Positions 1 through 64,000 of a stretch of 64,000 nt of DNA are shown here, piece after piece. The stretch is taken from the NCBI RefSeq assembly GCF_022343685.1, contig NZ_CP092123.1, positions 2,046,001 to 2,110,000 of the forward strand. The letters run 5' to 3'. The DNA is from Marinobacterium sediminicola. Lineage in GTDB: Bacteria > Pseudomonadota > Gammaproteobacteria > Pseudomonadales > Balneatricaceae. Position numbers and translations under genes: made by a program. Numbering within the stretch: the first letter of the stretch is position 1; the number at the start of each line of letters is the position of its first letter. The notes below the pieces were generated by a model. That model worked only from the letters and a program-made list of their open reading frames with translations. It was not told the DNA's origin and ran no database searches.

Positions 1-114
1 CAAAAGCTTGTGCAGCCCCACATTGGCGGCAAAGTTCATGCTGCCCAGTGCCAGCTCATGCGAGGTTTCGGCATCCAGCCTGAACATTAGTGCGCGTGCA
101 AGATCGTATAGCAT
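1..114 (-). CDS. pyrD: Dihydroorotate dehydrogenase (quinone), N-terminal part only
   Basis: Thirty-eight N-terminal codons are present and the gene runs off the left edge. The start ATG is at 112-114. The encoded beginning (MLYDLARALMFRLDAETSHE, then an LALGSMNF stretch) has the amphipathic N-terminal helix and the 'LDAE.SHEL' pattern of class 2 membrane-associated PyrD. That enzyme oxidises dihydroorotate to orotate with quinone in pyrimidine synthesis. No catalytic residue lies in the visible part, so the call rests on the N-terminus alone. A sigma70-like promoter sits 35 bp upstream. Confidence 0.75.
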   Translation of the reverse strand, partial: MLYDLARALMFRLDAETSHELALGSMNFAANVGLHKLL

Positions 115-148
115 GATGTTCACTGATGGTTAATTTTCGGATGCGCGC

Positions 149-177
149 ATTATAGGCGAGCCAGCCTATTATGAACA
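149..177 (-). promoter_or_regulatory. Probable sigma70 promoter of pyrD
   Basis: On the minus strand a perfect -10 TATAAT (149-154) is preceded by TGTTCA (172-177) with 17-bp spacing and followed by a GC-rich GCGCGC discriminator. A 6-bp dyad (ATAGGC at 152-157, GCCTAT at 164-169) overlaps the spacer and -10 and could be an operator. The -35 is weak. The pyrD assignment follows from position and orientation. Confidence 0.5.
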
Positions 178-181
178 CAGC

Positions 182-403
182 TCAACTCAAACGCTGAATA
201 TCCTGAAATTTGCCATCGGCAGTGAAACGGATGCGAAAACAGCCCCTGATGCCATCATGCAACACCCAGGGACGCAGAATATTGGCAGGAAAATGTACCC
301 GGCGCCCGTCACGGGCGCGGGTTGAAACCATGCAAGAATGCCCTCGATAAAGCTTCAGGTATTCATCGCTGCTGATCCTGAGATCAACGATTATTTCGTT
401 CAT
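182..403 (-). CDS. DUF2835 family protein
   Basis: Small soluble protein of 73 residues with no signal peptide or membrane segment. It matches the DUF2835 pattern: an N-terminal 'IIVDLRIS..EYLKLYRG', a central 'ARDGRRVHFPANILRP' and a C-terminal 'G.FRIRF...GKF'. Function is unknown. It lies 9 bp downstream of gdhB on the same strand and is likely co-transcribed. I recall members of this family next to the large glutamate dehydrogenase in pseudomonads, which supports a real gene. The family call rests on motif recall. Confidence 0.75.
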   Translation of the reverse strand: MNEIIVDLRISSDEYLKLYRGHSCMVSTRARDGRRVHFPANILRPWVLHDGIRGCFRIRFTADGKFQDIQRLS

Positions 404-412
404 ACAACATTG

Positions 413-3400
413 TTATTCCATTTGCGCACTGCAACGTGCCATATCGGCCAGCTCTCGAACCGCGACAGTATACATCGCATAGTCTTGAGTGGTGGCGTTT
501 CTCAGCTCTGCCAGCACATTCAACCAGCGTTCAATGTGGGGCTGATTCTGTTCCAGCCAACTGGCCAACTGCTCCGGCACCGGCTTGTTGTCATGCTGTG
601 CCGCCCGCAACACTGAGGCGGTGAGTGCACGCTGCTGCGCATCCAGATCATCCCTGAAGGTATCGCGCGCCAGGGCCTGCCAATAACTGCTGATGCTCAA
701 TTCGTTCAACTGGGAACTGAACCACTGCAGCTCCAGGCGTTCACCGAGACCAAAGAAGGCCTGTGCAGCCGCCTCAACCGTGACCTCCAGCTTGCTGGCA
801 ACCTCAATGATACTCAATGAAGAATACAGTGACCTGGACCCGGCAACGACTTGGGCAAGGCGTGCAGGTACCCCTGCGTCCGTATAGCGACTATAGGCAG
901 AATGCCAGATTTCAAAGGGCTCGCCACACAACAGTTCGCCAAGATTACGTGTAATGGCTTCAAGGTGCGGTGCAAAGTGATCCCGCTCACTCTGGCAGTC
1001 AAGTGACGAGGGGCGGTTACGCACAAACCAGCGCGTCGCTCTTCTGATCAGGTGCTGCAGATCATGCATCATATCCAGCTGGACCCCTGCATCCACCCGG
1101 TAATCCAGCGCCTCGACCCCTTCCCAGATCGGCTGCAGCGAAAACACATCCCTGGCCAATACATACGCACGTACGACATGTTCAATTTCGGCACCGGTCG
1201 ATGTCAGCAAACGCTCGGCAAAATTAATGCCCATGAGATTGACCATCTGGTTGGCAATCTGAGTCGCTATAATTTCACGCCGCAGACGATGTTGTTCCAG
1301 CTCGCCGCTGTGAGACTTCTGCAGCCGCGCGGGGAAGGCTGTCATCAATTCCTTCGCCAAATAGGGTTCATCGGCAACCGACGACGTCTGCAGCTGCTCC
1401 TTCAAATCGGCCTTGCTGTAGGAAACCAGCACCGACAGCTCCGGCCGGTTGAACCCTTCACGCGCGTTCTGACGTTCAGCCAATTGGTCATCACCTGGCA
1501 GAAACTCCAATGCCCGGTTCAGTTTGCCCTGAGCCTCGAGTGCATTTATAAAGCGTCGATATTCTGCCATCGAGACCGCTGAGCGCACTTCAGCCAACGA
1601 AATCGCCTGTACCTGACGATAGTTGTTCTGTAGCACCAACTCTGCCACATCGTCAGTCATGTCACTGAGCAGTCGATTTCGCTGCTTCGCGGTCATGTCT
1701 CCGTTATTGACCGCAGTGTTCAGCAAAATCTTGATATTCACTTCATGGTCTGAGCAATCCACGCCACCCGCGTTATCAATGAAGTCGGTATTCAGACGAC
1801 AGCCTTTGGCAGCCAATTCCATGCGACCACGCTGAGTCACACCAAGATTCCCCCCTTCGCCAATCACCTTGGCGCGAACATCTCCTGCGTTGACCCTCAG
1901 GCTATCATTGGACTTGTCTCCCACCTCGGCATGGCTCTCGTCACTGGCCTTGATGTAGGTGCCGATGCCGCCGTTCCAGATCAGGTCAACCTTGGCACAC
2001 AGCAGGGCAGAGATCAGCTCGGTGGGAGTGACTCGGCTGCCGCTCAGCCCGGTCATCTCCTTGATTTCAGGCGTCAACGTAATGGACTTGGCACTGCGCT
2101 GAAATACGCCGCCACCCCGGGAAATCAACTCGGCATCATAATCTGCCCAACCGGAGCGAGGCAGAGCAAAAAGTCGCTCGCGCTCAGCGAAAGAGGTCGC
2201 CGGATCAGGATCGGGGTCGATAAAGATATGTTGATGGTTGAATGCCGCCACAAGGCGAATCTTGTCCGAGCGCAACATGCCATTGCCGAATACATCTCCG
2301 GACATATCGCCTACACCGATAACCGTAAAGGGATCAGTGGCTGTATTAATTCCAAGCTCACGGAAATGCCGCTCAACCGAAACCCAGGCTCCTCTTGCGG
2401 TAATCCCCATTTTCTTGTGGTCGTACCCCTGGCTGCCCCCTGAAGCGAAGGCATCGCCCAACCAGAAACCATACTCGGCCGCAATCTCATTGGCGATATC
2501 GGAAAAAGTCGCTGTACCCTTGTCTGCAGCCACGACCAGATAGGTATCATCTTCGTCATGACGGACCAGCTGGTCCGGTGGTGCAACCTCGCCATCCACC
2601 AGGTTATCGGTTACATCCAGCAACGCTCGGATGAAGGTGCGATAGCATGCAATACCTTCCTGCATCCACTCCTCACGAGTCATATTGGTATGAAGCTGAC
2701 GGGCAACAAATCCACCCTTGGCCCCAACGGGAACGATCACGGCGTTTTTGACCTGTTGCGCCTTCACCAGCCCCAAAACCTCTGTACGGAAGTCTTCCAG
2801 ACGGTCCGACCAGCGAAGTCCGCCACGCGCCACCTTGCCACCTCTCAGATGTACCCCCTCGACGCGTGGAGAGTGAACGAAGATTTCATATAAGGGTTTG
2901 GGCTCTGGCACCTGGGGAATATCACGTGGCGACAGTTTTAAAGAAAAATACTCTTTCGGTCGCCCCTGCACCAACTGATAGAAATTCGTGCGCAAGGTCG
3001 CTTCGATAAGGGTGAGATACTGTCGAATGGCCTGATCCTCGTTCAGGCTGGCAACGTGCTCAAGCCCTTCAAGAATCCTCTCCTTGACCTTCTCTTCCTT
3101 TTTGACCGAAGCCTGCTTAGGGTCGAAACGTGCTTCGAATAGTTCTATCAACAACCGCGTCAGGTCGACATGATGTCTGAGTGCGATACTGATCGCTTCC
3201 TGCCCAATCGGAAAATGGATCTGCTTCATATAGCCGGCATAGGCTCGTAACAGGGCCACTTCTCGCCAGTGCAGCTGAGCTCCCAGCACCAGTTTGTTGA
3301 ATTCATCATTCCCTGCACGGCCATACCAGACATTGAGAAAGGCCTCTTCGAAGACACTTTGCATCGTGCTGGTCGTAACCTGTTGAGAGCCGGTATAACG

Positions 3401-5260
3401 CAGATTAAAGTCATGAATCCAGATGCACTCACCGTTGACTTCGACCTGATAGGGATGTTCATCAATGACTCTTAACCCCAGATTCTCCAGGATGGGAAGC
3501 ACATCAGACAGCGGCAATGCCTCGCCATGGTGATACAGTTTGAAGTTCAGTTCTTCCGGTTCTCGCTCCAGCGCTTCGTAGAAACTCAAAGCCATTTTGC
3601 GCTCGCTATCCAGCGTTTCCATGTGCTGAATGTCGACCACTGCCGCGCGTGGCGCAAAGTCCGAACGGTAACCCGCCGAGAAACTCGAGTGGTAGTGGTT
3701 ATAGGCTCGAATCCCCTGCTCTTCGCCAAGCGAGTCGATCAGGGCCTCGTAGAGCTCTTCACTCCAGCTGCTGGCTGCGTGACTAACCTGCTGCTCAAGC
3801 TCATCTACACGATACTTGGCAGTCACCTTCTTATGATCACTGCGCCGGAGCAGGAACTGGGTCCGCGCCAGTACCGACTCGGAGAAATAGGTCGTGAATT
3901 CGGCCTGGTCACACCCCAGGGCTTGCTGCAGTATTTGTTGGACCCGAAGACGAAAATCAGTGCTGTAGATCTCCCTGGGCACATAGACCAGAGCTGAGAA
4001 AAACTGGCCATAATAATCCCTGCGCAGGAACAACCTGATCTGACGACGCTCATGAATATGAAGAATACCGGTCGCTATATCGAATAACTCATTGATGCTG
4101 GACTGAAACAGGTCATCGCGTGGATATATCTCCAGAATCTGCTGCAGCTCCTTCCAGTCATGACCATGCCGATGCAACCCGGAGCGTTTCATAACTTCTT
4201 CAATCTTGCGGCGAACTACCGGAATTTCAGTTGCACCATGCAGATATACCGCTGAGGTATAAAGCCCCAGGAAACGCACTTCGCCAATCAACTTACCCTG
4301 GCCATCGAAACGCTGAATACTGATGTAGTCAGGATAGGCAGGACGATGAACACGGGATTTGCGAGACGACTTGGTAAAAGACAACAGATCAGGAATCAGG
4401 GTAAACACACCGGCATCCTGTGCTTCTGTCGAAAGGCGCGCCTGCCCACTGCGGACGGTGTCATGCCTCAACAACCCCAGCCCACTGCCACTGACCAGTT
4501 CCAGCCCTTGCTGCTTGTCCTGAGCCTTCAGTGCATACTCGTCATAGCCCAGAAAAGTGAAATGCTGTTTTAGCCAACGAATGAAATCCCGGGTTTCCTG
4601 CACATCGGCTTCATCAAACCCCTGCGGTACCTGAGCGTAACCTTCCAGCAATTCATCTGCCTTGGCCAGCATGGCATCAAAATCACTTACAGCGGCTTTC
4701 ACTTCATTCAAAACATCCAGCAATGCCTGTTTCAATTCATCAAGCTGTTGCGGATTGGTGTGACGATCAACCTCGATGGCTACCAGTGACTCCTGCTGAA
4801 CACCACGACCGCGAGCATCACGTTCCATCAGCTCTACCAGCTTGCCGTCCTTGTCGCGACGCGTGCTGAATACAGTATTCAAAATGGCGTGAATCGAGAG
4901 ATTTCGTCGATTCAACTCCATTCTGAGTGAATCGACTATAAACGGCATATCACTTTGCAAAACCTCAATGACCGTATGGGTAGACTGCCAGCCATGCCGT
5001 TCATAATCGGGATTGAAAACCCGGATTAGGGTTTCATCGGAAGACCGATCCTGCATAAATTGCCAGGCAGCCAACGTGGCACCATATAGATCATCAAGTC
5101 GCCACTGCAGTAAATCAGCTTCAGCCACATGGGCAAAATAACCTTCAATAAAACGGACCAGAGGCTCCGAACGCTTATCCGGCAACCGCTCTGCCACCAT
5201 CGCCTTCAATTGCTTGAGCATTTCGGTCTTGTTTTCAGCTGCTCGACGGGACATATGCAT
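413..5260 (-). CDS. gdhB: NAD-specific glutamate dehydrogenase, 180-kDa class
   Basis: The protein has 1615 residues, the size typical of the large GDH180 class. It catalyses NAD-dependent oxidative deamination of glutamate to 2-oxoglutarate and ammonia in the cytoplasm. A long N-terminal regulatory region (about residues 1-700, with ACT-like segments) precedes the catalytic core. The core carries 'RGGLRWSDR..DFRTEVLGL' and the glutamate-binding 'VPVGAKGGF' around residue 845, followed by the Rossmann region with 'VIGEGGNLG'. The start ATG at 5260 is the first in frame. A 186-bp divergent region separates it from batD. It is intact, with no frameshift. It probably forms an operon with the DUF2835 gene, and glutamate catabolism is the expected role. 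Confidence 0.95.
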   Translation of the reverse strand: MHMSRRAAENKTEMLKQLKAMVAERLPDKRSEPLVRFIEGYFAHVAEADLLQWRLDDLYGATLAAWQFMQDRSSDETLIRVFNPDYERHGWQSTHTVIEVLQSDMPFIVDSLRMELNRRNLSIHAILNTVFSTRRDKDGKLVELMERDARGRGVQQESLVAIEVDRHTNPQQLDELKQALLDVLNEVKAAVSDFDAMLAKADELLEGYAQVPQGFDEADVQETRDFIRWLKQHFTFLGYDEYALKAQDKQQGLELVSGSGLGLLRHDTVRSGQARLSTEAQDAGVFTLIPDLLSFTKSSRKSRVHRPAYPDYISIQRFDGQGKLIGEVRFLGLYTSAVYLHGATEIPVVRRKIEEVMKRSGLHRHGHDWKELQQILEIYPRDDLFQSSINELFDIATGILHIHERRQIRLFLRRDYYGQFFSALVYVPREIYSTDFRLRVQQILQQALGCDQAEFTTYFSESVLARTQFLLRRSDHKKVTAKYRVDELEQQVSHAASSWSEELYEALIDSLGEEQGIRAYNHYHSSFSAGYRSDFAPRAAVVDIQHMETLDSERKMALSFYEALEREPEELNFKLYHHGEALPLSDVLPILENLGLRVIDEHPYQVEVNGECIWIHDFNLRYTGSQQVTTSTMQSVFEEAFLNVWYGRAGNDEFNKLVLGAQLHWREVALLRAYAGYMKQIHFPIGQEAISIALRHHVDLTRLLIELFEARFDPKQASVKKEEKVKERILEGLEHVASLNEDQAIRQYLTLIEATLRTNFYQLVQGRPKEYFSLKLSPRDIPQVPEPKPLYEIFVHSPRVEGVHLRGGKVARGGLRWSDRLEDFRTEVLGLVKAQQVKNAVIVPVGAKGGFVARQLHTNMTREEWMQEGIACYRTFIRALLDVTDNLVDGEVAPPDQLVRHDEDDTYLVVAADKGTATFSDIANEIAAEYGFWLGDAFASGGSQGYDHKKMGITARGAWVSVERHFRELGINTATDPFTVIGVGDMSGDVFGNGMLRSDKIRLVAAFNHQHIFIDPDPDPATSFAERERLFALPRSGWADYDAELISRGGGVFQRSAKSITLTPEIKEMTGLSGSRVTPTELISALLCAKVDLIWNGGIGTYIKASDESHAEVGDKSNDSLRVNAGDVRAKVIGEGGNLGVTQRGRMELAAKGCRLNTDFIDNAGGVDCSDHEVNIKILLNTAVNNGDMTAKQRNRLLSDMTDDVAELVLQNNYRQVQAISLAEVRSAVSMAEYRRFINALEAQGKLNRALEFLPGDDQLAERQNAREGFNRPELSVLVSYSKADLKEQLQTSSVADEPYLAKELMTAFPARLQKSHSGELEQHRLRREIIATQIANQMVNLMGINFAERLLTSTGAEIEHVVRAYVLARDVFSLQPIWEGVEALDYRVDAGVQLDMMHDLQHLIRRATRWFVRNRPSSLDCQSERDHFAPHLEAITRNLGELLCGEPFEIWHSAYSRYTDAGVPARLAQVVAGSRSLYSSLSIIEVASKLEVTVEAAAQAFFGLGERLELQWFSSQLNELSISSYWQALARDTFRDDLDAQQRALTASVLRAAQHDNKPVPEQLASWLEQNQPHIERWLNVLAELRNATTQDYAMYTVAVRELADMARCSAQME

Positions 5261-5446
5261 CCTCTGCTTGAATTTAATGGTTCATTTTTCAGCAGTATAG
5301 TTAAAGTCTTATTCAAGTCACCCGCTACAGTCGCTATCAATGAGAAAAACACGGGTTAATGTCCAGTATTTAAATTGATCTGATTCGGTTCATGACTGAT
5401 AATAAGTCGGTATATTCGTGTTTTATTTTCAAAACGGGCACCGCTC

Positions 5447-7105
5447 ATGCGTGCATTTCTGGCACTGCTGCTGTTTATTATTTCGCCGGTTCTTTCTGCT
5501 GAGATCAGAACAACTCTTGATCGCTATGCTGTGACTGCTGCAGACACCCTGACTCTGACGCTTGAGGTTTCGGAGCAGGTGGAGCAGCGACCGGACCTGA
5601 GCGTGCTTGAAACGGATTTCCGTCTGCAAAGCAGCCAAAAGATAATCGTGTCCAGTCATACCTCTGCCAATCGCGATGTCTGGACCCGATGGCACCTGCA
5701 ACTCAAGCCCCGAAATACTGGAACACTGGTCATTCCTCCCATTCGGCTGGGCAGTGAACTGAGCGCTCCCCTTGAGGTGCATGTCAGCGGCCGTACGCCC
5801 GCGCAGGCACAGGGCGCTGGCCGCTTCATGGACAGTCTGATCAGCCAGGACCAGCTTTACTCCCACGCTCAGCTACTATTCACCGCTCGGCTGTTCCAGC
5901 AAGAACCTTTTGAGGACAGCATCACCTTCGGGGCGCCGCAGCTCCCCGGGGCACTGGTACTGACCCTTAACGAGCCTCGCCGCTATACGACCGAGCGTGA
6001 CGGCGATAAATGGGACGTGCTTGAGCAGACGTTCGCGCTCTTTCCGTCCACAACAGGACTACACACTCTGATTGGAGCGAGCGTGCTGGTTGATGGTGAG
6101 CCCGTGATTGCCGGTGACAAGCGTGAGACCTTTGAGATCGAAGTGCTACCCGCCGCCCACCAGAACAGCCGAGGTTACTGGCTCCCTTCAGAGCGTCTTA
6201 GCCTTGAGGAAAACTGGCAACCACCTGCAGTGCTTCAGCCAGGAGACAGCTTCATTCGTGAAATAAAGCTGACGGCTCTGGGCCTGCCATCAGATGCATT
6301 ACCCAGTCTGTTCAGCACCGATAGCGACAGTTTCTTCGCACAAGTGGAAGATGTCAGTCTGACAGAGAAACTTACCCCTCAGGGGCTCATCAGCACTCGA
6401 ATCGAGCGCATACGAATTGAACCTCTTGGGCCAGGGTTACTGACGCTTCCCTCTATTGATCTGAACTGGTGGAACACACTGGCAGATCGCGCATCGACGG
6501 CCACCTTACCCTCACGCACCCTGGACGTTCAGCCACCCGCGCTTATGGAAGCGGCCTATGACGCTCAGTCTCCAGCCAACGATGTCCAGCCTACTGCAAA
6601 CAGCTCAGACTCTAATAGTCTTTATGCCATTATTGGACTTCTGGCTTTGCTATGCCTGACTACAAGTGGCGGCTGGGCATACAGCTGGTTACAGCTGCGC
6701 CAGCTCAAAAACAAAAGCCAGCAGCAAGGTGAAGAGGAAGAGCAGCGGCGTGCGCAAAAACTACTGCTGTCCCATCAACGTGCCGAACGCAATACCTTCC
6801 AGGCGCTCGCAATCGCCTGCCAACAAAATGATGCAGAGAACGCACGCTTGCGCCTGGTCGAATGGGGCCAGAACTTCTGGCCTGAACATAGCATTGATAG
6901 CCTGGAAGCCCTTTGCGAAGCAGGACGCAGCCAAACACTTGACTTCCTGGTGCTCGATCTGGACCACCACCTGCACCAGGACCCTTATACGTGGCAGGGG
7001 GACTTGTTGCTCGAAGCCATAGAAAAACTGCGCAGCCGACGGTTGCGCAGCGATAACGAAATCAACGACGACAGTCCAATCTCATCACTCAAGATGGCAT
7101 CATGA
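5447..7105 (+). CDS. batD: BatD-family membrane-anchored protein
   Basis: The 552-residue protein has a signal peptide (about 1-18, ending in SVLSA-like residues), several periplasmic beta-rich repeats and one membrane helix near residues 392-412. A charged cytoplasmic tail with a Glu/Gln-rich coiled coil (about 415-445) follows. This is the layout of BatD ('oxygen tolerance'), normally the last gene of moxR-DUF58-batA-batB-batD operons that work with MoxR ATPases. Here no moxR, DUF58 or VWA gene is adjacent: the upstream neighbour is the divergent gdhB and the downstream one is convergent. The gene itself looks intact. Function is inferred from the family only. Confidence 0.8.
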   Translation: MRAFLALLLFIISPVLSAEIRTTLDRYAVTAADTLTLTLEVSEQVEQRPDLSVLETDFRLQSSQKIIVSSHTSANRDVWTRWHLQLKPRNTGTLVIPPIRLGSELSAPLEVHVSGRTPAQAQGAGRFMDSLISQDQLYSHAQLLFTARLFQQEPFEDSITFGAPQLPGALVLTLNEPRRYTTERDGDKWDVLEQTFALFPSTTGLHTLIGASVLVDGEPVIAGDKRETFEIEVLPAAHQNSRGYWLPSERLSLEENWQPPAVLQPGDSFIREIKLTALGLPSDALPSLFSTDSDSFFAQVEDVSLTEKLTPQGLISTRIERIRIEPLGPGLLTLPSIDLNWWNTLADRASTATLPSRTLDVQPPALMEAAYDAQSPANDVQPTANSSDSNSLYAIIGLLALLCLTTSGGWAYSWLQLRQLKNKSQQQGEEEEQRRAQKLLLSHQRAERNTFQALAIACQQNDAENARLRLVEWGQNFWPEHSIDSLEALCEAGRSQTLDFLVLDLDHHLHQDPYTWQGDLLLEAIEKLRSRRLRSDNEINDDSPISSLKMAS

Positions 7106-7111
7106 CGTTGA

Positions 7112-7996
7112 TTACCTCAAGCATGCCTTCAATGCTGGCTCAAGGCTCTTGTATTTGAACTGGTAACCTGCGGTATTCAAATTCGCCGGAACCACCCTTT
7201 GACCTTCAACCAGCAACTCACTGGCTTCCCCGAGCAAGAGCTGCATCATGAATCCAGGCACACGCATAAAAGCAGGTCTCCCGAGCACGCCGGCCAGGGT
7301 CTGGGTGAATACCTCATTGCTCACCGGTTCCGGCGCCGTCAGGTTGAAAGGCCCCTGCAGCGAAGGATTATCCAGCAGATAGAGAATCGCTCCGATCTCA
7401 TCATCCATATGCACCCATGACATCCACTGCTGACCGTCGCTGATCGGGCCACCCAGCCCTAGCCTGAAAGCCGGCAGCATTTTGGCAAGAGCACCACCCC
7501 CCTTGCCCAGTACTACACCTGTCCTGATCAAACAGACCCGCACCCCCTGAGAAACAGCTTCCAGTGCTTCCTGTTCCCAGTCGCGGCATAACTCATGCGG
7601 AAACCCTGGTGCAATATCACCCGTCTCATCCAGCACTTCATCCTGATGAGAGCCGTAATAACCAATTGCCGATCCACTGACCAAGACGGCAGGCGGTTTT
7701 TCCTGCCGGGCAATCCAGCTCACCAGTTCACGAGTTGTTTTAATTCGGCTGTCACGCAAGAGTTGCTTGCGTGCATCACTCCACCTGCGATCGACAATGG
7801 GAGCACCCGCAAGATTGACCACGGCATGAACTTGCCCCTTGATTTGATTCAGACTGGCGACACATTCCTGGCCGGACCTGATTGGTATGCCATCAGGCCG
7901 TCGACTGAGGATAACAACCTGATCCCCCCTGCCCAGCAATGCCTGAGTCAATGCCTGGCCGATAAAGCCGCTCCCTCCGGTAATCAGCACTCGCAT
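7112..7996 (-). CDS. TIGR01777-type NAD(P)-binding epimerase
   Basis: The 294-residue SDR-type protein begins with the Rossmann motif ITGGSGFIGQ. It then shows 'VNLAGAPI..RRW', a 'SGSAIGYYG' active-site segment and the 'MSWVH.DDE' motif typical of the TIGR01777/YfcH group, which lies near the extended SDR sugar epimerases. A DUF1731-like C-terminal tail follows. The start at 7996 was chosen over an upstream GTG/ATG because it follows an AAGGAG ribosome site and begins directly with the nucleotide-binding strand. The gene is convergent with batD (6-bp gap) and divergent from the riboflavin synthase gene. The substrate is unknown. Confidence 0.88.
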   Translation of the reverse strand: MRVLITGGSGFIGQALTQALLGRGDQVVILSRRPDGIPIRSGQECVASLNQIKGQVHAVVNLAGAPIVDRRWSDARKQLLRDSRIKTTRELVSWIARQEKPPAVLVSGSAIGYYGSHQDEVLDETGDIAPGFPHELCRDWEQEALEAVSQGVRVCLIRTGVVLGKGGGALAKMLPAFRLGLGGPISDGQQWMSWVHMDDEIGAILYLLDNPSLQGPFNLTAPEPVSNEVFTQTLAGVLGRPAFMRVPGFMMQLLLGEASELLVEGQRVVPANLNTAGYQFKYKSLEPALKACLR

Positions 7997-8076
7997 TTTG
8001 CATTCTCCTTCGCCCTTTGGGGTAAGATTACGTCTTGGATGAAGATTCGGATCGCACAATTAGAGGTTAGCACAGC

Positions 8077-8697
8077 ATGTTTACGGGTATTGTTCAGGGT
8101 ATGGCAAGCGTTACTGGTTGCGAGCAGAATGCAGGCATCATGCAGCTTGAGCTTGAGTTGCCGCAAACCCATGCGGACAAGCTCTCACTTGGTGCCAGCA
8201 TCGCCGTCAACGGCACCTGCCTGACCATCACAGAATACAATGGAAATCGTGTTCGCTTCGATGTCATAGATACCACTTTACAACTGACCAACCTGGGTAC
8301 ACTCGCGGCAGGTGACAAGGTCAATTTTGAACGCGCCGCCAGAATCGGGGACGAAATTGGTGGTCATCTGATGTCCGGCCACATTCTTTGCCGAGCCGAA
8401 ATCGTCGAAGTCAGATCCAGCGGCAACAATCGGAAGATTCGTTTTGCCACCCCAGCCGAGGCAGCCCCCTATCTGCTCCCCAAGGGCTTTGTGGGCCTGA
8501 ACGGCTGCAGCCTGACGCTGGCAGAAGTCGACACTGAAAGTTTCAGCATCTCCCTGATCCCGGAAACACTGAAACAGACCACCTTTGGCCTACTGCAGGT
8601 CGGTGATAGCGTCAACCTGGAAGTCGACCCCCAAACCCAGGCGGTAGTCGACACCGTTCAGCGGTATATGGCTTTACAGAACGAATCAGCCCGCTGA
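8077..8697 (+). CDS. ribE: Riboflavin synthase alpha chain (E. coli RibC type)
   Basis: The 206-residue protein has two repeated lumazine-binding domains (about 1-95 and 96-200). It begins with the family signature MFTGIVQG and carries 'NG.CLTIT', 'GGHLMSGHI' and 'NGCSLTLAEV'. Riboflavin synthase disproportionates two 6,7-dimethyl-8-ribityllumazine molecules into riboflavin and a pyrimidinedione. It is closer by eye to the E. coli enzyme than to the copy usually found in rib operons, and no other rib gene is nearby. It is therefore either a second copy or the stand-alone type. Its 3' end overlaps the convergent hemerythrin gene by 12 bp. Confidence 0.88.
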   Translation: MFTGIVQGMASVTGCEQNAGIMQLELELPQTHADKLSLGASIAVNGTCLTITEYNGNRVRFDVIDTTLQLTNLGTLAAGDKVNFERAARIGDEIGGHLMSGHILCRAEIVEVRSSGNNRKIRFATPAEAAPYLLPKGFVGLNGCSLTLAEVDTESFSISLIPETLKQTTFGLLQVGDSVNLEVDPQTQAVVDTVQRYMALQNESAR

Positions 8698-9249
8698 GTC
8701 GGTGCGGTTCATGTCTTCCATCAGTGCCTTGTACAGGGCACGGTACTCATCAGCCTGTTTCTCACCAAACAGAGGGTCTTCTGACCGCGGCAGCTGCTGA
8801 TCCAACTGCTGCCAGTCTGCTTCACTGGCATGACTGCGCAGCAGCCTGAAAATCTCCTGCTCTTCAAAGTCGAGGTGGCGTTTTTCAGCCTGCACAAACT
8901 CATCAAGCTGGTCAGTAAACCTGTCCATTGGCATTACTACATCATTGAGAATACCGTCAATGGACTCCTCCAGATGCGTGGAAAGCTGCTTCAGCTGCTT
9001 ATGCTCTTCTTCACAACGTGAGAGCGCCTTATCCAGCTCGTCGTCACGCCCCTGGAAAAAAGCATACATTTTGTCTTCGCGAGGGTGATGGTGCTGATCG
9101 GCATAGCTGCCGACATAACTGACCACTTCGGCCATGAGGGAAAAATCGGGATGGTTGCCCGCCCTTAAACGGTCGACCTTCCGATCAAGTATTTCAAGCA
9201 GTCGGCTGAGGTTAACATGATCCTGGTGCAGTTCTGACAGTATATCCAT
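8686..9249 (-). CDS. Hemerythrin-domain protein
   Basis: The 187-residue cytoplasmic protein is made of a four-helix hemerythrin-like domain. The di-iron ligand pattern is visible: 'HQDH' near the N-terminus, 'HHHPRED' about residue 45-50, 'EEHKQL' in the third helix and 'EKRHLDFEEQEIF' in the fourth. Such proteins bind O2 or NO or sense iron, and the exact role is unknown. The start at 9249 was preferred to an upstream in-frame start at 9345 because a GGAG site precedes it and the hemerythrin fold begins there. It lies downstream of the AlbA_2 gene on the same strand. Confidence 0.85.
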   Translation of the reverse strand: MDILSELHQDHVNLSRLLEILDRKVDRLRAGNHPDFSLMAEVVSYVGSYADQHHHPREDKMYAFFQGRDDELDKALSRCEEEHKQLKQLSTHLEESIDGILNDVVMPMDRFTDQLDEFVQAEKRHLDFEEQEIFRLLRSHASEADWQQLDQQLPRSEDPLFGEKQADEYRALYKALMEDMNRTDSAG

Positions 9250-9341
9250 AGCGCTTATCTCCGGATCAGGAAGTTTCACTTCACTATAGACGACTCTGTA
9301 TACCTCTTCTTGATGCGCATCAAGCGAAGTACATGAGCTTC

Positions 9342-10157
9342 TCAATGGCTTTGACCACCATTACTGCTGTCGATATCCAGCAAATCGAGCAGCATGCCCA
9401 ATTTATGCTCGATATCCTGAAGCAGATGTTGGCCCTGATCATTGATGACCGGCGCAATACTGTTCTCCAACTGCACAATGCCGGCCTGACTTTGCCGTAA
9501 TGCCTGCATTAAATTCCGCGAGCGCTTTTTGTTACTGTCTGTGAGCTGTTCGATACGACCAAGGGTGCGCTGCAACTGATGATCGAGTTCATACAGGCGA
9601 TCACTGACGCCTAGCATGCCCTCGCTCAGCGCATGACTGACTGTTCCCAGCTGATTCTCCAGCTGGTAAACCGCATCACGAAAACGGGACAGAAACTGCT
9701 CACCTTCACGCTCCATGAAGATCGCCAACAGCTCTTCTGGCAACAGGGCACGATTGCGACCATCAGTTCGAATCGCATATTCTCCACGCTGGGTGCAATA
9801 GGGCTTGTGCAGGCCCGGAGGAATCTCGACCCTGAATATCGGCTTGGATGCCGCCAGGTTTTCCGTGAAGATTAGAATTTCAACGTTGGGGATACAGCCC
9901 GTTGACTTGTTCACCAGAGTCAAACGGGCCTTGTCATCGACGTCGCACCCCACTACACGCCCGCGCTGTACACCATTGTCGGCCGTGTACTCATCAATAC
10001 CGATAAGAAGGGTGCCCCCCTGAGGGGTGTTGGCAAAGGCGACCAGATCCGAACTCTTGACCGCCTGCGTCTCGCGTTTGAAATCGACATTCAAGCCCTC
10101 GGGCAACGATAGCAGGTACTGAGTCCGGCGGCTTAAGCGTCGATATTCACGCTGCAT
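9342..10157 (-). CDS. AlbA_2 (Schlafen-type) domain protein with C-terminal coiled coil
   Basis: The protein has 271 residues. The N-terminal half matches the AlbA_2 / divergent AAA_4 domain: 'LNVDFKRE', 'DLVAFANTPQGGTLLIGI', then 'G.HKPYCTQRGEYAIR.DGRN'. This domain is associated with nucleic-acid or nucleotide binding and with Schlafen-like nucleases. The C-terminal half (about residues 165-260) is heptad-rich and predicted to be a coiled coil. It resembles a putative transcriptional regulator but lacks the usual winged-helix tail. It starts 13 bp after the small membrane-protein gene and closes the pepN-nadK operon. Function is not established. Confidence 0.75.
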   Translation of the reverse strand: MQREYRRLSRRTQYLLSLPEGLNVDFKRETQAVKSSDLVAFANTPQGGTLLIGIDEYTADNGVQRGRVVGCDVDDKARLTLVNKSTGCIPNVEILIFTENLAASKPIFRVEIPPGLHKPYCTQRGEYAIRTDGRNRALLPEELLAIFMEREGEQFLSRFRDAVYQLENQLGTVSHALSEGMLGVSDRLYELDHQLQRTLGRIEQLTDSNKKRSRNLMQALRQSQAGIVQLENSIAPVINDQGQHLLQDIEHKLGMLLDLLDIDSSNGGQSH

Positions 10158-10170
10158 GGTTTCGCTCTAA

Positions 10171-10557
10171 TCAGCGGTACAGCGCTTCATTGAACGGATC
10201 CAGCGGGCGCTCCAGCTGTTCATCAGTGCGGGGGTACAGAATGCGGCCTTCAAACTTGAGGCCCTTGCCCGCAAACCAGCGAGTCGTTTCTTCCAGCCCT
10301 TCTTCAGCCTGACTGACTCGGTACCATGCTGCCAAAATACGGTAGAAATACAGACCAAACAAACCTGCTGCAGCACCGAGAAAGAACTCGGACGCCAGGG
10401 CAAACACCATTAGCACAATCCCTGCAACCCACACCCGGCTGGCTCTGGCATCCTTGAGCACTTCATTGGCCGCCAGGCTCTGATCATGAAATTTGAGGTA
10501 ACGACGGTAGTTCTGCTGAAGATCGAACTTATCACTCGCATCAAAATAGGGTTCCAT
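10171..10557 (-). CDS. Small membrane protein of unknown function
   Basis: The 128-residue protein has a hydrophilic N-terminus (about 1-42) and one or two closely spaced membrane helices (about 43-80, rich in Val, Ala and Gly). A soluble tail follows, containing 'RWFAGKGLKFEGRILYPRTDEQLERPLDPFNEALYR'-like sequence in part. The start at 10557 was chosen because AAGGAT precedes it and the upstream extension looks non-coding. No family was recognised. It lies between pepN and the AlbA_2 gene on the same strand. Confidence 0.65.
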   Translation of the reverse strand: MEPYFDASDKFDLQQNYRRYLKFHDQSLAANEVLKDARASRVWVAGIVLMVFALASEFFLGAAAGLFGLYFYRILAAWYRVSQAEEGLEETTRWFAGKGLKFEGRILYPRTDEQLERPLDPFNEALYR

Positions 10558-10641
10558 CTGCGTATCCTTCACAGCTAAAAGTTGTTGGGCCGCACTTGCA
10601 GCCCGATGATCGTAAACATGTCGGGGCATGAATACCCGTCT

Positions 10642-13257
10642 TCATATGAGGCTCTTACTCACAACCTCGTATACATCAGCCGAGAGTTCGTTGGTATCGA
10701 TAATTCGTTGAAGCTGAGCTCGCATCAGACTGCCACGCTCGGCTGTGTAGCGCTTCCAGCGAGTCAAAGGGGTCAGCAAGCGAGCTGCTACCTGCGGATT
10801 CTGCTTATCCAGCTTCAAAATCCAGTCTGCCAGCCAAATGTAGCCTGATCCATCCTCGGCATGGAAGCTGGACAGATTCTGCGCACAAAATGAGCCTATC
10901 AGCGAGCGCAGCTTGTTCGGGTTACGCGCATCAAAGATCGGATGCTGAGCAAGCTCTTTTACTCGTTCCAGCGCCCCTTCTGTTGGGTCAGAAGCCTGAA
11001 CGGCGAGCCATTGATTCATGACCAGAGATTCATGCTGCCATTGCTGATAAAACTCCTGCAACAGCTCTTCCGCTGTTTCACGGAACTCCGAATGTGCAAC
11101 CAGTGACAAGGCAGCCAGTTGGTCGGTCATATTGTCGCTTTGCTCATACTGCTGACGAGTCAACTCAAGCCAGGGTTCACGCCCCGTCGCCATCAAATAG
11201 GCCAGTGCCAGATTTTTAAGACTGCGTCGTCCTGTCGATTCAGCATCTGGCGAGTAGGCTTCACCCGTATCGCAACGCTGATAAGCCATCAGCCATTCCT
11301 GCTCCAGCGCTTCGGCCAACGCTTTTCGCATGAACTCCCTTGCATCATGAATGGCTGCTACGTCAATCACGCCAGCCAACTCAGCGAGTTGAGCTTCAGA
11401 TGGCAGGCGCAAACATTGGGTAACCATGGCAGGATCGAGAGATTCATCCAACAGCAGCTGTCGCCAGGCTGTCACCAATGTCTCAGGGCAGGTCATCGGC
11501 ACTCCGTCTCGGTAGCGCTGCATCTGCTGTTGCAAAAGTCGAATGCAGAGACGCTGGCCCGCATCCCAACGGTTAAATCCATCAGGATCATTACTCAGCA
11601 ACATCAACAGCTGTTCGTCGCTGTAGTCATACTCCAGCTTAACCGGCGCGGAGAAACCACGAAGCAAGGACGGCACAGGTCGACTGGCGATGTTGTCAAA
11701 GCGGAACTGCTGGATTTCCTTGGTCAACTCCAGCATGCCGCTGTAGAGCTCCTGCCCGTCCTCGGCCAGCAACCCGATATTCAATGGAATCAGATAAGGC
11801 TGCTTATGATCCTGGCCAGGAGACGGAGGGCAACTCTGACGCACCGTCAGGGTATACTCACAAGTCTCTGGATTGTAGCTGTCACTGACCTCCAGACGCG
11901 GCGTACCTGCCTGGGAATACCAGCGCTTGAACTGGCCAAGATCCCGACCGGATACAGCTTCCATGGCGGCAACGAAATCATCGGTGGTCACAGCCTGGCC
12001 ATCATGGCGCTCGAAGTACAGGTCACTGCCCTTGCGGAACAAATCTGCCCCCAGCAGGGTATGCAGCATGCGCACCACCTCAGCACCCTTTTCATAGACA
12101 GTCAGGGTGTAGAAGTTGGATATTTCCATGTAAGACTCAGGCCTCACCGGATGCGCCATGGGTCCCGCATCCTCGGCAAACTGCGCTGTGCGAAGCAGGG
12201 ATACATCCTCGATTCGCTTGACGGTTCGGGAGTTCATGTCTGCGGAAAACTCGGCATCCCGGAAAACCGTGAAGCCTTCTTTCAAACTCAGCTGGAACCA
12301 GTCACGACAGGTCACACGGTTTCCGGACCAGTTATGGAAGTATTCATGCGCGACCACACCTTCCACTCGCTGGAAACCCTGGTCAGTCGTCGTTTTAGGG
12401 TGCGCCAACACACAGGAAGTGTTAAAGATGTTAAGTCCCTTGTTCTCCATCGCCCCCATGTTGAAGAAGTCAACGGCAACGATCATGTAGATATCAAGGT
12501 CATATTCACGTCCGTATACATCCTCATCCCAACGCATGGCGTTCTTGAGGGATTGCATGGCGTAGTCGAGCTTGTCCAGGTCCTTGGGCTCAGCATAGAT
12601 GCGAAGTGCGACCTCTCGCCCTGATGTCGTGGTATATCGATCTTCCAGCATGGCCAGATCGCCGGCAACCAGGGCAAAAAGATAACTGGGCTTGGGCCAG
12701 GGGTCATCCCAGGTCACCCAGTGACGCCCTTCTCCATCTTCGCCCGACTCGATCGGATTGCCGTTGGAAAGCAGTACAGGGTACAGCGCTTTATCTGCAA
12801 CCAGCGTCGTCCTGAAAATTGACATCACATCAGGACGATCCGGGAAAAAGGTGATACGACGAAAACCTTCCGCTTCACACTGAGTACAAAACATGCCATC
12901 CGACTTGTACAACCCTTCCAGTGCGGTGTTCTCATGCGGCAAAAGTCGTGTCACGCACTCCAGCGTGAAGCTCTCGGGCACATTCTCTATCAGGAGCCGA
13001 TCGCCCTTGCGCTGGTAATCGCAGGCCTCAAGAATTTCACCGTCGATACTAAGGCGACAGAGCTCCATATCGACGTCGCCGAATAGCTCCAGTGGTCTGC
13101 GTTTATCGGATACCAGCGGATTGGCCTGGACGCTGAGCTGTGCACGCACCAGAGTCTGTTCTTCTTCCAGTTCGAACCGCAGCTCGGTATGACTGATCAA
13201 CCAGGCCGGCGGCTGATAGTCTTCCAGATAAATGGTTTCATGCTGCTTAGATGACAT
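10642..13257 (-). CDS. pepN: Aminopeptidase N
   Basis: M1-family zinc aminopeptidase of 871 residues, the usual length for the bacterial enzyme. The substrate-binding GAMEN motif is at 268-272 and the zinc motif HEYFH at 304-308 with the third ligand Glu327. The PepN-specific C-terminal helical domain is present. It removes N-terminal residues from peptides in the cytoplasm. A CTGGAG ribosome site precedes the ATG, and the DUF2797 gene ends 12 bp upstream on the same strand. Intact. Confidence 0.97.
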   Translation of the reverse strand: MSSKQHETIYLEDYQPPAWLISHTELRFELEEEQTLVRAQLSVQANPLVSDKRRPLELFGDVDMELCRLSIDGEILEACDYQRKGDRLLIENVPESFTLECVTRLLPHENTALEGLYKSDGMFCTQCEAEGFRRITFFPDRPDVMSIFRTTLVADKALYPVLLSNGNPIESGEDGEGRHWVTWDDPWPKPSYLFALVAGDLAMLEDRYTTTSGREVALRIYAEPKDLDKLDYAMQSLKNAMRWDEDVYGREYDLDIYMIVAVDFFNMGAMENKGLNIFNTSCVLAHPKTTTDQGFQRVEGVVAHEYFHNWSGNRVTCRDWFQLSLKEGFTVFRDAEFSADMNSRTVKRIEDVSLLRTAQFAEDAGPMAHPVRPESYMEISNFYTLTVYEKGAEVVRMLHTLLGADLFRKGSDLYFERHDGQAVTTDDFVAAMEAVSGRDLGQFKRWYSQAGTPRLEVSDSYNPETCEYTLTVRQSCPPSPGQDHKQPYLIPLNIGLLAEDGQELYSGMLELTKEIQQFRFDNIASRPVPSLLRGFSAPVKLEYDYSDEQLLMLLSNDPDGFNRWDAGQRLCIRLLQQQMQRYRDGVPMTCPETLVTAWRQLLLDESLDPAMVTQCLRLPSEAQLAELAGVIDVAAIHDAREFMRKALAEALEQEWLMAYQRCDTGEAYSPDAESTGRRSLKNLALAYLMATGREPWLELTRQQYEQSDNMTDQLAALSLVAHSEFRETAEELLQEFYQQWQHESLVMNQWLAVQASDPTEGALERVKELAQHPIFDARNPNKLRSLIGSFCAQNLSSFHAEDGSGYIWLADWILKLDKQNPQVAARLLTPLTRWKRYTAERGSLMRAQLQRIIDTNELSADVYEVVSKSLI

Positions 13258-13269
13258 TACAACTCCAGG

Positions 13270-14103
13270 TTAAAAACTTAGCTGCACGTTATACGCCGCA
13301 AACTTGCGAATATTGATCACACCCGTATCAAGGATCAGATATTGCCCCTTGATGCCCAAAAGTACACCGGCCACTTCAGGATTCTTGTCAAAATTATGCG
13401 TGGCGACTTTGGTCGGATACTCAAGGACAGGATAATCAATATCAACCACATCAGCATCAAGGGCTCGGATGGCCGCTTGACCGTACTGGTCACGCAGGGC
13501 ATCCAGCTGCAACGCACACAAGTCGAGCAGACGATCACGTTCGCTCAGCAGGTCGATCGGCTCAACCTGACCTTTCAGCATGGTCCGCCAGTTGGTCTTG
13601 TCACTGACATGGGCGGCTATGATCTGCTCGATCAGGCCGGAATGCAGCCGGGTGTCCACTTCAAGGATAGGCAGGGCCTGAATGGCACCCTGATCCATCC
13701 ATCGCGTCGGCACTTGCTCACAACGCGTAATGCCCACTTTGACGCCGGATGAGTTGGCGAGGTATACCACGTGCGGCTGAAAGCAGTGTCGCTCTCCCCA
13801 CGCGGGATCACGGCAGGTCCCTTCCTGAAAATGGCACTTCTCAGGTTTGACGATGCAGCTGTCACATTGCGGCAGACGCGTAAAACAGGGGTAGCAATAG
13901 CCCTGATTGAAGCTTTTCTTGGTCTTGCGGCCGCAGTGAAGGCAGTTGATATCACCGGTATGCACCAGTTTGATCGGTTTACCCAGATGAACATTGAGGT
14001 CAACCAGGGTATCTCCCAATGGCAACTGATACGTAACCGGTGAATCCAGACGAGTGTGCATTTTTCGAAGCGGGCCACACAGACCGGTATTCATTTCAGC
14101 CAT
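13270..14103 (-). CDS. DUF2797 zinc-ribbon protein
   Basis: The 277-residue protein has clustered cysteines in its first 120 residues (CLHCGRK, CYPC, CDSC, then further Cys and 'CRDP.WGERHC'), which suggests zinc binding. The C-terminal part includes 'VYLANSSG.KVGITR' and 'PTRWMDQGA', which resembles a GIY-YIG-like strand pattern. It matches the DUF2797 family found upstream of pepN in pseudomonads. Function is unknown, and an RNA- or DNA-binding role is only a guess. The gene overlaps the DUF1315 gene by 8 bp, indicating translational coupling. Confidence 0.82.
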   Translation of the reverse strand: MAEMNTGLCGPLRKMHTRLDSPVTYQLPLGDTLVDLNVHLGKPIKLVHTGDINCLHCGRKTKKSFNQGYCYPCFTRLPQCDSCIVKPEKCHFQEGTCRDPAWGERHCFQPHVVYLANSSGVKVGITRCEQVPTRWMDQGAIQALPILEVDTRLHSGLIEQIIAAHVSDKTNWRTMLKGQVEPIDLLSERDRLLDLCALQLDALRDQYGQAAIRALDADVVDIDYPVLEYPTKVATHNFDKNPEVAGVLLGIKGQYLILDTGVINIRKFAAYNVQLSF

Positions 14104-14365
14104 CAGTCAGGATCTTCAAAACCTGTGGCTGCAGGGGATCTGTACCATGCTGACTGCCATCCGGCCGAGTTCTGTCAATAAAGCCGACACGCTGGTCTTC
14201 AGCCACATTGTGCTTGTGCTCATAGGCAATGACCGCACGCAGGCTGGTTTCCCGCTGCTCCTGAGTCAGGCGCTCACCATTTGGCCACTTACCCAGTTCA
14301 ACGGCGCGTCTCAGTGACTGATAGACGTCAGGCGTCATCGCCTCAATCATTTTGTCGAATGTCAT
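14096..14365 (-). CDS. yeaC: DUF1315 (YeaC) family protein
   Basis: The 89-residue soluble protein has the YeaC pattern 'MI..MTPDVYQSLRRAVELGKWPNGERLT.EQ....RAVIAYE.KHN'. Function is unknown. ATG at 14365 is preferred to a GTG two codons upstream (14371). It is translationally coupled to the DUF2797 gene through an 8-bp overlap and belongs to the nadK-pepN operon. Confidence 0.88.
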   Translation of the reverse strand: MTFDKMIEAMTPDVYQSLRRAVELGKWPNGERLTQEQRETSLRAVIAYEHKHNVAEDQRVGFIDRTRPDGSQHGTDPLQPQVLKILTDG

Positions 14366-14410
14366 GATCACTACTCTCTCGATCTAATGGCTTCGATTCT
14401 AGCACAGCCA

Positions 14411-15265
14411 CTAACCCTGGCGCCTGTTCAGCAGACGCCCGATGGGCAACCAGCACAACCCTGCCAGAAGACCAACCAGATGGGCAGTATTGGCGATCGA
14501 ACCAAGCCCAACTCCCTCAAGTACACCCGTAAATCCGAGCGCCAACCAAAGCAGCAGCATTCCCATCAGCGCCGGCGGCAAACCGATACGCGGCCGTCCG
14601 CCCTGACGGTCCCATAGCCAGCTGTAAGCCAACAGCGCAAATACCACCCCAGACATGCCTCCAAACATGGGCCCACTAACCAGGTATTGCGCAAGGTTGG
14701 AAGCGATGCCACTGAACAGCGCCAAAGCCAACAGAGACAAACTGCCTTGAGAAGGCTCCATACGGGTACCAACGATCCAGACCCATAAGAGGTTAAACAG
14801 GATATGCAACAGACTGAAATGCATGAAGATCGGGGTCACCAGTCGCCAGACCTCTCCTGACATCAGCGTCTGGCCCAGCAGCGCATGGAGCATGGCATTA
14901 CCCCTGACCTCAAAAGGCGTAAAGCTGAACCATGACATCCGATCCAGGTCGGCACCGAAACCGATAAAAAAACTGACCACAAAGCTCAGCACAATCAGGC
15001 TTAAGGTAACCGGCAACTCCGTCCAGTCAACGGGCCGTATGCGACGACGTCGACCTTCTTCCTGGACCTGAACCCGCGCCAGGTCACCTCCATTTCGCCA
15101 ATAACGGTAGAGCTCCTGAAGCTGGACAGGATCCTGAGTGTCTGCAACCCAAAGCACTTGGCGCTCGCCTTCTTCCAACACCCGATGTGGAATCGAGTGT
15201 TGCCACAAAAAGGCGGTGAATTCCGTTAGATCTTCCTGCAGAGGCGCTTCAATAACGGGAATCAT
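14411..15265 (-). CDS. Rhomboid-family intramembrane serine protease (GlpG-like)
   Basis: The 284-residue protein has a soluble N-terminal domain (about 1-75) like GlpG, followed by six membrane helices. Catalytic Ser205 lies in the GMSG motif and His262 in 'NTAHLVGL', giving the rhomboid Ser-His dyad. 'HILFNLLWVWIVGTRME' is the conserved second-helix and loop region. Rhomboids cleave membrane proteins within the bilayer; the substrate here is unknown. The start codon overlaps the metallophosphoesterase stop as ATGA, so translation is probably coupled. Confidence 0.93.
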   Translation of the reverse strand: MIPVIEAPLQEDLTEFTAFLWQHSIPHRVLEEGERQVLWVADTQDPVQLQELYRYWRNGGDLARVQVQEEGRRRRIRPVDWTELPVTLSLIVLSFVVSFFIGFGADLDRMSWFSFTPFEVRGNAMLHALLGQTLMSGEVWRLVTPIFMHFSLLHILFNLLWVWIVGTRMEPSQGSLSLLALALFSGIASNLAQYLVSGPMFGGMSGVVFALLAYSWLWDRQGGRPRIGLPPALMGMLLLWLALGFTGVLEGVGLGSIANTAHLVGLLAGLCWLPIGRLLNRRQG

Positions 15266-16245
15266 GAAGCGCCAACCTCGGCATTGGCCAAATGCACTTC
15301 ACGCGCGACATCCACCCAAACGAATTTTTCCGGCAGGATTCGGCTCTCGTCATCAAGCCGATAAGCGACCAGCTTGCCGAATTTAACGGCGCTGTAATCG
15401 AGACAGGCGATATTGGATGTCACTGGCTGAGGGGTTCCCTGACGCCAGTAATGGCCAATGAACAGCGGCTTTTCTTCCGCTCCATAGCACAGAAGATCCT
15501 GACGCTGATCGTCAGTGATGGGTAAACGCGCCAAATGCGCAGGCAAGGGATCAGGCTGAAACACCACATCAACCAGATACTGAGGATCAGGCATCCAAAA
15601 CTTGGTTCTGAAAAAATGACGCCTGAAACCATCCTTGCTGACCATGACTTCATTGTTGGGCAAGCGCAGATGCGTACCACGCAACAGCCGATCCATCACC
15701 TCCCATTCAAAACTGCCCTCGACCGCTGAACGATAAAGAAATGCCTTATCGATGCAGTTGCCACCATATTCCTTTCGAAAGCGATCAATCAGTTCCTGAT
15801 GCCAGCATGCATGCACTACTCGAAAACGTTCAAACTCGAGGAACAGGGGCAACTGCTGAAACCAGTCGAGATAATCCTGCTGCTCACCCTCATAAGGCGA
15901 GAGCTGCTCGAGAGTCTGCTGAAGAATGCGCTGATGTCGGGCAGTATGTGCCCTGAGGTACTCACCCGGCTTGTCAGGATGAGGGGTCATGTAGCAGAGG
16001 TAGTTGTATTCGTGATTGCCCATAACGATGTGAGCCTGACCCGCCTCAACCATTTCACGAACCAGTTGCAGCGCCTCACGGATGTGTGGACCACGATCAA
16101 TCACATCACCAATGAATATCACCTTCCGCTGAGGGTGTCGGTACACTCCGTTGACCTGGCGGTAACCCATGCGCGCAAGCAGCATGCGCAGGCTAAGAGC
16201 ACAGCCATGTATATCTCCGATCAGGTCATATCCTTGGCAACTCAC
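15262..16245 (-). CDS. Calcineurin-like metallophosphoesterase
   Basis: The 327-residue cytoplasmic protein carries the metallophosphatase motifs GDIHG (near residue 10), GDVIDRG and GNHEYN, with further His ligands in 'HACWH' and 'GHYW'. It resembles ApaH/PrpE-type serine/threonine or dinucleotide phosphatases. The substrate cannot be told from sequence. The start is GTG at 16245, supported by AGGAG 8 bp upstream. It lies 3 bp after nadK and overlaps the rhomboid gene by 4 bp. Confidence 0.87.
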   Translation of the reverse strand: MSCQGYDLIGDIHGCALSLRMLLARMGYRQVNGVYRHPQRKVIFIGDVIDRGPHIREALQLVREMVEAGQAHIVMGNHEYNYLCYMTPHPDKPGEYLRAHTARHQRILQQTLEQLSPYEGEQQDYLDWFQQLPLFLEFERFRVVHACWHQELIDRFRKEYGGNCIDKAFLYRSAVEGSFEWEVMDRLLRGTHLRLPNNEVMVSKDGFRRHFFRTKFWMPDPQYLVDVVFQPDPLPAHLARLPITDDQRQDLLCYGAEEKPLFIGHYWRQGTPQPVTSNIACLDYSAVKFGKLVAYRLDDESRILPEKFVWVDVAREVHLANAEVGAS

Positions 16246-16248
16246 AAC

Positions 16249-17136
16249 TTACTCCTGTTCGCCCAGTTTGGTACCCCAGCCCAATTTCTCTCGACAGGTA
16301 CGATAGAAGTCGTAATCCAGAGGATGGAGCAACTTCAATTTGTGCGACTTCTTGCGAATGGTCACGCTATCCCCGGGCGCAAGGCTATGGTTAAGTTGGC
16401 CATCACAGGAAATGGATGGATAGGTTTTGTTCTCTTCGCTGATCACCAGCTTAAGCTCACTGTTACCGTCAACGACGATCGGTCTGCTGGAAAGCGTATG
16501 CGGGAACATTGGCACCAACACCAAAGCATCCAGTTTCGGATGCATAATCGGACCACCCCCGGACAAGGCATAAGCGGTAGATCCAGTTGGAGTCGAAACG
16601 ATCAGGCCATCCGATTTCTGGGTGTAAACAAACTGGCCTTCAATGTACAACTCGAACTGGATCATTCGCGTTGCCTTACCCGGGTGCAACACACAGTCGT
16701 TCAAGGCCGTCATCTCACCAACCGGCTCACCATTACGCTTGATCTCCACATCCAGCAGGAACCGGGTGTCAACGGTATAGCGCCCTGACAGAACCTGGCT
16801 TAACTTATCCTCGAAGTCCTGAGGTGGCAGGTCAGTCAGAAATCCCAGGTTGCCACGATTGATACCCAGTACCGGAATATTGTTCTGTGCCAGTGAACGC
16901 GCCGCCCCCAAAAGGCTCCCATCACCTCCTACGACAATGCACAGATCACAGATCTCCCCCATCATCTTTTGCTTACAAACCTGCTGCCCATGGCCAGGCA
17001 TCACTTCAGCGATGGTCTGATCCAAAATAACGTTCAACCCCCTGTCATCCAGAAAACGGATCAGTTCTTTCAGGGTGTCGATCACGGATTTGCTGCCAAG
17101 CCGCCCGATCAAACCAATATTTCGAAAGTTATCCAT
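16249..17136 (-). CDS. nadK: NAD kinase
   Basis: The protein has 295 residues, the usual NadK length. It shows the GGDGS phosphate-binding motif, 'GINRGNLGFLTDL', 'LNDCVLHPG' and the 'SDGLIVSTPTGSTAY' active-site segment. It phosphorylates NAD to NADP with ATP in the cytoplasm. It is the first gene of the minus-strand operon that continues through the metallophosphoesterase, rhomboid, YeaC, DUF2797 and pepN. A second, divergent ATP-NAD kinase-type protein is encoded at 25445-26563. Confidence 0.96.
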   Translation of the reverse strand: MDNFRNIGLIGRLGSKSVIDTLKELIRFLDDRGLNVILDQTIAEVMPGHGQQVCKQKMMGEICDLCIVVGGDGSLLGAARSLAQNNIPVLGINRGNLGFLTDLPPQDFEDKLSQVLSGRYTVDTRFLLDVEIKRNGEPVGEMTALNDCVLHPGKATRMIQFELYIEGQFVYTQKSDGLIVSTPTGSTAYALSGGGPIMHPKLDALVLVPMFPHTLSSRPIVVDGNSELKLVISEENKTYPSISCDGQLNHSLAPGDSVTIRKKSHKLKLLHPLDYDFYRTCREKLGWGTKLGEQE

Positions 17137-17178
17137 TCCTAGCCACGACTCCAGTCCGAGTATATTTTGATTTCACTA

Positions 17179-18141
17179 TTATAAAGCCAGGGGGCCGACA
17201 AAATCAGGTGTCAGACCTTGCAACCGGGTCGCCATTCCTCTACGCCCCTGAAGGCCACCGGTATGCAACAGAATGACATGACTGCCCCGCCCTATGCCAC
17301 CTCGCAAAACATGGCGAACCAATGCCATAAACGCTTTCACAGTGTAAACAGGATCAAGAGGCAACTGATAACGCTGCTCAATCTCGACCAGCGTACGCGC
17401 CAACTCGGGTGACAAACGTGCGTATCCGCCCAAATGCCCATCCGGAATCAACGACCAGCCGGCATCCTGATCAACACCTGTGGACTCAAGTAGCAGTTTC
17501 ACATCCTGAAGCAGCCTTTCGCCGTATTTGAGCACAGGCACGCCCAGCACCTTCGCGCCAGCTGGTCGCCCGGCCACCAGACCCGCAAGCGTCCCTCCGG
17601 TACCGACCGCTGTCACCATGTAATCACACGCCGCATGCTTCAGGGCCGGTAAACCCCAGATCTCCTGAACACTGTGTACAGCCGCGACATTGGTACCTCC
17701 CTCGGGTATTACCCGGATAGCACCATACCGTGCACGAAGCCTGTCATGATAATCGGAGTCGTATCGACGCCGATATTCATCGCGGGTTACAAATTCCAAT
17801 TGCATGCCCCAGCGACGCGCATCAGAGAGCATGGCATTTGCTGCATATTCAGGCTCCCCGCGAACTATCCCTATCGTTTTGATACCAAGAGAATGACCGG
17901 CATATGCCAAGGCATGAAGATGATTTGACCAGGCCCCACCAAAGCTGAGCAACGCCATACCCTCCTGACAAGCTTGTTCAAGGACAGGCATCAACTTGAA
18001 CCACTTATTGCCACTGATCGCGGCATCAGTGAGGTCCAGTCTCAACACGGACAGAATAATTCCATGGCGGGCAAAAAAGCGGCTTGGAATTCTGTCCAGA
18101 GCGATTTCAGACGGAGATAAGGCAAAAGGGGAAGCAGACAT
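17179..18141 (-). CDS. PLP-dependent D-cysteine desulfhydrase / ACC deaminase family enzyme
   Basis: The 320-residue protein is of fold-type II PLP enzymes. The PLP lysine is in 'SGNKWFKL' near residue 47, the substrate-binding loop is 'FGGAWSNHLHALA', and the phosphate loop is 'AVGTGGTLAG'. These match the 1-aminocyclopropane-1-carboxylate deaminase / D-cysteine desulfhydrase family. True ACC deaminase and D-cysteine desulfhydrase cannot be separated from these motifs alone. It is a single gene 42 bp upstream of nadK on the same strand and could be read with it. Confidence 0.85.
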   Translation of the reverse strand: MSASPFALSPSEIALDRIPSRFFARHGIILSVLRLDLTDAAISGNKWFKLMPVLEQACQEGMALLSFGGAWSNHLHALAYAGHSLGIKTIGIVRGEPEYAANAMLSDARRWGMQLEFVTRDEYRRRYDSDYHDRLRARYGAIRVIPEGGTNVAAVHSVQEIWGLPALKHAACDYMVTAVGTGGTLAGLVAGRPAGAKVLGVPVLKYGERLLQDVKLLLESTGVDQDAGWSLIPDGHLGGYARLSPELARTLVEIEQRYQLPLDPVYTVKAFMALVRHVLRGGIGRGSHVILLHTGGLQGRRGMATRLQGLTPDFVGPLAL

Positions 18142-18452
18142 GCTAGACGCCAGACAAATAAGTTTGATTCTACAGCATCAAGCTCAAAGCGGGGCGCGAC
18201 CAGAATCGTCCAAAGGTATGTTTTTTATCGCACCAACGGCCAGAAAGAAGGCCATCATCGAATTAACCGAGACGAATACGAGTAAGGGGAATTGAAAGAC
18301 CGGATGTTCTCAGGACGTTACGCCCCGCGACTTCAGCAAGACTTGCCAGAAATAGGCATTGAATTTGAAATTGACGGAACCCTGGACTTGCGGCCCAGAA
18401 CATTCCATAGAGAGCTGACAGGCTGGCATCTAACCTCTTCATCTCTCAAAAT
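18142..18452 (-). other. Intergenic region between the tRNA array and the PLP-enzyme gene
   Basis: No protein gene is supported in these 311 bases. The left part should hold the promoter of the PLP enzyme at 17179-18141, but no good hexamers stand out. The right part (about 18372-18452) is a decayed tRNA-Asp-like remnant described separately. No clear intrinsic terminator for the tRNA transcript is visible. Confidence 0.6.
18372..18452 (-). pseudogene. Decayed, chimeric tRNA-Asp remnant (older copy)
   Basis: Read on the minus strand, this segment keeps a D-loop/anticodon-arm-like stretch (GGTTAGATGCCAGCCTGTCA) and a degraded T-arm/acceptor 3' half, but has no 5' acceptor half. It shares its internal non-tRNA bases (AGCTC, then GTTCTGGG) and its leader (ATTTTGAGAGATGA) with the remnant at 18657-18738, so both derive from one ancestor. 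It lies directly 3' of tRNA-Asp 18453-18529. It cannot fold as a normal tRNA. Confidence 0.6.
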
Positions 18453-18529
18453 TGGCGGAACGGACGGGACTCGAACCCGCGACCCCCTGCGTGACAGGCA
18501 GGTATTCTAACCAACTGAACTACCGCTCC
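18453..18529 (-). tRNA. tRNA-Asp(GTC), copy 1
   Basis: A 77-nt gene with encoded CCA. The cloverleaf has acceptor GGAGCGG paired with the CCGTTCC 3' side, anticodon GTC in loop CTGTCAC, and T-loop TTCGAGT. It is the last, promoter-distal gene of the array. The 6-bp spacer to tRNA-Val copy 1 is GCGTTT-like and differs slightly from that of copies 3-5. Confidence 0.97.
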
Positions 18530-18535
18530 GCGTTT

Positions 18536-18611
18536 TGGTGGGCGAAGAGGGGTTCGAACCCCCGACCCTCTGCTTGTAAGGCAGATGCTCTCCCAACTGA
18601 GCTATTCGCCC
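18536..18611 (-). tRNA. tRNA-Val(TAC), copy 1
   Basis: A 76-nt gene with encoded CCA. Acceptor GGGCGAA pairs with TTCGCCC, the discriminator is A, the anticodon is TAC in loop CTTACAA, and the T-loop is TTCGAAC. Upstream of it (toward tRNA-Asp copy 2) lies the decayed tRNA remnant. Confidence 0.97.
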
Positions 18612-18656
18612 AAAACATGGTGGCTTGTTACGACTCCTCAGCGCTTTGAGAAGAAG

Positions 18657-18738
18657 TGGCGGAATAGACTGGACTCGCGACCCAGAACACTCCTCGTGAG
18701 CTGACAGGCAGGTATTCTAACCTCTCATCTCTCAAAAT
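18657..18738 (-). pseudogene. Chimeric tRNA-Asp remnant between array units
   Basis: On the minus strand the segment starts with a non-tRNA leader (ATTTTGAGAGATGAGA). It then follows tRNA-Asp exactly from the D-loop through the 5' anticodon arm (GGTTAGAATACCTGCCTGTC). It then diverges for about 20 bases and resumes Asp-like sequence in the T-arm and acceptor 3' half (GGGTCGCGAGT, TTCCGCCA). The 5' acceptor half is absent, so it cannot be a functional tRNA. It lies immediately 3' of tRNA-Asp copy 2, as its older relative lies 3' of copy 1. Confidence 0.7.
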
Positions 18739-18815
18739 TGGCGGAACGGACGGGACTCGAACCCGCGACCCCCTGCGTGACAGGCAGGTATTCTAACCAA
18801 CTGAACTACCGCTCC
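18739..18815 (-). tRNA. tRNA-Asp(GTC), copy 2
   Basis: A 77-nt gene identical in sequence to copy 1, with encoded CCA and anticodon GTC. It is followed on its 3' side directly by the chimeric remnant, so its trailer differs from copies 3-6. Confidence 0.97.
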
Positions 18816-18821
18816 GCGTTT

Positions 18822-18897
18822 TGGTGGGCGAAGAGGGGTTCGAACCCCCGACCCTCTGCTTGTAAGGCAGATGCTCTCCCAACTGAGCTATTCGCCC
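18822..18897 (-). tRNA. tRNA-Val(TAC), copy 2
   Basis: A 76-nt gene identical to the other Val copies, with anticodon TAC and encoded CCA. The 45-bp spacer to tRNA-Asp copy 3 is shared with the later units. Confidence 0.97.
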
Positions 18898-18942
18898 AAA
18901 ACATGGTGGCTTGTTACGACTCCTCAGCGCTTCGAGAAGAAG

Positions 18943-19019
18943 TGGCGGAACGGACGGGACTCGAACCCGCGACCCCCTGCGTGACAGGCAGGTATTCTAA
19001 CCAACTGAACTACCGCTCC
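18943..19019 (-). tRNA. tRNA-Asp(GTC), copy 3
   Basis: A 77-nt gene with anticodon GTC and encoded CCA. It is the first copy with the GTGCTTT-type junction toward Val. Confidence 0.97.
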
Positions 19020-19025
19020 GTGCTT

Positions 19026-19101
19026 TGGTGGGCGAAGAGGGGTTCGAACCCCCGACCCTCTGCTTGTAAGGCAGATGCTCTCCCAACTGAGCTATTCGCC
19101 C
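19026..19101 (-). tRNA. tRNA-Val(TAC), copy 3
   Basis: A 76-nt gene with anticodon TAC and encoded CCA, part of a 204-bp repeat unit. Confidence 0.97.
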
Positions 19102-19146
19102 AAAACATGGTGGCTTGTTACGACTCCTCAGCGCTTCGAGAAGAAG

Positions 19147-19223
19147 TGGCGGAACGGACGGGACTCGAACCCGCGACCCCCTGCGTGACAGGCAGGTATT
19201 CTAACCAACTGAACTACCGCTCC
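19147..19223 (-). tRNA. tRNA-Asp(GTC), copy 4
   Basis: A 77-nt gene with anticodon GTC and encoded CCA, exactly 204 bp from copies 3 and 5. Confidence 0.97.
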
Positions 19224-19229
19224 GTGCTT

Positions 19230-19305
19230 TGGTGGGCGAAGAGGGGTTCGAACCCCCGACCCTCTGCTTGTAAGGCAGATGCTCTCCCAACTGAGCTATT
19301 CGCCC
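19230..19305 (-). tRNA. tRNA-Val(TAC), copy 4
   Basis: A 76-nt gene with anticodon TAC and encoded CCA, in the same 204-bp unit as Asp copy 4. Confidence 0.97.
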
Positions 19306-19350
19306 AAAACATGGTGGCTTGTTACGACTCCTCAGCGCTTCGAGAAGAAG

Positions 19351-19427
19351 TGGCGGAACGGACGGGACTCGAACCCGCGACCCCCTGCGTGACAGGCAGG
19401 TATTCTAACCAACTGAACTACCGCTCC
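19351..19427 (-). tRNA. tRNA-Asp(GTC), copy 5
   Basis: A 77-nt gene with anticodon GTC and encoded CCA. Confidence 0.97.
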
Positions 19428-19433
19428 GTGCTT

Positions 19434-19509
19434 TGGTGGGCGAAGAGGGGTTCGAACCCCCGACCCTCTGCTTGTAAGGCAGATGCTCTCCCAACTGAGC
19501 TATTCGCCC
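19434..19509 (-). tRNA. tRNA-Val(TAC), copy 5
   Basis: A 76-nt gene with anticodon TAC and encoded CCA. It is the first Val gene to be transcribed. Confidence 0.97.
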
Positions 19510-19554
19510 AAAACATGGTGGCTTGTTACGACTCCTCAGCGCTTCGAGAAGAAG

Positions 19555-19631
19555 TGGCGGAACGGACGGGACTCGAACCCGCGACCCCCTGCGTGACAGG
19601 CAGGTATTCTAACCAACTGAACTACCGCTCC
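19555..19631 (-). tRNA. tRNA-Asp(GTC), copy 6 (promoter-proximal)
   Basis: A 77-nt gene with anticodon GTC and encoded CCA. It is the first gene of the transcript, with a leader of about 50 nt after the promoter at 19682-19716. Confidence 0.97.
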
Positions 19632-19681
19632 GTACAAATCATTCAGCAGGATATGCTCTTACGAATACACCCCGTGAATGA

Positions 19682-19716
19682 GGTGCGCATTCTAAGGAGT
19701 TTCTGAAAGTTGTCAA
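19682..19716 (-). promoter_or_regulatory. Promoter of the tRNA array, stringent type
   Basis: On the minus strand a perfect -35 TTGACA (19711-19716) is followed after 16 bp by -10 TAGAAT (19689-19694) and a GCGC discriminator. GC-rich discriminators are typical of stable-RNA promoters under stringent control. It is oriented toward tRNA-Asp copy 6 and is the only strong promoter seen for the array. Confidence 0.8.
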
Positions 19717-19844
19717 TCACTATATTCAAAAAATTTCTTTTCATTACAGGGCAGTACAAAGATTAATCAATCTGTAACAAGCACTTGCGGTAACGACTCT
19801 GTTCAGCCAGAGTCCACACCAGTCGCATAAACAGTGGTAGGAAC

Positions 19845-20417
19845 ATGATAGACGCCAATACAGCAAAAGCACTGGACCATTTTATGTCACAGCTGGAACA
19901 GCTTCATGCCTCTAACGGCTGGCCCCGCCTCCCCTATGATTCAGACTGGCCAAGTCACTGCTATCTACAAACCGCGGATAACGGCATCGCCGTAGGCTGG
20001 CGCCCTGTTCTGAACACTGAAGGCACCGACATGTTTCAACGGCTGGAACAGGCCCTGGAGATTGGGATACATCCGGCCATCGTCGAGTATTTCAGTCGCT
20101 ACTGGTCAGACCCCCTGCCCGCCCAGCTTCCTGATGGTCGCCGCATCTGCCTGTTGCAAACCTGGAATTCGGAGGACCTGGAGCGTCTTCGCAGCAACCT
20201 TATCGGGCACGCACTCAGCAAGCATAAACAAAAGCGCCCTCTTACACTGTTTTTCGCCACGCTTGAGCCCGAGAGTGATTATTTCCTCAGCCTGGACAAT
20301 CAGGATGGCAGTATTTGGCTTGAGCGCCCAGGCAAGGCACCGGAAGAAAAGCTGGCCAACTCAATGGCCGATTTTCTGCTTACCCTGATGCCTCTGGCGA
20401 TTGATGATCAAACCTGA
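19845..20417 (+). CDS. syd: SecY-interacting protein Syd
   Basis: The 190-residue cytoplasmic protein matches Syd: an N-terminal 'ALDHFMSQL', central 'FQRLEQALEI.IHPAIVEYFSRYW', 'LLQTWNSEDLERLRSNLIGH' and 'PLTLFFATLE'. Syd binds the cytoplasmic face of SecY and is thought to check Sec translocon integrity. TAGGAA precedes the ATG. The 3' end overlaps the convergent glycosylase gene by 10 bp. Confidence 0.93.
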   Translation: MIDANTAKALDHFMSQLEQLHASNGWPRLPYDSDWPSHCYLQTADNGIAVGWRPVLNTEGTDMFQRLEQALEIGIHPAIVEYFSRYWSDPLPAQLPDGRRICLLQTWNSEDLERLRSNLIGHALSKHKQKRPLTLFFATLEPESDYFLSLDNQDGSIWLERPGKAPEEKLANSMADFLLTLMPLAIDDQT

Positions 20418-21082
20418 CCAATACTGTGCGCCAACAGCCGACTGATTTGACACAGAGGCTTGCCGGATTGTTCTCGCAGCTGATTGAACGCCGACTGCAC
20501 CTGTATAAGATCTCTATGTGCTGTCGGCTTTTTATCAATGACCCCCTGAGCCTTGAGCGCCGTCACCACATCATCCGTCAGCATGAAAGTATCCTTGCCT
20601 AACATTCTCAAAAAATAGGCCGCGGAGTTGCCCCCCAACTGCTTACCCCTCTTTTTCAGCAATGCCCAAAGCTCGACAATTTCCTCTTCCGGCCAGTCTG
20701 CGATCATTTTTGCCACACTGCCGTATTCTTGCGCCAAATCCACCATCAGCATGGCGTTCGCTCGCGTCGCCTTGATCTTGCCAAAATGACGAATGATTTG
20801 ATCGTTCTGCATGAGCCCTTCGAGCATCTCGTCACTCATCTCCTGAACAGCTTCAGGATTGAAATGATAGAAAGCCTCTTCAAATGCAGGCCACTTGGCA
20901 TCCACCAGCGAGTGTTTTAGCCCGGCACGGAAAATACGTCGCGTCAGTGTCGAGAATATTCGATCATCAGCCAGCACCAACAGCTCTTCACGCCGCAAAG
21001 GCGCCTGACCCAGCAACTCATCCAGTGAACTCTCGGGATGGAAATTCATCGCCTGTGCACATAAATCCGACCAGCTTTTCAT
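20408..21082 (-). CDS. DNA-3-methyladenine glycosylase I-like protein
   Basis: The 224-residue protein resembles the Tag family. 'FSTLTRRIFRAGLKHSLVDAKWPAFEEAFYHFNP' in parts matches the Tag core region, followed by 'IIRHFGKIKATRANA'. It may excise alkylated bases. The zinc-binding Cys/His set of classical Tag is not visible, so it belongs to a divergent branch whose substrate is uncertain. A GAAGGA site precedes the ATG. A 203-bp region separates it from the divergent alaA. Confidence 0.7.
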   Translation of the reverse strand: MKSWSDLCAQAMNFHPESSLDELLGQAPLRREELLVLADDRIFSTLTRRIFRAGLKHSLVDAKWPAFEEAFYHFNPEAVQEMSDEMLEGLMQNDQIIRHFGKIKATRANAMLMVDLAQEYGSVAKMIADWPEEEIVELWALLKKRGKQLGGNSAAYFLRMLGKDTFMLTDDVVTALKAQGVIDKKPTAHRDLIQVQSAFNQLREQSGKPLCQISRLLAHSIGQV

Positions 21083-21285
21083 AGATTCCTTCTCATCTGA
21101 ATTTGATGCCTGACCTTCGGTAACTACCTGCCCAGACCTTACCGGCAGGAGCCCGTGCAGCCATTGTCACAGCCACATCCGAGCGCGTATGATTGGGCAC
21201 TTTAAATTTGCTGTCCAGTCAGAGCCACGCCCGGTTATTGTTACCACCTCCGTCCGTCGCTCCTGGAGCTCTCAGGAACGAGAAG

Positions 21286-22500
21286 ATGTCTGTAATTCGC
21301 AAATCAAACAAGCTGATAAACGTCTGCTACGACATTCGGGGCCCCGTCCTGCAAGAGGCCAAGCGCCTCGAAGAGGAAGGTCATCGCATCCTCAAGCTGA
21401 ATATTGGCAATCCTGCGCCATGGGGATTTGAAGCACCAGAAGAGATTGTGCAGGACGTCATCCTCAATCTCCCTGCGTCTCAAGGCTATTGCGACTCTAA
21501 AGGGCTGTTTTCCGCTCGTAAAGCCGTCATGCAGGAGTGCCAACGCAAGAATATCCGCAATGTCGGCATTGAAGACATCTATATTGGCAATGGCGTGTCC
21601 GAGCTGATCGTGATGGCGATGCAAGGCCTGCTGAATGATAATGACGAGATGCTCATTCCGGCCCCTGACTATCCGCTCTGGACAGCAGCAGTCAGTCTGG
21701 CCGGTGGCAATCCGGTCCACTACGTCTGTGACGAGCAGCAGGACTGGTTCCCGGACATAGATGATATCCGCAGCAAGATCACGCCCAATACCCGTGGGAT
21801 CGTGGTCATTAACCCGAACAATCCAACGGGCGCCCTGTACCCCGAATCACTGCTGCTGGAAATTCTGGAGCTGGCCCGCGAGCACAAGCTGATTGTGTTT
21901 GCTGACGAGATCTACGACAAGATTCTGTATGACGGCAGCGAACACACCTCTTTGGCTTCACTTGCAGATGATGTGCTTTGCGTCACCTTCAACGGCCTGT
22001 CCAAAACCTACAGAGCGGCAGGGTTTCGCTCCGGCTGGATGATCATTAGCGGGCCCAAGCACAAGGCTCGCGACCTGATTGAAGGTTATGAAATGCTGTC
22101 CAACATGCGTCTGTGCTCGAATGTTCCCTCCCAGCATGCCATTCAAACCGCACTGGGCGGTTACCAGAGCATTAACGAATTGATCGTGCCCGGAGGCCGG
22201 CTACACGAGCAGCGCACTCTGGCCTGGGAGATGCTGAACAGCATTCCAGGGGTGTCCTGCGTCAAGCCCAAGGGGGCCATGTACCTGTTCCCGAAACTGG
22301 ACCCTGCTCGCTATACAATCCGTAACGATGAGAAATTCGCCCTGGACCTGCTTCAGCAGCAAAAGGTGCTGATCGTCCAGGGCAGCGGATTCAACCACCC
22401 TGACACTCAGCATTTCCGTCTGGTTTTCCTGCCTTCGAAAGAGATCCTCAGCGACGCAATCGAGCGACTGGAAACCTTCCTGCGCACCTACGAGCAATAA
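21286..22500 (+). CDS. alaA: Alanine-synthesising aminotransferase
   Basis: The 404-residue fold-type I PLP aminotransferase is close to AlaA (YfbQ), which makes alanine from pyruvate using glutamate. It begins 'SVIRKSNKLINVCYDIRGPV' and has 'LNIGNPAPWGF', 'PNNPTGALYP', 'ADEIYDKILYDG' and the PLP lysine in 'NGLSKTYRAAGFRSGWM'. The start at 21286 was chosen over 21193 because the upstream 31 codons do not look like family sequence and the known proteins begin at this Met. It ends before a hairpin at 22513-22539. Confidence 0.93.
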   Translation: MSVIRKSNKLINVCYDIRGPVLQEAKRLEEEGHRILKLNIGNPAPWGFEAPEEIVQDVILNLPASQGYCDSKGLFSARKAVMQECQRKNIRNVGIEDIYIGNGVSELIVMAMQGLLNDNDEMLIPAPDYPLWTAAVSLAGGNPVHYVCDEQQDWFPDIDDIRSKITPNTRGIVVINPNNPTGALYPESLLLEILELAREHKLIVFADEIYDKILYDGSEHTSLASLADDVLCVTFNGLSKTYRAAGFRSGWMIISGPKHKARDLIEGYEMLSNMRLCSNVPSQHAIQTALGGYQSINELIVPGGRLHEQRTLAWEMLNSIPGVSCVKPKGAMYLFPKLDPARYTIRNDEKFALDLLQQQKVLIVQGSGFNHPDTQHFRLVFLPSKEILSDAIERLETFLRTYEQ

Positions 22501-22512
22501 CGCTCCCTGAGT

Positions 22513-22539
22513 ACAGCCCTCTTCCTTTCGGAGGGCTGT
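22513..22539 (+). terminator. Hairpin after alaA without a U-tract
   Basis: The stem ACAGCCCTC / GAGGGCTGT (9 bp perfect) has a 9-nt loop and is followed by CAGCAAAA rather than a T-run. It may be an mRNA-protecting hairpin or a weak terminator. Confidence 0.5.
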
Positions 22540-22604
22540 CAGCAAAATGTCATCAGTTCGACATATACTCTAGTCAGTAGCCACCCCTGACAGAGAGCCT
22601 TCCC

Positions 22605-22973
22605 ATGTTTATCAAGATCAAGAAAAACAGCGGCATTCAGATGGAACACAATGGTCTGGAAAAAGGCCGCCTGGTGCCCGTGACCTCAAACTTTCTACTC
22701 AATCTGGATCAGGTTGCAGAAGTCTCTTTCTACACCATAAAAGAGCGCAAAACGCGCCTTGATCTGGAAGGGCATGAGCTTGAACTGCCGCTGCAGAGCC
22801 GAGTGATTCATCTGCAAATGGCCTACCTCTATGCAACTTACAAGGAAACCATCAACGGCAACAAAGGAAGACTGGTCGAACGCCAGTACTACAAGCTCTA
22901 CTTTGCGCCCGAGAACGTGGATACCTACGAGGAGCTACGCAACCTGATCGAAGCGCAGGTCGGCAACCTCTAA
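22605..22973 (+). CDS. Conserved-looking hypothetical protein
   Basis: The 122-residue soluble protein is rich in Lys, Glu and Asn and has no signal peptide, membrane segment or recognised motif. A GAGAG-like site precedes the ATG and the codon use resembles that of its neighbours, so it is probably real. It lies after alaA on the same strand and ends 7 bp before the convergent exonuclease gene. Confidence 0.6.
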   Translation: MFIKIKKNSGIQMEHNGLEKGRLVPVTSNFLLNLDQVAEVSFYTIKERKTRLDLEGHELELPLQSRVIHLQMAYLYATYKETINGNKGRLVERQYYKLYFAPENVDTYEELRNLIEAQVGNL

Positions 22974-22979
22974 AAATGA

Positions 22980-23459
22980 TTAGCTGACGACACCACTGCG
23001 GGCTGCGGCGATGGCCAGGATTAGATCCTCAACATCCTGTAGCGCCCGGTGTCGCCTGAACTGAGAACGGGCAATGAACTGGTATTGTATTCGCTCCTCG
23101 GCGCTCAGAACCGCTTCCAGCCCAACAAGGTGAAAGCCCGGTTGTATGTCACAGGCATTAAACAGGCGGCGTAACCAGAAGCCGTCGTACTCCAGTGCAT
23201 CACTGATCACCTCACGTCCCTTCAGGGCACGATTAAGTCGTATGCAAGCCTGCTCAGCGCTGATCCCTTCCTGCTGCAATAGCTCAGGCTCAATGCCGTG
23301 AAGCTCCTCGGCAAACTCATCCCAGTATTGCCAGTCAGGCACACTCTCGGGATTAATCAGGAAGCTGTCGAACGCACCTGTTTCAGTACATTTCCAGGCA
23401 ATTTCGATCGGATAAGATTCACGTGCCAGACCACTGGCCTCCAGGTCAATACAGATCAA
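22980..23459 (-). CDS. DnaQ-like 3'-5' exonuclease (DEDD)
   Basis: The 159-residue protein starts with the exonuclease motif I 'CIDLEASGL' (Asp5, Glu7), has an acidic 'DALEYDGFWLRRLF' motif II, and ends with 'HRALQDVEDLI' as motif III. It resembles the DEDDh nuclease fold. The substrate, RNA or DNA, cannot be told. The start is TTG at 23459, where TTGA overlaps the stop of the upstream methyltransferase gene, so translation is coupled. Confidence 0.78.
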   Translation of the reverse strand: MICIDLEASGLARESYPIEIAWKCTETGAFDSFLINPESVPDWQYWDEFAEELHGIEPELLQQEGISAEQACIRLNRALKGREVISDALEYDGFWLRRLFNACDIQPGFHLVGLEAVLSAEERIQYQFIARSQFRRHRALQDVEDLILAIAAARSGVVS

Positions 23460-24373
23460 GCAGTCAACTCCTCTCGCTGATAGACCGTTACCTTGAGCCC
23501 CTGCAGCGTGCCCAACTCGGGGAAATCCTCACCGGCGCCAAAGCATTCAATGCAGGTGAAATCCGGCAGGTTTTCCTCCATCAGCACCTCAAGAAACTGT
23601 CGTGTTTCCTTAGGGTCATTATGGCACAGAACCACTTTTGAGCCTGGAACGGTCAGTTCCGGCAAGCGCCGCAAAACCTTGATGTAATCCTTTACAGCCA
23701 CAAAACTGCCCGGCTGAAAGCTGGGTGGATCAATCACTACCAGCTCATAGGGCCCCGGCTTGCGCACGCGGCTCCACGACTTGAGCAAGTTGACTGCCAG
23801 GTAACGCACGTCGGCCTTTTCCTGCTGATTCAGCCGGTGATTCTGTCGCCCCGCCGAAAGTGCGCGCGAACTCATATCGACATTCACCACACAGGCTGCG
23901 CCCCCTGCCACTGCAGCAACGGAAAACGCGCAGGTATAGGCAAACAGGTTAAGTACACGAGCCCCCTGCGCATGATCACGCACCCATTGACGTCCAGGAC
24001 GCATATCCAAGAACAGACCGGAGTTCTGAGGTGCCAAAGCGTCAACCTGATAGTGAAGCCCGGCCTCCCGGATAACATGCCTTTCTGGCACTTCACCCTG
24101 AAGAACCCTGACATCACCCTCAGCACCCACCCCTCGTGCCTGCCATACCACTGCTTCGATCTCGACCTGTGATGATAGCCAGGAGATAACCCTGTCAATT
24201 TCGACAGGCTCGGCAGGCTGCTTGTAGACCCGAATGACGGCAACAGGCGGCAACCAGTCGACCACCAGCCACTCATAGCCGGGCACCATGCCACCCCGCC
24301 CATGGAATAGCCGACGACTTTCGCCTTCTGCTTTTCGCAGCTGCTGCTCCATCCACTCGATGATCGACTGCAT
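23456..24373 (-). CDS. Class I SAM-dependent methyltransferase, RlmI/RlmK-like
   Basis: The 305-residue protein has SAM-binding 'VLNLFAYTCAFSVAAVAGGA' and the catalytic 'VVIDPPSFQPG', plus 'VDMSSRAL' and 'LDMRPGRQWVRDHA'. These are typical of the RlmI-type rRNA methyltransferase group, but the N-terminal PUA domain of RlmI is not clear. The start at 24373 was chosen because AAGGAAA precedes it and the extra N-terminal residues of the longer frame look non-coding. It is divergent from htpX and overlaps the exonuclease by 4 bp. Confidence 0.82.
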   Translation of the reverse strand: MQSIIEWMEQQLRKAEGESRRLFHGRGGMVPGYEWLVVDWLPPVAVIRVYKQPAEPVEIDRVISWLSSQVEIEAVVWQARGVGAEGDVRVLQGEVPERHVIREAGLHYQVDALAPQNSGLFLDMRPGRQWVRDHAQGARVLNLFAYTCAFSVAAVAGGAACVVNVDMSSRALSAGRQNHRLNQQEKADVRYLAVNLLKSWSRVRKPGPYELVVIDPPSFQPGSFVAVKDYIKVLRRLPELTVPGSKVVLCHNDPKETRQFLEVLMEENLPDFTCIECFGAGEDFPELGTLQGLKVTVYQREELTA

Positions 24374-24499
24374 GCCTATTTCCTTAACAAAAGTCGCGCA
24401 GTATAACCATTGCTGGAAAGTACAGACAACGCACATTGAAACTTTACGCTGACGCCCATATCTAATCAGCAAACCCAACTTAAGGAACGATGAACCACC

Positions 24500-25390
24500 A
24501 TGATGCGAATCATCCTCTTTCTAGCCACCAACCTGGCCGTCATACTGGTTGCCAGTGTCACTTTGAGCCTGCTGGGCGTTGACCACTATTTGAGTGGTTC
24601 CGGCCTCAACCTGACGTCACTGCTGATCTTCTGTGCCGTATTTGGTTTTGCCGGCTCGATTATCTCGCTGCTGATGTCCAAAACCATGGCAAAAATGTCC
24701 ACGGGTACTCAGCTGATTGAGCAACCGCGCAGCGAAGAGGAACGCTGGCTGCTTGATACCGTTGCCGAGCTTTCACAGCAGGCAGGTATTAAAATGCCGC
24801 AGGTCGGTGTTTTTCCGGCGCAGCAGGCCAACGCCTTTGCCACCGGCTGGAACAAAAATGATGCCCTGGTAGCTGTCAGTGCAGGTCTGATGCAGCGTTT
24901 TCGTCCTGAAGAGATCCGAGCAGTTCTGGCTCATGAGATCGGCCATGTGGCCAACGGTGACATGGTCACCCTGGCGCTGATTCAGGGCGTGGTAAACACC
25001 TTCGTGATGTTTTTCGCCCGCATCGTCGGCTACGCAGTCGACTCTTTTCTGCGCCGTGACGAAGAAGGTCAGGGTGGCGTAGGCATCGGCTTCTACATTA
25101 CAACATTCATATTCGAAATCATTTTTGGTGTTATTGCGTCCATGATCGTGGCCTGGTTCTCGCGCCGTCGCGAGTACCGTGCCGACGAAGCCGGCGCTCA
25201 GCTTGCAAGCCCGCACGCCATGATCGGCGCACTGGCCCGCCTGAAAGCCGAGTATGGCATCCCTGACCAGATGCCGTCACAGATGACAGCCTTCGGCATC
25301 AACAGCCATCTCAAGCAAGGTTTCATGGAGCTGTTCTCCAGCCACCCGCCGCTGGATGATCGCATCGCCGCACTTAAGCAGCAGCGATGA
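24500..25390 (+). CDS. htpX: Membrane zinc metalloprotease HtpX
   Basis: The 296-residue M48-family protease has two N-terminal membrane helices (about 4-26 and 38-60), zinc motif HEIGH at 145-149 (His145, Glu146, His149) and the third ligand in '[10 protein letters not shown]'. Two further hydrophobic segments lie between them. HtpX degrades misfolded membrane proteins together with FtsH. The start MMRI matches the E. coli protein. The gene ends 10 bp before a strong terminator. Confidence 0.96.
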
Positions 25391-25400
25391 TGATTTGATC

Positions 25401-25428
25401 AAAAAAGGCACCCTCGGGTGCCTTTTTT
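25401..25428 (+). terminator. Bidirectional intrinsic terminator after htpX
   Basis: The stem GGCACC / GGTGCC has tetraloop CTCG and is flanked by A6 on the left and T6 on the right. It can therefore act for htpX and for the convergent ATP-NAD kinase operon. Confidence 0.9.
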
Positions 25429-25444
25429 CTGCTTGCCATTCCGA

Positions 25445-26563
25445 TCAAGGAACCGCGATACGGTAGAGCACGGCATCACGGTAGCCCGTATGAACCTCTA
25501 TCAGACCACTCCAGTCGTGATCCAGCTGAGGCTCTCCCGAGTCGATGATCAGCGGGCGCCCTTCCAGCGCGTTCAATTTGGTTCTTGTCGCCACCAGGTA
25601 CAGGTTTTCACGCCCGACATGCTTGAGCAGTTCAGCGCTGAGTTGCTGGTTACCGCGCCCGATAATATGCCCTTGACCACCAATTAAGGTAATCACGATG
25701 CGCACATCCCGCCCCTGGCTCAATGCCAGCAATTCTTGAGCGGTACAATCGGCCGCTATCACTTCGCCATTCAGCACAGCGTCCACACCCAACAGGGTAT
25801 TGTTCAGTCCCAGCGCCTCCATGATTGCCGCGACAGTCGACCCCGAGCCCATCAGGTAGAGCACTTCCGGTTCCATCTGTTCTACAAAGCCTGCAGCAAT
25901 CTCATCCAGTACCAGGGTCTCGTCTTCTCGGTTACTGGAATTTTTGACATGCTGCAAATAACGATGCTCAGAAGGCACACGCATCTCGCCATAAAAGCGG
26001 GCCCGTACCTTACCTTCCCTGAAGGCTTCTTCATCAAGGTCACGAACTTCCTGTTCATCTATGGAAACCAGTTCGCCCCGGACCAACATGGCCACCAGCT
26101 GGCCAGCGGCCTGTGGCGTAAGAGCATAAACGCCGGAATGGATCTTGACCCCCGCCGGCACTCCCAATACCGGGATACGTTCGCCCACCGTCTCACAAAT
26201 ATTGCGAGCAGTGCCATCCCCGCCAGCAAAGAGCACCAGATCGACACGCGCTTCCAACAGCGCTTGAGCCGCGCGACAGGTATCCTCTGCTGTACTCGGC
26301 ACATCTTCAGCCTGTCCAAGTATGTGGGTCACAAAGCCCATGTCAGAGGCCAAATCGCCCCCCATCTCGCCTGCCCAGGTCAGCACCTCCACGTCCAGCC
26401 CCTGCAGAGGCTGCAGAGCTGCACGAGTGCGCTCTTGCGCACGCGGCACAGCTCCCAGCGCCAGCGCCTGACGCGCCACCTCGGCGCCATCACTCCCCTT
26501 GAGCGCCACGCTGCCCCCGAGCCCAGCAAACGGATTCACGATCAATCCCAGGCGAAAGCTCAT
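25445..26563 (-). CDS. ATP-NAD kinase family protein
   Basis: The 372-residue protein has 'IVNPFAGLGGSVALKG' at the N-terminus, 'FAGGDGTARNI' and 'GVPAGVKIHSGVYAL' in the middle, matching the ATP-NAD kinase-like family (PF01513 branch). It has the diphosphate-binding GGDGT motif but is distinct from NadK at 16249-17136. The substrate is not certain and could be NAD or another diol. It overlaps the PilZ gene by 4 bp and is the last gene of a pdxB-PilZ-kinase operon. Confidence 0.85.
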   Translation of the reverse strand: MSFRLGLIVNPFAGLGGSVALKGSDGAEVARQALALGAVPRAQERTRAALQPLQGLDVEVLTWAGEMGGDLASDMGFVTHILGQAEDVPSTAEDTCRAAQALLEARVDLVLFAGGDGTARNICETVGERIPVLGVPAGVKIHSGVYALTPQAAGQLVAMLVRGELVSIDEQEVRDLDEEAFREGKVRARFYGEMRVPSEHRYLQHVKNSSNREDETLVLDEIAAGFVEQMEPEVLYLMGSGSTVAAIMEALGLNNTLLGVDAVLNGEVIAADCTAQELLALSQGRDVRIVITLIGGQGHIIGRGNQQLSAELLKHVGRENLYLVATRTKLNALEGRPLIIDSGEPQLDHDWSGLIEVHTGYRDAVLYRIAVP

Positions 26564-27273
26564 GACTCAACCCCCTCCAGCTCACCCAAACTTATCAATT
26601 GCTGCTCATAGACAAAACCTGCCAGTACCAGTCGCGTTTCCTCTTCGAGATCCACAAATTCAACACCATGAGTGAAAGCACTGATAAGACCGCTCTCCAA
26701 TTGCTGAACGTTACGCACGACTGCTGGCAGCAACAGCAGATGATCGATACCCGCTACTTGTACACGAGCCGTCACAAAGAGACTTTCACCCGGCTGCGCC
26801 AGAGGCTGACTGCATTCGAGCTGTGCCCCCTGCAGACTGATGTCACGGCAGATGGCGGATTGTGACCCGTTCGACACCAGCATACCGGGTTCATCATGCT
26901 CGACTCGAACACTGAGGATGATCGGTACCCGTGTATGGGCACGTATTCGATGCATCTCAACCCTGTCGGGATACTCAAGATGCCAGTAGGCGAAGGGACG
27001 AGACTGCGACTGCAGCAGACGCGTCTCAAAGGTGCATAAATAATTGCCACTCATGAGCCGTGCGGTGAACCTCACCCCTTCCATCAATACCGTTCCCTGT
27101 TGGCGGGGAGCGCTTACCATCACACTCTGAAATTCCTTCAAACCAAGCAGTTGCACCATCAACCGCTGGTGAGGTGAGCGTACTTCAAGCCGAATCTTCT
27201 CACCGGGCTGCGGACCAATTTCAGCCAGGGTGGCGTCACGGCGCCCTTTAAGCAAAGCAGCGATATCCGTCAT
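26560..27273 (-). CDS. PilZ-domain c-di-GMP receptor, YcgR-like flagellar brake
   Basis: The 237-residue protein has an N-terminal YcgR-like domain (about 18-105) and a C-terminal PilZ domain. The c-di-GMP binding residues are present: R111 and R115 in RAHTR, and D144-S146-G149 in 'DISLQG'. YcgR-type proteins bind c-di-GMP and slow flagellar rotation. It is coupled to pdxB by an ATGA overlap and to the downstream kinase gene by 4 bp, an odd combination. Confidence 0.88.
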   Translation of the reverse strand: MTDIAALLKGRRDATLAEIGPQPGEKIRLEVRSPHQRLMVQLLGLKEFQSVMVSAPRQQGTVLMEGVRFTARLMSGNYLCTFETRLLQSQSRPFAYWHLEYPDRVEMHRIRAHTRVPIILSVRVEHDEPGMLVSNGSQSAICRDISLQGAQLECSQPLAQPGESLFVTARVQVAGIDHLLLLPAVVRNVQQLESGLISAFTHGVEFVDLEEETRLVLAGFVYEQQLISLGELEGVES

Positions 27274-28424
27274 GCGCCTCCCCCGGCACAGTCAAAACCC
27301 ATAGCCCACAGTGGACTGGAAACCCGGTCGCCTTCAATCACCAGTTTCAGCGTGCAGTATTCTCTTCGTTCCGGATATTCGCGCCGCAAGCGGTCAAACG
27401 CGAGCCGTTGCTCATCTGCAGGCAAATACAGCGTCTTGCGAAATGCCCGGTCATCCCGGTAAGGATCAAAGACAAGCCGCGCCGGGGTCAGCAGATCTTC
27501 AGCATCTGAGACTCTCAACTCGCGCACCGTAGACGGCGGCAGCACCTCGCCAAGCTCAAGCTCTGCCGGCAACTGAAGGTGCTCACAGAGAGCCTTGTAC
27601 AGCATCCACGTCCCCCGGATTTTGCCATCCAGGGAATAACCGGCGATATGTGGTGTCGCGATAGCGCACCGCTCGGCAAGCCGGACATCAACAGCAGGCT
27701 CATGCTCCCAGACATCCAGCACCAGTGTCAGATCGGGACGAGACTGACTCACCGCCAGCAATGCAGCATTATCGATGACAGGGCCACGCCCCGCATTCAG
27801 CAGAACAGCGTTCTGCTTCAAACGCGGCAGGTTGTTCGCGTTAAGCAAATGATAGGTGGGCCAGTCGCCCTCTCGGGTCAATGGCGTATGCAAGGCCAGA
27901 ATGTCAGCCTCTTTCAGGACATGGTCAAGCGAAACAAAATCACCACCTTCCACTGCCTGTCTGGGCGGATCACAGAGCAGCACTTGAATACCCATCGCCT
28001 GCAAACGCTGCTGCAGACGCCCCCCCACATTGCCGACACCCACAATGCCAACCGCTTTGTCGAGGAGACTGAAACGCTGTTCAAACGCCAGCTGAAGCAG
28101 GCTGCTGAGCACGTACTCCACTACCGAGTCAGCATTGCAGCCCGGGGCGCTGCTGAACCCGATGCCTTGCTGGTGTAACCACTCTTGATCAACATGGTCA
28201 GTACCGATGGTCGCCGTACCTACAAAGCGCACCGGAGTATCCTTCAGCAGCTCGGAGCTGACTCGCGTCACGGAGCGCACCAGCAGGACATCGGCGTCCT
28301 TGAGGTCCTCAGCGGTCATACTTCGCCCGGCACAGGTACGCAAAGTCCCGAAGCGCTGAAACAGGGGAACCAGGGCGGGTATATTCTCGTCAGCCACAAT
28401 GGTCAAATGGGGTACTGCTGTCAC
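27270..28424 (-). CDS. pdxB: Erythronate-4-phosphate dehydrogenase
   Basis: The 384-residue D-2-hydroxyacid dehydrogenase family enzyme has the NAD motif 'VGIVGVGNVGGRL' and 'LNAGRGPVID', catalytic Arg in 'LVRSVTRV', Glu in 'VWEHEP' and His in 'ATPHIAGYSLDGK'. PdxB oxidises 4-phosphoerythronate in pyridoxal phosphate synthesis, and the PdxB-specific C-terminal dimerisation domain is present. The start is GTG at 28424 with AAGGA upstream. Confidence 0.95.
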   Translation of the reverse strand: MTAVPHLTIVADENIPALVPLFQRFGTLRTCAGRSMTAEDLKDADVLLVRSVTRVSSELLKDTPVRFVGTATIGTDHVDQEWLHQQGIGFSSAPGCNADSVVEYVLSSLLQLAFEQRFSLLDKAVGIVGVGNVGGRLQQRLQAMGIQVLLCDPPRQAVEGGDFVSLDHVLKEADILALHTPLTREGDWPTYHLLNANNLPRLKQNAVLLNAGRGPVIDNAALLAVSQSRPDLTLVLDVWEHEPAVDVRLAERCAIATPHIAGYSLDGKIRGTWMLYKALCEHLQLPAELELGEVLPPSTVRELRVSDAEDLLTPARLVFDPYRDDRAFRKTLYLPADEQRLAFDRLRREYPERREYCTLKLVIEGDRVSSPLWAMGFDCAGGGA

Positions 28425-28520
28425 TGAAGATGTCCTTTATTCATGCACAGGGCTTTACAAACGCCGGGGATTCAGGCTCAATCACGCGCCACATTATAGA
28501 GACATACTCCCTCCGGGTCA

Positions 28521-28784
28521 TTGAACGGTAACGCTTCCTTGGTTGTGCGCTGGCAGAAAAAAAACGATTACCTGGTCGTCAGGATTTATCGCGACCTCGT
28601 AGGCGACTGGGTGGTCACTCAGTGCTGGGGCAACAATCAGGGTTCCAGTTCCTTTAACCACACATTGGTTAACTCCTACAGCGATGCTCTCGAGCTGCTG
28701 CGCGAAATCGGACGTGAACAGCGCCAGCTGGGTTTCCGCCGCAAGCAAGGCCGTGAAGAACAGCTAGGCTTTGATTTCAGTTGA
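28521..28784 (+). CDS. Small WGR-like domain protein
   Basis: The 87-residue protein consists of one WGR-like domain: 'NDYLVVRIYRDLVGDWVVTQCWG', 'NTLVNSYSDALELL' and 'IGREQRQLGF'. WGR domains bind nucleic acids in PARP-type and related proteins. No ATG exists upstream in frame, because a TAG lies at 28497-28499. The start is therefore TTG at 28521 or TTG/GTG a few codons later, and no strong ribosome site is visible. It is divergent from pdxB with a 96-bp gap. Confidence 0.6.
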   Translation: MNGNASLVVRWQKKNDYLVVRIYRDLVGDWVVTQCWGNNQGSSSFNHTLVNSYSDALELLREIGREQRQLGFRRKQGREEQLGFDFS

Positions 28785-28920
28785 GTTTTTGTCGACTGCT
28801 GCTTGGCACTCTCTCTACAGCGCTTTATAGTCACTTACCCTAAGCAAATGTTGCTGTGATATAGCAAAGCCAGCCAAACGAAGCTGACAACTGCTAGCGG
28901 CCCGTACACGTGGAGTGAGT

Positions 28921-30123
28921 ATGAGCAAATTCGATTTTTCCCCAATGCCTGATGCTGACGGTTATTTCGGCGAATACGGTGGCCAGCTGATCCCGCCTGA
29001 ACTGAAAACCGTGATGGACGAAATCAACACAGCCTACGAAGAGATCCGCCAGATGCCGGAGTTCCAGCAGGAACTGACCGATCTCTTCGCAGACTATGTT
29101 GGCCGACCCAGCCCCATTTTTTATGCCCGCCGACTGAGCGACCAGCTGGGCGGTGCTCGCATCTTCCTCAAGCGCGAGGACCTCAATCACACGGGAGCCC
29201 ACAAGATCAACCACTGCCTTGGCGAAGCCCTGCTGGCCAAGTACATGGGCAAAACCAAGGTGATCGCGGAGACAGGTGCCGGCCAGCACGGTGTCGCGCT
29301 CGCTACAGCCTGTGCACTCGTCGGTATTCCCTGTGAGATCCACATGGGTCAGGTCGACATCGAGAAAGAGCACCCCAACGTCGTTAAGATGAGGATTCTG
29401 GGATGTAAGCTGGTATCCGTGACCCGTGGCACCGCTACCCTCAAGGACGCTGTCGACAGTGCGTTTGAAGAGTACCTTAAAGACCCCAAGAATTTTATTT
29501 ACGCCATCGGTTCAGTCGTCGGCCCACACCCTTTCCCGAAAATGGTACGCGACTTCCAGAGCATCATCGGCAACGAAGCGCGCAAGCAGTTCGAGCAGCG
29601 TGAAGGCAAACTGCCGGATTATGTCACTGCCTGCGTCGGCGGTGGTTCCAATGCCATTGGCATGTTCACCGCATTCCTGGATGACGAGGATGTCAGCCTG
29701 GTCGGTGTCGAGCCGGCAGGTTACGGCCTGGACACCGACAAGCACTCTGCCACCATGACACTGGGCAAACCGGGCGAGATCCACGGCATGAAATGCTACG
29801 TTCTCGAACAGGAAGATGGCACGCCGATGCCGGTACACTCCATTGCTTCCGGCCTGGATTACCCGGGCGTTGGCCCGCAGCACAGCTACCTCAAGGACCT
29901 GGGGCGTGTGCAGTATGACACCGCCACCGATGATGAGTGTCTAAATGCTTTCATGACCCTGTCTCGTGTTGAAGGCATCATCCCGGCTCTGGAAAGCTCC
30001 CACGCAGTTGCCTGGGCTATCCGTACCGCCCCCACTCTGACCAGGGAGCAGACCATCCTGGTTAACCTGTCCGGTCGTGGAGACAAGGACGCCGATTACG
30101 TGGCGCAGAAGCTGGGACTTTAA
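28921..30123 (+). CDS. trpB: Tryptophan synthase beta chain (no adjacent trpA)
   Basis: The 400-residue PLP enzyme joins indole and serine to make tryptophan. The PLP lysine is K95 in 'HTGAHKIN' and the catalytic Glu is E117 in 'AETGAGQHG'. The phosphate loop is 'VGGGSNAIG'. The start ATG at 28921 follows a GGAG site. Downstream is a terminator, not trpA, so it is a stand-alone gene here. In the COMM region usually reading 'ALNVFRM', it reads 'HPNVVKM', which suggests a divergent TrpB subtype. Canonical function with a distant trpA remains possible. Confidence 0.9.
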
Positions 30124-30145
30124 CCAGCTTACAGAACCCCATAAC

Positions 30146-30173
30146 AAAAGGGAGGCCTCATGGCCTCCCTTTT
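30146..30173 (+). terminator. Intrinsic terminator after trpB
   Basis: A perfect 12-bp stem (AAAAGGGAGGCC / GGCCTCCCTTTT) has a TCAT loop and is T-rich on the 3' side. It can also serve the convergent PAS-GGDEF gene. Confidence 0.92.
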
Positions 30174-30225
30174 CTGTTTAACGCATCCCGTGCGATAACC
30201 GCACAAGCCTGGCATATAAAGCGGA

Positions 30226-31083
30226 TCAGAAATAACAGATCTGCTCGTCAGTCATGATGGCGCGCTGCAACGCCTGATGTGCGCGATCCACCAGTTCAAG
30301 CGCCTCAGTACCATCATCCGGGCTGATCGCAACCCCGATGTTAACCGCCAGCGCAGGCAAGTCAGCCGGCTGGTTCTCACTCAGCGTCGATGAGAGCTTG
30401 TCGACAACGGCCGCAATCGCTTCAGGACAGTCCACCTGCTCCAGCACGATCAGATATGCACCCGAGTCCAGACGTGCCAAGGTGTCGCCTTGACGAATTT
30501 TCTGCTGTAAAGCAGTGGCCATTCTCTCCAGAGACGCACTGTAACCATTTTCGGTAACGGCAGGTTCGGCACCGCTGATCTGCAATGCCAGAAAGACAAC
30601 ATACTCTTCTGCTCGCTTTGCACGCTGCAGGGCATGTTCAATTCGTGCTGCCGTCTGCGGAGCTGTTACGGGCAGAAGTTCAGCGTTTCCGTTCACATGC
30701 AATGGATGCTGCAGGCGATAAAGCGGCGTCATATCGCGCCCAGTAATCAGCAAAGACTCGACACAGCCCTCGGCGTCTTGGCCGGTCACCGCACGGAACC
30801 GGATCAGGCGCATCCCTTTTGCTGCGGTCTCAATCCAGGCCTCAATTGACTGCTGAGGTTCGGCCACCATCAGCTCACGCAATTGGGACAACGGGTAAGC
30901 CCTACCCTGAAGCTCCTCACGGGTTTTACCCAGCAGCTCGGCAAACGCCAGGTTGCACCAGGAGCAGGTTCCATCAAGACTCAGTACCATCACCAGCTCA
31001 TCCAGGGTATCCATCAGCTGCATCAGATTGTGGCTGGATACTGCGTTTTCCCCTTCGGCCTGCATAGTGGTGTTATCACTCAT
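30226..31083 (-). CDS. PAS protein with degenerate GGDEF domain
   Basis: The 285-residue protein has an N-terminal PAS domain (about 22-130: 'LDGTCSWCNLAFAELLGKTREELQG') and a C-terminal GGDEF-type domain (about 140-285). The catalytic motif is replaced by DSGAY (206-210). The inhibitory I-site RxxD (RQGD, 197-200) is kept at the correct distance, so the domain could bind c-di-GMP but not make it. ATG at 31083 is preferred to an upstream TTG. It is divergent from the copper-delivery genes. Confidence 0.8.
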   Translation of the reverse strand: MSDNTTMQAEGENAVSSHNLMQLMDTLDELVMVLSLDGTCSWCNLAFAELLGKTREELQGRAYPLSQLRELMVAEPQQSIEAWIETAAKGMRLIRFRAVTGQDAEGCVESLLITGRDMTPLYRLQHPLHVNGNAELLPVTAPQTAARIEHALQRAKRAEEYVVFLALQISGAEPAVTENGYSASLERMATALQQKIRQGDTLARLDSGAYLIVLEQVDCPEAIAAVVDKLSSTLSENQPADLPALAVNIGVAISPDDGTEALELVDRAHQALQRAIMTDEQICYF

Positions 31084-31232
31084 CGAATTCAATCTCTGTT
31101 ATTGCCTGTCGCTGAGGCCTCACGATAGCGAATACGGTTCAACCATGCCAGACAAACTCGACTCTTTGGTGACACAGGTGCGACAATCTGTCACTTCCAC
31201 TCCCAGCCCGGCCTATCTAGACTGAGACCCTA

Positions 31233-31718
31233 ATGACCTTGCAACGTCACCAGAATCAGGAACCTGAGAAAAAAGACGCTTTGATCAAGTTTGCCCTGCT
31301 TGGCATGCTCTTGCTGGCAGTACTGGCGGGCGCCAGCTGGTACCAGCAAACGCTGGCTCCACAGGATGGCACGGTTCGCCACGATTGCGACCTGCAGCAA
31401 GGCCTCTGTTATATAGAGCTTAACAACAGTCGCCTCGAGCTGGAAGCCGGACCTCTGCCAATACGTTCGCTGAGCCAGCTGAATCTGACTTTAAATCTGG
31501 AAGGTCTGGACGCACGCCGCATCTGGGCCGATCTTCAAGGTGCCGACATGTATATGGGTGTCAACCAGTTTGAATTTCAGCGTGATTCAGCGCTGCGCTG
31601 GCGGGGTCATACCGAACTGGCGGTTTGCGTAACCGGGAGAATGACCTGGCAGCTCACTCTGAAGATAGAAACTCCAGCGGGGCTGCAACAACATCTTTTC
31701 GAGTTTGAAGCACAATGA
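31233..31718 (+). CDS. Membrane-anchored hypothetical protein
   Basis: The 161-residue protein has a short cytoplasmic N-terminus, one membrane helix (about 19-39) and a periplasmic beta-rich domain with a Cys pair ('HDCDLQQGLCYIEL'). No family was recognised. It overlaps the SCO gene by 4 bp and is therefore co-translated with copper-delivery proteins, which suggests a role in oxidase assembly or a similar periplasmic process. Confidence 0.65.
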   Translation: MTLQRHQNQEPEKKDALIKFALLGMLLLAVLAGASWYQQTLAPQDGTVRHDCDLQQGLCYIELNNSRLELEAGPLPIRSLSQLNLTLNLEGLDARRIWADLQGADMYMGVNQFEFQRDSALRWRGHTELAVCVTGRMTWQLTLKIETPAGLQQHLFEFEAQ

Positions 31719-32332
31719 ATACGCAGTTGAAAACACTCAGAATTTTGCTTTTACTGACTGCCTGTCTGCTTGCAGGCCTTGCATTGGCATTTGTGCTTCG
31801 TCCCCAGCCGGTGGATACCAGGCTTGCCATGGGCGATACCAACCTCGGTGGAGACTTCACCCTGACCTCCGCACAGGGTCCCGTTTCCCTGTCCGATTTT
31901 CGCGGTAAGGTCAGCGTGATTTTCATCGGCTACGCCTCCTGCCCGGACGTCTGTCCCACGGGGCTAGCCGTGCTGACTCAGGCAATCAAACAATTACCCG
32001 AAGACCAGCGCGAGCAGATACAGGGCATTTTTATCAGTGTTGATCCTGAGCGGGATACTCCGCAAAAACTGGCCGAATATACTGCCTTCTTTTCGCCTCG
32101 AATTATCGGTGTTACAGGCACTACCGATCAGATTAACAAGGTCGTAAGACAATACGGCGCTTTTTATCGCAAGGTAGAGCTGAAAGATTCTGCCATGGGG
32201 TACGCAGTGGACCATTCATCAAGGCTTTATCTGGTGAATCAGGAAGGTCATCTGGAAAAAACATTGCTGCACAACAGCTCACCGCAAGCGCTTGTTGACA
32301 GCCTTAAAGCGATTCTTACCAATCAGGGATAG
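31715..32332 (+). CDS. SCO1/SenC-family copper chaperone
   Basis: The 205-residue thioredoxin-like protein is anchored by an N-terminal membrane helix (about 8-28). The copper ligands are present: C76 and C80 in SCPDVCP and H167 in 'VDHSSR'. SCO proteins deliver copper to the CuA centre of cytochrome oxidase or reduce its cysteines. It sits between the hypothetical membrane gene and the PCuAC gene in one operon. Confidence 0.93.
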   Translation: MNTQLKTLRILLLLTACLLAGLALAFVLRPQPVDTRLAMGDTNLGGDFTLTSAQGPVSLSDFRGKVSVIFIGYASCPDVCPTGLAVLTQAIKQLPEDQREQIQGIFISVDPERDTPQKLAEYTAFFSPRIIGVTGTTDQINKVVRQYGAFYRKVELKDSAMGYAVDHSSRLYLVNQEGHLEKTLLHNSSPQALVDSLKAILTNQG

Positions 32333-32336
32333 CACC

Positions 32337-32807
32337 ATGAAGAAACTGCTTACTCTTTTCACCAGCAGCCTGCTGCTCAGCAGTGCGGCCACGGCAGCCG
32401 ACATATCCGTGGAAGGCGCCTATGCACGCGCAACCGCGCCCGGGCAGCCCAACAGTGCGGTTTTCATGCAGATAGGTAACGGCGGAGATGCCACCAGCCT
32501 GGTGGGAGCCAGCAGCCACGCAGCCCAAGTGGTTGAACTGCATGCACACTTGCATGATCAAGGCGTCATGCGCATGCGCAAAATAGATGCCATTGAATTG
32601 CCGGCAAAGAGCCAGATCGAACTGGCACCGGGAGGCCTTCATATCATGCTGATCGGGCTGGAGTCCCCGCTCAAGGCTGGCAGCCAGATCGACATGGTGC
32701 TGGAGTTCGCAGATGGTACATCAGAAGCGCTGATGGTTCCGGTTCAACACGTGATGCCTGCAGGCATGGGGCATGGCCAGTCGATGTCACACGACAAGCG
32801 CAACTAG
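32337..32807 (+). CDS. PCuAC-family periplasmic copper chaperone
   Basis: The 156-residue protein has a signal peptide (about 1-20, cleavage after TAA). The PCuAC copper motif H-x10-M-x21-H-x-M is intact as H69, M80, H102 and M104. PCuAC works with SCO in CuA assembly. A His/Met-rich tail ('HVMPAGMGHGQSMSHDKRN' in part) may add copper sites. The start at 32337 is 4 bp after the SCO stop codon. Confidence 0.92.
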   Translation: MKKLLTLFTSSLLLSSAATAADISVEGAYARATAPGQPNSAVFMQIGNGGDATSLVGASSHAAQVVELHAHLHDQGVMRMRKIDAIELPAKSQIELAPGGLHIMLIGLESPLKAGSQIDMVLEFADGTSEALMVPVQHVMPAGMGHGQSMSHDKRN

Positions 32808-32823
32808 GCCAGGTTTGATCCCG

Positions 32824-33357
32824 TCAACACATCTTGCAGCCACGAAGACGCCCGTCGAAGTGGCTGTATATTGTCAGACAGGCTTCTTTCTCCGGCAGTG
32901 ATCCCAATCCCTGACTGTTATAGCGATCCACATAGGTCAATAGCCTCTGACGTGCATCAAGCGGATCAGGGTTCACCTGATAGGACTTGAAGCCAACTCG
33001 ATACAGTCCTTGATATCGCGGATAGCTCAGCACGCCTTCCTCTACCCTGACAGCGTCACCCATAAGCCCCGTTTGCTTCAATGCCGGCACTTTCAGCGGA
33101 TTTTCGTTGTGCAATGCAAGAAAAACGTCTGCCTGACCCGGCGTATCAAAGACGCCCAGCACCCATACCCCTTCAGATGAAGAAGCATAGAGGTAATGGA
33201 ACGGTTCTTCCAAACGGCTCACAGCAAGGCGCTGGTAGTGCCAGTCGTCATAGCCACAACTTTCCAGCGTCAGCAGCTCCTCACCTTCTGGCATGACGAA
33301 GGGCTCACTGGGCAGACAGGAAATCCAATCACTGGCCAAAACCCTGAGATTACGCAT
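32824..33357 (-). CDS. Hypothetical protein downstream of epmC
   Basis: The 177-residue soluble protein has 'MRNLRVLASDWISCLPSEPFVMPEGEELL' at the N-terminus, several Tyr-rich segments and a C-terminal 'HFDGRLRGCKMC' with a Cys pair. No family was recognised. The start at 33357 overlaps the epmC 3' end by 8 bp, so it is translationally coupled to it. It is convergent with the PCuAC gene. Confidence 0.6.
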   Translation of the reverse strand: MRNLRVLASDWISCLPSEPFVMPEGEELLTLESCGYDDWHYQRLAVSRLEEPFHYLYASSSEGVWVLGVFDTPGQADVFLALHNENPLKVPALKQTGLMGDAVRVEEGVLSYPRYQGLYRVGFKSYQVNPDPLDARQRLLTYVDRYNSQGLGSLPEKEACLTIYSHFDGRLRGCKMC

Positions 33358-33901
33358 GACATGCCCACTCTTGCTGTAGCTCAAACTGCTCGGGCACAAG
33401 TTCAGGCGTGTCATAATGCTCTCTGAGCGCATCCACCAGCATCTGCACGCGAGGCGGGAGCCCATCCGCAAGCAGCTGGTGTACACGGTTCAGCACGTTT
33501 TGCTTGAACTCTTCACTCGCTCCCAGTCCTGCCGAAAGATTGTCGGCACTGAAATGGAACTTGCGCCCTGCCGCCTGATTGAAGATCCATTCGTATGCCT
33601 GAGGCTGAACTTCGACCCGTTCAAACTCGGCCTGCTCGGCGGCACTGCGCCCGTCTGGCTTGTACCAGTAGCCAAAGTCCTCCAGCAATCGCCGCTGTGG
33701 GCCCGCCACACACCAGTGGGCAATTTCATGCAGCGCACTGGCATAGAAACCATGTGCAAAAATAACCCGATGATGAGCATGTTCGGCATCAGCGGGCAGG
33801 TAGATGGGCTCATCATCGCCAGCCACCAGCACGGTGTTATAGGTCGGCAAAAAAAGCCGATCGAACATCTCAATCAGCACTTGGTAATCCGGCGTGCTCA
33901 C
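33350..33901 (-). CDS. epmC: Elongation factor P hydroxylase
   Basis: The 183-residue protein closely follows E. coli EpmC (YfcM, 182 aa): 'DDEPIYLPADAE', 'IFAHGFYASALHEIAHWCVAG', 'DFGYWYKPDGR' and 'TPELVPEQF'. The HExxH-like 'HEIAHW' provides metal ligands. EpmC hydroxylates the beta-lysylated lysine of EF-P. The start is GTG at 33901, within a GTGA overlap with the stop of the lipoprotein gene. epmA and epmB are not in the window. Confidence 0.95.
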   Translation of the reverse strand: MSTPDYQVLIEMFDRLFLPTYNTVLVAGDDEPIYLPADAEHAHHRVIFAHGFYASALHEIAHWCVAGPQRRLLEDFGYWYKPDGRSAAEQAEFERVEVQPQAYEWIFNQAAGRKFHFSADNLSAGLGASEEFKQNVLNRVHQLLADGLPPRVQMLVDALREHYDTPELVPEQFELQQEWACHA

Positions 33902-34644
33902 TGTTCGTACTCCTGCCAGCGATTTCCGTTTAGCCACCAGGTCATGCCGGTCTGCTCATCGAAACGAACGGCAACATATCCCTTGGCATCCTGATCGGCA
34001 CGATGTACCAACACCCTGTAGGATGACAGATTCATGAAGTCCACATCCGCGAGGGGCTGCCAACGTCCGGCATCAGCCAGCCAGGTTTCCCCGGTGCGTC
34101 GATCAAAGCGCACCAGAACCCAACCACCCTGTCGAGTATAGGTAGTCGCAATACCAAACTGCCCACCCTCGTCCGACGGCATTTCCATCTGATTCAGCAT
34201 CTGCATCAACTGTCCAATGGCGGCATCAAGCTGCTCGGATGCAGCACCATCTGTGGCCGGCTTTGCACTGTCCGGGTCATTCGTTGCCTCTGGTTCAGTG
34301 CTTAGCAATTGCAGACGATTAAGCAACATCTGATTCTGTTCAAGCAATCGCTGGCTGTCGGTACGCAGCTGCAGTACCTGCTCCTGCAACAGCGTCAACC
34401 GACCACTGAGCTGATCAAAACCACTCTGTACTGGATTGGCCTGCGACTGGCGTTGACTTGAAGCTGCATCAATCGTCCGTGACGGAGCTGCTGTATTGGA
34501 CTGGCTGGCGTCAGGCAACCGTTGATCCTGAGCTGACGCTGTCGTTTCAGGAGCAGAAGAAGATGCTGGCTGAGTTGGAGTGGCAGCATTACAACCAGCG
34601 AGCAACATCGCCAACACGGCGACACAGGGTCGTATCAAGCACAT
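33898..34644 (-). CDS. Predicted lipoprotein with coiled coil
   Basis: The 248-residue protein has a lipobox LLAGC (Cys18) after a signal peptide. A Ser/Ala/Gln-rich linker (about 19-75), a coiled coil (about 75-115, 'LTLLQEQVLQLRTDSQRLLEQNQMLLNRL' in part) and a C-terminal domain with 'VRFDRRTGETW' and 'VRFDEQTGMTWW' repeats follow. The two C-terminal repeats look related to each other. Function is unknown. It is downstream of soxB on the same strand with a 55-bp gap. Confidence 0.7.
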   Translation of the reverse strand: MCLIRPCVAVLAMLLAGCNAATPTQPASSSAPETTASAQDQRLPDASQSNTAAPSRTIDAASSQRQSQANPVQSGFDQLSGRLTLLQEQVLQLRTDSQRLLEQNQMLLNRLQLLSTEPEATNDPDSAKPATDGAASEQLDAAIGQLMQMLNQMEMPSDEGGQFGIATTYTRQGGWVLVRFDRRTGETWLADAGRWQPLADVDFMNLSSYRVLVHRADQDAKGYVAVRFDEQTGMTWWLNGNRWQEYEQ

Positions 34645-34699
34645 GCACAGGCCTCTGTGAGTCGAAAAAGCCTATTCTATCGAAACCTTTGCATGGAGC

Positions 34700-36481
34700 C
34701 TAACCGGTGACATTGTTCGGGTATTCCGACAATCCCGGATTGCCTCTGACACCCTTGAGTACAGGAGTATTGAGTTTACTGACGTGAACTTCTTTACGGT
34801 CACGCAGGTACTCAGCCACTACGTCCCAGGCAGCCGGGCCAGCCGAGGGCTCCCTGACCGTGGCCCAACCGGCCACCTTGTAGGTTTTGTTTGCGTCAAT
34901 TCTGTCGCCGTTATCCAGGGTCATTTCACTGATGCGCGACCCGATACGCTGGCCCGGCTCGCAGACATAATTGAAGCCGCCTACGCGCACCATGTCTCCT
35001 CCGGATTGAAGGTAGGGATCGGGATGGAATAGGTTATCGGCCACATCTTCCAGAATCAGTTTCAATTCAGAACCTTTCATGTCACGCACATAGGTTTCCG
35101 GATAGGTCAGACAGGTCTGATCCAACACCCGCTCCATAGTGATCATTTGCCCCTTGAGTACAGTGGAGCCCCAGCGAAATCCGGGCGAAAGTGCAATCTG
35201 TGCATCCCCCACCGCTCGCAGAGCATCACAGATCACCTGATCAAAAGTGCCGTTAAAGTTGCCCCTGCGGAACATCAGATCCCCCGCGATTGCCAACTCT
35301 TCGTTAAGCCAATCAAGATGGGGGGCACGTTTTTCGTGAATCAGCGCCTGCATGCCTGCATCAGCCGGAATGAGTTTGGAAAATACCGGGAGCAGTGAGT
35401 AGCGGTAGCCCTCAAGCCTGCCATTGCGGATATCCAGGTCCAAAGCCCCGAGAAACTTGCCGTGTGAACCTGCATTGAAGACCAGCGTCTGCCCCCCGCT
35501 GTTCTTGACCAGAGTCGGTGCCGGCACGGCATCATGAGTGTGTCCGCCCAGTATCAGGTCGATGCCCGATACCCGACGGGCCATGGCCAGATCCACATCC
35601 ATGCCGTTGTGCGATAACAGAACCACAAGATCCACTTTTTCCTTGGCCCGCAACTGCTCAACGAGCATCTGCAACCGGTCATCGTAGATGTCGAAGGTCC
35701 AGTCGGGAATAAAGCGAGCCGGGTTCGTGATTCGTGTGCGCGGGAAAGCCTGGCCGATCACTGCAACACGAACACCACCAAGCTCACGGATGGTGTAAGG
35801 CTTGAAAACACGCCCCGAAAAATCGTCATACAGGTACTCCACATCACTTGAGAACATTGCTTCTTCAGTGATGAACACATTCTGCGCCAGGAATTCACCG
35901 TTGAAAGCTTTGATGTTGCTGAGAATTTCAGCCTGATGGTAGGTGAACTCCCAATGACCGGTCATGATGTCCACGCCCAACAAATTGCTGGCTTCCACCA
36001 TGTCCATGCCACGGCTTTTATATGCCGTTCCCGAACCCTGCCAACTGTCGCCTCCGTCCAGTAACAGGGTATTCTCGCGACCAAATTCCTCTCTCAAGCG
36101 CTCAACCAGTGTTTTCAGATGAGCAAAGCCGCCCACCTTGCCATATTGCAAAGCGGCATCGGCGTAATCGAGGTGAGTAAATGCATGGGCTTCGAGACTG
36201 CCGGGCTGAATGCCAAAATGCTGCAGCAGTCGGTCACCGACCAAATGAGGAACCCTGCCTGCCGCCTGCGCCACTCCAAGGTTAACGCTGGGCTCTCGGA
36301 AGTAGATCGGCAGTAGCTGAGCATGGCAGTCTGTCATATGCAACAGGCGCACGTTGCCGAACCGGGGGACTTCATATAGATCAGAAGCCTCCCTGCTGGC
36401 TGCTCCCGTCTTTAACGGCAGTACTCCAGCCATGCCGGCGATACCCAGCATCTTTGCAAATTCACGGCGTGTCATCGACAT
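34700..36481 (-). CDS. soxB: Thiosulfohydrolase SoxB
   Basis: The 593-residue periplasmic enzyme has a twin-arginine signal (TRREFAKMLG). The 5'-nucleotidase-type metallophosphoesterase domain shows 'HMTDCHAQLLP', 'LLDGGDSWQGSG' and 'GGHTHDA'. 'TGHWEFTY' replaces GNHE as in SoxB. The C-terminal nucleotidase domain follows. SoxB hydrolyses sulfate from the cysteine-bound thiosulfate on SoxYZ. The start at 36481 has AGGGG 7 bp upstream and was preferred to a longer frame. It is the last sox gene of the operon. Confidence 0.97.
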   Translation of the reverse strand: MSMTRREFAKMLGIAGMAGVLPLKTGAASREASDLYEVPRFGNVRLLHMTDCHAQLLPIYFREPSVNLGVAQAAGRVPHLVGDRLLQHFGIQPGSLEAHAFTHLDYADAALQYGKVGGFAHLKTLVERLREEFGRENTLLLDGGDSWQGSGTAYKSRGMDMVEASNLLGVDIMTGHWEFTYHQAEILSNIKAFNGEFLAQNVFITEEAMFSSDVEYLYDDFSGRVFKPYTIRELGGVRVAVIGQAFPRTRITNPARFIPDWTFDIYDDRLQMLVEQLRAKEKVDLVVLLSHNGMDVDLAMARRVSGIDLILGGHTHDAVPAPTLVKNSGGQTLVFNAGSHGKFLGALDLDIRNGRLEGYRYSLLPVFSKLIPADAGMQALIHEKRAPHLDWLNEELAIAGDLMFRRGNFNGTFDQVICDALRAVGDAQIALSPGFRWGSTVLKGQMITMERVLDQTCLTYPETYVRDMKGSELKLILEDVADNLFHPDPYLQSGGDMVRVGGFNYVCEPGQRIGSRISEMTLDNGDRIDANKTYKVAGWATVREPSAGPAAWDVVAEYLRDRKEVHVSKLNTPVLKGVRGNPGLSEYPNNVTG

Positions 36482-36546
36482 GGCATTCCCCTGAAAGGGC
36501 CTGGACGCTTTCACTCGATTAACGAGCAAGAGTGACTGGCAAAGGT

Positions 36547-36972
36547 CTATTCCGGCACGGCCCGCTGCCAGTTGGCTTCTGCGTTACGGTATTGTTTGAG
36601 CGACATACGCGCCAGGTATTTGGCGCGGGCTGCCAGCTCCATTGCAGATTGATACCGGCCTGCTGCCAAGGCTTCACGGGCCTGGCGTATATAAATGGCA
36701 GGACCTCGCCATTCGTATCCCACCGCTGCCGATTCCACTCTGAGGGCTTCTGCGCCGTCAATCAACGCTCTGGCATTGGCGGCATTAGGCTCAGCCATCG
36801 CCTCGATCTCTTCCGGGTGGAAGGTTGTGTGGATCTTGCCCCCGTAGCTGAACTCGTGCCCTTTGCCGTACAACGCCCGCTGCTCATTGAACACCTGCTC
36901 AAAAGAAGCGGCATAAAGCCCCTGGGCATGCAACAAGGTGACAACAGCCGGAACCAGCATCTTCCTCTTCAT
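36547..36972 (-). CDS. soxK: SoxXA-binding protein (SoxK/SAXB)
   Basis: The 141-residue periplasmic protein has a signal peptide (about 1-20). Its pattern 'YGKGHEFSYGGK.HTTFHPEEIEAMA' followed by 'AL..AG.YQ.A..LAARAKY..RM..K....A..NW' fits SoxXA-binding proteins. These proteins bind and stimulate SoxXA. It lies between soxA and soxB in the operon. The start is the ATG at 36972, after GGAGG. Confidence 0.85.
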   Translation of the reverse strand: MKRKMLVPAVVTLLHAQGLYAASFEQVFNEQRALYGKGHEFSYGGKIHTTFHPEEIEAMAEPNAANARALIDGAEALRVESAAVGYEWRGPAIYIRQAREALAAGRYQSAMELAARAKYLARMSLKQYRNAEANWQRAVPE

Positions 36973-36984
36973 CACACTGCCTCC

Positions 36985-37875
36985 TTACTTGCGAGCCCCG
37001 GGCCCGTTCACAGGCAAGCCGTTACTCATATATGTCTGAAAGTATTCGAGCTTGCGAAACGCGTCTGATTGGGGAGGCAACGGGACCGAGCGTGTATCAC
37101 GGTGACAACCTTCGTAGCGGCGATGCAAGGTGCCGATTTCACCCCATTTGGAGCGAAAAACCGGAAAGTGCGTTGGATGGCCCAGAGCAGGCCCCGGCAA
37201 GTCTGCACGTATGAGTATCCGGGAACCCTGCAAATGGCAGTTGGCACAGGAAAGATTCAACTGGCCACGCTTGGAATAGAAGAATTTCTTGCCGTCGAGA
37301 TACGCCTGGAGTGCTCTGGGGTCATCCTCAGGGATCTGGATAGCGAACCGTTTTCCACGGGAAGTAAATGCCATGTAAGCGGAGATTTTGGCGATATCCC
37401 CCCTTTTCCACGGCAAGGGTGCCTCGCCATTCTCAACGCGACACTCGTTAATCTCCTGCTCGAGGGTTTTGACGGTGCCTTCCTCTCGATTCCAATAGGG
37501 ATATTGATGGCGTATGCCGATACCGCCATTTTCAAAGCAGTCTCCATACCCTTTGCCGTTGGCAAAGGGCGTATTGAACAGCGCCTCACCCTCCTCCAGA
37601 TCAAATTCATAGGGTGGAAACGCCATCAGCGCATCCCACTGCTTGCGCGAGTCCGCATCAACAGCATAAATACCGTTCACATACTCATCCATTGGGACAT
37701 GCGGAAACCGCTTCAGGTAGTACTGTTGAAGCGCGAGGCGGTCTGCCTCAGGATCAACCCTTTGAAGCTGAGTCCCCGTTTCTGCCGCCAACATCACCTG
37801 AGACACGAGCATCAAGCTGAGTGCAAGCAAACTGCCTCTTCGTACATGCATAAAAACCCGGCAACTGGATTTCAT
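36985..37875 (-). CDS. soxA: SoxA c-type cytochrome subunit, single-heme type
   Basis: The 296-residue protein has a signal peptide (about 9-30). It has one heme-binding motif CANCH (C210, C213, H214), and the catalytic cysteine C257 in 'RYEGCHRDTR' ligates heme iron as a persulfide. The N-terminal domain keeps a Cys pair (C113, C145) but not a CxxCH, so only the one heme of single-heme SoxA is expected. With SoxX it oxidatively couples thiosulfate to SoxYZ. The start at 37875 overlaps the soxZ stop (ATGA). Confidence 0.95.
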   Translation of the reverse strand: MKSSCRVFMHVRRGSLLALSLMLVSQVMLAAETGTQLQRVDPEADRLALQQYYLKRFPHVPMDEYVNGIYAVDADSRKQWDALMAFPPYEFDLEEGEALFNTPFANGKGYGDCFENGGIGIRHQYPYWNREEGTVKTLEQEINECRVENGEAPLPWKRGDIAKISAYMAFTSRGKRFAIQIPEDDPRALQAYLDGKKFFYSKRGQLNLSCANCHLQGSRILIRADLPGPALGHPTHFPVFRSKWGEIGTLHRRYEGCHRDTRSVPLPPQSDAFRKLEYFQTYMSNGLPVNGPGARK

Positions 37876-38180
37876 GTGATTTCGGCAGTCTCGATGCCGA
37901 ACTTGCCTGTGTTTTCCTTCCAGCTCAGCTCCAGGGTATCGCCAACAGCCCCACCGGCGAAACTGAATGAGAAAAAGGGATTTTTCGAAACCGAAGGCCC
38001 AAGATTGGCGGCAAAGACCAATTTCCCGGCATGCCTGACCACCAGTTCAGACAGAAACTCTGCCGGGATGATATTGCCGGATGTATCACGGCGCCGCCCC
38101 GTTTCCATGATGTGCTTGATCAACATCTTCACTTCGGTTTTGCCGTTCATCGCCCTGGCCTTGACTCTTATGATCCCCAT
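37872..38180 (-). CDS. soxZ: Sulfur carrier complex subunit SoxZ
   Basis: The 102-residue Ig-like beta protein matches SoxZ: 'RVKARAMNGKTEVKMLIKHIMETG', 'GPSVSKNPFFSFSFAGG' and 'GDTLELSWKEN'. It has no signal peptide and is likely exported as a complex with SoxY. It overlaps soxA by 4 bp and follows soxY by 27 bp. Confidence 0.96.
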   Translation of the reverse strand: MGIIRVKARAMNGKTEVKMLIKHIMETGRRRDTSGNIIPAEFLSELVVRHAGKLVFAANLGPSVSKNPFFSFSFAGGAVGDTLELSWKENTGKFGIETAEIT

Positions 38181-38207
38181 GATGTACCTCTTGAAATTCT
38201 GTCCTGT

Positions 38208-38669
38208 CTAGCCGCCACAGCCACCAATCGTGACTTTGACCTCTTTGGTTGCACTATAGAGCTTGCCATCCGACTGAATCACAGCTGTGACATGAGTGGT
38301 CTGTCCCATACGAACACGGGTAGAAACCTCAGCCAGCGTCCCTTCCGGAATAATGAACTGTGCAGCCAAAGGAGAGGGATTCTCTGCGATAAAAACACTC
38401 ACCGTCTCAACATTAGGCAGAGTGGTACTGATCGTGAGCGGCACAACGGCGCCGTTTTCCGCAATATCAGGCGCATCTAGCATTACTTCGGCACTTTCTA
38501 CAGGCAAATCGCCTCCGTAAAGCGCCTTGATCGCAGCATTGGTTTCTCCGGCCGCAAAGGCCTCTCGCATCCAGGCCGCCATTGCCCACTGGGGCACCAA
38601 CGCACACAATCCAAGCAGGCCACCACCCGTTGCAAGGGCCTTGACCAGAGTTCGCCGCTTTATTGTCAT
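38208..38669 (-). CDS. soxY: Sulfur carrier SoxY
   Basis: The 153-residue protein has a Tat signal peptide (KRRTLVKALATGG, cleavage after AMA). It ends in the conserved carrier motif GGCGG, whose cysteine carries the thiosulfate. The body resembles SoxY ('PESAEV', 'NGAVVPLTIS'). Confidence 0.97.
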   Translation of the reverse strand: MTIKRRTLVKALATGGGLLGLCALVPQWAMAAWMREAFAAGETNAAIKALYGGDLPVESAEVMLDAPDIAENGAVVPLTISTTLPNVETVSVFIAENPSPLAAQFIIPEGTLAEVSTRVRMGQTTHVTAVIQSDGKLYSATKEVKVTIGGCGG

Positions 38670-38702
38670 CTAGAGGTCTCCCCCGTTGCCCCGACAGGGG
38701 CC

Positions 38703-39062
38703 TCAATACTGGTAGATATATTCCACGACCGCATCAATTTCGTCCTCTGACAAAATCCAGTGCTTGCCAACAGGAGGCATGATACTCAACGGGTTTGCAG
38801 CCGTTGCATCCCAAACCTGGGCACGCAACTTGCGCCTGTCGGGATAGCGTTGTTTCATGGCGATCATCATGGGTCCCTGGTTGCCAGGGAGATTGGTTAC
38901 AGGGTCGCTGATGTTATGACATGAAATACAATTGCCCCGACTCTTGTCGTGGTAGATGTCGCGCCCCAACCGTATCATCTCTTCCTGCGTGACCGCTGTT
39001 ACAGGGCCACAGAAGGCACAGGACGCCATCATTGCCCACAGGGTGGACCTCAATCTGCGCAT
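38703..39062 (-). CDS. soxX: SoxX c-type cytochrome subunit
   Basis: The 119-residue protein has a signal peptide (about 1-23) and a heme motif CISCH (C45, C48, H49). The methionine sixth ligand is probably in the 'PLSIMPPVGKH' segment. It forms SoxXA with the gene at 36985-37875. The start at 39062 has an excellent GGAGGG site and was preferred to the longer frame at 39107. It is the first gene of the sox operon. Confidence 0.93.
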   Translation of the reverse strand: MRRLRSTLWAMMASCAFCGPVTAVTQEEMIRLGRDIYHDKSRGNCISCHNISDPVTNLPGNQGPMMIAMKQRYPDRRKLRAQVWDATAANPLSIMPPVGKHWILSEDEIDAVVEYIYQY

Positions 39063-39376
39063 GCGATCCCTCCGGCTTTGTTTATGGGGTATCCCGCTTT
39101 GTGCCAATTCTTATACTTACAACTCTGTCAATCCATTTCTCTTATACGATAAGACTGTTTTGACCAGCACTTTCGACCCCCATTAACGCAGGTACAGATC
39201 TTCTACACCGCTTCAGACCTGTCTCAGTGGAAGTCCTTACAGTCAGGTGCACACCTGTCGTGTCCACGGCCAACGTTAAATCGGCAACAACGTACCTAAG
39301 CCCCCCCGCTATCCGTTATACTTCCAGTCAACGTTCATTCATCCTTGCCACGCGGACATTCTGCCCCTACACCATC
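39063..39376. promoter_or_regulatory. Divergent region between sox operon and pseudokinase gene
   Basis: No gene is supported in these 314 bases. The region must hold the promoters of soxX (leftward) and of the pseudokinase (rightward), but no convincing -35/-10 pair with normal spacing was found for either. A minus-strand TTGACA sits near 39127. A 14-bp dyad CAGGTG-CA-CACCTG is at 39244-39257, a plausible regulator site. A stretch of C residues near 39301 follows. Confidence 0.55.
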
Positions 39377-40804
39377 ATGACTCGATTTCTTTTACTGACG
39401 ACGCTGTTACTGACTGCTCCCCTGACTCATGCCAGTCTACTGGCGCCTTTCCGCAATGAGGACGGCAGTACACGTTGGCAATATGTCGCCAACTTTTCCA
39501 GTGGCGTGTTGATCATCCTGCTGACCATCGCGGCCGTCGTACTGTTCGTCACCTGGCGTCGTGCTCGACGCTATAACCTCGAACTGGAAGAGATTCGCAG
39601 CCACCTGGAGGAACGGGTTCAGGACCGCACGGCAAAACTGGAAAAAGAGGTGGCGGAACATGTCGTCACCACACAGAGACTTCAGGCATCGGAGTCATAC
39701 ATCCAGAACATCCTCAGTTCCATGCCTCTGGTATTGGTAGGTGTCAACGGGGATGGTGTGGTCACTCACTGGAACCGTCGTGCAGAGCAGGTATCAGGCA
39801 CCAAGGCTGAAGCGGCTATCGGCCGGAACCTTTGGTCCATTTACCCTGATATCACGGTCACGCCCGAGCATATCAAGCAGGCGTTGGCAAAGCGCAAACC
39901 GGTCACACTGAGATACAGCCAGCCAGGCAGTTACCATATGGATATCACCGTTTATCCGCTGGAAAACTACGTGGAACCCGGCGTAGTGGTGCTGGTGGAT
40001 GATGTCACCCGACGGGTGATTACCGAGAACATGCTGATTCAGCATGACAAGCTCTCGTCCATGGGTGAGCTGGCTACAGCCATGGCCAATGACATTCACA
40101 CCCCTCTGCAGGCCATTCTGTTCGACCTGCGCAGTTTCCATAAAGCGCTTGAAAGCGGCCAACTGCTGCCCAAGGACAGCCAGCAGGACAGTGAATTCAA
40201 ACGCCTTGAAGGTCTTTTGGAACATGCCTCCGATAATGGTCGCCAGGTTGAATCCGTCATTCGCAACCTGCTGCAGTTCGCACGAGGCCGAAATGCAACG
40301 GCCGAGCCGGCCAACGTTGTCGACATTCTGGAGCACTCCCTGACTCAAGCCAGCGAGGCTCTGTCGCTGCCGGATGCCATTCCGTTTGGCAAGATCAACG
40401 TTGAGCGCCACTTTGAAAAGGAAATCCCGCTGGCCCCCTGCCATATCACAGAGCTGCAACAGGTATTCCTGAGCCTGTTCCGCCATGCCTATCAATCTCT
40501 GGCCGAAAAAGCCAAGGCAAAAGGCATGGACTTCGTACCCACCATCAAGCTCTATGTCGGCCAGTCCTATGATGCCCTGTCGGTCCGTATCCAGCATAAC
40601 GGTACCGGCCTGAGCAACGAGGAGCAGATGCACCTGTTCGAGCCCTATGTGAACAGCGCAAACGTGGAGCAGCCTTCAGCTGCGGCCGACAGGCGGCTTT
40701 CGTTTGCCTACTTCGTCATTACCGAGCAGCACCGGGGACATATGGCGGTTACGTCCGATCTTGAGGTGGGTACCACCTTCCATATCCAGCTGGAGTTGCA
40801 TTAA
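39377..40804 (+). CDS. Membrane PAS-domain histidine kinase homologue lacking catalytic motifs (probable pseudokinase)
   Basis: The 475-residue protein has a signal-like N-terminus (1-19), one membrane helix (about 42-59), a coiled coil (about 65-105) and a PAS domain (about 105-215). A HisKA/HATPase-type region (about 222-475) follows. In the H-box, which usually reads AHEINxPL, it reads ANDIHTPL (237-244), so the phospho-acceptor His is Asn238. In the N-box the second Asn is H370. The D-box has HNGTG with Asp replaced by H407. The GLGL loop is absent (RRLSFA). All four catalytic features are thus altered. The start at 39377 is preferred to an upstream longer frame. It is divergent from soxX. 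Confidence 0.82.
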   Translation: MTRFLLLTTLLLTAPLTHASLLAPFRNEDGSTRWQYVANFSSGVLIILLTIAAVVLFVTWRRARRYNLELEEIRSHLEERVQDRTAKLEKEVAEHVVTTQRLQASESYIQNILSSMPLVLVGVNGDGVVTHWNRRAEQVSGTKAEAAIGRNLWSIYPDITVTPEHIKQALAKRKPVTLRYSQPGSYHMDITVYPLENYVEPGVVVLVDDVTRRVITENMLIQHDKLSSMGELATAMANDIHTPLQAILFDLRSFHKALESGQLLPKDSQQDSEFKRLEGLLEHASDNGRQVESVIRNLLQFARGRNATAEPANVVDILEHSLTQASEALSLPDAIPFGKINVERHFEKEIPLAPCHITELQQVFLSLFRHAYQSLAEKAKAKGMDFVPTIKLYVGQSYDALSVRIQHNGTGLSNEEQMHLFEPYVNSANVEQPSAAADRRLSFAYFVITEQHRGHMAVTSDLEVGTTFHIQLELH

Positions 40805-40829
40805 AAAAGGCGGCAATTGCCGCCTTTTT
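40803..40829 (+). terminator. Bidirectional terminator after the pseudokinase gene
   Basis: A long palindrome (AAAAAGGCGGCAA / TTGCCGCCTTTTT) at 40804-40829. The kinase stop codon TAA (40802-40804) overlaps its left end. It also serves the convergent enoyl-CoA hydratase gene. Confidence 0.92.
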
Positions 40830-40861
40830 ATCTATTTACGTCCAAGCATTGGCACCGGAAA

Positions 40862-41641
40862 TCAACGGTGCTTCCATTGCGGCTTGCGCTTATTGATGAA
40901 TGCGTCGATACCTTCCTGTGCATCATCGGTCAGCATGTTGCCGACCATCACTTCACTGCAGAGCGCATAGGCGTCGGCCAATGGCATTTCACGCTGACGA
41001 TAAAACGCCTGCTTGCCGATCTGCAGCGCCTTGCGAGACTTTGAAGCGATCTTTGAAGCCAGAGCATTAACCGTCTGATCCAGCTCTTCTTCTGCAACCT
41101 GCTGGTTGATCAATCCGATATCAAAGGCACGTTGCGCATTGATCAACTCTCCGGTGAGCAACAGCTCCATTGCATGCTTGGGCTGTACCGCACGGCTAAG
41201 TGCTACCATCGGGGTAGAGCAGAAAAGTCCTATATTAACCCCGGGCGTTGCGAAGCGGGCAGTGTCAGCAGCCACGGCCAAGTCAGCGCTGGCAACCAGC
41301 TGGCACCCTGCCGCCGTCGCGACACCGTGTACCTGTGCAATCACCGGTACCGGCAGACTGACGATACGCTGCATCAATTTGGAGCAGGTTTCAAAGGTAC
41401 ACCGGTAATAGTCTTCCTCGCCCTCTCCCAGCATCTGCTTGAGATCATGACCAGCACAGAACCCCTTGCCGGCACCGCGTACCACGACACAACGCACCTC
41501 AACATCCTCGGCGATGATGTCCAGTTCGGCGTGTAAAGCCTGCATCAGCTCCAAAGATAAACTGTTGTAGGCATCAGGACGAGACAGCGTCAGGGTGGCG
41601 ACACCCTCATGGTCCTGCCGCTGCAGAAGTGACTGAGACAT
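40862..41641 (-). CDS. Enoyl-CoA hydratase/isomerase family protein
   Basis: The 259-residue crotonase-fold protein has oxyanion loops 'GKGFCAGHDLKQM' and 'GVATAAGCQLVASADLAVA'. The two glutamates used for hydration in classical enoyl-CoA hydratase are replaced: GCQL instead of GCEL, and 'ATPGVNIG' instead of an 'xPE' motif. It resembles the ECHDC3-type branch. Hydratase activity is therefore doubtful and the reaction is unknown. AAGGGAG precedes the ATG. Confidence 0.85.
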   Translation of the reverse strand: MSQSLLQRQDHEGVATLTLSRPDAYNSLSLELMQALHAELDIIAEDVEVRCVVVRGAGKGFCAGHDLKQMLGEGEEDYYRCTFETCSKLMQRIVSLPVPVIAQVHGVATAAGCQLVASADLAVAADTARFATPGVNIGLFCSTPMVALSRAVQPKHAMELLLTGELINAQRAFDIGLINQQVAEEELDQTVNALASKIASKSRKALQIGKQAFYRQREMPLADAYALCSEVMVGNMLTDDAQEGIDAFINKRKPQWKHR

Positions 41642-41727
41642 GCGAACTCCCTTTTGTTGTTATTCGGCTTATTTATTAGGGTAAGCCCGAATATCCGCAA
41701 AAGGGAGTCATAGGTCAAGCATTTGGC

Positions 41728-41745
41728 TTTGACCGAACGGTCAAA
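41728..41745. promoter_or_regulatory. Palindromic operator-like element upstream of the enoyl-CoA hydratase gene
   Basis: TTTGACCG-AA-CGGTCAAA is a perfect 8+8 bp dyad. It lies 87 bp upstream of the hydratase start and overlaps the ttcA stop codon. The form resembles TetR-family operators, but it could also be a structural part of the ttcA 3' end. Confidence 0.5.
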
Positions 41746-42664
41746 CCGAAAGGATATCGATCTTTTCCATCACCTGAACGCCGGAGCCATTGGCACCAGT
41801 CTCTTCATCATCCCCCAGAGGGCCAAGCACACTGCCAGTATTCGGAGCAATGCCATGTGGGAAGCCCAGCTGCAGGCCCTTGAAATCGAACAGCTGATGA
41901 TCGGCCAGATGTGAAGGTACTACGTTGCACAGGGCACGGAACATGGTTTCGATACGACCGGGGTGGCTCTTGTCCCAGCCCTGCAACATCTCCTTGATCA
42001 CCTGACGTTGCAGGTTTTCCTGGGAACCACAGAGGTTACAGGGGATGATCGGGAATTCGCGAAGCTCGGCGTATTCGGCGATATCCTTTTCACGGGCGTA
42101 AGCCAGCGGACGGATCACCATATTCTTGCCATCGTCTGACACCAGCTTCGGCGGCATGGACTTCAGCTTGCCACCGTAGAACATGTTGAGGAAAAAGGTT
42201 TCCAGAATATCGTCACGGTGATGGCCCAATGCAATCTTGTTGGCGCCGATTTCGTCAGCGAACCCGTACAGGGTGCCTCGACGCAAACGTGAGCACAGCG
42301 CACAGGTGGTCTTGCCTTCCGGCACTACGGATTTGACGATGGAGTAGGTATCGCGCTCGACGATATGAAAAGGCACCCCGATCGACTCGAGGTAATTGGG
42401 CAAAACGTCTTCGGGAAAGCCCGGCTGTTTTTGATCGAGGTTTACTGCCACCAGTTCGAAGCGGATCGGCGCACTCTTCTGCAGATTGAGCAGTATATCG
42501 AGCATGGCATAGGAATCCTTGCCACCCGACAGGCACACCATCACCTTGTCGCCTTCTTCGATCATGTTGAAGGCTTCAATGGCCTGGCCTACCTCTCGAC
42601 GCAGACGCTTCTGCAGCTTGTTGAGGCGGGTTTTGGTCTGTTTGTCGAGGCTGTCGATGTGCAT
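41741..42664 (-). CDS. ttcA: tRNA 2-thiocytidine biosynthesis protein TtcA
   Basis: The 307-residue protein has the PP-loop SGGKDS (46-51) and iron-sulfur cysteines in '[12 protein letters not shown]' and 'PCNLCGSQ'. '[10 protein letters not shown]' is another TtcA signature. TtcA thiolates C32 of several tRNAs. The start ATG at 42664 gives the E. coli-like length and was preferred to an ATG 16 codons upstream (42712), but neither has a strong ribosome site. Confidence 0.94.
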
Positions 42665-42730
42665 AGGTCGCTGTGAGATCCACGGGTTAAAAACTATGCG
42701 CGGATTATACATGAATCAGTTAACACGCTA

Positions 42731-42774
42731 CATCAATCCCGGCCGCGGCCGGCTGCCTCTACCCGGGATTGATG
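42731..42774. repeat. 12-bp inverted repeat between ttcA and the sensor kinase gene
   Basis: Left arm CATCAATCCCGG (42731-42742) and right arm CCGGGATTGATG (42763-42774) are perfectly complementary. The 20-nt spacer itself contains the palindrome CCGCGG. The hairpin is strong but has no T-run on either side, so it is probably not an intrinsic terminator. It lies between the HK stop and ttcA start on the minus strand. Confidence 0.75.
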
Positions 42775-42824
42775 CAAACCTCGACGCGTATCTGTACCCC
42801 ATTCGGCAACTGATGGTGCAGTTA

Positions 42825-45179
42825 TCATTCCATGTCAGACGTAAATGACTGAGCTCCCTGATTTATCGGCAGGATGACCGTGAAGCGGCTGCCTTCACCC
42901 GGAGTGCTGTCTACTTCAATGCGTCCATGATGAGCATTGACGATGCCGTAGGTGACCGCCAGTCCCAGTCCAGTACCCTGCCCCACATCCTTGGTGGTAT
43001 AAAAGGGTTCGAAGATATGATTCAGCTCTTCCGGGGCGATACCGCTGCCGTTATCGTCAACCACTAGACGAATTTCACCGTCCTCTCGCGAAGTTGAGAT
43101 CCGAATGCAGCCGTTAAGCTGAAGCGCTTGTGCAGCGTTGACCACCAACGCCATGATGACCTGGTTGATTTGCGCAGGTACCGCCTGGATTTTTGGCAAC
43201 TTTGGATCCAGTTCTGTTATGACTTCTGCCCTGTTCTTGTACTCATGACGACAAATCACCAGCGTCGTTTCGACACAATGATTGATATCGCACTCCTGCC
43301 ATGCGGTATCACCCGCATGCGAGAACTCCAACAGGCTTTCCGTGATGTGCCGTATGCGACGAATACCTTCCAGCGAATCTGCAAGAAGGTCGGGCAAGTC
43401 TTCCTCCATATAGGCAAACTTTTCCCGCTGCTCCATCTTCTTCAAAACCGTGCGTTCCCCTTCGTCTATCAGCTCAACTGCTCCCTGATATAAACGTACC
43501 AGGGCGGGAACATAGTCATTGAGGATCGCTACGTTGGCACTGACAAAGGCTAAAGGGTTATTGATTTCATGGGCCACACCAGTCGCCAACACGCCAACAG
43601 AGGCCATTTTTTCGGACTGAACCAGCTGGGCCTGAGTCTCCTTGAGCTTGCGAATCAATCCGGCATGAGCCTCACGTTCGTGACGCAACTCCTTATTCGC
43701 TTGCTTGAGTTTCTGGGTACGCTCCTCCACTCGAAGCTCCAAGGCCTGGTTCATACCCTCAAGACGTCGATTAGCCTCATCCAGCTGGCTACGACTGTGC
43801 TCAAGTGTCGTGGCCATATCCGACAAGCCTGCCGATACTGCAGACAGCTCCAGGATGTCGGATTCCACAGGTTGAGTACGATACTGTCCTTGACCAATGA
43901 GCCGAATCATCTGACGCAGAGCTCGCATGGGCTCGGATAGTCGCAAACTGACGCTCACCGATTTCTGGTAGAGATAGATCATAAACAGTACATAGAAGGC
44001 CAACAAAGCCAGAATCATGGCAACCGCAATCTGATCGACACGATCTTTCAGCGCGTTGGCATCCGCATACAGACGAGCCTGGTCTGCCACCACTAACAGA
44101 TGCCAGTCCGCTCCCGGTATACGTGACCAGGCAGCCAGTTTCGGCTGTCCGTTCAGTTCAAGCGCAACCACCCCCGAAGAGGATTGATCGAGGTTCTGGG
44201 CCAGGGGTCGGCTGTCAATGCGACGAAAGAGGTTAAACTCCTCCGGTTTGAACGTATCCTGCTTTATCGCCGTTGCATAATCGTGGTCGGTTAACTCTCT
44301 CAGCTGCCAGTCATACTCTGCGCTTTGCGGCATCGCCATGATCGTACCGGTACTGTCCACCAACAGCGCGTAACTGTCCCAGGGCAGTTTCAGAGCCAGA
44401 ACCTGTCGAATAATTTCTGACACCTGAATATCCAGCCCAACCACCCCTTCAAGAAAATCGGACCCCTTGCGATAGACCGGCGCAATGGCAGAAGCCATCC
44501 AGCCCTGTCCCGCTGGATCGATGTAGACATCGGTCCAGACCACTTGCCGCTCCGGGTTATGCTCAGCATCTGCTTCGTAGTAGAAGTTATAATCCCTTAC
44601 ATTGAGGTCAACCGGATACTGCTCCAGGACATTGAAACTGGGGTAAATCCGGTTCATGGAATCATGGGTGTTAAGATAAGCCTGAGTCACCAGCGCACTG
44701 CTTTCGACCAACTGTCTCATCAACGGATCAATTTGAACCAGTTGCCAGGCCTTGGCTCTTTCGGCATCGCCAATATCTGTGATCGAAGAATAAAACATTG
44801 CAGCCCCAGGCGTTTCAGGCCGGGTATACCAGACCCCGCTGTCACTGTGGAGATAGCGGGAAAGCTCAACGTCATCAGGCACATAGGGCTGGTCGTAAGC
44901 CTGGGTTACAAGCGCAGCGAAAAGATCGGTCATTTCGGCAACGCCCTGCAACTGGGCTGTAATCACGTCTGACTCGATCCGGGCAGTCTCCAGCAACGAT
45001 TCCTGAGCGCTGCGCTGCATGGTCGCTATGTTCTGGTCTCGAACCAGATAGTTCGTCACCAGATATGCGACAATCAAGGCCAATTCGATAAAAATGATAG
45101 GAATCAGGGCGTTCCGAATATAGGTTCCCCACAGTACTCGAAAAACGCTTTTTCCCTTACCAAGGCCTTGCTTGATCAT
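42825..45179 (-). CDS. Cache-domain sensor histidine kinase
   Basis: The 784-residue membrane protein has TM1 (about 22-45), a large periplasmic dCache-like sensor domain, TM2 (about 385-410) and a HAMP-like segment. A coiled coil, a HisKA domain with phospho-acceptor His537 in 'GVAHEINNPLAF' and an HATPase domain (DNGSGI, GTGLGL) follow. Start 45179 is preferred to the longer frame at 45386 because the latter overlaps the upstream kinase gene and adds non-family sequence. It is the last gene of the signalling cluster, 22 bp after the cytosolic kinase gene. Confidence 0.9.
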   Translation of the reverse strand: MIKQGLGKGKSVFRVLWGTYIRNALIPIIFIELALIVAYLVTNYLVRDQNIATMQRSAQESLLETARIESDVITAQLQGVAEMTDLFAALVTQAYDQPYVPDDVELSRYLHSDSGVWYTRPETPGAAMFYSSITDIGDAERAKAWQLVQIDPLMRQLVESSALVTQAYLNTHDSMNRIYPSFNVLEQYPVDLNVRDYNFYYEADAEHNPERQVVWTDVYIDPAGQGWMASAIAPVYRKGSDFLEGVVGLDIQVSEIIRQVLALKLPWDSYALLVDSTGTIMAMPQSAEYDWQLRELTDHDYATAIKQDTFKPEEFNLFRRIDSRPLAQNLDQSSSGVVALELNGQPKLAAWSRIPGADWHLLVVADQARLYADANALKDRVDQIAVAMILALLAFYVLFMIYLYQKSVSVSLRLSEPMRALRQMIRLIGQGQYRTQPVESDILELSAVSAGLSDMATTLEHSRSQLDEANRRLEGMNQALELRVEERTQKLKQANKELRHEREAHAGLIRKLKETQAQLVQSEKMASVGVLATGVAHEINNPLAFVSANVAILNDYVPALVRLYQGAVELIDEGERTVLKKMEQREKFAYMEEDLPDLLADSLEGIRRIRHITESLLEFSHAGDTAWQECDINHCVETTLVICRHEYKNRAEVITELDPKLPKIQAVPAQINQVIMALVVNAAQALQLNGCIRISTSREDGEIRLVVDDNGSGIAPEELNHIFEPFYTTKDVGQGTGLGLAVTYGIVNAHHGRIEVDSTPGEGSRFTVILPINQGAQSFTSDME

Positions 45180-45201
45180 GTTCAGCTCTCGAATTGAAGG
45201 A

Positions 45202-46113
45202 TTAATCTCCGGCGGTAACCGGTAACAGGATACTGAAACAGGCTCCACCACCTTCGCGGTTGGTCGCCGAAATTGAACCCTGATGATGCTTGATAATCTG
45301 ATGCGAGACAGACAGTCCAAGCCCGGTTCCTTCACCAGACGGTTTCGACGTAACGAAAGGTTCAAAGAGCAACGGCATGATCTCATCCGCTATCCCTTCT
45401 CCCTGGTCGCAGACACAGATTTCAATCATGTTCTCGGCTTCGAGAAGACGCGTACTCACCTCAATGTCTCCGCCTTTGGGCATTGCCTGAGCCGCATTAA
45501 CGAGCACATTAATGATGACCTGAGACAGCTGCGAAGGATGTCCCCAGATCGGGGGAATGTCGCCGTAGCATTTCCGTACTGCGGTTACTACGTACTTGAG
45601 CTCGTGATGCACCAGTTTCAGCGCTGCATCGATCAGGGGGTTCAACTCAACCCACCGTGCATCATCGGCATCATTGCGAACAAAATCGCGCAGTGTTGAG
45701 AGGATCTCCTCGACTCTGTTTAAACCATCAGAGGTTTCGCTGAGCAGAATCGGCAACTCATCATGGAGGTATTCATAGTCGAATTTTTGCTTGAGCTGTT
45801 TGATAGCCGATACCATTTCGGCATTACCTGTCGTACCGACCAGTTCCAGCACTTCACTCAGCAGCTGATCCAGATTGCCCGTGTAATGCTGTAATGTTTG
45901 CAGGTTGGTTTTGACATAGCAGACCGGATTATTAAGCTCATGCGCAACCCCGGAGGTCAGTTTCCCCAGGGTGGCCAGTTTTTCAGACTGCAACATACGG
46001 TGATCCACTGTCCGGCCTCCCGGCAACGCGGACGCATCGTTTTGATCCCGCTCAACATCGGCCACCGCCCGCGAGGATACCCCTGCGGTCGAGACATTAC
46101 CGTCTTCAACCAT
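45202..46113 (-). CDS. Cytosolic histidine kinase
   Basis: The 303-residue protein has no membrane segment or PAS domain. HisKA phospho-acceptor His58 is in 'GVAHELNNPV'. The N-box is 'NVLVNAAQAM', the D-box 'CDQGEGI' and the G2 box 'GTGLGLSV'. It overlaps the REC-HDOD gene by 8 bp, which suggests a matched pair. The input is probably another protein rather than a periplasmic ligand. Confidence 0.9.
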   Translation of the reverse strand: MVEDGNVSTAGVSSRAVADVERDQNDASALPGGRTVDHRMLQSEKLATLGKLTSGVAHELNNPVCYVKTNLQTLQHYTGNLDQLLSEVLELVGTTGNAEMVSAIKQLKQKFDYEYLHDELPILLSETSDGLNRVEEILSTLRDFVRNDADDARWVELNPLIDAALKLVHHELKYVVTAVRKCYGDIPPIWGHPSQLSQVIINVLVNAAQAMPKGGDIEVSTRLLEAENMIEICVCDQGEGIADEIMPLLFEPFVTSKPSGEGTGLGLSVSHQIIKHHQGSISATNREGGGACFSILLPVTAGD

Positions 46114-47176
46114 TTGGAACCATCTGCACTATCTGCTCGTTATCGAACCCGCCGTGCCTCATTTTCAGGGCGAGATTCAACATCTCGCTAACGGGCTCGC
46201 ACTCACCTGGAAGCTCATCATCACATTGGTGCTGAACCGCTTCGACAACTTCGGGATCAAACCCCCAAAGTTCAAGCAGGTAAGCACCGACAACTGACGC
46301 TTCGTGGAGGTCAGTGGGAGCCTCTGCCAAGTTTTTTTCAACATGCAGTTCCAGGACCAGCTGACCAACGTTGTGCAGCAGCGCACTGATAATCGCCAGA
46401 TTTTTGACCGGTTTGCTGACTCTGTGCAGATCACACACGACACACACCTGCTCCGCCAACAGCAAAGCCTCACGCATCAGTCGATCACCCACTTTCAGCA
46501 AGCGTGAGGGGCCCTGATGATAGAGTTCAGCTATCAGCACCAGGTTGTGAATGGTTTCCAATCCCAAACGCATCACCGCCACTTCGATTTCCTGGGTCCG
46601 TGAACTGAAGCCAAAGAATGGTGAATTGACCAGCTGCAGTATCTTGCTCAAAAGGCTCTGATCCTCACGAATCAAGGCCGCTACATTTGCCACATCCGGT
46701 TCCTTGCTTTCAAGCTCCTGTGTGATGCGCTGGTAAACTTTAGGTAAAACAGGCAGGCCATTCAGTTGCCCCATCTGCTGCCGACGATGAAGGCTTATCG
46801 GCAATTGGTGCAGTACCCGAGCTTTGGTCAGCACATTCTCGATCGTTTCCTGCTCGAAGGGCTTACGCATAATGAAATGGGCGGCGGCCGTCGCCTGCAC
46901 CGCACTGTTCAACCGAGCATCCCCCGTCAGCAATATCCGCAGAGCTTCGGGTAACACTTCAGCAACTTTTTGCAACAGCTCGACGCCATCCATATGCGCC
47001 AGGTGCTTGTCTGCGACGACAACCCAAGGCGAAATAGACTTCAGTGCTTCCAGTGCTTGATCTGGCGAGTTAAAAAAGTGCATCTCCCAATCGCGATGGC
47101 TCAACCGCAGCATTCTGCGCACCGCATTCAGGACCCTGGGTTCGTCATCAATAAAAAAAATTGACGGGTTTTCCAT
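46106..47176 (-). CDS. Response regulator with HDOD output domain
   Basis: The 356-residue protein has a REC domain (about 5-120, phospho-acceptor Asp56 in 'VVADKHLAHMDG' and Lys in 'RKPF') and a C-terminal HDOD domain (about 140-330). HDOD is a metal-free relative of HD domains used in signalling and protein interaction. It is coupled to the cytosolic kinase gene by an 8-bp overlap. Confidence 0.9.
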   Translation of the reverse strand: MENPSIFFIDDEPRVLNAVRRMLRLSHRDWEMHFFNSPDQALEALKSISPWVVVADKHLAHMDGVELLQKVAEVLPEALRILLTGDARLNSAVQATAAAHFIMRKPFEQETIENVLTKARVLHQLPISLHRRQQMGQLNGLPVLPKVYQRITQELESKEPDVANVAALIREDQSLLSKILQLVNSPFFGFSSRTQEIEVAVMRLGLETIHNLVLIAELYHQGPSRLLKVGDRLMREALLLAEQVCVVCDLHRVSKPVKNLAIISALLHNVGQLVLELHVEKNLAEAPTDLHEASVVGAYLLELWGFDPEVVEAVQHQCDDELPGECEPVSEMLNLALKMRHGGFDNEQIVQMVPNG

Positions 47177-47205
47177 CCAAACCGCTCTCCACCGACTTTT
47201 AGGGC

Positions 47206-47796
47206 TTATTCCACCGAATGGGTAACATGTTCACTGGCCAGCGGTACCATCTTCTTGACCAGATTCATTAACTGCTGATTGTCGAATGGTTTGGCAAGAA
47301 CCGCATCAGCCCCCTCATCCAGAGCTCGCTGTAAAGAGAGCTGATCCAGAGCTGAAATGACGATAACTTTGGTAGCCGCGGTTTCGGGAGTGGTGCGTAT
47401 GAACTTGAGTACGTCATAGCCGCTGATACCCGGCATGCGAAGATCCAGGGTCACCAGCGCAGGCTGCTGCTTCATCAGCAAACTGCCTCCCTGAAAACCG
47501 TCGGTCGCGATAGTGGTGTCATAACCGGCAGTTCTCAGCACACGACCGATGGAGCGCGCCACTGCCGCTTCGTCATCAATGATCAGAATGCGGCGGTTGC
47601 CCTCTCCGACGAGCTCAGGCGGGATCGGCATACCATGCTCATTCAGGAAATGGACGAAGTCCTCTATCTGAACCCGGTTATTCCCTCGCCCGGGCAGTTT
47701 GAAGCCTTTCAAATCACCACGGTCAATCCAACGGATTACAGTCCGCAGGTTAACGTCACACATCTTGGCAATTTCACCGGTGGTGAGTGTTTTCAT
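47206..47796 (-). CDS. Excisionase-like HTH fused to a receiver domain
   Basis: The 196-residue protein has an N-terminal winged HTH of the MerR/excisionase type (about 1-55: 'TTGEIAKMCDVNLRTVIRWIDRGDLKGFKLPGRG') followed by a REC domain (about 68-190) with Asp118 in 'LVTLDLRMPG' and Lys in 'LAKPF'. The order is unusual, since the DNA-binding domain precedes the receiver. It is probably the transcriptional output of the cluster. 29 bp separate it from the REC-HDOD gene. Confidence 0.9.
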   Translation of the reverse strand: MKTLTTGEIAKMCDVNLRTVIRWIDRGDLKGFKLPGRGNNRVQIEDFVHFLNEHGMPIPPELVGEGNRRILIIDDEAAVARSIGRVLRTAGYDTTIATDGFQGGSLLMKQQPALVTLDLRMPGISGYDVLKFIRTTPETAATKVIVISALDQLSLQRALDEGADAVLAKPFDNQQLMNLVKKMVPLASEHVTHSVE

Positions 47797-47883
47797 CCTG
47801 TACCTCGCTACAGCCCGAGACGATTGTAACGGCCATATGCGCTTAGCGTTTAAGTGACATTTAAGACATTTGGATAATTTAGA

Positions 47884-50800
47884 CTAATTCCTGCATTGGT
47901 CAATAGCGCCCCGCTGTTGCCGAAGGATAACTTGTGCCTGCTCATAGTCGAATTCATCTACTGCCTTGCAGAGAACATCAAACTGATTGCCCAATACCAA
48001 CTTCAACACGGCAGTCTGGTCATGTAAAAACCGGACAGCCTCAAAATCAGCCGCATCCAACAACTGCTCCAGCTCATCACAGATCGAATCCAAGGTATCT
48101 CTTGTTACATCAAGGCTGGCTTCAGGGGCTTCTGCTTCAGTAAGATCCAGTCGTTTCAATGCGGCAAGCAAGCACTGCAGGCTCTCTTTCAATTCAGCCG
48201 GCGGGTGTGGCACCCCACCTGTCCCTGATGACAGCACGTCTTTCACCTGCTGCTCGTACTCTGCGGCAAGCTGCGCAACCTTATAAGCACCGATCTGCCC
48301 TGCACTGCCCTTCAAGGAATGTATCAATCGTCTTGCTTCTTCCTTGTCATCCCTTCGCAGGGCGCCGATTACCAGCGCAATGCACGCCTGCTGGCCGACA
48401 ATGAATCGTTGCAGAAGTCGTCTGTAGAGGGAGTGGTCATGCATCGCCAGGCGCAATCCCGTCAAGGTATCCACACCATCGATTTGGAGTGCTGTCAGGT
48501 CCCCTGAGGGCGTTTCCGGGCCGGTCTGTGATCTGATCGCATTCTTTTGAGCCGGCCTCATCCATTTCAACAGGACATCCCAGAGCCGCTCAGGATCAAT
48601 CGGTTTGGCCAGGTAATCGTTCATTCCTGCTGCCAGACAAGCTTCACGATCATCACTCATCACATTGGCTGTCATCGCCACAACAGGAAGGGTCTGATGG
48701 TTGTGTAGCTCCCGCAGTTTGCGGGTCGCAGTCAAGCCATCCATGATCGGCATCTGCATGTCCATCAATACCAGGTCATAACGGTTTTTGCCGATCATCT
48801 GCAGGGCTTCAGCACCGTTATTGGCAACGTTGACCTCCACGCCCACCTGCTTCAGCAGCTCAACAGCTACTTCCTGATTGAGCAGATTGTCTTCTACCAG
48901 CAGCACATTCGACCCTCGCAGAGTATTTCGCAGCCCAACCCGCCAGGCCAGAGAACGCGACCGCTCTTGTTTGCGGGCATCAGCCGCATGATGCTTGCCG
49001 GGCGATTGAGTCAGGACATCAAATAACAGCGAGGGCTGTATCGGCTTGGTCAGAATGGCATCCAGCAGGTTACTGACTTGATCGGTCAACGCCTCACCAA
49101 AAGGCGTCATCAAAATCACCCGAGGAAGCGCAGTCGGATATACTTTGCGAATCTGTTTGGCTGTCGATATTCCGTCCTGATGGGGCATGTGCAAGTCCAG
49201 GAGAACCACGTCATAGACGTGTCCTTGCAACCGGGAAGCAGCCAGTTGCCCCATCGCTTCATCTGCCGAAGCCACAATATCAGCGTTGAACTGCATCCGA
49301 GCCAACATGGCGGCTATCGCCTCGCGGGCACACGCATTGTCATCGACAACCAGCACCGAAAGTCCCCTGAGATCATGCCCGGGCTGGAAACGGTTCTCTC
49401 GTTGCCCGGTTGCGGGATCAAGCGGGAGGGTGCACCAGAATCGGGCGCCTTCGCCCAGCGCACTTTCTACCCCTATGCAACCTCCCATGATCTCGACCAG
49501 ATGCCTGGAAATTGCCAACCCCAGACCACTACCACCATACTTGCGCGTGGTAGAACCATCCGCTTGGGCAAAGCTGTGAAACAGTTTTTTCTGCTGTTGT
49601 TCCGAAATACCTATGCCCGTGTCACGTACACTCAGCTCAAGATCTCCTGCAGAGCCTTGACGACAACTCAGCTCGGCACGCACTTCAATTTCACCCTTGT
49701 CAGTGAACTTGACCGCATTATTGGCAAAATTAAGGAGAATCTGCTGCAAGCGCAGGGGGTCACCCATGAGCCGGTCAGGCAGCTGCTCATCCAGATGGAC
49801 AATCAGTTCTACCCCCTTCTCTGCGATTTTTGGAGCCAACAGGTCGGTCATTTCGCTGACCAGTTCTTCGAGGCTGAATTCCACTCGCTCCAGCTTCAGC
49901 TTGCCGGCCTCAATTTTGGAAAAATCGAGAATGTCATTAATGATGCTCAGGAGGTGCCTGCTGGACTGTTCGACCTTGCTCATATAATTGCTTTGACGTT
50001 CATCAAGCTCGGTCTGTTGCAGTAAATGAGTCATGCCAATAATGGCATTCATGGGCGTGCGTATTTCGTGACTCATATTCGCCAGAAAATCAGCCTTGGT
50101 TTGTGCAGCGTCTTCTGCCAGACGCCTGGCCTGCTCCATGCGCTCCATCGCCTGACGCTCAGCCGATATATCAATCAGCATGCCGACAAGGCCTTTGCTC
50201 ATATCATCCGGGTCTACCGCTCGTGCCTGCATTCGACTCCAGAAACGTGATCCATCCTTACGCACCAGCTCTCGCTCTTCGGCGAAAAAGCCTCGATCCC
50301 CTATATCAGTTTTGACATGCTTGCCTACCTCAACAAAAGCACACTCGTCTGGATACCAGCATCGGGTTGACTGACCTATGAGTTCACCGGCCTCGTAGCC
50401 CATCATCTGTTCAAGACAGCGGTTGCAGCGCAAAATCTCACGATTACGAACAAACACAATGCCCGCCATGGCCGCGTCAAACAAAGCCTGCTGCTGGCTG
50501 TTTGCCTCCTGAAGACTTTGCGCCAATGCACTAAGCTCTCGGGTACGTGCTTCAACCAGATCCTCGAGATGCAGACGATGTTGCTGCAGCTCTTCCTCGG
50601 TTTTTTTGCGGTCGGAAATGTCATTCGACACCACATGCAGAATGTCCTTCTCGTCGCGGCGAATGGCGGTAATCATCAGTTCGGCCGGAAAGGACTGTCC
50701 GCTGGCTCTAAGACTTTGCCACTCCGTACGGACGCTGCCTTTTGTTTCAGCCGTCGCCAGTATCTTGAGCAATGCAACGGCTGAACGCTCTCCGTCAGGC

Positions 50801-51867
50801 TGCACTTCAGGCGAGATATCCAGGGGCGTCAATCCCTTCAACTGCTTGAAACTCTGCATCTGCAGCATATCCAGTGTTGCCTGGTTCGCGGCTATGAAAT
50901 GGCCGTTCTCAATTAATGCGATTGCCTGACGTGTATTCTCGAACAGCATACGAAAGCGTTCTTCGCTATCGGTCAGTGCTGCTGTCCTTTGCTCGACTGC
51001 CCGGCTAAGGGTTCTCAGCCATGCCAACGCAGCCAGAAGTGCCAACAGCAGGAATAGAGAGGTATAGAGGACCCAGGAAACCCAAGCCGGTGTTTTGGCT
51101 GGGTTAAGCGCAATACCAAGCCAATAGTCCGATAAATCCTGCTCTTCTTCAGCGGAGAACAGACCAAACCCCTGCTCCACTTCGATTTTCAGCTGCTCAT
51201 TACCAATCCCGACTGCCCAGCGGCCGGAGGCGGTGTATAGGGGAGCGGTATGGCGGAACTGCGATTCCAGTCCCTTCTGCCCCAGAAAATAGTGAGCAAT
51301 CGGAGAATGCCCGCAAAAGACATGGATATTGCCCTGTGCGGCAGACTCAACCATCTCCGGATAAGTTTCAAAGAGAAGCTGGTTACCCAAGCCCTGTTGT
51401 TGCAAATAGGTAGAACACAGATCGCCCTTTCGTGCCCCGATCAGGAAGCCCTCTGCAGAAGCTGCATCCGTAATTCCTCTGATTTCCTCATGAAAAAACA
51501 GCACCACATCAGCCTGGATCCAGGGCTCGGAAAAAAGGAAGGTCTGCATTCTCTCAGGGGATGTTGCGATTGCATCAACCACATCGGCCTCACCGTGCTG
51601 TACACGACGCAGGGCTTCAGCCCATGGCATGCCTTCAAGCTGAACCATCCGCCCCGTCTTTTGCTGCCACAAGGCCCAGCGGTCGATGATCAGCCCACGC
51701 AACTCACCATTAGAATCTCTGTATGCGAAAGGTGGTTGGCGGTCGGCAACCACCACGCGCAGAGGTGGCCGCTCAGCGTCAGCGCGTGCCGGTTTGCTGC
51801 ACAGCATTACCACTGTTGCCAGAGCCAACAACACCCAAATAGATGCTTTAAGCCATGAGCAGATCAT
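47884..51867 (-). CDS. Hybrid sensor kinase: SBP-PAS-PAS-HK-REC-REC-Hpt
   Basis: The 1327-residue protein has a signal peptide (1-29), a periplasmic SBP_bac_3 solute-binding domain (about 35-250) and one membrane helix (about 262-285). Two PAS domains (about 300-420, 455-570), HisKA with His600, HATPase (about 700-815), REC1 (Asp891) and REC2 (Asp1036) follow, then Hpt (His1183) and a C-terminal helical extension to 1327 without an obvious His. The full relay chain is intact. It senses a small solute, probably an amino acid or polar organic compound, but the ligand is not known. Confidence 0.94.
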   Translation of the reverse strand: MICSWLKASIWVLLALATVVMLCSKPARADAERPPLRVVVADRQPPFAYRDSNGELRGLIIDRWALWQQKTGRMVQLEGMPWAEALRRVQHGEADVVDAIATSPERMQTFLFSEPWIQADVVLFFHEEIRGITDAASAEGFLIGARKGDLCSTYLQQQGLGNQLLFETYPEMVESAAQGNIHVFCGHSPIAHYFLGQKGLESQFRHTAPLYTASGRWAVGIGNEQLKIEVEQGFGLFSAEEEQDLSDYWLGIALNPAKTPAWVSWVLYTSLFLLLALLAALAWLRTLSRAVEQRTAALTDSEERFRMLFENTRQAIALIENGHFIAANQATLDMLQMQSFKQLKGLTPLDISPEVQPDGERSAVALLKILATAETKGSVRTEWQSLRASGQSFPAELMITAIRRDEKDILHVVSNDISDRKKTEEELQQHRLHLEDLVEARTRELSALAQSLQEANSQQQALFDAAMAGIVFVRNREILRCNRCLEQMMGYEAGELIGQSTRCWYPDECAFVEVGKHVKTDIGDRGFFAEERELVRKDGSRFWSRMQARAVDPDDMSKGLVGMLIDISAERQAMERMEQARRLAEDAAQTKADFLANMSHEIRTPMNAIIGMTHLLQQTELDERQSNYMSKVEQSSRHLLSIINDILDFSKIEAGKLKLERVEFSLEELVSEMTDLLAPKIAEKGVELIVHLDEQLPDRLMGDPLRLQQILLNFANNAVKFTDKGEIEVRAELSCRQGSAGDLELSVRDTGIGISEQQQKKLFHSFAQADGSTTRKYGGSGLGLAISRHLVEIMGGCIGVESALGEGARFWCTLPLDPATGQRENRFQPGHDLRGLSVLVVDDNACAREAIAAMLARMQFNADIVASADEAMGQLAASRLQGHVYDVVLLDLHMPHQDGISTAKQIRKVYPTALPRVILMTPFGEALTDQVSNLLDAILTKPIQPSLLFDVLTQSPGKHHAADARKQERSRSLAWRVGLRNTLRGSNVLLVEDNLLNQEVAVELLKQVGVEVNVANNGAEALQMIGKNRYDLVLMDMQMPIMDGLTATRKLRELHNHQTLPVVAMTANVMSDDREACLAAGMNDYLAKPIDPERLWDVLLKWMRPAQKNAIRSQTGPETPSGDLTALQIDGVDTLTGLRLAMHDHSLYRRLLQRFIVGQQACIALVIGALRRDDKEEARRLIHSLKGSAGQIGAYKVAQLAAEYEQQVKDVLSSGTGGVPHPPAELKESLQCLLAALKRLDLTEAEAPEASLDVTRDTLDSICDELEQLLDAADFEAVRFLHDQTAVLKLVLGNQFDVLCKAVDEFDYEQAQVILRQQRGAIDQCRN

Positions 51868-51952
51868 CAGGGTTCTCCATTCGCTGATCTGAGTTCGTGA
51901 ATCACCCAGCGTGGACGAACACTGTCATTCCGCGCAGTCAGGCGGCTACCAC

Positions 51953-53101
51953 TTAAATGGAACACTTTTCGCGTAAGGTGTGTGAGATAGCGATGAATTG
52001 ATCCCGGCAGGCCATGAAGGCATCCACCACATCCGGGTCAAAGTGAGTCCCCCTGCCCGACGCAATGATGTGGAGTGTTTCATCAATCTCCATGGCATCC
52101 TTGTAGACACGGTGACTGGTCAGGGCATCGAATACGTCAGCCAACGCCATCAGCCGAGCAGACACGGGTATATCATTTCCAGACAGTCCTGCCGGATAGC
52201 CGCTACCATCCCATTTTTCATGATGGTATCGCGCGATTTCACTGGCGATATGCAGAAAGCTGACCGCTTCCTGTGCCTGCTCCGAATTGTATTCCTTCAC
52301 CCCGGCGAGAGCCTGTTCAATCGCATTATCAATGGCATAACTGCCAATCTCGGAGTGAGTTTTCATCACTTCATATTCTTCGGACGTCAGGCTGCCCGGT
52401 TTGAGCAAAATGGAATCCGGGATTCCTATTTTGCCGATATCATGCAATGGTGCCGCGCGTACGATCTCTTCGAGTTTACTGCCCTTCAGGGCCTCTCTGA
52501 AACGAGGGTGATCGGACAAGCGGTTTGCCAGGATCTCAACATAGGCTTGTGTTCGTGCAATATGGAAACCGGTCTCCTGATCACGAATTTCAGCCAGGCA
52601 GGCCAGAGCACGCACACTCAGGTCACGAATCAGGTGATTTTCCTGAACCTGATGATTCACTTCACCCTCCAGCCAGCGATTGTGGGAAGCCAGACGATCA
52701 CGTGAAGCTTTAAGTTCAAGATGGGTTTTAACTCGTGCTTTAACGACAGCAGGGCTGAATGGCTTGCTGATGTAATCCACTGCGCCCAATTCGAGCCCTT
52801 TTTCCTCATCTTCGGCTGCACCCAATGCAGTAATGAAAATGACCGGGATGTGCTGGAGATCCTTTTGCATCTGCAGCTTTTCCAGGACCTGATAACCATC
52901 CATGCCCGGCATCATGACATCCAGCAATATCAGATCAGGTCGAGGGTCGCTGCCGGCAACCTTTAAAGCGGTCTGACCAGAATTCGCTGCAAGCACACGG
53001 TACTCCGGCTGCAAGACTTCCCCTAGCAACAACAGATTCTCGGGCACATCGTCCACAATGAGGATAGTTTTTGCACCACTGATCGTGCCTTTTATCGTCA
53101 A
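51953..53101 (-). CDS. REC-HD-GYP response regulator (c-di-GMP phosphodiesterase)
   Basis: The 382-residue protein has a REC domain (Asp61 in 'LILLDVMMPGMDG'), a short coiled coil and an HD-GYP domain (about 165-365). 'LHDIGKIGIPD' and 'HHEKWDGSGYPAGL' contain the HD and GYP motifs needed for c-di-GMP hydrolysis. The start is TTG at 53101 because an AAGGGGGG site lies 7 bp upstream. A further TTG at 53119 is possible. First gene of the cluster, 85 bp before the hybrid kinase gene. Confidence 0.92.
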   Translation of the reverse strand: MTIKGTISGAKTILIVDDVPENLLLLGEVLQPEYRVLAANSGQTALKVAGSDPRPDLILLDVMMPGMDGYQVLEKLQMQKDLQHIPVIFITALGAAEDEEKGLELGAVDYISKPFSPAVVKARVKTHLELKASRDRLASHNRWLEGEVNHQVQENHLIRDLSVRALACLAEIRDQETGFHIARTQAYVEILANRLSDHPRFREALKGSKLEEIVRAAPLHDIGKIGIPDSILLKPGSLTSEEYEVMKTHSEIGSYAIDNAIEQALAGVKEYNSEQAQEAVSFLHIASEIARYHHEKWDGSGYPAGLSGNDIPVSARLMALADVFDALTSHRVYKDAMEIDETLHIIASGRGTHFDPDVVDAFMACRDQFIAISHTLREKCSI

Positions 53102-53344
53102 GGCAAGCCCCCCTTCCAACTCTCATTCACCACCAGAGTGAGAGCGTTTTCATCTTAAACAAACATAGTTGCTTTAACAGATAATGCTAACATAAGACTT
53201 TTAGTAAAAGAACGACATTTGTGACACATTAATCCAATCTTAACGGATTAGGAGAGGGTTGAAACAATAGAAGAGCCGGGATGGTGCTGAATATTCAGCG
53301 AAAGCAGGAGACCGGCATCTATCCGGCCTCCTCATGACAAGCAA

Positions 53345-54820
53345 TTACTGCGAGGTATGGAAAGATTCAAGCAGTGGCGGCAAACCAGGAAACATGCCGA
53401 TAGCGGCCATCAGTGCACAAAGGATTACGAAGACACAGCCAGGCACAACCCAGCGGCCCACATGGCCAAGCTCCTTGCCACGCTCCTTGCAGCCGATCAG
53501 CCCCAGATTGTCCAGCAATACGGTCAAAGACCAGCCAAACACAGGGTTCACCAGTGCCGAGGAGAAGATCACCACCGCAGCCGACTGAGTGGTCTTGCCT
53601 TCACGGGTCATCTGCATGCCTGCCTCAAGCAAGGGCAAATAGACTCCCACAATCAGTGCCACACTCAATACCGGCTGCCAGATCGCCAGGTCCATCGGGT
53701 AGCCACAAATGGCGGCCACAATACACAGCAGCCCCGTCAGGATGGCGCCTCCCGCAATTGGGCGGCGGGCAATGGCGGCCGGTACGATATAAGTTCCCCA
53801 GGAGGACGTAATGTTGCCGCCCCCCAGCAGGCTTCCGGTGACCTGCCGCGCCGATGCCGATACCATCGTATCGTCGATATCCATCAAAACTTTTTCGGTT
53901 TTGGGAGGATAATTGATCTCCTGAAACACACGATGCCCCAGAAAGTCCGGAGACCACATGGCGACAGCAAGAATGGCAAACGGCGCCACCGCGATAAAGT
54001 GATGCAGTTGCGGCAAGCCCAACTGCCAGCCGGTCTCATCACCCCACCAATACATCGGATTCAGGTTGGGTATACCGGGTTCAGTGGTAAATTCGAAAGG
54101 TGCGCCAAAAGCAAAGGACAGCCCGGCAGCCAGCAAGGCACCCAGCGGTACCGCCAACCAGCGCTTCTGAATATGCTCCAGATAGGCATACATGATGATG
54201 GTGCCGAGAATAACGATGAAGGCCAGATAGGCCATATCAAACCCTTCAGCCCAGGCAAAAAGCTTCTTGATCTGGCCGGTCACGCCGATAAAACCCAGAT
54301 ACAACAACAGGCCGCCACACACCCCATTACTGGTGAGTTTAGCCAGCAGGCTTCCACCTTTGGTAATGCCCAGGATAAACCCGAACACCCCGACCAGAAG
54401 TCCCAGAGCCATGGGGTGGCCACCTGAGGCAACGATCAGCGGGATCAAGGGAATCAGAGGGCCGTGAGTACCGGCAAGGTTAGCCGTCGGGTTCAGGAAA
54501 CCCGACACCAGAATGACAAAGAGTACGGCGGCAATCAGCAACTCGTAACGGACGTTTTCGATCACAAACGCGTCGGGCAAGCCCAACTGCGTTGCAAATG
54601 CAGCGACAATCGCCGCCACCATCACGATCTTGCCGATGGTGGCGGCCATGGCCGGTACCCAGTCTTCTATTTCGAAGCGATAATCGCGGAACGGAAGATT
54701 GGGGCGCCAGCGCCGTGGCTCCATGCTCTGCAGTTCGTGATCCAGATAGTCGGCACGCGTGGCAAATTCCGCACGTGGTTTTCGCCGTCCCTGGTAGCTC
54801 GAAGTGTGTGCCTTAGACAT
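53345..54820 (-). CDS. DUF3360 family membrane protein
   Basis: The 491-residue protein has about 11-12 membrane helices. The pattern 'FLNPTANLAGTHGPLIPLIPLIVASGGHPMALGLLVGVFG' and 'MDIDDTMVSASARQ' in part matches the DUF3360 family, related by fold to NCS2/SulP-type transporters. The substrate is unknown. It is a single gene with a 225-bp region toward the HD-GYP gene. Confidence 0.82.
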   Translation of the reverse strand: MSKAHTSSYQGRRKPRAEFATRADYLDHELQSMEPRRWRPNLPFRDYRFEIEDWVPAMAATIGKIVMVAAIVAAFATQLGLPDAFVIENVRYELLIAAVLFVILVSGFLNPTANLAGTHGPLIPLIPLIVASGGHPMALGLLVGVFGFILGITKGGSLLAKLTSNGVCGGLLLYLGFIGVTGQIKKLFAWAEGFDMAYLAFIVILGTIIMYAYLEHIQKRWLAVPLGALLAAGLSFAFGAPFEFTTEPGIPNLNPMYWWGDETGWQLGLPQLHHFIAVAPFAILAVAMWSPDFLGHRVFQEINYPPKTEKVLMDIDDTMVSASARQVTGSLLGGGNITSSWGTYIVPAAIARRPIAGGAILTGLLCIVAAICGYPMDLAIWQPVLSVALIVGVYLPLLEAGMQMTREGKTTQSAAVVIFSSALVNPVFGWSLTVLLDNLGLIGCKERGKELGHVGRWVVPGCVFVILCALMAAIGMFPGLPPLLESFHTSQ

Positions 54821-54921
54821 ATGCGCTCTATGTTGTCGGATGGAAAGAGCGCGCGATTCTAGGTACGTAACTATCAGATAACAATGGACATTTAGGCTAA
54901 TACGGCAACATTGTGTTGCAC

Positions 54922-55704
54922 CTATGATGACGCCTTTTTCAAGGCAGATCCCAGTGCTGAAAAATAGTCTGCAAAAGTTGAATTGACGCTATCCCGTTGC
55001 AGGCCTCGAGGATACAAACCTGCTTTGGCTTCTTCAGATTGCAGCGTACCCTTAACCAGAAAGTGATTTTTGATTGCACTGTCCTGAACAAAGGCTTCAA
55101 AAGCGCGTGCACACAACTCCTCTGGACGACTGTAGTACACCACGCCCAAACGTCGATCCATCGCGGCCGAGCATCGAAACAGATCACTGGCCTCCTTTCC
55201 ATCGGGCGCCAGCAAAACAGCTTGAAGACACCGCAAGAAGCGGTCATTCAATGGGTGGACGACAGGCGTTGCATCTTTCAACCAGGCCGAAGATGCAAAC
55301 ATGCCTGCCGGCACATCACTGAACACCTTATCGGCCAGATAGTGGTCCAGAGCATGAAACCATTCATGAGCGATGCTGCCCGGCCCTGCGTTCTTGGCCA
55401 GCGCAAAGGTTCGCTGTGTCGGATCGTAATGTGCTGATACACCCGGCCGACCTCCGGTACCATACTGCAGCCCCAGAGTACCTCGCAGCGAAATCAGCGG
55501 TTCAGGGCCACGCAAGATCTGCATCAGATCGCAGAGCGCATCGTAGAACAGCAGGGCTGCTCTTTCCCGCTCGGCGGCAGTCACCCAGCGTCCCAGCTCG
55601 ATTGAACGAAAATCAAAACGACGACGGATATCGACGAAATCCACTGCCTGGCCCCGACGGTGATCCGGCCCCTGGCGATAGAATGCCTTTTTCTGTATCG
55701 TCAT
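54922..55704 (-). CDS. CLCA_X family protein with metalloprotease motif
   Basis: The 260-residue soluble protein carries the zinc motif HEWFHALDHY in the middle region ('GSIAHEWFHALDHYLAD') with a downstream Glu-rich 'RPEELCARAFEAFVQD'. These match the CLCA_X family. ATG at 55704 is preferred over a longer frame because GGGAG precedes it. It is divergent from the FAN1-type nuclease gene with only 56 bp between the starts. Function is unknown; peptidase activity is inferred from the motif. Confidence 0.8.
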   Translation of the reverse strand: MTIQKKAFYRQGPDHRRGQAVDFVDIRRRFDFRSIELGRWVTAAERERAALLFYDALCDLMQILRGPEPLISLRGTLGLQYGTGGRPGVSAHYDPTQRTFALAKNAGPGSIAHEWFHALDHYLADKVFSDVPAGMFASSAWLKDATPVVHPLNDRFLRCLQAVLLAPDGKEASDLFRCSAAMDRRLGVVYYSRPEELCARAFEAFVQDSAIKNHFLVKGTLQSEEAKAGLYPRGLQRDSVNSTFADYFSALGSALKKASS

Positions 55705-55760
55705 GACTTGCTCCCGACTTTCCAACATCCAACAGTTGCTCAGGCACTTCCCGATCATCC

Positions 55761-57431
55761 GTGGTGAACCCATCTTTCTCTGCCCTGCGCCCGGCCGATC
55801 TTTCGGACCCGTTATACTATCTGCACAACGCCCGCACGCTGCTGTCATGGGTGATGCAGGCCCACGGCGACCTCCTGCAGACCGACGAGACGCAGTTGTT
55901 ACAACAGCTGTTCAGTTTACCAGATGAGGCCCAGGGCCTGCTGTTCAGAATGGTCATGCGCAAGGGTGAGTGGTTCCGCCGCGACCAGTTGAAATACGGC
56001 GAGTTGACTGAAATCGACGAGGCCTTGAATACCCTGGAACAGACGGGCCTGATCGACACCGCCCCTTGCTGCGAGGCCGAGACGCTTGCTGCGCTCTGTC
56101 GCAAGGATGAGCTGCTGCAACTGTGTCAGTACCTCTGGCCGGACAAACCGCTTCCCAGACAGACACGCAAGCGTGAGTTGATGCAGATGTTGCTCGAGCC
56201 GAAGCGCCCGGCGCAAGCTCTGCTCGACTGGTGGCCATTGGCACCTTTCAGGCTGATTCGACTGACCTGCATGCCACTGATGGATCGCATGCGACTGATG
56301 TTTTTCGGCAACCTGCATCAGGACTGGTCAGAGTTTGTGCTGACAGAGTTGGGACATCAACGCTATGAGACTGTCCAGCTGGCTACCGATAACCGTGCCT
56401 TCAGCTGTAGATCCGAGGTGGACCTCTACGTTCAGCTGTTCCGGCTGCAACAGGATCTGGATGAGGGGGCCGATGCAAAACAGCTGTGTGATCAGCTACC
56501 GGGGGAATGCCAAAACCGCTGGCTGGAAAACCGCCGTCAGAAACTGGCATTTGCCCTCGCCCAGGTCATCGAGCGTGAAGGCGATACCCGAGCCGCTCTT
56601 GCAATGTACCGGGACAACCCACACCGAGAAGCCCGTCTTCGATTCCTGCGTCTGATGGAGAAATCCGCTTCACCGGAACGGACTTTCACATCGGCCCAAC
56701 TGGCCATGGAGCAGATAACACAGCCGGAAGCGCGTATCCGTATCGAGCGCATTCTGCAGCGGAGTGCAAAAAAAGCGGGGCGCCCCTTCACACCCAGCTC
56801 CCAAACAGTGATTCCGCAACAGACACTCGAGCTGCAGCCATCCGGCGAATTACGTGTGGAAGCGCTGGTTATCCAACATCTGCAAACCGAATCGGGGCAG
56901 GCATACCATGTCGAGAACCGGTTGTTTACCGGGCTCTTTGCTCTGCTTTTTTGGCCCGCACTTTTTGCCCCCGTCAAAGGCGCCTTCTTCCACCCCTTCC
57001 AGGCAGGGCCTGCAGACCTCTATCGACCTGATTTTGCGGGTAAGCGACAGGCTCTGATCGACGAAGGGTTCAAACAACTCGAGGATGGCCGTTATCGCGA
57101 TACCATTCTGGATACGCTGCAACAAAAGCGGGGAATCCGCTGTAGCCTGATCCACTGGCCCACGCTTGATGACGCGCTGATTGAAAATGCTCTGGCCTGT
57201 ATTCCGGCCAGAGATTTAAACGCCATTTTCCGACACCTGCTGCTCGATCTGAGGCATCACCGCCGTGGAATGCCAGATCTGATCTGGCTGGACCCTGAAC
57301 AGCATCACTACAGGTTGATTGAAGTAAAAGGACCCAACGACCGACTGCAGGATCACCAGCGACTCTGGATGACGTTTTTCGTCAACCAGGGAATCATGGC
57401 CAGCCTTTGCCAGGTTCGCTTTCTCAACTGA
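55761..57431 (+). CDS. VRR-NUC domain nuclease, FAN1-like
   Basis: The 556-residue protein has helical N-terminal and TPR-like central regions and a C-terminal VRR-NUC domain. The nuclease residues appear in 'RRGMPDLIWLD' (Asp near 505) and 'LIEVKGPNDRLQDHQ' (Glu and Lys near 522-524). Bacterial FAN1 is a structure-specific nuclease that can unhook interstrand crosslinks. The start is GTG at 55761 or 55764. No SAP-type domain was clearly visible. Confidence 0.88.
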   Translation: MVNPSFSALRPADLSDPLYYLHNARTLLSWVMQAHGDLLQTDETQLLQQLFSLPDEAQGLLFRMVMRKGEWFRRDQLKYGELTEIDEALNTLEQTGLIDTAPCCEAETLAALCRKDELLQLCQYLWPDKPLPRQTRKRELMQMLLEPKRPAQALLDWWPLAPFRLIRLTCMPLMDRMRLMFFGNLHQDWSEFVLTELGHQRYETVQLATDNRAFSCRSEVDLYVQLFRLQQDLDEGADAKQLCDQLPGECQNRWLENRRQKLAFALAQVIEREGDTRAALAMYRDNPHREARLRFLRLMEKSASPERTFTSAQLAMEQITQPEARIRIERILQRSAKKAGRPFTPSSQTVIPQQTLELQPSGELRVEALVIQHLQTESGQAYHVENRLFTGLFALLFWPALFAPVKGAFFHPFQAGPADLYRPDFAGKRQALIDEGFKQLEDGRYRDTILDTLQQKRGIRCSLIHWPTLDDALIENALACIPARDLNAIFRHLLLDLRHHRRGMPDLIWLDPEQHHYRLIEVKGPNDRLQDHQRLWMTFFVNQGIMASLCQVRFLN

Positions 57432-57456
57432 CCCCACCTCACAGACTTTCAACTGG

Positions 57457-57483
57457 CAAAAAAATGCCGGCATCTGCCGGCAT
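57457..57483 (-). terminator. Intrinsic terminator for the tct operon
   Basis: The hairpin ATGCCGGC / GCCGGCAT is followed on the minus strand by T7. It lies 70 bp beyond the tctA stop and 26 bp after the FAN1-type gene. Confidence 0.8.
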
Positions 57484-57553
57484 CTGAAATGGTCAGCGCA
57501 GCTAATTTTCTGGCTGTCGCTGACCGAGCACGCTCACAACTTCAATCAGAACT

Positions 57554-59092
57554 TCACCCCTCACCTTCATTGACAGCCACTTCAGCCCCGCGGGTACGTG
57601 CCTTGCCAATCATCGCGGACAACAGCGGGAACAGCAGTACAAACACCGCTATCAGAGTGATTGTCAGCGTCAGGGGCCGATCCCAGAGAAAGGAGAAGCT
57701 GCCATCGGTCATAGTCAGGGCACGCCCCAGGTTCTTTTCCATGATGCCCCCAAGAATAAAGCCCAGCAGCATGGGAGCCATCGGAAACTCCAACAGCTTC
57801 AGGAAGATGGCGATCACCGTGATCAGCACCATCATCTGAATATCGAAGGTATTAAAGCTGACCAGATACACCCCGGTGATCGAGAAGAACAGAATCAGCG
57901 GGATCAGGATCGGCCGCGGAATGGCCAGCAGACGCGAAATATAAGGAATCAGCGGCAGGTTCAGGATCAGCAGCACCAGGTTGCCGATGTACATGGAAAT
58001 GATAACCGACCAGAACACATCGGGGTTATCCATGAACAGACGCGGTCCCGGCTGAATACCATAGGCGATCAGCGCCCCCAGCATGATAGCGGTAGTACCT
58101 GAACCTGGAATACCCAGAGTCAAAAGCGGTACGAATGAGCCGGTAGAGGCCGCATTATTGGCAGACTCCGGCGCCGCAAGACCACGCAGTGCTCCTTTGC
58201 CAAATTTCAGTTTCTCCTTGGCCGAAGCCAGATTGCGCTCCAGTCCATAGGCCAGAAAGGAAGCAATGGTGGCACCAGCTCCCGGCAGCACTCCCACGAT
58301 GAAGCCGAATACCGAAGAGCGGCCAATGGTCGGTGCGACCTCCTTCACCTCTTCACGACTCAGTTTCATGCTGCCGAGCGCCGCCATATCCATCTCGGGT
58401 TCCTGTTCGTTGTGCTGACCACGCATGACCGTCATAACCACTTCCGTCAATGCAAACGTTGCCATCGCCAGCAACAGGAAGCTGACCCCATCGATCAGAT
58501 CAACGCTGCCAAAGGTAAAACGGGTGGTCCCCGAGGTGATGTCGGTGCCGACCGTGGCAATCATGAGGCCAAACACGGTCATCAGCAGCGCCTTGATGAC
58601 CTGTCCCTTGCCGGAAAATGCCGCAACCGCCGTCAGGCCCAGCAGCATCAGGGCAAAATAATCGCCGGACTGGAAGCTCAGGGACACTGACGCCAGAGCC
58701 GGTGCAGCAAACAGCAGAATGATGGCGCCGATGGTGCCGCCGGTAAACGACGAATAGGCCGCCAATGCCAGCGCCTTGCCGGCTTTGTTCTGCTGAGCCA
58801 TAGGGTAGCCATCAAACGCCGTGACAACGGTACTGGCACACCCCGGTGCGTTAATCAGGATTGAAGACGTGGAACCACCGAACACCGCGCCATAGTAAAC
58901 CCCCGCCATCAGAATGATGCCGGACGCAGGGTCAAGCCCATAGGTGATCGGGATCATCAACGCAACGGCAGAGATGGGGCCCAGCCCTGGCAGCATGCCG
59001 ATGAACGTGCCCGCAAAACAGCCAACCACAACCATCAGCAGATTGAAAGGCATGACCGCAGTGGTCAGCCCCGTCAGAATTCCATCCCACAT
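57554..59092 (-). CDS. tctA: Tripartite tricarboxylate transporter, large membrane subunit TctA
   Basis: The 512-residue protein has about 11-12 helices and the TctA signatures 'GTFIGMLPGLGPISAVALMIPITYGLDP', 'YGAVFGGSTSSILINAPG' and 'GVLPGAGATIASFLAYGLE'. It forms the channel for organic-acid uptake driven by ion gradients. It follows tctB by 4 bp. Confidence 0.97.
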   Translation of the reverse strand: MWDGILTGLTTAVMPFNLLMVVVGCFAGTFIGMLPGLGPISAVALMIPITYGLDPASGIILMAGVYYGAVFGGSTSSILINAPGCASTVVTAFDGYPMAQQNKAGKALALAAYSSFTGGTIGAIILLFAAPALASVSLSFQSGDYFALMLLGLTAVAAFSGKGQVIKALLMTVFGLMIATVGTDITSGTTRFTFGSVDLIDGVSFLLLAMATFALTEVVMTVMRGQHNEQEPEMDMAALGSMKLSREEVKEVAPTIGRSSVFGFIVGVLPGAGATIASFLAYGLERNLASAKEKLKFGKGALRGLAAPESANNAASTGSFVPLLTLGIPGSGTTAIMLGALIAYGIQPGPRLFMDNPDVFWSVIISMYIGNLVLLILNLPLIPYISRLLAIPRPILIPLILFFSITGVYLVSFNTFDIQMMVLITVIAIFLKLLEFPMAPMLLGFILGGIMEKNLGRALTMTDGSFSFLWDRPLTLTITLIAVFVLLFPLLSAMIGKARTRGAEVAVNEGEG

Positions 59093-59096
59093 GGCT

Positions 59097-59570
59097 TCAG
59101 ACTCCCAGCATTAGGGTGAAAAAACGCCCCGGTGCCAAATAGATATCCAGCAATTGGGACAACAGGAACCAGAGCACGACCGCAAAGGGCACCGAGGCCA
59201 CCAACAATGTTTTAATGCTGCGAACCCCCAGCAGCCAGTAGCCACCCACCAGAAACAGGATGGTCGACAGCGTGAAACCCATCCAGGGCAGCGCCATGGC
59301 AAACAGGGACACCAGCAACAACAGTTTGGCCACCAGCCAGAAATCATATCCGGCCAGCTTCAGGCGCCCTTCAACAGAACGGTCGGCGGTTACCAGCAGC
59401 GCGATCGAGAGCACACCGCCTATGATTGCCAATGCACTGGGCAGCGACTGAGCGTTGAACGGCTCATATTCATCCCCAGGCAGCAGCGGAATCTGACCTG
59501 CATAGTAGCCATAGGCCACTGAGAGGCAGAGGAAAACCAGGCCACCGATATGGTCTTTGGTAATGGACAT
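59097..59570 (-). CDS. tctB: Tripartite tricarboxylate transporter, small membrane subunit TctB
   Basis: The 157-residue protein has four membrane helices and a TctB-like N-terminus ('GGLVFLCLSVAYGYYAG'). The start at 59570 has GAGGAG upstream and was preferred to 59603. It lies between tctA and tctC. Confidence 0.9.
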   Translation of the reverse strand: MSITKDHIGGLVFLCLSVAYGYYAGQIPLLPGDEYEPFNAQSLPSALAIIGGVLSIALLVTADRSVEGRLKLAGYDFWLVAKLLLLVSLFAMALPWMGFTLSTILFLVGGYWLLGVRSIKTLLVASVPFAVVLWFLLSQLLDIYLAPGRFFTLMLGV

Positions 59571-59592
59571 GGGAAACTCCTCAAACGGAACA

Positions 59593-59647
59593 GGAAGGGA
59601 CAACGATCATCGTCCCTTCCCTGGCAAGCCCGGGTGCGCGCCCGGGC
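59593..59647 (-). other. Two stacked hairpins between tctC and tctB
   Basis: The first hairpin has stem GGAAGGGAC / GTCCCTTCC (59593-59620), the second GCCCGGG / CCCGGGC (59628-59647). Neither has a T-run. They are in position to stop or protect the tctC transcript, raising the binding-protein level over the membrane subunits, as is known for other binding-protein operons. Confidence 0.7.
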
Positions 59648-59658
59648 CAAACTGCGGG

Positions 59659-60642
59659 TTACTTCAGGAACCCAAGCTCACGCATCAATGCACCGATCTC
59701 CTCTTCCTGCTGCTCCAAGAAACTGACGAACTCGTCACCCGGACGAAAATCCTCGGCCCAGCCGTTACGATCACGCACGACTTTCCATTCGGGGGTGTCA
59801 TACATTTTTTCGAGCACAGCGATGAATTCATCACGCTTGCTCTGCGGCAAGCCGGGAGCGCCAAAGAAACCACGCCAGTTTACGAAACTGGTGTCATAGC
59901 CCAGCTCCTTCAGCGTCGGCACATCGGGCGCGGCTGAAGAGCGCTCGTGGCCGGTCATCGCCAGGATGCGTACCTCGCCGGCTTCAGCCAGTACCAGCGC
60001 TTCACTGAATCCGGTCGAGAGCACATCCGCCTCACCGGAAAGCAGGCCGGCCATTGCCTTACCACCTGCGTCATAGGCCAGATATTTCACTCGACGCGGA
60101 TCACCGCCAGCCGCCTTGAACGCCATAGCCGCCACCAGATGATCCATGCTGCCACGTGCCGACCCTCCCACGACGGTTACCGAGCGCGGGTTCTCCAGGT
60201 AGGCATCGGCAAGTTGGTTGAAGCTGGTATATGGGGAATCGGACTTAACGACAAATGCGCCAAAGTCACCAACGGTAGCCGCAACCGGGGTGAGATCACG
60301 AAAGGACTGCGGGAACATCTTGGACAGGGACCGGATCACGATGGGCGTTGAGTTGACCATCAGCGTATCGTGAGACTGGTCGGCGATCTCGATCAGGTGA
60401 GCGATCGCCTTGCCACCGCCGCCACCAGAGAGGTTCTCGTAGGACACAGTCTCAACAAGACCGGACTTGGAGAGCGCTTCACCCGTACCACGGGCAGTAC
60501 CATCCCAGCCACCACCGGCCCCGCCGGGGATCAGGAAGTGAACACTGTCTACGGCGGCCTGTGCCACCCCAGTGCCAAGACAGGCCACCAGTGCAGTAGC
60601 CATCAGAGTGGAGCGGCGACGAGAAATCATTTTGGAGAGCAT
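59659..60642 (-). CDS. tctC: Tripartite tricarboxylate transporter binding protein TctC (Bug family)
   Basis: The 327-residue protein has a signal peptide (about 1-29, cleavage after AQA) and a Bug-type fold: 'IPGGAGGGWDGTARGTGEAL', 'ENLSGGGGGKAIAHL', 'LKELGYD' and 'GFFGAPGLPQ'. It captures a carboxylate in the periplasm. The start has AGAGGAAAAGCT upstream. Divergent from the sensor kinase gene. The ligand is unknown. Confidence 0.95.
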   Translation of the reverse strand: MLSKMISRRRSTLMATALVACLGTGVAQAAVDSVHFLIPGGAGGGWDGTARGTGEALSKSGLVETVSYENLSGGGGGKAIAHLIEIADQSHDTLMVNSTPIVIRSLSKMFPQSFRDLTPVAATVGDFGAFVVKSDSPYTSFNQLADAYLENPRSVTVVGGSARGSMDHLVAAMAFKAAGGDPRRVKYLAYDAGGKAMAGLLSGEADVLSTGFSEALVLAEAGEVRILAMTGHERSSAAPDVPTLKELGYDTSFVNWRGFFGAPGLPQSKRDEFIAVLEKMYDTPEWKVVRDRNGWAEDFRPGDEFVSFLEQQEEEIGALMRELGFLK

Positions 60643-60713
60643 AGCTTTTCCTCTTTTATTGTTGTGTCAGCCTGAGCCTTGAGGAAAGGGTATGCAGCCT
60701 TGTGTTGTGCAAA

Positions 60714-60791
60714 AAGCTTATGAAACTAAAGATCTTTTAGTGTTTAAACGACATTTTGTTCATACTGTTCACGAGGTTTTTACATAAGCTT
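60714..60791. promoter_or_regulatory. Spaced 9-bp inverted repeat in the tct control region
   Basis: AAGCTTATG (60714-60722) and CATAAGCTT (60783-60791) are perfectly inverted, 60 bp apart, in the 187-bp divergent region between tctC and the sensor kinase. They could be sites for the adjacent response regulator on each side. No clear -10/-35 set was assigned. Confidence 0.5.
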
Positions 60792-60829
60792 CAGGTATCA
60801 TCCGGGGAACCATAACGATAATAACGCCT

Positions 60830-62455
60830 ATGCGATTTTCCATCCGGCACTACCCGCTCAAAACGCGCATGGTTCTGATTCTGGGACTGATTGCGCTGCT
60901 GCAGACCGGCGCACTGGGCCTCTTCGCTCTGCACCATTTAAGCCAGTCCCTTCAGGAGCAGATGGGCGAGCGCGCCCTTCACGTCGCCAAAACCATTGCA
61001 GCCATGCCGCAAATCATCAATGCCGTTGATGCGCGCGACTCCTCTGAGCTACAACCTCTTGCCAGCCTCCTGGCACGGACGTCCCAGGCACGATTCGTCG
61101 TCATCGGTGATGCGGATGGACTGCGTCTGGCCCACCCAATGCCCGAACGGCTGGGGCTGTCCATGTCTGAAGATGACGATGATGTCCTCTCCCCCACCCT
61201 GCATCAGGGACTGGCTCAGGTGACGCGTGCCGAAGGAAGTCTGGGGCGTTCCATGCGCGCACGGGCCCCCATCTGGAGCATTGATGGCAACCGAATAATC
61301 GGCATTGTCTCAGTTGGTTATCTGTTGGACAGTGTCGAAGCCCTCGTCGATCGCTACCGCTTGACACTGGCATTGGTCATCCTGGCTGCCTTTGCTTTCA
61401 GTGTACTGACCGCTATCTGGTTTGCCGGCCACTTCAAAAAAGCAATCTTTGGACTTGAACCTGAAGAGATCGGGCGTCTGTTTCAGGAGCGTGATGCCAC
61501 GCTCCAATCTGTTCGTGAAGGCATCATCGCCATTAACTCACAGGGGCAGATCACCACCGTCAATCAGGCCGCCTGCCGCATGCTCTCCTTGCCACAGCAC
61601 ACTGCTCTGATTGGCACACCGATCCAGCAGCTGTTTCCCGATACCCGCATGCTGGAGGTACTGACCAGTGACACCCCTCAGTTTGATCAGGAGGTGCGGG
61701 TCGGCGACCTTCAACTCATTGTCAACCGGCTGCCATTGCACCAGGGCAATAAAGTCACGGGGGTTGTGTCCAGTTTTCGGCGCAAGGATGAGCTGGATCT
61801 GCTCAGTCGCAAGCTGACCCGAATCCGTCAGTACGCAGACAGTCTTCGCAGTCAGGCCCATGAATACTCCAACAAGCTGCACACTATTGCCGGTTTAATC
61901 CAGATCGGTGCCACCGACGAGGCGCTCAACCTCATCGGGCAGGAAACCCGTGATCATCAGGCTCTGATTCACCTGTTGGTAGAAGCGGTACCGGACCCTA
62001 TTCTGGCCGGTTGCCTGCTGGGCAAATACAACCGGGCACGTGAACTGGGTTTGATGTTGACTATCGATCCCGATAGTCAGATGCGGGACCTGCCACCAGA
62101 GCTGCCACGAGAGAAACTGGTCAGCATCATCGGCAACCTGCTCGACAACGCATTCGAGGCCACGCTGAGTCATGGCAGCACACAACCGGTCATCACACTA
62201 AGCATGACCGACCTGGGTGATGACCTGATTTTCGAGATTGAGGATCAAGGCCCCGGCATCCCCGCCGAAACCCAGCAACAGATTTTCGCCAAGGGCGTCA
62301 CCAGCAAGAGCGAGCCCGGTCACGGCCTGGGGCTGCACCTGGTAAGTACTCAGCTTGAACAGCTTGGCGGGACGCTGACCATCGAACCGGGAACGTCTGC
62401 CGGTACTCGTATCACCATCTATATCCCCAAACACCCGGGAGGCATGCATGGTTGA
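60830..62455 (+). CDS. CitA/DcuS-type sensor histidine kinase
   Basis: The 541-residue protein has TM1 (about 14-34), a periplasmic sCache citrate-binding-like domain (about 40-175) and TM2 (about 178-199). A PAS domain (about 215-320) and a SPOB_a dimerisation helix with phospho-acceptor His344 ('SQAHEYSNKLHTI') follow. The HATPase domain has 'NLLDNAFEA', 'DQGPGI' and 'GHGLGLHL'. It senses a carboxylate and probably controls tctCBA. Its last 8 bp overlap the regulator gene. Confidence 0.93.
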   Translation: MRFSIRHYPLKTRMVLILGLIALLQTGALGLFALHHLSQSLQEQMGERALHVAKTIAAMPQIINAVDARDSSELQPLASLLARTSQARFVVIGDADGLRLAHPMPERLGLSMSEDDDDVLSPTLHQGLAQVTRAEGSLGRSMRARAPIWSIDGNRIIGIVSVGYLLDSVEALVDRYRLTLALVILAAFAFSVLTAIWFAGHFKKAIFGLEPEEIGRLFQERDATLQSVREGIIAINSQGQITTVNQAACRMLSLPQHTALIGTPIQQLFPDTRMLEVLTSDTPQFDQEVRVGDLQLIVNRLPLHQGNKVTGVVSSFRRKDELDLLSRKLTRIRQYADSLRSQAHEYSNKLHTIAGLIQIGATDEALNLIGQETRDHQALIHLLVEAVPDPILAGCLLGKYNRARELGLMLTIDPDSQMRDLPPELPREKLVSIIGNLLDNAFEATLSHGSTQPVITLSMTDLGDDLIFEIEDQGPGIPAETQQQIFAKGVTSKSEPGHGLGLHLVSTQLEQLGGTLTIEPGTSAGTRITIYIPKHPGGMHG

Positions 62456-63194
62456 GCTTATTCGAGTTGTGATCGCTGAAGATGACCCTCAAATTGCCGA
62501 AATACAGCAGCGCTTTCTTGACCGCATTCAGGGTTTCGAGCTGGTCGGTATCGCACACAGCCTTGATACCGCAAGGGATCTGGTGGAAGTGCTCAAGCCG
62601 GAGCTGCTTCTGCTGGACATCCAGTTTCCCACCGGCACCGGACTGGAGCTGCTGCGCGAGATGCGCATTGATAACAGCGCAACCGATGTCATCCTGATCA
62701 CGGCCGCTCGGGAAGTTGATACCCTGAAAGAAGCCCTGCGTGGCGGTGTTTTTGACTACATCCTCAAACCTCTGGTATTTGAACGCCTGCAGGAAGCGCT
62801 GCAACACTACCGCGATCATCTCAACCGACTGCACGCGCTGGACTCTTTGGCTCAGGCCGACGTGGACAGCATGCTTCCACGCCGCACATCGAATTCGCCC
62901 GACAGCACAGCAAGCACTCCCGCTCCCGCTCCCGGTCCCGGTCCCGGTCCCGGTCCCGGTCAAGAATCCCGCCTACCCAAGGGTATCGACAGCCTCACGC
63001 TGGAAAAGATTCGTGCCGTTTTCACCGGAGAGAAGGAGCCGTTGAGCGCAGAAGAGGTCGGCAACGCCATCGGCGCCAGCCGCACTACCGCCAGACGCTA
63101 TCTGGAATATCTGGTCAGTACCCGAGAGCTCAAGGCAGGCGTCAGCTACGGTACTGTCGGGCGCCCCGAACGTCGCTACCAGCTTGCGCTCTGA
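62448..63194 (+). CDS. CitB/DcuR-type response regulator
   Basis: The 248-residue protein has a REC domain (about 5-125, phospho-acceptor Asp57 in 'LLLLDIQFPTG') and a C-terminal CitB-type HTH (about 190-245, 'SAEEVGNAIGASRTTARRYLEYLV'). The linker contains a Pro-Ala/Gly repeat encoded by a hexanucleotide array at 62919-62960. It is likely the activator of tctCBA. Confidence 0.93.
   Translation: MVELIRVVIAEDDPQIAEIQQRFLDRIQGFELVGIAHSLDTARDLVEVLKPELLLLDIQFPTGTGLELLREMRIDNSATDVILITAAREVDTLKEALRGGVFDYILKPLVFERLQEALQHYRDHLNRLHALDSLAQADVDSMLPRRTSNSPDSTASTPAPAPGPGPGPGPGQESRLPKGIDSLTLEKIRAVFTGEKEPLSAEEVGNAIGASRTTARRYLEYLVSTRELKAGVSYGTVGRPERRYQLAL
62919..62960 (+). repeat. Hexanucleotide tandem repeat inside the CitB-type regulator
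   Basis: Seven in-frame units: two CCCGCT and five CCCGGT, encoding Pro-Ala then Pro-Gly. Changes in copy number alter the linker between REC and HTH by two residues without frameshift. Confidence 0.95.
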
Positions 63195-63310
63195 GACTGT
63201 CACTCTTCACCTTCAATGCACGTGTATTCACAGCACCGAGGACATAAACACGTTGTGGCTGGGTCTTCCACCCAGCATCGAAAACGTAATGTCCCCGGCA
63301 ACGGCTCTGT

Positions 63311-63324
63311 TGACTGATCAGTCA
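63311..63324. promoter_or_regulatory. 14-bp perfect palindrome between the CitB-type regulator and etfA
   Basis: TGACTGATCAGTCA is a perfect palindrome near the 3' end of the convergent etfA terminator. It has no attached promoter and may be an operator or chance. Confidence 0.35.
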
Positions 63325-63327
63325 GAA

Positions 63328-63364
63328 AACAAAAATGCCCTGTTCTCACAGTGAGCCCAGGGCA
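63328..63364 (-). terminator. Intrinsic terminator after etfA
   Basis: On the minus strand the stem TGCCCTG / CAGGGCA is followed by TTTTTGTTTT. It lies 28 bp downstream of the etfA stop codon. Confidence 0.85.
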
Positions 63365-63391
63365 CGTCGGATGTAGAGCAGGTGCTGAGGA

Positions 63392-64000
63392 TTAGAGCCG
63401 GGATTCAAGCTCCGGCACCGCCTCGAACAGGTCCGCCACCAACCCGTAGTCGGCCACCTGGAAAATCGGCGCTTCTTCATCCTTATTGATCGCCACGATG
63501 ATCTTGGACTCTTTCATCCCGGCCAGATGCTGGATTGCACCGGAGATACCCACGGCGATGTACAGTTCCGGCGCGACAATCTTGCCGGTCTGGCCGACCT
63601 GCATGTCGTTGGGTACGAAACCGGCATCCACCGCGGCACGGGACGCGCCAACCGCCGCACCCAGCTTGTCGGCCAGCTGTTCCAGGAGGGCAAAGTTCTC
63701 GCCGTTGCCCATGCCCCGGCCACCGGACACAACGACCTTGGCAGCGGTCAGCTCGGGACGGTCGGACTGAGCCACTTCCTCGCCGACAAAGGCAGACGTA
63801 CCGGCATCATGAACCGCGCTCAGGTTTTCCACGCGGGCGGAACCACCGGTTTCAGCCGCGGCATCGAAGGCGGTCCCACGCACGGTGATCACCTTGATCG
63901 GGTCCAGTGACTCGACGGTGGCGATGGCATTACCGGCATAGATCGGACGCTTGAAGATGTTCTCGGACTCAACCGCAACGATATCGGACAGCTGCGCCAC
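63392..64000 (-). CDS. etfA: Electron transfer flavoprotein alpha subunit, C-terminal part
   Basis: The 202 C-terminal residues are present and the gene runs off the right edge. The FAD-binding region shows '[14 protein letters not shown]', '[11 protein letters not shown]', '[25 protein letters not shown]' and '[11 protein letters not shown]', the EtfA signature. The GTG at the edge is not a true start. EtfA with EtfB carries electrons from acyl-CoA dehydrogenases to the quinone pool. etfB should lie to the right. Confidence 0.97.

Follow-up and report, generated by a model that had tools for sequence, protein, structure and literature searches.

A pseudo-histidine-kinase gene beside the sox genes of Marinobacterium sediminicola belongs to an old and preserved family

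A degenerate sensor kinase gene and its protein

The window (the whole stretch of 64,000 nucleotides analysed here) corresponds to positions 2046001-2110000 of the 3.55 Mb genome of Marinobacterium sediminicola. On its forward strand, the ORF at 39377-40804 encodes a protein of 475 residues, P0001, which was identified by Pfam and alignment, whose start is shared by close homologues and whose frame contains no internal stop, as the preliminary description had stated. A terminator-like hairpin, recognised by a consensus match only, lies directly 3' of the gene (40804-40829, + strand). Its neighbours on the opposite strand are soxB, SAXB, soxA, soxZ, soxY and soxX (34700-39107, - strand), all of which pass the NCBIfam cut-offs.

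P0001 consists, in order, of a leader, a stub of ~20 residues, one transmembrane (TM) helix, a PAS domain, DHp and CA; all features within the gene are on the + strand. The leader (residues 1-19; 39377-39433) is predicted from the sequence to be signal-peptide-like, with the conserved Ala19 at the likely cleavage point. It is followed by a short, putatively periplasmic stub (residues 20-39; 39434-39493) with the signature DGxTxWQYVAN, delimited by low entropy and an N-terminus search, and by a TM helix at about residues 40-60 (39494-39556), which is predicted from hydrophobicity and lies within a long helix of the structure model. The PAS domain covers residues 106-215 (39692-40021). In Pfam, HATPase_c (34.8 bits; cut-off 26.4) and PAS_4 (32.5; 23.1) exceed the cut-offs while HisKA reaches only 17.2 bits (26.9), and in this form the PAS-HisKA-HATPase layout described earlier stands. 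The best NCBIfam match is AtoS with 117 bits; AtoS-type PAS kinases are thus sequence kin of P0001, but far under the cut-off of 646, and their catalytic residues are absent in P0001.

The changes at the catalytic motifs had all been read correctly. In the H-box region (40058-40108), Asn238 (codon 40088-40090) sits in MANDIHTPL at the position of the phospho-acceptor His; in the N-box remnant (40448-40498), the second Asn is His370 (codon 40484-40486); in the D-box remnant IQHNGTG (40589-40609), His407 (codon 40595-40597) replaces Asp; and the GLGL motif is gone, the G2 loop being replaced by AADRRLSF. The alignment additionally revealed that the first N-box Asn is Ser366. P0001 accordingly has neither the phospho-acceptor His nor the N-box Asn, D-box Asp and G2 loop of histidine kinases. 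In the segment 40637-40714, the F-box (FEP) is kept and the former ATP lid and the G2 box are lost; also retained are the NG of the D-box and the acidic Asp239 directly after the lost His.

All 46 HATPase_c places of the genome, seven of them CheA-, GyrB/ParE-, MutL- or HtpG-like, were read both by pattern and by eye. P0001 is the only one of these above the cut-off without N-box, D-box and G2 together; three others (L220, L224 and L245) have no D-box Asp and keep the N-box and the glycine-rich loop. Below the Pfam cut-off, one place (L244; G000:C1:2776065-2776355), within a 441-residue frame, has a CA-like domain whose N, D and G2 motifs are unrecognisable.

An AlphaFold2 model based on nine sequences has a mean pLDDT of 65.6 and a pTM of 0.39; in residues 311-410, pLDDT averages 75-89 per block of ten, and it is below 50 in the former lid. 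Foldseek matches of the model are LOV/FixL chimeras, ThkA, HK853, DivL (4q20) and the NifL-NifA complex (9qq6). The model and these matches support the fold, not its details. Together with the HATPase_c score, the matches to histidine kinase structures place P0001 among the DHp-CA homologues of HisKA/HATPase_c kinases, with HisKA below its cut-off and modest model confidence.

Extent, motif states and selection of the family

A search with P0001 at 1e-20 gave matches in 33 of 57 relatives, seven of which were distant and of the intact type. At 1e-60, 71 of the 116 genomes of its own family matched; none of these 71 matches contains an internal stop, and that of G099 is cut short by the end of its contig. 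At 1e-50, matches were found in 60 of 390 genomes sampled over the order: 46 with a degenerate member (including M. sediminicola itself and G176, which has an odd tail), two with an intact kinase bearing the stub, and 12 with a more distant match. Ten of these 12 were aligned, those of G188 and G338 being left out; each of the ten is intact and has no stub. When the N-terminus was searched for by itself, E < 1e-7 was reached in 18 of 38 genomes, always at the family gene, with E 0.049 or worse in the others. The degenerate members fall into ten family codes (f1, f11, f16, f22, f24, f40, f41, f44, f45 and f47) and are also present in two MAGs of a named collection (L045, L046). In total, we conclude that P0001 is one member of an old pseudo-histidine-kinase family spread over these codes and that the loss of the residues for catalysis is far older than the window alone could show. 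With gene tree and species tree uncompared, we infer that the family was most likely inherited vertically.

We aligned 125 sequences, 106 of which are degenerate once L141 is dropped. L141 (G176:C13:1-1500), which was kept out of all counts of 106, lies at a contig end and combines a D-box His with a C-terminus that carries GTGLGL and differs from that of its genus mate; it may be an assembly chimera or the result of gene conversion. Among the 106, the phospho-acceptor position is H in 71, N in 11, Y in 8, Q in 7, S in 5, R in 3 and F in 1. The position of the D-box Asp is H in 104, F in 2 and Asp in none, as opposed to Asp in 18/18 intact sequences, and that of the second N-box Asn (370) is H in 90, Y in 6, S in 6 and N in 4; none of the 106 has the Leu-Gly of GxGLGL. 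Asp239, Pro243, Phe421, Leu441, Ser442, His452 and Gly454 are invariant in all degenerate members, and residue 440 is Arg or His in 105. In family code f44 (L144, L145, L147-L150), the D-box is even more degenerate (EHKG, EHRG, WHKG, AHQG etc.) and the stretch (T/E)HHxGHMSVTSD is retained.

For the tree, from which motif columns were excluded, 123 rows were reduced to 108 by a 93% identity filter; L114, truncated by a contig end, was left out but counts among the 106, and L117 and L124 were dropped as duplicates. The two intact stub-bearing kinases, L033 and L142, are sister to a single clade of 90 degenerate rows with a support of 99 (SH-aLRT, quick search), in a tree in which the program flags long branches that meet, so that the placement of long rows is uncertain. 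On this tree, the D-box state changes once and the presence of His nine times, one His loss (to N or S) being shared by the genus of M. sediminicola and genus g5. We read the changes as losses because His is present in 18/18 intact rows. Because a single D-box change is followed by nine later His changes, the tree indicates that the ATP site died once, before His was lost repeatedly.

Under a GY codon model, omega is 0.072 for the own clade of P0001 (15 homologues, 450 codons), 0.048 for nine homologues that keep His and 0.073 for seven with Tyr or Phe, while an intact comparator, NtrB (14 genomes from the two genera of the own clade, 346 codons), gives 0.032; the tree lengths (4.6 to 12.4) point to saturation of synonymous sites. 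For the three closest sequences (tree length 2.5), omega is 0.060, versus 0.033 for NtrB of the same three genomes. By domain, the own-clade values are 0.052 from stub to coil, 0.044 in PAS, 0.086 in DHp and 0.071 in CA. Thus, the family is under purifying selection that is somewhat less tight than on the core kinase NtrB, as judged from an omega about twice as high. The dN/dS values and the absence of internal stops bear out the earlier suggestion that P0001 is a preserved pseudokinase and not the product of decay: it is a histidine kinase homologue with the catalytic residues gone and the frame under selection.

Site rates, normalised over residues 106-474, were compared between 90 degenerate and 16 intact rows, the latter having no stub. 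The ratio of degenerate to intact rates is below 1 in PAS (0.68) and the C-terminal strands (0.79), 1.0 in the N-box, 1.4 in the H-box and 1.5 in both the D-box and the second DHp helix; most relaxed are the docking part of the first DHp helix (1.9), G2 (2.5), the F-box (3.4) and the ATP lid (5.0). Within the degenerate clade, the coil before the H-box (0.25) and the H-box (0.20) evolve slowly, the CA sites T459, Q471 and F337 are tightened relative to intact relatives, and residues 31-45 at the edge of stub and TM helix have a mean entropy of 0.85 over the 90 rows, second to the H-box stretch (0.73). Comparing sets that differ in size and depth, these rates suggest that ATP handling, phosphatase function and normal docking of a regulator were lost while input and core fold were kept. 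A kept phosphatase function had been considered separately; the position four residues past His is Asn in 16/18 intact relatives and T, I, A, L, K, V, R, P or another residue in degenerate members, and this lack of conservation speaks against it.

Neighbourhood of the gene

Seven other members of the genus were searched. In four (G002-G005), soxB, a sigma-54 regulator, cydA and cydB are followed by the pseudokinase gene, and in G001 the same order fits across a contig break. G006 and G007 have the pseudokinase gene, no soxB above the cut-off and a regulator-cydA pair elsewhere. In L039, L040, L041 and L043, the gene is preceded by a PAS-sigma-54 regulator, cydA, cydB and then a small cydX-like frame; one example each of regulator, cydA and cydB was named by Pfam and the rest by cluster, and the cydX-like frame by eye. 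The genome of M. sediminicola gave no cydA match and no full-length sigma-54 regulator; 7/7 other members have both, so the regulator-cydAB block was most likely lost here and its neighbours closed up. Given the order of the block in relatives and its absence here, the sox adjacency is most likely recent, and the place of the gene beside the sox genes most likely derived or accidental. Cytochrome bd oxidase subunit I as such was found in all seven other genomes and not in that of M. sediminicola (G000).

The gene and soxB, the sole sox gene used across genomes, do not co-occur significantly: in 57 genomes, both are present in 10, the gene alone in 16, soxB alone in 7 and neither in 24 (Fisher p 0.25), and within the family the respective numbers are 9, 14, 6 and 7 (p 0.74). 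One member of the gene set, that of G038, is an intact kinase with the stub. Neither conserved linkage nor co-occurrence with sox genes was thus found, and the role in thiosulfate oxidation proposed in the preliminary description is not borne out by the synteny in relatives, the missing cydAB block and the absence of co-occurrence. The sigma-54 regulator was also considered as a NifA-like partner and rejected, the genome of M. sediminicola having no full-length match.

At 49 loci, some of them short and three holding intact relatives, no cognate neighbour recurs widely or across families. The most widespread ORF cluster (14 groups) is antisense and inside the gene itself; the next are an ABC ATPase in seven groups and a short-chain dehydrogenase in five, both named by eye and members of generic superfamilies for which orthology is not implied. 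Among the loci compared, cydAB adjoins the gene in its own genus only. A search model derived from four receiver domains in the window found receiver-domain ORFs with a midpoint within 2.5 kb at 0/49 loci, and receiver-domain genes within 7 kb at 6/49, one being the window itself. As to gene fusions, the longest upstream extension of the gene (L024) shows no known domain by eye. The upstream DNA of the four relatives aligned has the cydX-like frame (by eye) in all and a hairpin-like stretch in three; no clear promoter is common to the window and these relatives, and a promoter scan found none.

Three observations on neighbouring genes stand apart. The window holds a dense two-component run at 42825-51867 (- strand), with a dCache histidine kinase and a second kinase whose called frame overlaps the first by 185 bases (both by Pfam) and, by eye, a receiver-HDOD-like protein, a helix-turn-helix and receiver protein and a long hybrid kinase. 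At L061, an ORF of a kinase cluster adjoins the family gene. In two different families, intact relatives (L064:8910-10765 and L066:8835-10732) lie directly 5' of a gene that we take to be queD-like; this was not seen in L181.

Function and comparison with known systems

Relatives in many families keep the same dead but preserved protein, which is therefore probably a working, non-enzymatic signalling protein. The reading that we favour, and hold to be rather probable, is that of a non-catalytic, membrane-anchored PAS signalling adaptor that acts by contact and is not specifically linked to sox. On the tree, the ATP-site motifs were lost once, in an ancestor that had this stub, TM helix and PAS, and the phospho-acceptor His, from then on not strictly needed, was lost repeatedly. 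From the model and the pattern of constraint, the PAS-DHp-CA sensor fold appears to be retained; signals from stub, TM helix and PAS would then be transmitted through conformation and contact with other proteins instead of phosphotransfer, and a cognate response regulator would not be docked in the normal way. The likeliest output, more speculatively, would be that the protein binds and gates a membrane partner or a kinase whose gene lies elsewhere. Several points count against such an adaptor: the loci compared yielded no partner or recurring neighbour across families; His, present in 71/106 members, may keep a role there; the N-box stretch is overall as constrained as in intact kinases; and the case draws on rates from 90 versus 16 rows, on a model of modest confidence, and on an omega about twice that of NtrB.

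A broader version is more tentative. The order-wide family may be a post-enzymatic sensor whose ATP site was rebuilt once, with the fixed Asp-to-His change, to give an output that is purely structural or independent of nucleotides and is read by a membrane partner through the nearly invariant 20-residue stub. If so, a two-component fold would signal without phosphate, response regulator or cognate gene.

We considered other explanations of the same data. The protein could form heterodimers with an active HisKA kinase and raise or damp it, like native ChrS-HrrS or RetS-GacS, as the slow rates in the H-box and the coil before it would allow; in PMC9491836, ChrS is a CA-dead kinase that acts through a paralogue and whose own His is dispensable. 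The same paper reports that truncated ChrS gave no significant heterodimer signal in a two-hybrid assay. Moreover, no partner gene is linked, each genus member gives one match only at E 1e-20, and an intact paralogue is not constant, with both types held by G045, G056, G159, G176 and G408 of other families. Heterodimerisation is a somewhat doubtful candidate. The scaffolding or titration of another sensor that the preliminary description suggested is a possible role.

Alternatively, the ATP pocket may have been rebuilt to take up a different ligand, His407 and Arg440 providing new contacts, so that CA became a sensor. The near-fixed residues at both positions and the tightening of T459, Q471 and F337 are in line with this, but the lid is free to vary, His407 may be structural and there is no known ligand, and we regard a new ligand site as unlikely. 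That the protein reads a phosphorylated response regulator in the manner of DivL is quite improbable. DivL is among the Foldseek matches and has Tyr at the His position, according to PMC4211667, as do eight family members; however, the docking face is relaxed, receiver genes are absent within 2.5 kb at 49 loci, and the CA motifs, which DivL keeps according to that paper, were the first to go in the P0001 family. Regulation of thiosulfate oxidation through the divergent neighbour soxX is very improbable: only the adjacency in M. sediminicola argues for it, and this most likely stems from the loss of regulator-cydAB, while soxB does not co-occur with the gene and has no match above the cut-off in two genus members that have the gene. 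Decay of the gene, for which the lost motifs and an omega about twice that of NtrB might speak, is scarcely credible with an intact frame, the clade-wide omega and ten family codes, and is refuted at the family level.

Annotation of these proteins as sensor histidine kinases, or as sox regulators by adjacency, would mislead. Bacterial histidine pseudokinases are, to our knowledge, seldom studied. They are a known kind, and new here are the order of losses, the extent of the family and the fixed Asp-to-His change; a literature search of open-licence PMC papers gave none that mentions a family of this kind in these bacteria in its title or the opening of its abstract. The family is a natural experiment on the use of a sensor kinase once phosphotransfer is gone, with His shed in about nine lineages and the rest under strong selection.

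One comparison is with the intact kinases of genus g19 (L033, L142), which share stub, TM helix and PAS and are sister on the tree, but still carry the His, the N-box Asn, the D-box Asp and GxGLGL. NifL, whose complex with NifA is among the fold matches, likewise combines PAS with a kinase-like protein and controls its partner by binding. However, NifL binds ADP and adjoins nifA, whereas no sigma-54 partner is stably linked to the P0001 family gene. The frameshift pseudokinase ChrS of Corynebacterium is CA-dead with a dispensable His; according to PMC9491836, it is a mutant from the laboratory whose CA is frameshifted and truncated, whereas the P0001 family is natural and old and keeps the CA fold.

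DivL of Caulobacter, the best known case, resembles P0001 in its PAS-DHp-CA layout and non-His phospho-acceptor position, and works without phosphotransfer (PMC4211667). DivL retains the H, N, G1, F and G2 motifs except the His, and reads DivK~P. By contrast, the P0001 family has neither retained CA motifs nor a conserved regulator-docking patch: its CA motifs were the first to be lost, His persists in most members and the docking face has relaxed. Compared with DivL as described there, in which His was lost and the ATP-site motifs were kept, the order of losses in the P0001 family thus appears reversed, and it can be timed.
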